From assembly GCA_005239675.1 (NCBI GenBank), contig SBBO01000002.1:1-34716 (forward strand): a DNA stretch of 34,716 bases, in the 5' to 3' direction. The stretch comes from Planctomycetales bacterium. Its GTDB lineage: Bacteria; Omnitrophota; Gorgyraeia; Zapsychrales; Zapsychraceae. Below the pieces are notes generated by a model. The model made no database searches, was not told where the DNA came from, and was given only the letters and a program-made list of their open reading frames with translations. A program made the position numbers and the translations under genes. This document shows positions 1-34,716 of this stretch, in pieces (the first letter of the stretch is position 1; the number at the start of each line of letters is the position of its first letter).

Positions 1-2
1 GT

Positions 3-122
3 GGTGGACATCATGGTGGACCTGGTGGTGGTGGCCCCGGTGGAGGACATCATGGTAAACCCGGTGGCGGTGGTCCTGGTGGCGGAGGCCATGGTGGTGG
101 TCATGGTGGAGCACGTCGATAA
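3..122 (+). CDS. C-terminal end of a Gly/His/Pro-rich low-complexity protein (5' truncated by window edge)
   Basis: Frame 3 reads GGHHGGPGGGGPGGGHHGKPGGGGPGGGGHGGGHGGARR* with stop TAA at 120-122, followed by a strong terminator. Confidence 0.6.
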   Translation, partial: GGHHGGPGGGGPGGGHHGKPGGGGPGGGGHGGGHGGARR

Positions 123-140
123 TCAATTTTTCATATAAAC

Positions 141-176
141 AAAAAAGCCCTGTACCGCATGGTACAGGGCTTTTTT
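141..176. terminator. Bidirectional rho-independent terminator
   Basis: Perfect 16-bp stem AAAAAAGCCCTGTACC / GGTACAGGGCTTTTTT with GCAT tetraloop, between convergent ORFs; A-tract and T-tract serve both strands. Confidence 0.93.
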
Positions 177-257
177 GTGGTGTGCCCGGGTTAGACTAAA
201 AGCATGCTGATAAAGGGTTGGGCACCGAACTCTCTATGGACAGCTTCAAGATGAGCT

Positions 258-536
258 CTAAGCAACAAGCTTGTCGAATTCCGCCACGGTCATGGCCGGG
301 GCGGTGGTAAAGCCAATCCCCGTTGCTTTGGCCAGTTCGGTTGAAACCTTGAAGGCCTTGGCGGTATCCGGTAGGTCGCAAACGAATATGAGGTCATGGC
401 AGCCCAAGAGGGCATAGGAAGCTAGGACCTTGCCACCAAGTTTACCAACAATTTCGCTTGCTTTTTGTGTGCGCTGAGCACTAATGCCTTTAATGGCTTC
501 TGTGTTGTACTTTCCGAACATCAAGAATGTGGCCAT
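258..536 (-). CDS. GYD domain protein
   Basis: MATFLMFGKYNTEAIKGISAQRTQKASEIVGKLGGKV..., typical GYD family; SD AAGGGGG upstream of ATG. Confidence 0.85.
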   Translation of the reverse strand: MATFLMFGKYNTEAIKGISAQRTQKASEIVGKLGGKVLASYALLGCHDLIFVCDLPDTAKAFKVSTELAKATGIGFTTAPAMTVAEFDKLVA

Positions 537-560
537 ATTATACCCCCTTCTTATTTTAGG

Positions 561-1043
561 TTAAGGTTTTGATTTAAGTTCTTTTAACGCTATCAGGATT
601 TGGGCATGATGACCCTGCGGCGTGACGCGTTCAAATATCTTGGCAATTCGACCTTGTTTGTTAATAAGAAAGGTGGTGCGCCCAACCCCTTGATATTTCT
701 TGCCGTACATATTTTTTTCTACTAATACACCATAATCAGCGCACGTCTTTTTGCGCTCATCGCTTAACAAAAGAAAGGGAAGCTGGAATTTCTTGCTGAA
801 TTTTTGGTGACTAGTAACTGAATCTGGGCTGACGCCTAAAACGACCGCCTCTTGTTTTTCGAAATCCTTAATCCAATCACGGAACCCACAGGCCTCAACC
901 GTACAACCGGGCGTGTCGTCCTTGGGATAGAAATAGAGGACCAAGTTCTTCTTATCCTTAAAATCAGCCAACGTCAACTCTTCGCCATTACTAGCTGGCA
1001 ATTGGAAGGCTGGTGCCTTGTCGTCTATATTGAGTTGTCCCAT
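561..1043 (-). CDS. bcp: Thioredoxin-dependent peroxiredoxin, Bcp/PrxQ type
   Basis: LVLYFYPKDDTPGCTVEACGFRD motif and full-length AhpC/TSA fold pattern. Confidence 0.93.
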   Translation of the reverse strand: MGQLNIDDKAPAFQLPASNGEELTLADFKDKKNLVLYFYPKDDTPGCTVEACGFRDWIKDFEKQEAVVLGVSPDSVTSHQKFSKKFQLPFLLLSDERKKTCADYGVLVEKNMYGKKYQGVGRTTFLINKQGRIAKIFERVTPQGHHAQILIALKELKSKP

Positions 1044-1055
1044 GTTATCAACCTT

Positions 1056-1862
1056 TTATTGGATGGGAAGTTTTTTGTAGATTCTTCGATTTTTAAACAA
1101 CACATACTCTTGATAACCCGCCTGAAGGGCTAATTGTACTGCTTGGTCATAATCACAGCCAACCTCTTGGGGTTTATGCGCATCGGATCCAAAAGTCAGC
1201 GGCACCCCTGCCCGGCAGTAGATGGTCAAATCCCGCAGGGCAGGATACATCTCACCTACGGTCTTGCGCCGGCCAGAGGTATTGATTTCGATGGCTACAC
1301 CAGTCTCCTTGAATACCTCGGCAGTTTTTTGGATTTCGACACTCATGTCTTCGGTCGGCTGATGTCCGAATTTCTTGACTAGATCCGGATGGGCGATGAT
1401 GTTAAAAAGGCCGGCACTCGCCGAGGCCCGCAAGAGCTCGAAATAATCGCGGTATACCTTATTGACATCATGTTCATCCCATTTTTGCCGTTCTTGCGGA
1501 TTATCAAAACCCCAGTCCTTGATAAAGTGGACAGAGCCGATCACGTAATCATAGGGGTAGGCATCCAATATTGTTTTTGTCTTGTGTTCATAGTCGGGAA
1601 TAAAATCTGCCTCGATGCCGATGCGAATCTTGAGTTGGCCATTAAATTGCGCACGCACCGCTTCGATCATGGCATGGTAAATGGACAACTCGTCTATGGT
1701 CATCGTGATGCCGGGCAGGGGTTTGACGATAAAAGGGGCATGGTCGGAAAATCCGATTTCTTTGAGGCCTACCTTGACGGCCTGCTTGGCGTATTCAGAA
1801 GGGTTGCCGGTGGCATGCCCGCACAAGGGGGTGTGCATGTGGTAATCGCAGATCGGTATCAT
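1056..1862 (-). CDS. PHP-family histidinol-phosphatase (HisK-type)
   Basis: N-terminal CDYHMHTPLCGHA, GFSDHAPF, GSVHFI, AHPDLVKKFG, GSDAH metal-binding motifs. Confidence 0.88.
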   Translation of the reverse strand: MIPICDYHMHTPLCGHATGNPSEYAKQAVKVGLKEIGFSDHAPFIVKPLPGITMTIDELSIYHAMIEAVRAQFNGQLKIRIGIEADFIPDYEHKTKTILDAYPYDYVIGSVHFIKDWGFDNPQERQKWDEHDVNKVYRDYFELLRASASAGLFNIIAHPDLVKKFGHQPTEDMSVEIQKTAEVFKETGVAIEINTSGRRKTVGEMYPALRDLTIYCRAGVPLTFGSDAHKPQEVGCDYDQAVQLALQAGYQEYVLFKNRRIYKKLPIQ

Positions 1863-3562
1863 CGTCGATTTAAGATTTCCATTCTTTTTTGCCGCGCCAG
1901 GACGTTGGCCGGGTTGAGGTGCAGGGCAGCATCCAAATCTGCTAGTGCTTGCGGAATTTCTTCGCGTAGTAGATACGTCATTGCCCTGTTTACCAACGCG
2001 TCTATGTAGGATGGATCAATTTCCAACGCCTTGGTGTAGTCGACAATTCCCCGCGAGGTGTCATCTGCTAACACATACGCGTTGCCGCGGTTATTATGGG
2101 CCTTGGCCTGGCGCGGGTCTAATCGCAAGGTCGTTGTAAAATCTCGGATGGCCGAATCATGTTGGTGAAAATACATAAGGACATTGCCCCGCTCTAGATA
2201 TCCTTTGGGATCATTAGGCGCTAGCTTGACGACCTGAGAAATATCCTCAAGCGCAAGCTCATAGCGTCCCAGCTCGCTTGAGGCATGGGCTCGGTTGTAA
2301 TATCCAAGGGGTGATTGAGGAAATTGGCGAATCACGTCGCTCCAAAGCGTGTAACTATTCTTCCAGGTATGAACGCGCTGCCAACTGAAGAACGATAGAT
2401 AGAGAAGGTAGATGGGAAATAGCATTCGCATCAACCACCGGCCGTTGATTAAATGAGGTGATTGGTCTATGTCTTTGGTCAAATGACAATAGAATTTGGC
2501 CAAAAGTAGGAATACCCCCAGGGAGGGAAGATAGGTGAAGCGGTCGTAGATGATTGAATCATTGATTTTGATCAAATGCAGTAGCGGTACCATGGGAATG
2601 ACGAAAAATAAGATAGTAAACAAGGTTTCACGTCCGAGGTTACGGTATTTTTTCCAAAGCAGCCATCCACCGAACACCATGGCAACCGAAACCATGTAGA
2701 CCCCAGCAGGAAGCCAGAGACCGCTTTTGACTGGCAGCGGATAGAAGCAGGAGACCGTAACAGGAAAAATGAGTTTACACAGATACAGAAAGATCGCATA
2801 TAAGGAGAGGAACGGCCGGTCGATGGCGCTGAATAATTCCGTGGCAGGAAAGTCCCGCAGCGTTTTAATGGCTGTCCAGGTGAAACTTCCCAGCCAGGCA
2901 GCGCAGGCTAGAAACGGGATTTTTTCGATAAATATCTTGCGCTTCATGGGCCGCTGAAAGTAATAATCCAGAAGGATGAGGACCAATGGTATCATGACCG
3001 CGGAGGCCTTGGCCAATTGGCTTAAGATGGAACAAAAGAAGCTTAACATATAGTACCATTGTTTATGGGCGTGGTTTCGAATGTAGCTGATCCAAGAAAG
3101 AAGGGCCACTAGATAAAATAAGGTACTTAAGACATCCTTGCGACCGGTAATCCATGCTACCGGTTCGATATGCAGCGGGTGGATAGCAAAGAGAAGCGTT
3201 GCGATCACTGCGATGGCTGGTTGCCGGAACAAAGTCCGTGTTAGCGCAAAGACTAGGACAACGTTGATGAGATGCAAAAGTAGATTATTTAAATGGTAGA
3301 TACGGGCTGTTAGCCCGAACCAGGAATACTCCAGCGCATGGGTCAATAGTGTTAGCGGATGGTATTTGCCGTTGAAGTGTTTGGTAAAGATCTCCTTAAT
3401 CGAGTCGGGAGATAATCGTTGGATCAGCGGATTTTCGATAAGATATTGGGGGTCATCCCAATTGGTCAGGCCATTATCTAGGGCGGGAAGGAAGACCAGT
3501 ATCGTTATGGCAAGAATGCCAATGACGATCCATGATGAGAGATTTGTTTGTCTGGGTGGCAT
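1859..3562 (-). CDS. Multi-pass membrane protein with C-terminal TPR repeats, TMTC / PMT-like (putative glycosyltransferase)
   Basis: N-terminal [18 protein letters not shown]...[12 protein letters not shown]...[21 protein letters not shown] typical of TMTC-like proteins, many TM stretches, then TPRs ([22 protein letters not shown] etc.). Confidence 0.8.
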
Positions 3563-3574
3563 AAAACGATTATA
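3562..3574 (-). promoter_or_regulatory. -10 TATAAT placed 6 nt before the ATG (predicted leaderless start)
   Basis: Minus strand reads TATAAT CGTTTT ATGCCACCC; no Shine-Dalgarno; -35 weak. Confidence 0.55.
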
Positions 3575-3640
3575 GCATGTTTATATAAACGACATAATTT
3601 TTTATGGATTAACGTTGCGTCAAGGCAGGTAAAGACGTAT

Positions 3641-3669
3641 TTGACAGGGTCATACCCCTATGCTATCAT
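3641..3669 (+). promoter_or_regulatory. Sigma70-like promoter for folE
   Basis: TTGACA (3641-3646), 17-nt spacer, TATCAT (3664-3669); the -10 overlaps the first candidate ATG (3668). Confidence 0.65.
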
Positions 3670-4216
3670 GCGTCCCGTGGAAGAATACTACAAAAAAATC
3701 ATCAAGGCTATCGGAGAGAATCCGCAGCGTCCTGGCCTCAAAGAGACCCCCCGGCGCGCCGCCTTAGCCTTCCAATATCTCACCAGCGGCTATAATCAAG
3801 AGGTCCACAAGATCATCAATAACGCTATTTTTCTTTCCGACAATGATGAGATGATCATCGTTAAGGATATTGAATTGTATTCTCTCTGCGAACATCATTT
3901 GCTTCCGTTTTTTGGCAAGTGTCACATCGGATATCTAGCGGGTGGCAAAATCATTGGCCTTTCCAAGGTGGCACGGGTTGTTGATATCTTTGCCCGCCGC
4001 CTACAGGTTCAGGAGAATTTGACTCGGCAGATCGCGGAGATATTGATGGAACACATTGGCGCTAAAGGGGTCGGGGTGGTCATTGAGGCGCAGCACCTGT
4101 GCATGATGATGCGTGGGGTAGAGAAACAGAACTCCATCATGAAGACATCCTGCATGCTGGGCGCGTTTCGTAAAGAAAGCTCCACGCGGGCAGAATTTTT
4201 GAGCTTGATCCGCTGA
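3668..4216 (+). CDS. folE: GTP cyclohydrolase I; start at ATG 3668 or GTG 3677 (the listed ORF start at 3548 is unlikely)
   Basis: [63 protein letters not shown] motifs. Confidence 0.95.
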
Positions 4217-4230
4217 TCTTTTTTCCTTCC

Positions 4231-4965
4231 ATGACCCTAAAATCCCCCGGACGAAAAGTGGCCCTCGTGACTGGTGGTGCCAAGCGCATTGGGAAAGAGA
4301 TCTCCTGTGCGTTGGCCAAAGCTGGATACGCCATTGCGTTACATTATGGCCGTTCTCGCGCGCAGGCCCAAGAGACCTCTCGCGCCATATGCAAAAACGG
4401 TGGCGCCTGCATGATATTTGCTTGTGACCTTGGCCAAGCGCGCGCCGTAGAGGAGCTTATACCGCGGGTCATTCAAGAGTTCGGCCGGATAGACACCCTT
4501 ATCAACAATGCCTCGATTTTTGAAAAATCTAATTTGGCGCAAGGTGATTTTGGCCTCTGGGAGCGGCATTGGGCTGTTAATTTGAGCGCACCATATATTT
4601 TAATGCGATCCTTTGCCCAGAGAGTAGTGGGTCAAGGGAGCATTATCAATATCCTGGACAGGCATATCGTTAGAAACAAAACGTCGTATGCAGCGTATCT
4701 CTTGTCAAAAAAGGCCCTGGCTGAATTGACCAAGATGGCGGCTCTTGAGTTTGCCCCGCGCGTGCGCGTCAATGCGGTCGCGCCGGGTCTTATTTTGCCG
4801 TTAGGCTCCCAAAAGACAGATTATCTGGACCGGCTGGCCAGGCACGTGCCGTTACGCCGCAAAGGCAACCCAGCCCATATCGCCCATGCTGTTTTATTCT
4901 TACTGGAAAATGATTATGTGACCGGACAAGTTATTTTCGAGGATGGGGGGGAGCATTTGATTTAG
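4231..4965 (+). CDS. SDR oxidoreductase, pteridine reductase / FolM (dihydromonapterin reductase)-like
   Basis: TGGAKRIGKEI nucleotide-binding motif (TGxxxRxG as in PTR1/FolM), LINNAS, ILDRHIVRN...YLLSKKAL, pterin-gene context. Confidence 0.72.
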   Translation: MTLKSPGRKVALVTGGAKRIGKEISCALAKAGYAIALHYGRSRAQAQETSRAICKNGGACMIFACDLGQARAVEELIPRVIQEFGRIDTLINNASIFEKSNLAQGDFGLWERHWAVNLSAPYILMRSFAQRVVGQGSIINILDRHIVRNKTSYAAYLLSKKALAELTKMAALEFAPRVRVNAVAPGLILPLGSQKTDYLDRLARHVPLRRKGNPAHIAHAVLFLLENDYVTGQVIFEDGGEHLI

Positions 4966-5005
4966 CCCCTCATGCCTTGGCAATGATGGGGTAGGGGAGT
5001 ACGTT

Positions 5006-5383
5006 ATGATGGCTAAGATACGAATAACCAATTTACGATTGCGCACGGTCATCGGCATTAACGACTGGGAGCGAGAGGCCAAGCAGGACGTGGTGATTAA
5101 TATCGCGCTGGATTATGATGCCACCAAGGCCATCGCCCAAGATGATTTAAGCAAAGCGATCGATTACAAGGCCTTAACCAAGAGAATCGTTAACGAGGTT
5201 GAGGCCTCCCAGTTTTTTCTTTTGGAGAAATTAGCTGACCAGATACTAGGCATCGTGACAGAACACCAAACTATTCATGAGGCCATGATAAGAGTGGACA
5301 AGCCGCAGGCCCTGCGTTTTGCCGATTCGGTCTGTGTTGAGCTGAACTGGTCGAGACAGGCTAATGCCACGTCACAAAAATGA
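5006..5383 (+). CDS. folX: Dihydroneopterin triphosphate epimerase / aldolase family, FolX-like
   Basis: IRITNLRLRTVIGINDWEREAKQDVVINIALDYDA...LLEKLADQIL...VDKPQALRFADSV; resembles E. coli FolX more than FolB from memory. Confidence 0.75.
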   Translation: MMAKIRITNLRLRTVIGINDWEREAKQDVVINIALDYDATKAIAQDDLSKAIDYKALTKRIVNEVEASQFFLLEKLADQILGIVTEHQTIHEAMIRVDKPQALRFADSVCVELNWSRQANATSQK

Positions 5384-5784
5384 ACCAGGTCATTATCGGC
5401 GTTGGATCGAATATCGAACCGCGCAAGAATATAACCAAGGCCAAGGCGATCTTGGCCAGGGACTTTGAGTTGGCGGCTGAATCCGCCTTTGTTCGTACCA
5501 AGCCCGTGGGGTATACGCGCCAAGCTGATTTTCTAAATGGCGCTGTCCTTCTCCATACGGATTGGACGCAAGGACGTCTGCGCCGGCATCTTAAAGCTAT
5601 TGAAGGCGTCTTGGGCCGGCCCCACCAGCAACAGGGCCGGCGCCGGATGTTACAAAGGTCTGGCCCTAGGACCTTGGATCTGGACATTGTTGTCTGGAAC
5701 GGTAAGGTGGTTGATCGTGATTTCTACGAGAGGGATTATCTGAAAAGGGCTGTTCTGGAGTTAGAGCCGGGTTTACAATATTAA
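5380..5784 (+). CDS. folK: 2-amino-4-hydroxy-6-hydroxymethyldihydropteridine pyrophosphokinase
   Basis: IIGVGSNIEPRKNI, FLNGAVLL, GPRTLDLDIVVW motifs; start overlaps the folX-like stop. Confidence 0.9.
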   Translation: MNQVIIGVGSNIEPRKNITKAKAILARDFELAAESAFVRTKPVGYTRQADFLNGAVLLHTDWTQGRLRRHLKAIEGVLGRPHQQQGRRRMLQRSGPRTLDLDIVVWNGKVVDRDFYERDYLKRAVLELEPGLQY

Positions 5785-5787
5785 GGG

Positions 5788-6576
5788 ATGCCATTATTGG
5801 GTATGAAGTTCAAAGATAAAGTGGTTGTTGTCACTGGATCTACGCGTGGCATTGGCCGTCAGATTGCCCAAGCGTTTGCGCGGGAAGGAGCTGTGGTCAT
5901 GATCCTAGGTCGAAACGCTGCTGGCGCCGATGAGGTACGTGATGAACTCCGTCGGGAAGGCCTATGCGCCGAAAGTTTTGCCTGTGATGTGACCAATGGC
6001 GAAAATGTGCGCGAAATCATCAATAAAATTCTTGACAAATATAAGTGCATTGATATATTAATTAACAACGCTGGTATTACAAAAGATAATCTTTTGCTTC
6101 GGATGAGCGAACAGGACTGGGATGAGGTCATGGGCGTCAATCTGAAAGGAGTTTTTAACTGTACCAAGATTATCGCCAAGGCAATGTTGAAAAGCGCTGC
6201 CAAAGCCGCAAATCAATCCACTGGATGGGCTTGCGGTAAGATTATCAATATCTCTTCGATCATTGGAATTGTCGGAAACATAGGTCAGGCCAATTATGCG
6301 GCCAGCAAGGCCGGTATTATTGGTTTTACTAAGGCCGTGGCCCGGGAGCTGGCATCCCGCAGGATTACCGTGAATGCGGTGGCACCGGGATATATCGATA
6401 CTGATATGACCGCCCAATTAAAGGAAGGCGTCCGTAACGAAATTCTTAAGAACATTCCTTTAGGGCGTTTAGGAGCCGCCAACGACGTTGCTAGCGTATG
6501 TCTATTTCTGGCTTCGCCTGAGGCAGATTATATCACGGGACAGACGTTATCTGTTGATGGTGGAATGGCGATTTGA
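5788..6576 (+). CDS. fabG: 3-oxoacyl-[ACP] reductase
   Basis: VVVTGSTRGIGRQIA, NNAGITKDNLLLRM, YAASKAGIIGFTK, APGYIDTDMT, ADYITGQTLSVDGGM. Confidence 0.95.
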   Translation: MPLLGMKFKDKVVVVTGSTRGIGRQIAQAFAREGAVVMILGRNAAGADEVRDELRREGLCAESFACDVTNGENVREIINKILDKYKCIDILINNAGITKDNLLLRMSEQDWDEVMGVNLKGVFNCTKIIAKAMLKSAAKAANQSTGWACGKIINISSIIGIVGNIGQANYAASKAGIIGFTKAVARELASRRITVNAVAPGYIDTDMTAQLKEGVRNEILKNIPLGRLGAANDVASVCLFLASPEADYITGQTLSVDGGMAI

Positions 6577-6697
6577 TCGTACAAAGGCCAATATTTACGG
6601 GACAAAGTGAACGTAGCTATTGGGTTGAATTAGAATTCGCACAATGATTTGTTCACCGTGTTCCATTAATCATGTGCTTATTTAAGGAGGCGAAGCA

Positions 6698-6937
6698 ATG
6701 GCAGTCCAAGAAAAAGTTAATTCTATCATTGCCGAACAGCTCGGCGTCAAGCTTGAAGAGGTAACGCCGGAGGCGTCATTTATCGATGATTTAGGAGCAG
6801 ATTCCTTGGATACGGTTGAGTTGATTATGGCGCTGGAAGAGGAGTTCAGCATTGAAATTCCTGATGAAGATGCAGAAAAGATGACGACCGTCGGTGACGT
6901 TGTCCGGTATATAGAGGAAAAGGCAGTCAAGAAATAA
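6698..6937 (+). CDS. acpP: Acyl carrier protein
   Basis: [22 protein letters not shown] phosphopantetheine site; SD AAGGAGG. Confidence 0.97.
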
Positions 6938-6969
6938 GCCGCTTTATATTTTTTATTTTTATCTAATAC

Positions 6970-6994
6970 ACACCTCGGTATCTTGCCGGGGTGT
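6970..6994 (+). terminator. Hairpin between acpP and fabF (possible attenuator/terminator)
   Basis: ACACCTCGG / CCGGGGTGT stem (one T-G wobble), 7-nt loop, followed by TGTTATT. Confidence 0.5.
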
Positions 6995-7009
6995 TGTTAT
7001 TCATGCGCT

Positions 7010-8254
7010 ATGACGAAAAGACGAGTTGTCATCACTGGTTTGGGCGTTCTCTCTCCTGTGGGGTCTGGTCTTGAGAAATTCTGGAAGTCCATTATTGAGG
7101 GTAAGAGCGGCATACGTCCTATCACCCATTTTGATGCCTCCAAACTGGATTCTCGCATCGCTGGAGATGTTGTTGATTACAATCCCTTGGAACACTTTAA
7201 TTCCAAGGAGATCCGCCATCTGGCACGCTTTGTGCAGTTTGCCTGTGTCGCTAGCCGCGAGGCCATCCGTCATGCCAAGATCGATCTGCAAAAACTTGAC
7301 CTGGAACGCGTGGGGGTCATCGTTGGTTCTGGTATTGGTAGTATTGAAACCATCGAGCATGAATATCAAAGGGTCTTAGAAAAGGGTCCATCCCGAATTA
7401 CTCCGCATTTTATTCCGAAGATCATTATCAACGAAGCCGCTGGCCAGGTGTCCATTGACACTGGTGCACGTGGGCCAGTCACGTGTGTGGCGACTGCTTG
7501 TTCTACGGCAACCAATGCCATCGGCGATGCGTTTCGTTTTATCCAGTATGGCGATGCGGATGTCATGATCGCTGGTGGTACCGAGAGCGCGACAACCATC
7601 TTAGGGATGGGCGGTTTCTGCGCCCTTAAGGCGTTAAGTCAGCGTAATGATGCGCCGGAAAAGGCCTCACGCCCCTTTGACCTGCATCGCGATGGGTTTG
7701 TCATGGCGGAAGGAGCTGGTATAGCGATCTTGGAGAGCCTGGAACATGCGCGCAAACGGGGGGCAATGATCTTGGCAGAGATGGTCGGTTACGGGCGTAC
7801 CTCAGATGCGTACCACATTACCGCCCCGCAGACATCTGGAGCAGGCGCTGCCAAGGCGATGGAGGTTGCGATCAAAGATGCCGGACTGACGCCCCAAGAT
7901 ATTTCTTATATTAATGCTCATGGGACCTCGACTGCGCTCAACGACAAGGTCGAGACCTTGGCGGTCAAAAATATTTTTGGTGAATACGCTAAGAAAGTCT
8001 TCATCAGTTCCACTAAGTCAATGACTGGGCATTTGTTGGGCGCTGCTGGTGCTGTAGAATTTGCTGCCAGCGTCTTAGCCATTCGCGATGGTATCATTCC
8101 TCCCACGATCAATTACCAGACACCCGACCCGGATTGCGATTTGGACTATGTGCCGAATGTTGCCCGCCGACTAAAGACAAATGTGGTCATGTCCAATTCC
8201 CTGGGCTTCGGTGGCCACAACGCCACGGTCGTCGTTAAGAGATTTCAGGAATAG
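7010..8254 (+). CDS. fabF: 3-oxoacyl-[ACP] synthase II; ORF opens at 6983, likely start ATG 7010
   Basis: MTKRRVVITGLGVLSPVG, CVATACSTATNAIGDA, INAHGTSTALND, KSMTGHLLGAAGAVE. Confidence 0.96.
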   Translation: MTKRRVVITGLGVLSPVGSGLEKFWKSIIEGKSGIRPITHFDASKLDSRIAGDVVDYNPLEHFNSKEIRHLARFVQFACVASREAIRHAKIDLQKLDLERVGVIVGSGIGSIETIEHEYQRVLEKGPSRITPHFIPKIIINEAAGQVSIDTGARGPVTCVATACSTATNAIGDAFRFIQYGDADVMIAGGTESATTILGMGGFCALKALSQRNDAPEKASRPFDLHRDGFVMAEGAGIAILESLEHARKRGAMILAEMVGYGRTSDAYHITAPQTSGAGAAKAMEVAIKDAGLTPQDISYINAHGTSTALNDKVETLAVKNIFGEYAKKVFISSTKSMTGHLLGAAGAVEFAASVLAIRDGIIPPTINYQTPDPDCDLDYVPNVARRLKTNVVMSNSLGFGGHNATVVVKRFQE

Positions 8255-8298
8255 TTCTTTTCAAGCCTCATGATTAAATAATCAATCAAGGATAAGAG

Positions 8299-9357
8299 AT
8301 GAAGACGTATAAAATTGCAGTGATCCCCGGTGATGGGACCGGCCCAGAGGTTGTCTGCGAAGGGCTAAAGGTTTTACAGTCCGCGGCGCAAAGATACAGA
8401 TTTAAATACCAAACCATTTCTTACGATTTCGGCGGCGAGCGTTATTTAAAGACCAAGGAGGTCCTGCCGGAATCCGCCATTAAAGAGCTCAAGACATTTG
8501 ATGCAATTTATCTGGGCGCCATAGGCCACCCAGATGTTAAGCCTGGCATATTAGAAAAGGGAATCCTTTTGAAGCTGCGTTTTGATTTGGATCAGTACAT
8601 CAACCTGCGTCCGGTTAGGCTTTACGATGAACGATTCTGTCCATTGAAAAATAAGGGACCCAAGGACATTGATTTTGTGGTCGTACGCGAGAATTCTGAG
8701 GGGCTTTATAAAGGGTTGGGAGAATTTCAGAAGAAGGGGACCAAAGAAGAGGTCGCTATCCAAGTTTCGCACAACACCCGCCAGGGAATTGAGCGCTGCA
8801 TCCATTATGCCTTTGAGTATACGCGCAAAAACCGTCAACGCAAAGAATTGACCCTGTGTGGCAAAACGAACGTATTGACCTACGCCTTTGATCTTTGGGA
8901 GCGGACTTTTTATGAGGTGGCTAAAGAATATCCAGATGTTAAGACGCAATATACGCACGTCGATGCCACAACCATGTGGTTTGTGAAGAATCCGGAATGG
9001 TTTGATGTGATCGTGACTGACAATATGTTTGGTGATATTATTACTGACTTGGGTGCTATGATTCAGGGCGGGATGGGCATCGCTGCCGGAGGCAATATCA
9101 ATCCGCGGGGCGTTTCTATGTTTGAACCCATCGGCGGCTCAGCACCGAAATACACGGGTCAGAATGTGATTAACCCACTCGCCGCTATTTGTGCCATGTC
9201 GATGCTGTTACATCAAATTGGAGAATACCCCGCCGCTCAATCTATCGAGGATTCCGTTATGATGGTTGTGCGCACCCGGTTAAAAGACCTCGCCGCTGGC
9301 AAGATGGGGTATTCGACGAGCGAGGTGGGGGATTTAGTGGTAAATGGGTTGAAATGA
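8299..9357 (+). CDS. leuB: 3-isopropylmalate dehydrogenase (isocitrate/isopropylmalate DH family)
   Basis: [60 protein letters not shown]. Confidence 0.85.
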
Positions 9358-9371
9358 GTTAGAGGTCTTTT

Positions 9372-10385
9372 ATGCATAAATACAATATCGCCGTTATTGG
9401 TGTTGGGGCCGTTGGAGAAGAGATGTTGCGTGTTTTAAGGCAGCGTTATTTTCCCATCAACCAATTGAAGGTCTTTGCCCGTAGCAGTCGCACGATGGTG
9501 GTCGACGGTCAGAGTTATCCGGTGGAAGCACTGCGGGAGAATTCTTTTGATGGTATAGAGATTGCTCTTTTTGCGGGGACTGAAGGCGAGAAGGGCGCAG
9601 CGGTGACTTTTGCCCCTCATGCGATCAGGGCGGGTTGTATCGTGATTGATAACGGGGCAGATTTTCGGATGCGTCCTGATGTGCCGCTAGTCGTACCAGA
9701 GGCCAACGCATCCGATGTCAAGAAGCACCATGGGATCATTGCTAATCCCAACTGTTCGACTATTCAAATGGTCGTGGCGCTCGCACCCATCAAGAAGAAA
9801 GCAGGCCTCAGGCGCATTATTGTCGCCACGTATCAGGCCGTATCTGGCAGCGGACGCGGTGGAGTCGTTCAGGTCGAAGAAGAGTTTCGGGCATGGGCAG
9901 ATCAGTCGGGTAGAGAGGTCCCTTGCCATATGGACCAGCGCATCGCCTTTAATTTATTTCCCCATATTGGCAGTTTCAATGAGGAAGGTTATACGACTGA
10001 AGAGATGAAGCTCGTTCATGAGACCCATAAGATCTTTCATGATAACAAAATCAAGATAACAGCAACGGTCGTGCGTGTGCCGGTTAGGACCGGCCACAGC
10101 GAAGCGGTCTACCTTGAAACTGTTCAACCCATTGCCCCCCAGAAGGTACGTCAGCTCTTGAAGAAATCCCCAGGGGTGACTGTCCTAGATGACCCCCCAA
10201 ACAAGGTATACCCTATGCCCATTGATGCTGAAGGCAAGGACGACGTCTTCGTTGGGCGCATCCGTCGCGACCCAGCGGTTAAGAATGGCTTGTGGCTATG
10301 GGTTGTGTCCGACAACCTGCGCAAAGGGGCCGCGACCAACGCTGTGCAGATTGCGGAAGAATTGATTAAGCAGAAATTAGTGTAG
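9372..10385 (+). CDS. asd: Aspartate-semialdehyde dehydrogenase
   Basis: IAVIGVGAVGEEMLRVL, NPNCSTIQMVVALAPI, TYQAVSGSGRGG, RVPVRTGHSE, RIRRDPAVKNGLWLWVVSDNLRKGAATNAVQIAE. Confidence 0.93.
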   Translation: MHKYNIAVIGVGAVGEEMLRVLRQRYFPINQLKVFARSSRTMVVDGQSYPVEALRENSFDGIEIALFAGTEGEKGAAVTFAPHAIRAGCIVIDNGADFRMRPDVPLVVPEANASDVKKHHGIIANPNCSTIQMVVALAPIKKKAGLRRIIVATYQAVSGSGRGGVVQVEEEFRAWADQSGREVPCHMDQRIAFNLFPHIGSFNEEGYTTEEMKLVHETHKIFHDNKIKITATVVRVPVRTGHSEAVYLETVQPIAPQKVRQLLKKSPGVTVLDDPPNKVYPMPIDAEGKDDVFVGRIRRDPAVKNGLWLWVVSDNLRKGAATNAVQIAEELIKQKLV

Positions 10386-10391
10386 AGTCAA

Positions 10392-11138
10392 GTGCGCAAT
10401 ATTAAACTCACCATAGAATACGAAGGTACGCATTTTAGCGGTTGGCAAATCCAGGGGAAAAGACAGCGCACCGTTGCCGGCCAAATAGAAAAAACCCTCA
10501 AGAAACTTTTCCGTAAAAATATCCGTTTAATTGGCTCTGGTCGCACGGATAGCGGGGTGCACGCCTTAGGGCAGGTGGCGAATTTTAAAGTCGACTCAAC
10601 TCTAACAACCCAGAGAATCAAGCACGCGCTTAATGCCCACTTACCTGAGGATATCGTTGTTTGGAAGGTTGAAGAAGTTGCTTTCAATTTCCATGCCCAA
10701 TATAGTGCACGTTTTAAGACTTACCGTTATACCATTTTAAATCGCGATGCCCGTAGCGTTCTCACGCGTCATTTTTGTCTATCGTATCCCTATCCATTAA
10801 ATATTTCTGCGATGCGCGTAGAGGCCAAAGCGCTTTTGGGCCGTCATGATTTTAAATCTTTTCAGGCCGTCAACCCCGCACGCGATGAAAAGACAACCAC
10901 GGTGCGCACCATCCATAAGATTTCCATCAAAAAGGGTGGTGATTTTATTTATATAGATATCACTGCCAACGGTTTTCTCTATAAGATGGTGCGCAATATT
11001 GTGGGAACGTTGTTAGAGGTTGGCTGCGGTCGGTTGCCCAAAGGAGGCATTAAAATTATTTTAGCTAAGAAAAACCGCGTCTTTGCAGGGGATACCGCTA
11101 AGGCACAAGGATTAACGCTCGTGGAAGTCAACTATTGA
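10392..11138 (+). CDS. truA: tRNA pseudouridine(38-40) synthase
   Basis: IEYEGTHFSGWQIQ, GSGRTDSGVHALGQVANF, GNGFLYKMVRNIVGTLLEVG-like block; GTG start. Confidence 0.93.
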   Translation: MRNIKLTIEYEGTHFSGWQIQGKRQRTVAGQIEKTLKKLFRKNIRLIGSGRTDSGVHALGQVANFKVDSTLTTQRIKHALNAHLPEDIVVWKVEEVAFNFHAQYSARFKTYRYTILNRDARSVLTRHFCLSYPYPLNISAMRVEAKALLGRHDFKSFQAVNPARDEKTTTVRTIHKISIKKGGDFIYIDITANGFLYKMVRNIVGTLLEVGCGRLPKGGIKIILAKKNRVFAGDTAKAQGLTLVEVNY

Positions 11139-11214
11139 TTGAGTTAAAATTTGAATAAAAAGGTTAGGGGGTAAGGATCAATGGTATCATTCCCAAAAAA
11201 CGCTAAAATTTACA

Positions 11215-11242
11215 TTGACAGTCAGGGATAAGATGCTATACT
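11215..11242 (+). promoter_or_regulatory. Sigma70-like promoter for rplM-rpsI
   Basis: TTGACA (11215-11220), 16-nt spacer, TATACT (11237-11242); predicted +1 about 11249, ATG at 11252. Confidence 0.75.
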
Positions 11243-11251
11243 ACTCCCTCT

Positions 11252-11686
11252 ATGACGCACAAGACATACATGGCGCAGCCGGGCAAGGTCGATTGCCGGT
11301 GTTACCTGATCGATGCTAAGGATAAGGTCCTGGGACGAGTGGCAACTAAGGCCGCGACGATATTGCGCGGTAAACATAAACCCATTTATACCCCTCACGT
11401 GGATACCGGTGATCAAGTCGTTATTATCAATGCGGATAAGGTGCGCGTCACAGGCAATAAATACCGAGAAAAGGAATATCAGTATTACACCGGGTTTCAT
11501 GGTGGACGTAAGACCGTACGCTTCGATGAATTAATTCAAACCAGACCAACCCAGGTATTGCGACTAGCTATTACCCGGATGATTCCATCAGGGCCGTTGG
11601 GTAATCAGGTTAAGAGGAAATTAAGGATTTATGCTGGAGAGAAACACCCTCACCAGGCGCAGAAGCCGATATCTCTGGCGATATAA
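11252..11686 (+). CDS. rplM: 50S ribosomal protein L13
   Basis: DAKDKVLGRVATKAATILRGKHKPIYTPHVDTGDQVVIINADKVRVTGNK, YRHTGF-type and MIPSGPLGNQ motifs. Confidence 0.97.
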   Translation: MTHKTYMAQPGKVDCRCYLIDAKDKVLGRVATKAATILRGKHKPIYTPHVDTGDQVVIINADKVRVTGNKYREKEYQYYTGFHGGRKTVRFDELIQTRPTQVLRLAITRMIPSGPLGNQVKRKLRIYAGEKHPHQAQKPISLAI

Positions 11687-11709
11687 ATTACTTTAAAGGA
11701 GCTTATAGA

Positions 11710-12105
11710 ATGGTTGAGGTTGTAAGATATGCAGCAACCGGAAGGAGAAAGACATCGGTTGCCCGCGTGTGCCTGACGCCTGGGACTGGACAGATCAGGA
11801 TCAATGGTGCCGCGCTTGAGCAATATTTCACTAGTGAGACCCATCAGCTTGTTGTGGCAGAGCCATTAAAGGTGACGAATACGGCAGGAAAATTCGATAT
11901 CGATGTAAAGGTCAGCGGTGGTGGCATGACCGGGCAAGTTGGCGCGCTTCGCTTAGGCCTGGCGCGTGCCTTGGCGATGTGCGATCCGGGGACAAAGACA
12001 GTCTTGAAAAAGGCAGATATGTTGCGCAGAGACTCAAGAATGAAGGAGAGAAAAAAGCCGGGTCAGAAGGGGGCACGTAAGAAGTTCCAGTGGGTTAAGC
12101 GGTAA
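11710..12105 (+). CDS. rpsI: 30S ribosomal protein S9
   Basis: YAATGRRKTSVARV, GGGMTGQVGALRLGLARAL, RRDSRMKERKKPGQKGARKKFQWVKR. Confidence 0.98.
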   Translation: MVEVVRYAATGRRKTSVARVCLTPGTGQIRINGAALEQYFTSETHQLVVAEPLKVTNTAGKFDIDVKVSGGGMTGQVGALRLGLARALAMCDPGTKTVLKKADMLRRDSRMKERKKPGQKGARKKFQWVKR

Positions 12106-12132
12106 GGGTATAGAAAATTCTAAGGTAAACTT

Positions 12133-12177
12133 AAACCTATCTGTCTTGTATCCGATGTTGACCAGATAGGTTTTTTA
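12133..12177 (+). terminator. Rho-independent terminator after rpsI
   Basis: AAACCTATCTG ... CAGATAGGTTT stem, 19-nt loop, T-tract. Confidence 0.82.
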
Positions 12178-12204
12178 TTGATCTTCCCAGAAACTATATT
12201 TCAG

Positions 12205-12333
12205 TCATTGGTGTAGACTAAGGTACATCCCGCGCCATGGCGGCGTTTTGTTTGGTAATTTATCGACGGTTTTCCAGTAATAAAGAGCCATAGGGAAGGC
12301 CAAGCGATTTTTTGAAGCGCCGGTCTTTAAACA
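12205..12333 (-). pseudogene. Possible decayed gene fragment, family unknown
   Basis: Minus-strand frame without credible start reads CLKTGASKNRLAFPMALYYWKTVDKLPNKTPPWRGMYLSLHQ*; adjacent plausible peptide in another frame upstream. Confidence 0.2.
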
Positions 12334-12491
12334 TTATGCCGTGGCCAATGGTATCTGTCGGCTTTTGTTCAACCAGCCTTGGCATTGGGATGAATCTTTG
12401 GGACAACCTCCAGATTGAAGACAGCTATGGTTAAAGTTTGGTTATATCCGTTAGTCTGAAAAATTTTAGGGAAGTTCCATATAGGAAATTA

Positions 12492-12519
12492 TTGACAAAT
12501 AAATCAAACGGTATAAGAT
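12492..12519 (+). promoter_or_regulatory. Sigma70-like promoter for the aquaporin gene
   Basis: TTGACA (12492-12497), 16-nt spacer, TAAGAT (12514-12519); predicted +1 about 12526, ATG at 12530. Confidence 0.6.
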
Positions 12520-12529
12520 AAAACCGCCT

Positions 12530-13192
12530 ATGAACACTAAGGCCTTTTTAGCCGAATTCATCGGGACCTTCGCACTGATCTTTGTGGGCGTGGGTGCTAT
12601 TGCAAGTAATCATCTTAATGGCGGACAGATTGGTCTCGTTGGCATTGCGTTGGCGCATGGATTGACGATTGCCGTTATGGTGAGCGCGACTGCTGCGGTG
12701 AGCGGCGGGCATCTCAATCCGGCAGTCACCATAGGACTGTGGAGTGCCCGTAAGATTGACATCAAAGATGTCATCACTTACGTTGCCGCTCAGTGTTGGG
12801 GAGCCATCACAGCTGCGATCCTGATTAAAGGATGCGTTCCTGCTGGCGTCTTGGCGGTCGTGGGCATGGGAACACCAATGCTCGGCGATGGGGTTAGCGC
12901 TCCGATGGGATTCTTGACAGAGATCATCCTGACCTTCTTTTTAGTCTTGGCGGTGTATGGGACAGCAGTGGATAGCCGCGCCCCGAGAGTTGGGGGGTTG
13001 TTTATTGGGTTGACCGTTACCTTGGGCATCCTGGTGGGGGGTCCTATTACAGGTGCCGCGATGAATCCTGCCCGTTATCTTGGGCCAGCGCTTTTGGGCG
13101 GCGGGCTTGAGCTTTGGTGGTTATATTGGGCTGGGCCGGTCATTGGAGGTATTTTAGCTGCGGTGTTTTATAAAAAATGTTTAGAGGGTTAA
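12530..13192 (+). CDS. MIP-family aquaporin
   Basis: Two NPA motifs: GGHLNPAVT and GAAMNPARYLGPAL; six TM pattern. Confidence 0.95.
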   Translation: MNTKAFLAEFIGTFALIFVGVGAIASNHLNGGQIGLVGIALAHGLTIAVMVSATAAVSGGHLNPAVTIGLWSARKIDIKDVITYVAAQCWGAITAAILIKGCVPAGVLAVVGMGTPMLGDGVSAPMGFLTEIILTFFLVLAVYGTAVDSRAPRVGGLFIGLTVTLGILVGGPITGAAMNPARYLGPALLGGGLELWWLYWAGPVIGGILAAVFYKKCLEG

Positions 13193-13226
13193 ACAAGAAA
13201 AGGTATTTTATTAAACAGTTTTCATT

Positions 13227-13244
13227 TCACCATCACTATGGTGA
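13227..13244. promoter_or_regulatory. Palindrome TCACCAT-CACT-ATGGTGA just upstream of the tpx SD
   Basis: Perfect 7-bp inverted repeat in the aquaporin-tpx intergenic region. Confidence 0.4.
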
Positions 13245-13258
13245 GAAGGGAGTAGGGC

Positions 13259-13771
13259 ATGCCAGGAGTTGTTAATGCTGTTACAATGAGAGGAAAGCCT
13301 TTGACATTAACCGGCAATGATGTCCAGGTCGGGCAGTCCGCACCCGATTGTACGCTAATCGCCAATGACCTTTCCGAGTTTAAATTATCCTCTCTCAAGG
13401 GCAAGAAGGTGATCATCTCGGCTGTGCCATCGTTGGACACCCCTGTCTGTGATACGCAAACCAGACGGTTCAATCAGGAGGCGACCGGCTTAGGTAGCGA
13501 CATCGTTGTCTTAACGGTTAGCATGGATTTGCCCTTCGCGCAGAAACGCTGGTGCGGGGCTGCTGGTATGACCCGCGTTCAGACGCTTTCTGACCATCGC
13601 GAAGGCGCTTTCGGCAAGGCGTATGGTATCTTGGTAAGCGGGTTGCGTCTCCTTGCCCGGGCAGTCTTTGTTGTAGATGCCAAAGGGATCCTGCAGCACA
13701 AACAGATCGTTGAGGAAATCACGACGGAGCCTAATTACGAAAAGGCCTTACAAGCTGTTAGAAATTTATAA
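13259..13771 (+). CDS. tpx: Thiol peroxidase
   Basis: VQVGQSAPDCTLIANDL, PSLDTPVCDTQTRRFNQEA, SMDLPFAQKRWCGAAG. Confidence 0.96.
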   Translation: MPGVVNAVTMRGKPLTLTGNDVQVGQSAPDCTLIANDLSEFKLSSLKGKKVIISAVPSLDTPVCDTQTRRFNQEATGLGSDIVVLTVSMDLPFAQKRWCGAAGMTRVQTLSDHREGAFGKAYGILVSGLRLLARAVFVVDAKGILQHKQIVEEITTEPNYEKALQAVRNL

Positions 13772-13798
13772 TTTTTGTATTAAAAAAGGAGGCATATT

Positions 13799-14431
13799 AT
13801 GGCTTTTACATTACCGAATTTATCATACAGCCCTGATGCGCTCGAGCCACATATTGATGCACAAACAATGCAGATTCATCACGGCAAACACCATGCAGCA
13901 TACGTGAATAATCTCAATAAGGCCCTCGAAGGCAATGCCAGCCTTCAGCCTAGGACGCTTGAGGAATTGATTTCTAAGATATCAACCATCCCCGAAAATA
14001 TCCGCGCCGCTGTGCGTAATAATGGCGGAGGCCACTGGAACCATTCGTTATTTTGGGAAACAATTGGCCCTAGGGCCGGTGGTCAGCCGGGTGATGAATT
14101 GGCCGAGGCCATCAAAAACGATTTTGGCAGTTTTGAGATATTTAAAGAAAAATTTTCTAATGCAGCCACCACGCGCTTCGGTAGCGGCTGGGCCTGGCTT
14201 ACCATTAGTGGCGGAAAGCTCTGCGTCTGTTCGACTCCTAACCAGGATAATCCCTTGATGGATGTGGCTGAATGCAGGGGAATTCCGATTGTTGGGCTCG
14301 ATGTCTGGGAACATGCCTACTACTTAAAATATCAAAATCGCCGTCCTGAATATATTGCAGCATTCTGGAATATCATCAACTGGAATGCCGTGAACCAGCG
14401 TTACAAAACCCTACTTCAAAAATCAAAATAG
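13799..14431 (+). CDS. Superoxide dismutase, Mn/Fe family (Mn-type or cambialistic by motif)
   Basis: [63 protein letters not shown]. Confidence 0.95.
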
Positions 14432-14457
14432 ATTTGAGTCAAAAACACGAAAATCTC

Positions 14458-14486
14458 TTGACGGCAGTATTTTTTCAACATACTAT
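14458..14486 (+). promoter_or_regulatory. Promoter of nrdAB
   Basis: TTGACG (14458-14463), 17-nt spacer, TACTAT (14481-14486). Confidence 0.65.
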
Positions 14487-14525
14487 ATATTGTGTTATAT
14501 AAAAATTTTATTCAAGATATTGTAT
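14480..14525. promoter_or_regulatory. Tandem NrdR-box-like pair
   Basis: ATACTATATATTGTGT (14480-14495; 15/16 to acaCwAtATaTwGtgt) and ATTCAAGATATTGTAT (14510-14525; 12/16), 30 bp start to start, first box covering the -10. Confidence 0.72.
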
Positions 14526-14631
14526 GCTCGTCTTATTAAATTGTCACGTCTGATCCATTCTCCAGATCTCAGCATGTCATATATTAATCGTAAATCCCAG
14601 CTATTTTTTTGCTCTAAGGAGGAATCACCGC

Positions 14632-17600
14632 ATGGTTCACGAAAAAATAACCGCTGATTTTGAAATAAAGGTCCAGAAGCGTAACGGCCAGATTGTTGCT
14701 TTTAACGAACTGCGTGTCAAAAAAGCCATTGGGAATGCCTTTAAAGAGCAGACAGGTCTCCCGCGCGAGGTGGAACTGTCCATCGAAATGGCACGCGATG
14801 TCGAAAAGATAGCATGTGATGTTTTTGTTGTGCTCAAAGAACGTCTGCACGACCAGCCTTACGTGACCGTAGAAGAGATTCAAGATGAAGTCATTCGACA
14901 GCTGTATGAACAAGGGTTTCCAGAGACAGCACAACTCTATGCTAATTACCGCAAACAGCACGCAAATCGTAGGGCATTATTTGAATTGTATTCCACGACC
15001 AAGCGTGACGGTAAGGTGGTTTCTTTTAAGTCGGACAAGATTACCCTCGCCATCGCCAAAGCCCTCCGGGCGCATAATCATGGCATCCTGACCGAGGCAC
15101 TCTTAGAGCGTGCGCGTCAGATTTCTGCTGGGGTTATCGCTGATATTCGCTCGCAATGGCCCGAAGGCAGGTGTCTTAATATCGAAGAAATCCAGGACTT
15201 CGTTGAAAAGAATTTGATGAAGGCCGGCTACAACGATATCGCATACCGTTACATCGCTTACCGAGAGGAGCGCGCCAAAGTTCGGCGCACCAAACAAGAA
15301 TCTCATCGCGGGTTAGAGGTTTCTTATGAGTGGATCAAGGATATCCGGCATAAGACCAAGGATGGCCAGCAGGTACCGTTGCCGTTGGATGAGATTCGAT
15401 TTCAGATCGAGCTGTGCAGCCAGGGACTTGGGCAGGTTTCGATAGAAGATATATTCAAGGAAACTGCTAAGAATTATTTTAATGACATGACTGCCGAGGA
15501 AATCATGACTGCCCAGATCATGGCAGCGAGATCATTTATCGAGAAGGAGCCGCAATACACATTTGCGGCTGCAAGGCTTTTATTGTTGAAACTTTATGCA
15601 GAGGCGATCGGCCGGCCGGTCAGTTTTGATGGAATGAAAATGGAATACGCTACTTATTTTGTCTCCTATATTCACAAGGCGGTCGAGTTGGAGTTGTTAA
15701 GTTCGGATCTCTTGCAGTTTGATTTGAAATTATTAGGACACCACCTAAAGCACAAACGGGATTTTCTTTTTCATTATATGGGTCTGCAGACGCTCTACGA
15801 CCGTTATTTCCTCCATTGGGAGAAACGGCGCATGGAATTACCTCAGATCTTTTGGATGCGGGTTGCCATGGGCCTAGCCAAACAGGAAGGCGCTAAAAAG
15901 AACGAGAAGGCAATGGAATTTTACGATGTGTTGTCTACGTTCCGGTTTACTTGCTCGACACCGACTTTGTTTAATTCTGGCACGCGCCATTCCCAGCTTT
16001 CTTCCTGCTTTCTGACAACCATCGAAGATGACCTGACACACATCTTTAAATGCGTCCAGGATGATGCCATGCTCTCCAAGTGGAGTGGAGGGTTGGGTAA
16101 TGACTGGACCAATGTGCGCGCCTTGGGGGCACGTATTAAAGGAACGAACGGCCGTAGCCAGGGCGTTATTCCCTTCATGAAAGTTGCCAACGATACTGCT
16201 TTGGCTGTTAATCAAGGGGGCAAGCGCCAGGGGGCCATGTGCGCGTATCTGGAAGTCTGGCATATGGACATCGAGGATTTCTTGGAGTTACGTAAGAATA
16301 CTGGCGATGAACGTCGACGCACCCACGACATGCATACCGCTGTCTGGATTCCGGATCTATTCATGAAGCGGGTCAAGGAGAATGGGGATTGGGCGCTTTT
16401 CAGCCCCGATGAAGTGCCTAATTTGCATCATATCTACGGCCGCGAATTTGAGCGCTGGTACAGCGAATACGAACAAAGGGCCTGTGAGGGGAAGATGAAA
16501 CAATACAAGATCGTCTCTGCCCTCCAGTTATGGCGTAAGATGCTGAATATGCTTTTTGAGACGGGCCATCCCTGGATTACCTGGAAAGACCCTTCCAATA
16601 TCCGTTCCCCCCAGGATCATGTGGGGGTGGTGCACAGTTCCAATTTATGCACCGAGATCTTGCTGAATACCTCTAAATATGAGACCGCAGTGTGTAATCT
16701 GGGATCGATCAATTTGGCTACACATACTACGCCCCAAGGGTTGGATTATACGAAGCTTAAAGAGACTATCCACACGGCGGTAAGGATGCTGGATAGTGTT
16801 ATTGATATTAATTTTTATCCAACCACTGAGGCCCAGATCGCTAACCAAAGGCATCGTCCTATCGGTTTAGGATTGATGGGTTTCCAGGACGCACTCTTTA
16901 TTCGCAACATCAGTTATGCCTCTCAGGAGGCCATGGAATTCGCTGATGAGACCATGGAGGCTATTTCTTATTACGCTATTTCTGCCTCTATTGCCTTGGC
17001 CAAGGAGCGTGGACCCTACAGCACTTATCGCGGGTCAAAATGGGACCGGGGACTGCTGCCCATAGATACCCTTGCCCTCTTAGAACAGGAGCGAGGTGGG
17101 TATCTGACGGTCGACCGCTCTTGTCGAATGGACTGGACGCCCATCCGCCAGGAGTTAAAGCAACACGGCATCCGCAATAGCCTGGTTATGGCCATTGCCC
17201 CAACAGCCACGATCGGCAACATCATTGGCGTGACAGCCTCTATTGAACCGATTTACAAGAATATCTTCGTTAAAAGCAATCTCTCCGGTGAATTTACCGT
17301 TGTCAACGAATTTCTTGTTGAGGATTTAAAGAAGCTTGGGCTCTGGGATGAGGAGATGATCAATGATCTTAAGTATTTCGATGGCAGCGTCCAAGAAATT
17401 GGGCGTATCCCCACAGAATTGAAGCGCAAGTACGCTACTGCCTTTGAGATTGAATATGAGTGGTTGATTGAGGCGGCGAGCCGTCGGCAGAAATGGATCG
17501 ATATGGGCCAGTCGCTTAATCTCTACCAGGCCAAGCCCAGCGGTAAAAAGGTGAGCGACATGTATATGTTCGCCTGGGAAAAGGGATTGAAGACCACTTA

Positions 17601-17802
17601 TTATCTGCGCTCCATGGGCGCAACCCGCATTGAGAAATCGACGCTTGATATTACCAAATACGATAATGTGGTTGGCAAGCGTGAGCGTGATGAGTTCGGC
17701 CGTATCGTTGATACAGTAGGGACAATGCCCGCTCAACAAGCACACCCCTCCTCGATGAGTCTTAGCAAGGAACATAAAGAAGATTGTGAGGCCTGTCAAT
17801 AA
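14632..17802 (+). CDS. nrdA: Class I ribonucleotide reductase alpha subunit with two N-terminal ATP-cone domains
   Basis: Two ATP-cones ([20 protein letters not shown] and [20 protein letters not shown]), [41 protein letters not shown]-terminal CEAC; SD AAGGAGGA. Confidence 0.97.
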
Positions 17803-17815
17803 GAGAGGAAGTTGT

Positions 17816-18880
17816 ATGTCTACGAACTGTTCATCCAGACAATCGATGCAGCAAATGACCCGAGAGCGGATCACGCTCGAGAACAAAAGAATTATTAACA
17901 ACGACCGCACCGTCGACTGCAATCAGCTGGTCCCCATCAAATACAAATGGGCTTGGCATTATTATCTGGATGGCTGTGCGAATAACTGGATGCCGACGGA
18001 GGTTTCCATGCAGCGTGATATCGAGCAATGGAAGGACCCTAAGGCATTTACCTCTCAAGAACGCCACGTTATCAAACGTGTTTTAGGATTTTTTGCAACA
18101 GCGGAGTCATTGGTCGGTAACAACCTCGTCTTGGCGGTGTACCGTTGCGTGGATAATCCTGAGTGCCGGCAGTATTTGTTGCGCCAGGCCTTTGAAGAGG
18201 CCGTTCATATCCATACGTTTCAGTACATCGTGCAGTCGCTTTCCCTCGATGAAGGCGAGATGTTCAATATGTATCGTGAGGTCGAGGCGATTTACAAAAA
18301 AGATGAGCACGCGATGAGCTGTACCGCAGGGGTCCTTGATCCAAGCTTAGATACCAAGACACCCCAAGGCCTACAGACATTGCTCAAGAATTTGATTGGA
18401 CTCTATGTCATTACCGAAGGGATCTTTTTCTATGGCGGGTTTGTCACTATGCTCTCGTTTGGCCGACAGAACCGCCTCCCCGGCACCTGCGAACAGATCC
18501 AATATATCCTGCGCGATGAAAGCATCCACATGAATTTCGGGATTGAGTTGGTGAACACGATCGTTGATGAAAATCCAAAAGTTTGGACAGAAGATTTTAA
18601 AGCAGAGATGACTAATTTTATCAAGCGTGCTGTCAAGCTCGAACTGGATTACATCCGCGACTGTCTTCCCGACGGCATCTTAGGCCTTAACCACAATCTC
18701 CTGCAGGACTATGTGCAGTACTTGGCCGACCGGCGTTTTGAGAGGCTGCGTTTACCTCAGCAATACCATTCCGGCAATCCATTTCCCTGGATGAGTGAAG
18801 TGATTGATCTTAAGAAAGAAAAGAATTTTTTTGAAACCCGCGTGACCGAATATCAAACCGGTGGCGCCTTAGAATGGTGA
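17816..18880 (+). CDS. nrdB: Ribonucleotide reductase beta subunit, class Ic-like (Phe at radical Tyr position)
   Basis: [92 protein letters not shown] opens at 17786 (GTG), SD GAGAGG favours ATG 17816. Confidence 0.95.
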
Positions 18881-18911
18881 TTTGTTCTGCCAGAAGGCAG
18901 AACAAATCACC
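18876..18911 (+). terminator. Long hairpin overlapping the nrdB stop codon, no T-tract
   Basis: Perfect 16-bp stem GGTGATTTGTTCTGCC / GGCAGAACAAATCACC with AGAA tetraloop; stop TGA lies in the stem. Confidence 0.55.
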
Positions 18912-18939
18912 CTAAGCGTCGTATTAAATTTATTAGATT

Positions 18940-19377
18940 ATGCCCTGTTCCGATAGCTCTTCTAGTATTGCGATTCGTTTGGACCACGAAGAGAGGTTTC
19001 TGTCCTTCGATTTTGCCAAGATTACCTGTGGCAGGGAGATTACAGCGACAACAGGGTACGATAAGTATTGTGTGGGCAAGACTCTCCAGGAGTTGATTGC
19101 GCTTCCTTACGCCAAGGTCGTCAGTGATTTGAAAAGTGAGGATGAAGAAACACGTTTTATTTTGTACCTAGAGTGGGATGCGTTGCGTTCGGCGATCGCC
19201 CAATATCTGGGGATAGAAGATAACGACATTGACGCGAACCGCTGCCATATTTCAGGGATTAGCTACGATATTGAGGGTCTCGAGATCGCGATGGTGATCT
19301 TGCCACCAAAAGAATTGCCGAAGATTTTACCGTGCAGTTTAGCAAACAGTGATGAGAAAGAATCTGCAACCATTTAA
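18940..19377 (+). CDS. Small conserved-looking protein, possibly NifU/IscU-like scaffold fold
   Basis: FAKITCGREITATTGYDKYCVGKTLQELIALPYAKVVSDL resembles the NifU_N region; only partial Cys ligands. Confidence 0.45.
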   Translation: MPCSDSSSSIAIRLDHEERFLSFDFAKITCGREITATTGYDKYCVGKTLQELIALPYAKVVSDLKSEDEETRFILYLEWDALRSAIAQYLGIEDNDIDANRCHISGISYDIEGLEIAMVILPPKELPKILPCSLANSDEKESATI

Positions 19378-19402
19378 GGGGTCGACTTCCCACCGACTAT
19401 TG

Positions 19403-19918
19403 TTACGTTGCCTCTTTGCCCTTTGCCATCACCAGTTTGCCGGAACGAACCATTTCGACAATCCCAAATTTTTTTAGTTTCTCTTCCAGGGCATCCAATT
19501 CTTCAGTCGTGCCGGTCTGGCCGATAATGAGGGCACCGTTGCTGTCATCAAGGATATGCGCGTGGGGTTTGACCAACTTGCGGATGACAGATCTTTGCGA
19601 GGGAGAGCCACCCTTAACTTTAAGCAACATATATTCCCTGTCAATGGCATCTTGGCGGGTATGCTCGCCGCAGTGAATAACATCAATTAATTTGGCGGTT
19701 TGTTTGATGATTTGGTCGAGCGTCTCTGGATTGCCAGAGGCAGTAATGGTCATACGTGAGAACTTAGGGTTTACACTAGGGGAAACGACCAGCGCGTCAA
19801 TATTAAATCCACGTCGGGCAAATACCTGCGTGCAACGGACCAACACCCCAGGTTTATTGGCAACGAGCATGCTGATGGTGTGCATATCTTTACGTTGTTG
19901 AATGGTTCCTTGGCTCAT
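19403..19918 (-). CDS. ilvH: Acetolactate synthase small subunit
   Basis: HTISMLVANKPGVLVRCTQVFARRGFNIDALVVSPS ACT domain. Confidence 0.95.
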   Translation of the reverse strand: MSQGTIQQRKDMHTISMLVANKPGVLVRCTQVFARRGFNIDALVVSPSVNPKFSRMTITASGNPETLDQIIKQTAKLIDVIHCGEHTRQDAIDREYMLLKVKGGSPSQRSVIRKLVKPHAHILDDSNGALIIGQTGTTEELDALEEKLKKFGIVEMVRSGKLVMAKGKEAT

Positions 19919-19924
19919 TGTCTT

Positions 19925-21667
19925 TTATGTACTTCCCGTCGGTTTCTCTAGTTTCTTATCCTTGCTGGGTGGTTCAATAATCATTTCATAAGCGGACTTA
20001 CCTGCCGGGATCATTGGAAACACGTTATCTTCCTTGATGACTTCCGCGTGAATCACCACCGGGCCGTTAAATTCGATTGCCTCTTTTAATTTTGCGTGAC
20101 ATTCTTGGACATCGCCGATGTGAATGCCCTTGATCTTGTAGGCTTCGGCAAGTTTTACGAAATCAGGGTTGCCTTCCAAATCCACCCCTGAAAGGCGGTT
20201 GTCGAAAAAGAGTTCCTGCCACTGGCGCACCATACCTAAATATTTATTGTCAATGATGAGCACCTTGACGGGAAGTTTGTTATTGTAGACGGTTGACAAT
20301 TCGTAAAAGGTCATTTGAAATCCACCGTCACCCACGACCGCAATAACCAGGTCCTTTGGTCGCCCGAACTGGGCACCGATAGCGGCGGGAAATCCGAATC
20401 CCATGGTGCCTGCCCCGCCTGAAGAAAGCCAGTTCTGGCCCTTGATGCTTAAGTTAAATTGTGCCGACCACATCTGGTGCTGGCCGACATCGGTTGTGAT
20501 GATCGCATTGCCCTGAGTGATTTCTTGCAGTGCGTGCAATACATATTGTGCCGTGAGGCCCCCTTCTTGGGTGAACTTTAAGGGGTATTGCTGACGGTAA
20601 CCGTCTAATTCTTTGAGCCAGTCTCGGGTGTCGCAGGGCTTGACATATTTAATTAATTCTTCAACAATGAAACGCGCGTCACCTACACAGCTGGCATCTG
20701 GTTGGATGATCTTTCCCATTTCTGCTGGGTCAATGTCGATGTGAATCTTTTTGGCACCGATGCAGAATTTTTGCGGGTTGCCGTTGATGCGGTCGTCCCA
20801 GCGCGAGCCAATCGAACAGATCAAATCGCAGCGGGTGAGCGCCTTGTTGGCGTAGGCAGTCCCGTGCATGCCTAGCATTCCCAAAGACAGCGGATCTGTC
20901 TCGGGGAATTCGCCTTTGCCCAACAAGGTATTGGTCACCGGGCTATTGAGTTTATAGGCTAGTCTTTTGATGGCGTTACCAGCCCGCGATAAGACAGCCC
21001 CATGGCCGATGAGAAGCAGCGGTCGTTTCGATTCAGTAAATAGTTTGGCAATTTTTTTGATATCTGACAAACGCCCTTTCCCGGAGACCTTATATCCGGG
21101 AAGGTCCATGTCTGGATCTAAGGTGCTGCCGATAAAAGATCCAGAGGTTACATCCTTGGGCAGATCGATCAGTACGGGGCCGGGACGGCCTGTATTGGTG
21201 ATATAAAAGGCCTCCTTGACAACACGGGGGATGTCGTTGGTGTTTCTAACTAAATAGCTGTGTTTTACAATCGGCATGGTGATGCCGAAGATATCTGCCT
21301 CTTGGAAGGCGTCTTTGCCCAGCATGGGACTGATGGTCTGTCCAGTGAGAACGATCATAGGGACAGAATCCATGTGCGCGGTCATGATGCCAGTCACGGT
21401 ATTAGTTGCCCCCGGGCCACTGGTAACCAAGACTACCCCAGGCCTGCCTGTTGCGCGGGCATAGCCGTCGGCAATATGGGTGGCACCCTGTTCGTGGCGC
21501 ACTAAAATAAGTTTGATCTTGGAGCCGACCAGGGCGTCAAAGATAGGAATGGCCGCGCCACCGGAAAGCCCCCAGATGTATTCCACCCCGAAGTTTTCCA
21601 GGCATTGAATGAGAGCCTCGGCCCCGTTTATTGGTTTTTTGGATTTTATCTTTGGCGTAGATGACAT
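19925..21667 (-). CDS. ilvB: Acetolactate synthase large subunit; ORF opens at 21706, likely start ATG 21667
   Basis: GAEALIQCLENFGVEYIWGLSGGAAIPIFDAL, RHEQGATHIADGYARATGRPGVVLVTSGPGATN, GDGGFQMTFYEL. Confidence 0.96.
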   Translation of the reverse strand: MSSTPKIKSKKPINGAEALIQCLENFGVEYIWGLSGGAAIPIFDALVGSKIKLILVRHEQGATHIADGYARATGRPGVVLVTSGPGATNTVTGIMTAHMDSVPMIVLTGQTISPMLGKDAFQEADIFGITMPIVKHSYLVRNTNDIPRVVKEAFYITNTGRPGPVLIDLPKDVTSGSFIGSTLDPDMDLPGYKVSGKGRLSDIKKIAKLFTESKRPLLLIGHGAVLSRAGNAIKRLAYKLNSPVTNTLLGKGEFPETDPLSLGMLGMHGTAYANKALTRCDLICSIGSRWDDRINGNPQKFCIGAKKIHIDIDPAEMGKIIQPDASCVGDARFIVEELIKYVKPCDTRDWLKELDGYRQQYPLKFTQEGGLTAQYVLHALQEITQGNAIITTDVGQHQMWSAQFNLSIKGQNWLSSGGAGTMGFGFPAAIGAQFGRPKDLVIAVVGDGGFQMTFYELSTVYNNKLPVKVLIIDNKYLGMVRQWQELFFDNRLSGVDLEGNPDFVKLAEAYKIKGIHIGDVQECHAKLKEAIEFNGPVVIHAEVIKEDNVFPMIPAGKSAYEMIIEPPSKDKKLEKPTGST

Positions 21668-21676
21668 AGAGGCAAC

Positions 21677-21706
21677 ATAGTAACACGATAATGTCGTCAA
21701 AATCAA
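21677..21706 (-). promoter_or_regulatory. Candidate ilvB promoter
   Basis: Minus strand TTGATT, 18-nt spacer, TACTAT; predicted +1 about 21670, ATG at 21667. Confidence 0.45.
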
Positions 21707-21733
21707 GTTAAATTCAATCTTGAACTTATCGCC

Positions 21734-21762
21734 TTGAATTTATCACTAAAAAAAGTTAAAAT
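21734..21762 (+). promoter_or_regulatory. Candidate promoter of the PP-loop gene
   Basis: TTGAAT (21734-21739), 17-nt spacer, TAAAAT (21757-21762). Confidence 0.55.
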
Positions 21763-21789
21763 AGCCGCGATAGGTTTTAATTAAACAGT

Positions 21790-22821
21790 ATGGAAGATCC
21801 CAATCCCATGATCGCTGAAGTTGTTTCTAAGAAAGTTAAGGCCGTCGGTCTTATCTCCGGAGGTTTGGACAGTATTGTAGCCGCTAAGATCATTAAAGAT
21901 TTAGATGTGGAGGTTTGTGGGGTCTATTTTGCTATGCCCTGGGGTTGCTGTGACAAGACCAAGGCTATTGAGGCCGCCATGACCATAGGTATTTCGTTTA
22001 TTGTGTTGCAGCTCGATGAGCGATATCTGGAGGTCGTTCGCAGCCCTCAGCATGGTCGCGGGGTTGCGCTCAACCCATGCGTCGATTGTCGGATTCATAT
22101 GTTTTCCCGTGCCGGGCAGTATATGCGCCATATCGGAGCAGATTTTGTATTTACCGGTGAAGTCCTGGGACAACGGCCAATGTCCCAGATGCGTCATAGC
22201 ATGAAAAAAATCGAGCAGGGGGCGAATTTGGAAGGTCGACTGCTGCGGCCTTTGTCCGCGCACCTTCTAGAACCAACGGTTCCAGAACAGGAAGGGCTCA
22301 TTGACCGCAGTCGTCTGTTGGGACTAAGCGGGCGTTCCCGCAAGGAGCAGATTGATTTAGCCAAGCAATTGCACCTGACGACATATAATCAACCCGCCGG
22401 TGGGTGTCTTTTGACTGACGACCACTTCGCGCGACGCATGCAGGATACACTCGACCACGGCTACCGTAACTTTCGCGAGACCATCGCCCTTAAATGGGGA
22501 CGGCATTTTCGTTTGACACCGGAGTTTAAGGCGGTCCTCGGTCGCGATGCAGAGGAAAATGAATCCTTGGTGAGCCATGCCCACCGCGATGATTACATCA
22601 TGCAATTGCGTGATCATCCGGGGGGCATATTGATTTTAAAAGGTCACAATCCTTCTTCCGAGATCCTAGCGACCGCGGGTGGCCTGATTCAGAAATTTTC
22701 TCGTTACAAAGAGCAGCCACCGCATGAAGTCAACTATTGGCCATGCCATGACAAAAATGATATCCGCTGCATCCTCGCAAGACCTCTGGACGATGCTGAA
22801 ATAGAGAGGGTGCGTCTTTAA
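21790..22821 (+). CDS. PP-loop ATP-pyrophosphatase, MnmA/ThiI-like tRNA thiolation-type protein
   Basis: VGLISGGLDSIVAAKII PP-loop, NPCVDCRIHMF, FVFTGEVLGQRPMSQMRH, PAGGCLLTD. Confidence 0.75.
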   Translation: MEDPNPMIAEVVSKKVKAVGLISGGLDSIVAAKIIKDLDVEVCGVYFAMPWGCCDKTKAIEAAMTIGISFIVLQLDERYLEVVRSPQHGRGVALNPCVDCRIHMFSRAGQYMRHIGADFVFTGEVLGQRPMSQMRHSMKKIEQGANLEGRLLRPLSAHLLEPTVPEQEGLIDRSRLLGLSGRSRKEQIDLAKQLHLTTYNQPAGGCLLTDDHFARRMQDTLDHGYRNFRETIALKWGRHFRLTPEFKAVLGRDAEENESLVSHAHRDDYIMQLRDHPGGILILKGHNPSSEILATAGGLIQKFSRYKEQPPHEVNYWPCHDKNDIRCILARPLDDAEIERVRL

Positions 22822-22823
22822 TC

Positions 22824-23894
22824 ATGCCTGAACAAGAAAGTACGCTAGAAAACGTCCAACGCATTATCGCCGTCTCTTCCTGCAAGGGAGGGGTTGGTAA
22901 ATCAACGGTTGCGGCGTATTTGGCGAGGGCGCTGGCGAACCGTCCGCTGAGGGTAGGGCTCCTCGATAGCGACCTTTATGGTCCATCGATCCCAACATTA
23001 TTTAATCTGCTTCACGCACCTGTTACGCTTAATGCCAATAAATTATTTGTGCCTATCGAACAAGAAGGGCTTAAGCTCATGAGCCTTGGTTTTGTCTTGG
23101 GCGATAACCCAGCGGTCATGCGCGGGCCGATGGTGACCAATTACATCCACAGGATCTTACATCAAACCGACTGGGGAGAGCTGGATTATCTCTTGATTGA
23201 TATGCCGCCAGGGACAGGGGATATCCAGTTGACGCTGACCCAGTCGGCACGCCTGAACGGTGCTGTCATCGTCACCACACCGCACACATTATCTTTAATT
23301 GATGTTGCGCGTGGGATTTTGATGTTCGAGAAAGTCAATGTCCCCATTCTTGGCGTGGTGGAAAATATGGCGTATTTTGTATGCGATGATTGTGGTAAGC
23401 ACCACGATATCTTCGGTTCTTATGCGAGTCGGTCTTTAGAGGGACGTTTTGGTATTGAGACCTTGGCCCAATGGCCGCTTATGTCCTCATTAATCCAACC
23501 GATTGACCAAACAGTGGCTAGATCGATATTGATTCAAGAGACCGCTGATCGGTTGGTCACGGTATTGGAGAAAAAGAGTCTTGCGCAACCAGAGATTCCG
23601 GTGACGACCTTTGACGCCGCGTATGTGATCCTTAGCTGGACTGATGGAAGGCAAGTGCGCGTTAGTAATCGCGACTTACGTTTAAGTTGTTCCTGTGCCT
23701 TATGCCTGGAGGATGCTCGTTCTAAAAAGACTTTGCAAGAAAGAAAAATACGCCCTGACATCGCACCCCGCCTTATTACCCCGTTGGGCAATTACGCGGT
23801 CAATATCACTTGGAACGACGGTCACTCCTCAGGGATTTATCCGTACCAGAACATTATTGAAGAGGCAAAAAAATGGGCAAGAGGTAAGGAGTAG
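22824..23894 (+). CDS. Mrp/NBP35-type Fe-S carrier P-loop ATPase with C-terminal DUF971 domain
   Basis: VSSCKGGVGKSTVAAYLARAL, DSDLYGPSIPTLF, DYLLIDMPPGTGDIQLTL, CDDCGKHHDIFG; C-terminal ILSWTDGRQVRVSNRDLRLSCSCALC...NYAVNITWNDGHSSGIYPYQNI = DUF971. Confidence 0.9.
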   Translation: MPEQESTLENVQRIIAVSSCKGGVGKSTVAAYLARALANRPLRVGLLDSDLYGPSIPTLFNLLHAPVTLNANKLFVPIEQEGLKLMSLGFVLGDNPAVMRGPMVTNYIHRILHQTDWGELDYLLIDMPPGTGDIQLTLTQSARLNGAVIVTTPHTLSLIDVARGILMFEKVNVPILGVVENMAYFVCDDCGKHHDIFGSYASRSLEGRFGIETLAQWPLMSSLIQPIDQTVARSILIQETADRLVTVLEKKSLAQPEIPVTTFDAAYVILSWTDGRQVRVSNRDLRLSCSCALCLEDARSKKTLQERKIRPDIAPRLITPLGNYAVNITWNDGHSSGIYPYQNIIEEAKKWARGKE

Positions 23895-23916
23895 TCCTTA
23901 ACCATTCATCTTGCTA

Positions 23917-24225
23917 TTAGCCCAGTATCTTCTTTAATTCTCCATTTTCATCCAATTCCGTTATGATGTCACAGCCGCCGATGAATTCGCCATTGACATA
24001 AAGCTGGGGGATGGTGGGCCAGTCGGCGTATTCTTTGATCCCCTGTCGGATTGTTTCATCTTCCAGTACATTGCAGGATTTAAAGGGGGCGTGGTATTTG
24101 CGCAGGATATCGACTGTCCGAGCCGAGAAACCACACTGCGGGGCATCCGGCGTCCCCTTCATGTAGAGCATTATCTTGTTGCCCTTGATATCTTTTTCTA
24201 TTATTTGACGAATAGTTTCGTCCAT
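23917..24225 (-). CDS. grxD: Monothiol (CGFS) glutaredoxin
   Basis: KIMLYMKGTPDAPQCGFSARTVDIL, DWPTIPQLYVNGEFIGGCDI; SD AAAGGAG. Confidence 0.96.
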   Translation of the reverse strand: MDETIRQIIEKDIKGNKIMLYMKGTPDAPQCGFSARTVDILRKYHAPFKSCNVLEDETIRQGIKEYADWPTIPQLYVNGEFIGGCDIITELDENGELKKILG

Positions 24226-24249
24226 CGCGTTTCTCCTTTCACTCTATAA

Positions 24250-24513
24250 CTATAATAAGGGGTACTGATCTTTTATTTGTTCCCATTTTTGTGGCGTGAA
24301 TGTCTTTAGCCCTAGCGCGTGCATGCTGCCGGCAAAGGCCGATTCCAGAGGCTTGGTGACCATTTGGTGTTGTTTGATCAAAGGAATCCCTTCAAATGCC
24401 GGGCTGATCACGATCGCCTCCAGGTGTCGACCGTCACCCATAGGGTCCAGTACATGGGCCGTTGCCTGGGGGATGGCGCGCTCAATAATCTTTTGGATGT
24501 CTTGGGGTATCAT
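24250..24513 (-). CDS. bolA: BolA family protein; ORF opens at 24534, likely start 24513
   Basis: Short BolA fold: HVLDPMGDGRHLEAIVISPAFEGIPLIKQHQMV...MHALGLKTFTP. Confidence 0.9.
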   Translation of the reverse strand: MIPQDIQKIIERAIPQATAHVLDPMGDGRHLEAIVISPAFEGIPLIKQHQMVTKPLESAFAGSMHALGLKTFTPQKWEQIKDQYPLL

Positions 24514-24533
24514 GATGCCCTCGTAGAATATCA

Positions 24534-24791
24534 CTATTTGCCCGGTGGTGTCGCGCCTTTGTAGTTATCTCTTAACCACTTAATGATATCATCCGACTCG
24601 TACATCGCCTTGCCATCGATGACCAGGCACGGCACCTGCGGCTTACCACCAATCTTGATTAATTCCTCACGCACGGCTGGGCTTTGGTCGTTATTTTTAA
24701 GCGGAATGGCAATGCCACTATGTTCCATAAAGGTTAGGACCTTCTGGCAGTAGGGGCACGACGGTTTGTAGTAGAGTTTTAACCCAGACAT
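24534..24791 (-). CDS. Dithiol (CPYC) glutaredoxin
   Basis: KLYYKPSCPYCQKVLTFM, GKPQVPCLVIDGKAMYESDDIIKWL. Confidence 0.9.
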   Translation of the reverse strand: MSGLKLYYKPSCPYCQKVLTFMEHSGIAIPLKNNDQSPAVREELIKIGGKPQVPCLVIDGKAMYESDDIIKWLRDNYKGATPPGK

Positions 24792-24797
24792 AATATT

Positions 24798-25760
24798 TTA
24801 TTCTATCATAGGACGAGATTTTGATTGGTCAACCAAATTCTGAACGAAATCAAGGATCTCCTCTTCCCCGTGCCTATTGTTCAAGGCGTTTATTTCCTGC
24901 AGCCCGGTGGGGGATGTGACATTGACCTCAATGAGATACCCTCCCATGATATCGATTCCAACGAGATATAGTCCTAAATTTTGCAGGTACGGCTTTAAAA
25001 CGGCGATGATCTCGTCATCGCGTGAGGTGATTTTTGTTCTTAAGGGTCTTCCTCCGGCAAAGAAATTATTACGGTGATCATCTGCAGCGTGCATTCGTAG
25101 TACGGCCCCCAACGGTTCACCATTAAGCAAGAGAATCCGTTTGTCGCCCTGACTGGATTCAGGGACAAATTTCTGTAGGACGATATCTTTTTGCCAGTTG
25201 TTAGATAATGTCTCTAAGGCAACTTTAGCGTTCGCTCCAGCATGCTGGATATGAAAAACGGATTGTCCACCAAATCCGCTGGTTGGTTTCGCGATGATAT
25301 CTTTTTCTTTTTCCAGGAAATCCATCAGGTCTTTGCGGTTGCGCCCCACCAGCGTTGGAGGGATAAGGGAGGTAAATTGGGTCACCCATATCTTTTCATT
25401 GACGGCGCGGATCCCTGCAGGGCGGTTGATAACCGGAATATGCCTTGGCAGAAGATCCAGCAACCACATATTAAGAAGATATTGTTCATCAAAAGGTGGG
25501 TCGCTACGCACAAAGACACAATCGACATCACCTTGCGTAAGGACCACGGTCTTGTGTTTTATGAAGGGGCTTTCGGCAACCGGCTGCGGGGTCACTCTGA
25601 GCGCATGGAAATGCAAGGTGTCCTTAATCCGTGTTATTCCACCATCAGGCAAGAAAAAGACCTGGTGCCCCCGTCGGTGGGCGCCAAGCATCAGGATAAA
25701 GGAGGTGTCCTTCTCCATGATGACGGTGTCCAGCGGATCCATGAGGAACACACAATTCAT
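24798..25760 (-). CDS. gshB: Glutathione synthase
   Basis: FLMDPLDTVIMEKDTSFILMLGAHRRGH, VINRPAGIRAVNEK, KPTSGFGGQSVF, GIDIMGGYLIEVNVTSPTGLQEIN. Confidence 0.94.
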   Translation of the reverse strand: MNCVFLMDPLDTVIMEKDTSFILMLGAHRRGHQVFFLPDGGITRIKDTLHFHALRVTPQPVAESPFIKHKTVVLTQGDVDCVFVRSDPPFDEQYLLNMWLLDLLPRHIPVINRPAGIRAVNEKIWVTQFTSLIPPTLVGRNRKDLMDFLEKEKDIIAKPTSGFGGQSVFHIQHAGANAKVALETLSNNWQKDIVLQKFVPESSQGDKRILLLNGEPLGAVLRMHAADDHRNNFFAGGRPLRTKITSRDDEIIAVLKPYLQNLGLYLVGIDIMGGYLIEVNVTSPTGLQEINALNNRHGEEEILDFVQNLVDQSKSRPMIE

Positions 25761-27067
25761 TCTCTATTCTTTGCCTCCAAACAGACAATCTCCCGATGTG
25801 CGGCGATCGTGGCGATGCGCGCCAGTAATCGGTATATATCGAACACGTTGACATCGTGATGCACACCGCAATCACCGTATTTCTTAAGGTGCGGGCACAT
25901 CTTCTGGAGGGCCATGCCGGGGCTATTGAGATTATCGCGTTCGCCCTTACCGGCGTGTGAACGATAAAATCCACCGACAAAATTATTTTCTATTTGATAG
26001 ACGCAGACCTCACAGACCTCTTGGCCGATATGATACATGGTCGGCACACCCTCCTGCAGAAGATATCGATGGATTACCTGGGCGCCTTTGCCCTTGTAGA
26101 GTTTGTTACGGTCTTTGCGATTCAAATGGCGCAGGTCTTCAGGGTTTTCAATAGGTATAACCCCCATACCGTAGGTCCCCCGGTCGGCTTTGACGATGAT
26201 ATAGGGTTTTTCACTGATCCGGTGCTCTTTGTATTTCGTCTCAATCTCCTGGAAGAGTTTTTTTGCCGCATCGGCGAGTTTAGCTCGATCTGTCTCGCTA
26301 TTGATATTAACGTCGTTCACCACGCTAAAAAGGCACGAGATCAGCCACGGATCCAACTTTAGCAGGCGCGCGAATTCATTGAGAAGATTGGCAGCATAGC
26401 TAAAGTGATGGGATTTTAACCGCGCGTGCCAACCCGCCTGTAGGGAAGGGTAAATGGGGATGTTGGCCTTATGTAAGATTTCAGGGATGCCGGTTGTCAG
26501 GTCATTATTCATGATGATGAGATCAAAATGCTTATCTTCGCTGGTGTATTCTGACAAAATCTTTTGTAGACAGTAAATCCTGATTGGTTGACCCGTTGCC
26601 GTTTTGAGCTCAATAGAGTGCACGTCTTCGCAGAATGACGGCTGAACAGTCAAGAACGTGGCAACCTTGACATTGAATCCGGCCTGTTGGATGATTTGCT
26701 GCAGGATGTGCACATTTTCTAGGTACCAGGTGTTGCGTGTGTGTTCTTCAGCAATAATGAGGATTTCTTTTCCCCCCGGCGCCCGGCGTAGGATCGCCTT
26801 CTGCATGAATTTGACTGAATCAGCAAGGCCATGTTCGCACAGGTTGTTGAATCCCGCTGGAAAGAGATTGGTATCGACCACGGCCATTTTAAATCCAGAA
26901 TCACGGATATCGAGGGATGAATAGAGAGGAAGCTCCGTAGAACATTCATGGTTATTAATCCAGCGATGGATGGCTTCCCGATGTGTCCGGATACGTTCCA
27001 GGATTAGTAAAATGGTGGATGGCGTCTCCATTGTGTTGAGTTTGTTCATGGCAATTTTTTCATCCAT
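25757..27067 (-). CDS. gshA: Glutamate-cysteine ligase, GshA PF08886 (Acidithiobacillus ferrooxidans-type) family
   Basis: SSLDIRDSGFKMAVVDTNLFPAGFNNLCEHG, IVKADRGTYGMGVIPIENPEDL, GQEVCEVCVYQIENNFVGGFYRSHAGKGERDNLNSPGM; overlaps the gshB start by 4 nt. Confidence 0.9.
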   Translation of the reverse strand: MDEKIAMNKLNTMETPSTILLILERIRTHREAIHRWINNHECSTELPLYSSLDIRDSGFKMAVVDTNLFPAGFNNLCEHGLADSVKFMQKAILRRAPGGKEILIIAEEHTRNTWYLENVHILQQIIQQAGFNVKVATFLTVQPSFCEDVHSIELKTATGQPIRIYCLQKILSEYTSEDKHFDLIIMNNDLTTGIPEILHKANIPIYPSLQAGWHARLKSHHFSYAANLLNEFARLLKLDPWLISCLFSVVNDVNINSETDRAKLADAAKKLFQEIETKYKEHRISEKPYIIVKADRGTYGMGVIPIENPEDLRHLNRKDRNKLYKGKGAQVIHRYLLQEGVPTMYHIGQEVCEVCVYQIENNFVGGFYRSHAGKGERDNLNSPGMALQKMCPHLKKYGDCGVHHDVNVFDIYRLLARIATIAAHREIVCLEAKNRE

Positions 27068-27180
27068 CCTTTGTGCTTTGGGCAGATGAATCTTCTACCA
27101 TTATTATGCCCGAATCCTGTTGAAATGTCGAGTTAGAAAGATGTGCGTGAGGTAGCGTGGGGTGGAAACCCAAAGACGTT

Positions 27181-27951
27181 TTATGTCCTTAGTTTGTAAC
27201 CGATACCAAAGAGATAGACGGTGGCAAGGAATAAAACAACAGCGAGGATAAGAGAGGTAATGGCACAGATTAAAACGTTGGCATCGGACACACCGGTTAT
27301 GCTGTAACGCATGCCGTTGACGAGATAAAACATGGGATTTAAGTGCGACCAATGTTGGATGGCCTCAGGGAGCATCGTCAGTGGATGAAACACCCCTCCT
27401 AGTAAAACTAAGGGCATGATGATATAAATGTTCCAAAGGCTTAACATCCCAAAATCCTCAGCCCACAGTGCGCCCATCATGCCGGCGCAGGAAAAGATTA
27501 TCGAGATGGTGAGGATAAAATAGAACAGTATAAACGGGTGTTGGATGGTCAGTGGGGCAAATAAGAGCCCGACGGCGTAAACCCCCATGCATACTATTAC
27601 GGCACGCGCAACCCCTCCTACCAAGAGTCCTAGGACCATTTCCAAGTAAGAGAGGGGCGAGAGCAGTACTTCCTGGATGTGATTGTGCCAACGGCCAATA
27701 AAAAGCGATGAGGTGGTATTTTCATAGGCGCTAGCAATGAGATGCATCGTCATAAGGCCCGGCACAAGAAATTTAATATACGAAAGGCCAGTTGCGCTCA
27801 TATCAATGCGCCCTGCGATGGCAACCCCAAAAATGTACATAAACAGGATTGAGGCCATGAGCGGCGGAAAGATCGTCTGGGAGGCGACGGATAGAAACCG
27901 CAGGATTTCCCGTTTGGATAATGCCAGGACACCGATGGGATTGGTAATCAT
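27181..27951 (-). CDS. ABC-2 type transporter permease
   Basis: FPPLMASILFMYIFGVAIAG, KFLVPGLMTMHLIASAYENTTSSLFIGRWHNHIQEVLLSPLSYLEMVLG. Confidence 0.9.
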   Translation of the reverse strand: MITNPIGVLALSKREILRFLSVASQTIFPPLMASILFMYIFGVAIAGRIDMSATGLSYIKFLVPGLMTMHLIASAYENTTSSLFIGRWHNHIQEVLLSPLSYLEMVLGLLVGGVARAVIVCMGVYAVGLLFAPLTIQHPFILFYFILTISIIFSCAGMMGALWAEDFGMLSLWNIYIIMPLVLLGGVFHPLTMLPEAIQHWSHLNPMFYLVNGMRYSITGVSDANVLICAITSLILAVVLFLATVYLFGIGYKLRT

Positions 27952-27990
27952 CGCACTGTATTTTGTTGTACGTATTGCGTACGGCTTTTA

Positions 27991-28725
27991 TTATTCCAGC
28001 CCTGTTACTTCTAAAAACACCGCCTCCAGCGATTTATCTTGGAGGATTTCTTGCTTGTTACCGATACGCACGATGCGGCCATGGTTGATAATGCCGATTG
28101 TCTTGCAGAGCCTCTCGGCTTCTTCCATGTAATGGGTCGTCAAAAAGATCGTCTTGCCTTCGTTGTTGAGTTGTGTCAGATAGTCCCAGATGAGAAATTT
28201 CAGTTCTAAATCGCAGCCGGCGGTTGGTTCATCCAAGATAAGGATTTCCGGATCATGGATGAGCGCTCGGCACAAGAGCAGGCGTTTTTTCATACCGCTA
28301 GAGAGGGCGCGATGTTTCACATTGCGTCTTTCAATGAGTTGAAAGCGTTTAAGGAGCTCATCGGCACGATGCGCCGCCTCTTGGGGAAGAACGCCAAAAT
28401 AGCCGGCCTGATATACCAGTAGTTGATGGATGGTTAGAAACGGGTCAAAGTTGAATTCTTGGGCGCAAAGCCCAATGAGCCGTCGCGTGCGGGTGTATTC
28501 TGTGGTGGTGCTATACCCAAAGGCCCTCACCTGACCGTGCTGAAAATTGGAGAGGCCAGTCACGACGTTGATCGTGGTAGTTTTTCCTGCACCATTAGGC
28601 CCTAGGAAGGCAAAGAAATCACCGCGCTTGACTTCAAAGGAAATATCATTCAAGGCCCGCAGTTTGCCGTAATATTTCGTCAGGTTCTGAATGGAAATAG
28701 CTCGTTCTGAGTCGCGCATGGTCAA
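27991..28725 (-). CDS. ABC transporter ATP-binding protein
   Basis: Walker A LGPNGAGKTTTI, ALSSGMKKRLLLCRALIHDPEILILDEPTAG. Confidence 0.95.
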   Translation of the reverse strand: MTMRDSERAISIQNLTKYYGKLRALNDISFEVKRGDFFAFLGPNGAGKTTTINVVTGLSNFQHGQVRAFGYSTTTEYTRTRRLIGLCAQEFNFDPFLTIHQLLVYQAGYFGVLPQEAAHRADELLKRFQLIERRNVKHRALSSGMKKRLLLCRALIHDPEILILDEPTAGCDLELKFLIWDYLTQLNNEGKTIFLTTHYMEEAERLCKTIGIINHGRIVRIGNKQEILQDKSLEAVFLEVTGLE

Positions 28726-28731
28726 TGGGCA

Positions 28732-30141
28732 CTATTGCCGCTGGACCGCCAGAGATTTTTGCTCCTCTAGCGCTGCCTGAGCCTTGCGGGCGGCATTGCG
28801 CACAACCTCAGGAAGCGCGGGATGAATATAGATCATGTTCAGAAGATCATCGAGTGTGCCGTTTTTATTCATGAAGGCAATCAGGATATGAATCATATCC
28901 GAGGCCTCCTCTCCTACAATATGGGCGCCGAGGATTTTTCGTGTTTTGCCCTCCACCAGTATTTTACAAAAACCATGATCAGAAAGCAAAGCCATTCCCA
29001 TGCCGCTATTTTTGTAATGGCTCAGGCCCACGACATAATCCACCCCTTCTTTTTTAAGTTGATCTTCCGTCTTGCCGACCCCGGCAATCTGCGGATAGGA
29101 AAAGACCGCGTGGGGGACCGGGGGGTACTGTAACGGCGTATCGGTTTTTTCAATAAACAACATGCGAAAAAGATGCTCTCCTTCAAAATTAACCGTGTGG
29201 CGGTATAGATAATTTCCGACACAGTCACCCAGGGCATAGACGTTATCTACGCTAGTGCGTAGGTGACTGTCGACACGGATAAACCCGTCGTTCGTCAATC
29301 GGATATCCGTATGTTCCAATCCTAAATTATCTGTATTAGGCGTAACCCCTGTTGCGATGAGGAGCGCATCAGCGGTTAGCTGTGCCGTGCGGTTATCCTC
29401 GGTCTTATAGGTAACCCTGAATAATCCGTTATGGTGCTCCACCTTGGTGGGGATGGCAGCGCAATGGACGGTACATAGTTGCGTAAAGATCCGTGTGAAT
29501 TCTGTGGCCACTTGAGTATCTTCCTTACGCAACAAGCGGCTACGCACCAGGAAATCGACTTCACATCCCAGCGCCCGATACGCGAAGCCCAGCTCAACGG
29601 CGATGTAGCCGGCCCCGATGACGATCAGGCGTTGGGGTAATCGAGCGTTGCGTAGGGCTTCGGTGCTGGTGAGAAATGGGGTGCCGGATAGACCATCGAT
29701 GGGGGGGATATGCGGCCGCGCGCCGACGGCAATAAAGATTTTATCAGCGCTGATACATTCGCCATTTACCTCCAGGGTTTCATTGTTGATGAAACGCGCT
29801 GGTGCATGATAAAAATCGATATTGGGGTTACGTTGGTAGCTCGTCTCAATAGAGTCGGAATCAGCATCCACGGTGCGACTGATGCGGGTGATGAGCCGCG
29901 CGAAGTCCACCTGAAAGGCTGGATTTAGGTGAATATCAAATTTCTTCATTTCATGCAAGTGATGGGCCATATACGCGGGATAGATGAGCATCTTGGATGG
30001 GATACAGCCGCGGTTTAGGCAGGTGCCACCCAAGCGATCTTTTTCGATACAGGCTACCTTATATCCCATCTTGGCTGCTGGTGTGATGATTTTGGAGCCG
30101 CCGCCAGAACCAATGACAATGACGTCGTATTTTTTCATCAA
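28732..30141 (-). CDS. FAD-dependent pyridine nucleotide-disulfide oxidoreductase (Lpd / mycothione reductase-like)
   Basis: YDVIVIGSGGGSKIITPAAKMGYKVACIEKDRLGGTCLNRGCIPSKM redox motif, VIGAGYIAVELGFAYRALG, VYALGDCVG, C-terminal IHPALPEVV. Confidence 0.9.
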   Translation of the reverse strand: MMKKYDVIVIGSGGGSKIITPAAKMGYKVACIEKDRLGGTCLNRGCIPSKMLIYPAYMAHHLHEMKKFDIHLNPAFQVDFARLITRISRTVDADSDSIETSYQRNPNIDFYHAPARFINNETLEVNGECISADKIFIAVGARPHIPPIDGLSGTPFLTSTEALRNARLPQRLIVIGAGYIAVELGFAYRALGCEVDFLVRSRLLRKEDTQVATEFTRIFTQLCTVHCAAIPTKVEHHNGLFRVTYKTEDNRTAQLTADALLIATGVTPNTDNLGLEHTDIRLTNDGFIRVDSHLRTSVDNVYALGDCVGNYLYRHTVNFEGEHLFRMLFIEKTDTPLQYPPVPHAVFSYPQIAGVGKTEDQLKKEGVDYVVGLSHYKNSGMGMALLSDHGFCKILVEGKTRKILGAHIVGEEASDMIHILIAFMNKNGTLDDLLNMIYIHPALPEVVRNAARKAQAALEEQKSLAVQRQ

Positions 30142-30153
30142 GAGAATCTCGCG

Positions 30154-31134
30154 TTAAATGGATTGAACATGGCACGCCTCTTGAGTCATAAATTCATGTA
30201 GACAGTCGATAATCTGATTTAGATCCATGAGTTGCATTAATTCCTGACGGAGCTGATGGATATGAGGTATTCCTTTCAAATAGGCAGCATAGTATTTGCG
30301 AAAAGAGATAATGCTATGAGGCGCCCCGTTATGGTGTGCGAAGAGTCTTAAGTGTTCGATGCATCGATTAATCCGTTCGTTGAGGGTGGGGGGAGATAAA
30401 TGGCATCTGGTTGTAAGGTAATGTTTGGCCTGACAGAAAATCCAAGGGTTGCTTATTGCGCCCCGGCCGATCATCACCCCATCGCAGCCGATAGCGAACA
30501 GTTGCTCGACATCTTCAGGGGTGGCGACATCTCCGTTGCCGATCACGGGAATTTCGACCGCTTTTTTTATTTTTTCCAGCCACTGCCAATCCGCCTTGCC
30601 GCTGTGGGCTTGGCTACGCGTTCGACAATGGATAGCAATCGCCTTGGCACCGGCCCCTTCGACCATGCGCGCGACATCCTCAATGATAATGCTGTCGGTA
30701 TCCCATCCCAGTCGTGTCTTGACAGTGACTGGCAGGCGGGTTGCCTTGACTGTTGCGGTCACGATTTTTTCAAAACGGGGCAGATCTTTCAGAAGCGCTG
30801 CCCCGCACCCATGGGCAACAATGTTTTTAACCCAGCAGCCGCAGTTGATGTCGATAAAATCCGGCTCTAAGCCCTCTGCGCGCCCTGCGGCCTGGGACAT
30901 CGAATCCTCGCTGCCGCCAAAGAGCTGAATGGCAATAGGACGCTCTGCTTGAGTAATTTTAATTTTATCTAGGGCCTTGTGGCTGTCGCGGATAATGGCA
31001 TCACTACTGGTAAACTCCGTGTAGACGATATCGGCCCCTAGCCGTTTGCAGATTATGCGAAAAGCGGTGTCGGTGACATCCTCCATGGGCGCTAGGATGA
31101 CAGGTTTATCGATATCGATGGTGCCAATTTTCAT
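30154..31134 (-). CDS. dusB: tRNA-dihydrouridine synthase; ORF opens at 31155, likely start ATG 31134
   Basis: PVILAPMEDVTDTAFRIICKRLGADIVYTEF, DINCGCWVKNIVAHGCGAALL, VKTRLGWD, IHCRTRSQ, GNGDVATPEDV, GVMIGRGAISNPWIF. Confidence 0.94.
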   Translation of the reverse strand: MKIGTIDIDKPVILAPMEDVTDTAFRIICKRLGADIVYTEFTSSDAIIRDSHKALDKIKITQAERPIAIQLFGGSEDSMSQAAGRAEGLEPDFIDINCGCWVKNIVAHGCGAALLKDLPRFEKIVTATVKATRLPVTVKTRLGWDTDSIIIEDVARMVEGAGAKAIAIHCRTRSQAHSGKADWQWLEKIKKAVEIPVIGNGDVATPEDVEQLFAIGCDGVMIGRGAISNPWIFCQAKHYLTTRCHLSPPTLNERINRCIEHLRLFAHHNGAPHSIISFRKYYAAYLKGIPHIHQLRQELMQLMDLNQIIDCLHEFMTQEACHVQSI

Positions 31135-31141
31135 TGACAGG

Positions 31142-31169
31142 ATTATATACGACATACACGGTAAATCAA
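31142..31169 (-). promoter_or_regulatory. dusB promoter, predicted leaderless transcript
   Basis: Minus strand TTGATT, 16-nt spacer, TATAAT, CCTGTCA then ATG (31134); predicted +1 is 1 nt before the ATG. Confidence 0.7.
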
Positions 31170-31274
31170 TTGATTTTTCTGTGTTCCATCAGTATACTTA
31201 AAAAAATGACCTGCGTTGTTGCTGGGCACACCATTGCGGTGAATAAACCTTTACTGATCAGATTCACCATCGTT

Positions 31275-31332
31275 GTCAATGCCAAGTTTCTGAAGCGGAC
31301 TTCAAGGGCAAACGAAGGAATTTGGCATTGAC
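31275..31332 (+). ncRNA. Candidate structured cis-element in the dusB / TrpD2-like intergenic region
   Basis: 14-bp stem GTCAATGCCAAGTT / AATTTGGCATTGAC (one G-U) enclosing a second hairpin TGAAG-CGGA-CTTCA. Confidence 0.35.
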
Positions 31333-31397
31333 CGGTTATCTTTTGTTCTTAGGTCGCAGGCTCATCGTTCCTCTGACCCAGGGACCTTAGAGATAAT

Positions 31398-32672
31398 ATG
31401 ACGAGCATTAATTTTTTATCCACGGCCATTGCTGAGGGTATCAAGGCCGTAGGGATTGGCAAGAGGGGAAGCAAGGCCTTGACCCCCGAATTGGTTCAGG
31501 CTATTGTCCTTGAGTTAAAGGCAGGCCATGTCCCCGCGGTCGTCCAAGGCGCGTTTTTTGGTGGATTAATCACTAAAGGGGTAAGTCCAACGGAAATGGC
31601 ATTGGAGGAGGCCCTAGCGCCTGGGATTTTGAATAATTTTTCAGGATTGGTGAATTATCTTGCCGGTGATGCGCCAGCGCCGATTCAGGAGATGTGCGTG
31701 CGCTTGCTGCGTCAGGAGATGTTGGATGAAAGGGACGCGAAGAGATTAGGTGATTTTTTATTCTCGGTGCATCCAGGCGACGGCGCACGGGGATTGGCAG
31801 CAGCTATCATGCGCGTTCGCTATGAAACAACCGAAGAATACGTGGGGATTCTACGTAGTATCCAAGAGACGATCGACTCACCCTTTCGCGAACCGGTACC
31901 ATTAGGCGAACCTATTGTGCAGATCGCAGAACCGTTTGATGGGGTAGACCATTCGTATATGGTGACTCCTTTGCTGGCGCGCCATATTCAAGGGCAAGGC
32001 TTCCGAGCGGTCAGTCTTGTTGGACGCAACAGTGGCCCCAAGCGTGGCAATAATTTGTTGGATTTAATCAACGCCCTGGGAGGGACTTTCCTTGAAGGTA
32101 ACAAGGGCCTGGGCGCCGCAAAACCAATTTTGGGTTGGTATATCCATCAGCAAAATATGTCGCCAGCACTCGACCGTTGGGTTGAATTACGTCGGCAGAT
32201 CATCAAGCGCCCATTTTTATCTACGCTGGAGCGGTTGGTGAATCCAGTCGGGACCGATATCCTCATCGCATCGGCCTTTCATCCGCCCTATGGCGAAAAG
32301 ATGCTTACGGTATCCGAGCGCTTTGGGTATCCGGGTATCGTTATCGTGCGTAACGGTCTGGAAGGGACACTGGCATTCCCGCTGAAGCGTAGCGTCAAGG
32401 TGTTGTGTTCTGCCAGACAGCTGGATGGTCATTATGTGCGTCGGGAGATTGAATTTAGTCCAGAAGAATATTTGAATATCCGCGTTGACCTAGAAGAGAA
32501 ATTTGAGCAGCCTTCTTTGTCAGAGAATGTGCGGCTTATCAAGGCATATATAGAACAGGGGAGAACTAATTATCACTTGTTTGATTGGCGCGTTGAGGCG
32601 ACCTGCGCTGGCCTTGGTCGGGCTATGGGATGGATTAGAAACAGCTCATCGTTTATAGGGGATCGTCCTTAA
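31398..32672 (+). CDS. TrpD2/YbiB-like anthranilate phosphoribosyltransferase-family protein with degenerate PRPP motifs
   Basis: ALTPELVQAIVLELKAGHVPAVVQGAFFGGLITKGVS N-terminal fold; EPFDGVDHSYMVTPLLARHI; RNSGPKRGNNLLDLINALGG. Confidence 0.65.
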   Translation: MTSINFLSTAIAEGIKAVGIGKRGSKALTPELVQAIVLELKAGHVPAVVQGAFFGGLITKGVSPTEMALEEALAPGILNNFSGLVNYLAGDAPAPIQEMCVRLLRQEMLDERDAKRLGDFLFSVHPGDGARGLAAAIMRVRYETTEEYVGILRSIQETIDSPFREPVPLGEPIVQIAEPFDGVDHSYMVTPLLARHIQGQGFRAVSLVGRNSGPKRGNNLLDLINALGGTFLEGNKGLGAAKPILGWYIHQQNMSPALDRWVELRRQIIKRPFLSTLERLVNPVGTDILIASAFHPPYGEKMLTVSERFGYPGIVIVRNGLEGTLAFPLKRSVKVLCSARQLDGHYVRREIEFSPEEYLNIRVDLEEKFEQPSLSENVRLIKAYIEQGRTNYHLFDWRVEATCAGLGRAMGWIRNSSSFIGDRP

Positions 32673-32723
32673 TCTTTTGTTTACGTGGGGCGCGCCGCAC
32701 TATGGAAAAGCTACAGCATTCAT

Positions 32724-34010
32724 ATGATTAAGCCAACCATTTCTTTTTACACCCTGGGTTGTCGGTTGAATCACAGTGAGACAACGGTCTTAGAACGTTC
32801 TTTTGAGGCTCATGGATACACCATTGTGGATTTCGAGAAACCCGCGGATGTCGTTATCATTAATACTTGCACGGTTACCGAAAATGGCGACGCCGATACA
32901 CGTTATGTTGTCAATAAAATCAATCGTCTTAACCCGCATGCCCGTATCGCGCTTATCGGTTGTCAGGCCCAGATGCAGAAGGAGCGATTGGCACAATTTC
33001 CTAATGTCCGTTGGGTCGTGGGTAACGCCCGTAAGATGGATTTAGCCGGCATTATGGGAGAAGATAGCCCCGCGGATGGTGTTCAGGTTATTGTGCCTCC
33101 TATCCCTCGGGGGAGCTTTACTGTCCCCCTGGCTGGTATTGATCGCCGGCGCGCCCGCGCGAATCTGAAGATTCAGGATGGTTGCGATTTTTTTTGTTCG
33201 TTTTGTGAGATTCCCTACGCGCGCGGGCGCGCCCGGAGTCGGCAATTCGACGATATCCTCAGCGAGGCCAGGGCCCTTGTTGCCGCTGGGCACAAGGAGT
33301 TAGTCTTAACGGGAATCAATGTGGGGACCTATCAATATAAAGGCTATGCCCTGACAGATGTGATTACTGCCCTGGAAGATATCGCAGGCCTTGCCCGTAT
33401 CCGTATCTCTTCGATTGAACCAACGACCATTTCCTTAACGCTCTTGAAAAAAATGGTCGATGGTGGCAAGCTATGCCGTTATCTGCATGTGCCCTTGCAG
33501 AGTGCCAGTAATGATATCCTCAAGAAGATGAAACGTAAATACTCTGCGCAGGAATTTAAAGAGTTTTTGGGGACTGCGTGTGCGATGGTTCCCTGCATCG
33601 GCATCGGCACGGATTTGATCGTTGGATTTCCCGGTGAAACTGAGGCAGATTTTCAAGAGTCCCTTAGGGCATTGCGTGACTGGCCGATACATTACGCGCA
33701 CGTCTTTAGCTATTCACAACGTACCATGGCCCAGAGTCGGCATTTTGTCAATAAGGTCCCTCCCGAGGTGATCCAGGAGCGCAGTCAAATCTTGCGGGAC
33801 ACAAGCCAGCGCAAGCGCCGGTTGTTTATGCAGGCGCTGGTGGGCACCCGTGTCTTTGTTCTTGTCGAGCAGAACAAAGACGGGTATTGGCAGGGACTAA
33901 CCGATCATTACGTGCGGGTGCATATTGCCTCGAATCGTTTTTTGGCCAATGAATTAACGCAGGTACACATTGAGGCTATTGAGGACGCCGCCGCTGTTGG
34001 CCGCATCTAA
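32724..34010 (+). CDS. mtaB: tRNA t6A37 methylthiotransferase; ORF opens at 32685, likely start 32724
   Basis: SFYTLGCRLNHSET, VVIINTCTVTENGDADTR, IQDGCDFFCSFCEIPYARGRARS radical-SAM CxxxCxxC, HVPLQSASNDILKKMKRKY, TRAM-like C-terminus. Confidence 0.93.
   Translation: MIKPTISFYTLGCRLNHSETTVLERSFEAHGYTIVDFEKPADVVIINTCTVTENGDADTRYVVNKINRLNPHARIALIGCQAQMQKERLAQFPNVRWVVGNARKMDLAGIMGEDSPADGVQVIVPPIPRGSFTVPLAGIDRRRARANLKIQDGCDFFCSFCEIPYARGRARSRQFDDILSEARALVAAGHKELVLTGINVGTYQYKGYALTDVITALEDIAGLARIRISSIEPTTISLTLLKKMVDGGKLCRYLHVPLQSASNDILKKMKRKYSAQEFKEFLGTACAMVPCIGIGTDLIVGFPGETEADFQESLRALRDWPIHYAHVFSYSQRTMAQSRHFVNKVPPEVIQERSQILRDTSQRKRRLFMQALVGTRVFVLVEQNKDGYWQGLTDHYVRVHIASNRFLANELTQVHIEAIEDAAAVGRI
33148..33233. 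repeat. 14-bp GC-rich inverted repeat inside mtaB
   Basis: GGCGCGCCCGCGCG (33148-33161) and CGCGCGGGCGCGCC (33220-33233), 58-nt spacer. Confidence 0.6.
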
Positions 34011-34035
34011 GTGGAAGGACTAGGGAATATTGTCC

Positions 34036-34542
34036 ATGACAGAAGACCATAAAATCGATCGTGAAACATCTTCAATACCCATCTCCAGTGTTGGTAAACC
34101 AGGGCGTGTCTGTGTCACTTACGGGCGCGATGTCATCATGAATAGGCAGGTGGTGTCGCTTATCCGCGGCCTTGGCATTGAGCCGATTATCATGCAGGAC
34201 AAGGAATATGCCAAGAAACCGCTGATTGAATTCTCCGTCGCCTACCCGGATATCAACTTTGTCATTGTGATCCTCTCTGCTGATGACTGGGTTTATCCTA
34301 AAGACGGTAAGCCCAAAGAGGCAGTTTTACGTGCCGATCAAAAGATCGTTTTTCATCTGGGGTATTGGATCGGTAAGCTGGGGCGTGACCGCGTGTTTGT
34401 CCTTATTTACGACCAGCGCAGTTTTCGGTTGCCCACAGACTATTTAGACGCCATCTACACGCCGTTGGATAAGGAAGGGTTATGGAAAAAGGAGTTGCTA
34501 GAGCGGTTTGGGCGTATTGGATGGACCGTAAAACTTCCCTAA
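34036..34542 (+). CDS. TIR-like nucleotide-binding-type protein (PF10137 / CAP12-Pycsar TIR family), apparently with altered catalytic residue; ORF opens at 34030
   Basis: VCVTYGRDVIMNRQVVSLIRGLGIEPIIMQ, INFVIVILSADDWVYP, KIVFHLGYWIGKLGRDRVFVLIY, LPTDYLDAIYTPLDKEGLWKKELLERF. Confidence 0.78.
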   Translation: MTEDHKIDRETSSIPISSVGKPGRVCVTYGRDVIMNRQVVSLIRGLGIEPIIMQDKEYAKKPLIEFSVAYPDINFVIVILSADDWVYPKDGKPKEAVLRADQKIVFHLGYWIGKLGRDRVFVLIYDQRSFRLPTDYLDAIYTPLDKEGLWKKELLERFGRIGWTVKLP

Positions 34543-34684
34543 GAATCTACTTGGGCAAAAGAAAGACGCTCGCTCGCCCGTACATCGCCATTCCAATATC
34601 ATTGTCCATACAAAACATTTTTTAGGGAACGGTCAATAGATCGTTACCCCCCTTGCTGAGTAAAAGATGCTTCCAACGGAGGAG

Positions 34685-34698
34685 TTGATCTAGGTCAA
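34685..34698. promoter_or_regulatory. FNR/CRP-family-like palindrome
   Basis: TTGATCTAGGTCAA, one mismatch to TTGATNNNNATCAA; GGAGG follows at 34701-34705. Confidence 0.4.
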
Positions 34699-34716
34699 CC
34701 GGAGGAACCATCAATA

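Follow-up and report, generated by a model that had tools for sequence, protein, structure and literature searches.

Which regulator controls the ribonucleotide reductase operon nrdAB in the Candidatus Omnitrophota MAG that we analysed, and do two palindromes lying upstream of this operon form an operator for the repressor NrdR? The window, i.e. the whole stretch of DNA under analysis (34,716 nucleotides), carries both palindromes on its forward strand. Box 1, ATACTATATATTGTGT (14480..14495), departs from the NrdR consensus ACACWATATATWGTGT by a single mismatch (15/16), and box 2, ATTCAAGATATTGTAT (14510..14525), by four mismatches (12/16); the original prediction had given these same coordinates, sequences and counts, and they are exact. 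The published core expression for NrdR boxes, C.[AT].A[AT].[AT].G (PMC12051234), is matched by the two boxes alike, and the pair is located where an NrdR operator is expected, upstream of a ribonucleotide reductase operon. The boxes start 30 bp apart and are separated by a gap of 14 bp. Published NrdR pairs have either short gaps of 14-17 bp or gaps of 24-27 bp, with the strongest binding at 15-17 bp (PMC12051234); the spacing foreseen for paired sites therefore stands, as it falls within the 14-17 bp class, with the refinement that it occupies the short edge of this class. No third, alternative NrdR box was seen near the pair.

The putative target of the boxes consists of two genes on the forward strand. 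The first, nrdA (14632..17802), encodes a class I ribonucleotide reductase large subunit of 1056 amino acids with two N-terminal ATP-cones, and the second, nrdB (17816..18880), whose reading frame is open from the GTG at 17786 and whose probable ATG start comes right after the nrdA stop, encodes a predicted class Ic small subunit. The solved structures nearest to NrdB are 1syy, which we take to be the C. trachomatis R2, and related entries. In NrdB, Phe145 takes the place that the radical tyrosine would occupy, and the first metal ligand is Glu107; these residues align with F127 and E89 of 1syy, and all six metal ligands are conserved between the two proteins. The assignment to class Ic made in the original prediction holds, being well supported by the Phe and Glu residues, the same as in the C. 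trachomatis R2, and by the kept ligands. Over the 307 aligned residues that were counted, NrdB shares about 60% identity with its Chlamydia counterpart. Chlamydia trachomatis, although it belongs to a different phylum, possesses a class Ic NrdAB like the present one together with an NrdR; its nrdAB is reportedly regulated by the NrdR orthologue CT406, an observation attributed to Case et al. in 2011. No NrdD or second large subunit was found in the 87%-complete draft of the MAG, so that, within the limits of this draft, the genome probably possesses no ribonucleotide reductase other than NrdAB. Directly upstream of nrdAB and on the same strand (window 12530-14431) lie the genes of an aquaporin-family channel, a thiol peroxidase and a Fe/Mn superoxide dismutase, which together with the oxygen-dependent NrdAB suggest a cluster of genes for oxygen tolerance. 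The stretch immediately before the nrdA promoter likewise resembles, in several relatives, the end of a superoxide dismutase gene.

The promoter had been described as TTGACG-17-TACTAT with its -10 inside box 1, and this description was confirmed: the -35 hexamer TTGACG (14458..14463, forward strand) precedes by 17 bp the -10 hexamer TACTAT (14481..14486, forward strand), which lies wholly inside box 1. Taken alone, the promoter-hexamer evidence is weak (three found for 1.5 +/- 1.5 expected), and the conservation of the hexamers in the relatives described below argues strongly for the predicted promoter. Transcription of nrdAB would probably start near 14493, which would place box 2 at about +18 to +33. 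A probable ribosome-binding site, read from the sequence, is the AAGGAGGAATC stretch at 14619..14623 of the forward strand, located about 9 bp ahead of the ATG of nrdA. The Rfam search of the window gave no matches, and the long nrdA leader therefore contains no known riboswitch.

A first question is whether the promoter alone is real, the AT-rich palindromes being the by-product of an AT-rich -10 accompanied by a chance second copy. The 32% GC content of the intergenic region lends itself to such an explanation. When the 200-bp intergenic region was submitted to 5,000 dinucleotide shuffles, neither a box of 15/16 (0/5,000) nor a box pair summing to at least 27 (0/5,000) was reproduced, and a box of at least 12/16 at any of the four allowed spacings had a P of ~0.0018 in these intergenic shuffles. 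The 1,319,296-base draft was then scanned with the consensus pattern in place of a full weight matrix, and box 1 was both the best match of the genome and the sole site with fewer than three mismatches. Sites with three mismatches occurred at background (9 sites in all, box 1 included in the scan, vs 12 with the reversed pattern), and this lack of excess over the reversed control is the other point in favour of a promoter devoid of operator; no good partner box was found for the other 3-mismatch sites of the genome. Measured in this way, the boxes stand far above the AT-rich background, and the original prediction, which scores no better than this background would have refuted, passes this check.

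The promoter and the boxes were then considered together in the relatives. The six nearest named NrdA loci (66-71% identity) belong to five Candidatus Omnitrophota and one unclassified bacterium. L011, which is one of the six, shares its nrdA upstream sequence with L062, a locus from a genome assigned to the order of the window's genome, and the MAG was attributed to Omnitrophota on these grounds. We collected 28 nrdA upstream regions, the window's included, of which 27 are distinct (L062 duplicates L011), and a common layout was present in 25 of these 27: TTGAC (TTGAT in L064), 16-18 bp, a TACTAT-like -10 within box 1, 14-16 bp, and box 2. In these 25 aligned loci, which are related sequences and do not count as independent events, the mean column information is highest in box 1 (1.53 bits), intermediate in box 2 with its flanks (0.97 bits) and lowest in the linker (0.30 bits), where the sequences diverge, a profile that amounts to a clear footprint. 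The right half of box 2 is conserved, with an invariant GT, and its left half is weaker. The recurrence of box 2, downstream of the promoter and at 14-16 bp from box 1, with this invariant GT in all 25 loci, joins the outcome of the shuffles in making it extremely improbable that the promoter alone is real, and a chance origin of the boxes was rejected through the shuffles and the conservation. Among the loci, between about 22 and 179 bp separate box 2 from the coding start of nrdA, so that the position of the pair follows the promoter rather than the start of the gene. The two regions devoid of the layout are L042 (OFTM55), an Omnitrophota nrdA (66% identity) for which 15 kb of sequence contain no such pair of NrdR boxes, and L056, where the pair is absent from an upstream sequence limited to 174 bp. 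In 8 of the 25 loci (L012, L013, L014, L015, L061, L065, L067 and L071), box 2 is without the conserved C at position 4, and its right half is still conserved; in L014, L015, L061 and L065, this C is found one base further out, which sets the half-sites of box 2 1 bp further apart.

The operator would require its repressor, and the gene that was to be sought elsewhere in the assembly is indeed present on contig 46 (G000:C46:74122-74247), outside the window, where it overlaps the end of glyA. Its product is a TIGR00244 equivalog, with 206 bits for a cut-off of 125. In S. coelicolor NrdR, the residues involved in zinc binding and DNA contact are two CxxC motifs, R12, D15, R17, R26-R29 and R37 (PMC9110341); in the NrdR of this genome, the four cysteines that bind zinc are conserved, as are D15, R17, R26-R29 and R37, and the conservative K at position 12 is the sole change among the residues checked. 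A search of 55 genomes, that of the window among them, detected NrdR in 54. No good box pair was found at 30 nrdR loci, where the best pair sum was 21, and an auto-regulation of nrdR was rejected on this ground.

Could the palindromes bind another regulator, for instance a Fur-like or redox protein? The presence of thiol peroxidase and superoxide dismutase genes directly upstream speaks for this possibility, which is nevertheless highly improbable: both the sequence of the boxes and the 14-16 bp spacing of the pairs are characteristic of NrdR, almost all of these genomes encode this repressor, and the same pairs precede nrdD, the gene of a different ribonucleotide reductase, in the relatives. 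The best upstream pair reached a sum of at least 23 in 19 of 30 nrdD loci of the relatives, and these pairs independently support the presence of NrdR boxes in the phylum.

By analogy with the studied homologues, the box pair is very probably a standard NrdR operator that would repress nrdAB. The control by NrdR that had been predicted is supported by the boxes, their spacing, a canonical nrdR and the conserved pair with its overlapping promoter, the repression itself being inferred from the homologues, as are the binding and the nucleotide response. In other phyla, repression is exerted by a tetramer of NrdR that, once it carries ATP together with dATP, occupies two boxes placed some three turns from one another, one box being insufficient (PMC12051234, PMC9110341); experiments there have established which spacings are permitted, that two boxes are required and that the sites overlap that of the polymerase (PMC12051234, PMC12176259, PMC9110341). 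In the present case, when dATP is plentiful, the tetramer carrying both nucleotides would settle on the two boxes, each of them receiving one pair of Zn-ribbons, thereby covering the -10, the probable start and the segment from about +18 to +33. Since box 1 spans the -10 and the probable start and box 2 lies just downstream, the bound NrdR would block the RNA polymerase and nrdAB would be repressed; the fall of dATP would make NrdR leave the DNA and allow the transcription of nrdAB. The points against the operator are the 12/16 match of box 2, the gap at the short edge and the missing pair in 2 of the 27 loci. The case of E. coli nrdAB also calls for caution, as a predicted box over the -10 is not functional and a box further downstream is used (PMC12176259); this caution is offset here by the conservation of the two boxes together and by the lack of a third box nearby.

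The arrangement resembles those of S. coelicolor nrdRJ and nrdAB and of E. coli nrdHIEF, nrdDG and nrdAB (PMC9110341, PMC12176259), where a pair of 16-bp palindromes, one some three helical turns from the other, likewise lies at the site of RNA polymerase in ribonucleotide reductase operons or overlaps this site, and where the repressor is of the same family with conserved DNA-contact residues. It differs from them in that the gap is 14 bp instead of 15-16, box 1 is placed on the -10 and box 2 beyond the probable start, and the nrdR locus is without a box pair. An NrdR operator at nrdAB is of a well-known kind and little in it is surprising; box pairs of the bacterial phyla had already been surveyed by a GTDB-wide scan (PMC12051234). 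In the collection of papers that it covered, our literature search found no text mentioning both NrdR and Omnitrophota. Our observations would extend the dATP-sensing NrdR circuit on ribonucleotide reductase genes to an uncultured phylum, where the conserved sites would make target prediction dependable.

At the nrdD loci of the relatives (L114-L142; e.g. L118 from 974, L129 and L134), box 2 usually occupies the spacer between the -35 and the -10, beginning at the -35 TTGACA itself, and box 1 lies upstream of the -35. We tentatively raise the possibility, without regarding it as likely, that the NrdR of Omnitrophota uses two operator layouts, one that covers the -10 and the start at nrdAB, the other on the -35 and the -35/-10 spacer at nrdD, and that these layouts, together with a left half of the second nrdAB box that is degenerate or shifted in some lineages, could lead to different degrees of repression of the oxygen-dependent and oxygen-independent enzymes. 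The distribution of the enzymes themselves is patchy among the Omnitrophota relatives, many genomes of the family having NrdD only, others NrdAB and some both; NrdAB alone was seen in the genome of the window.
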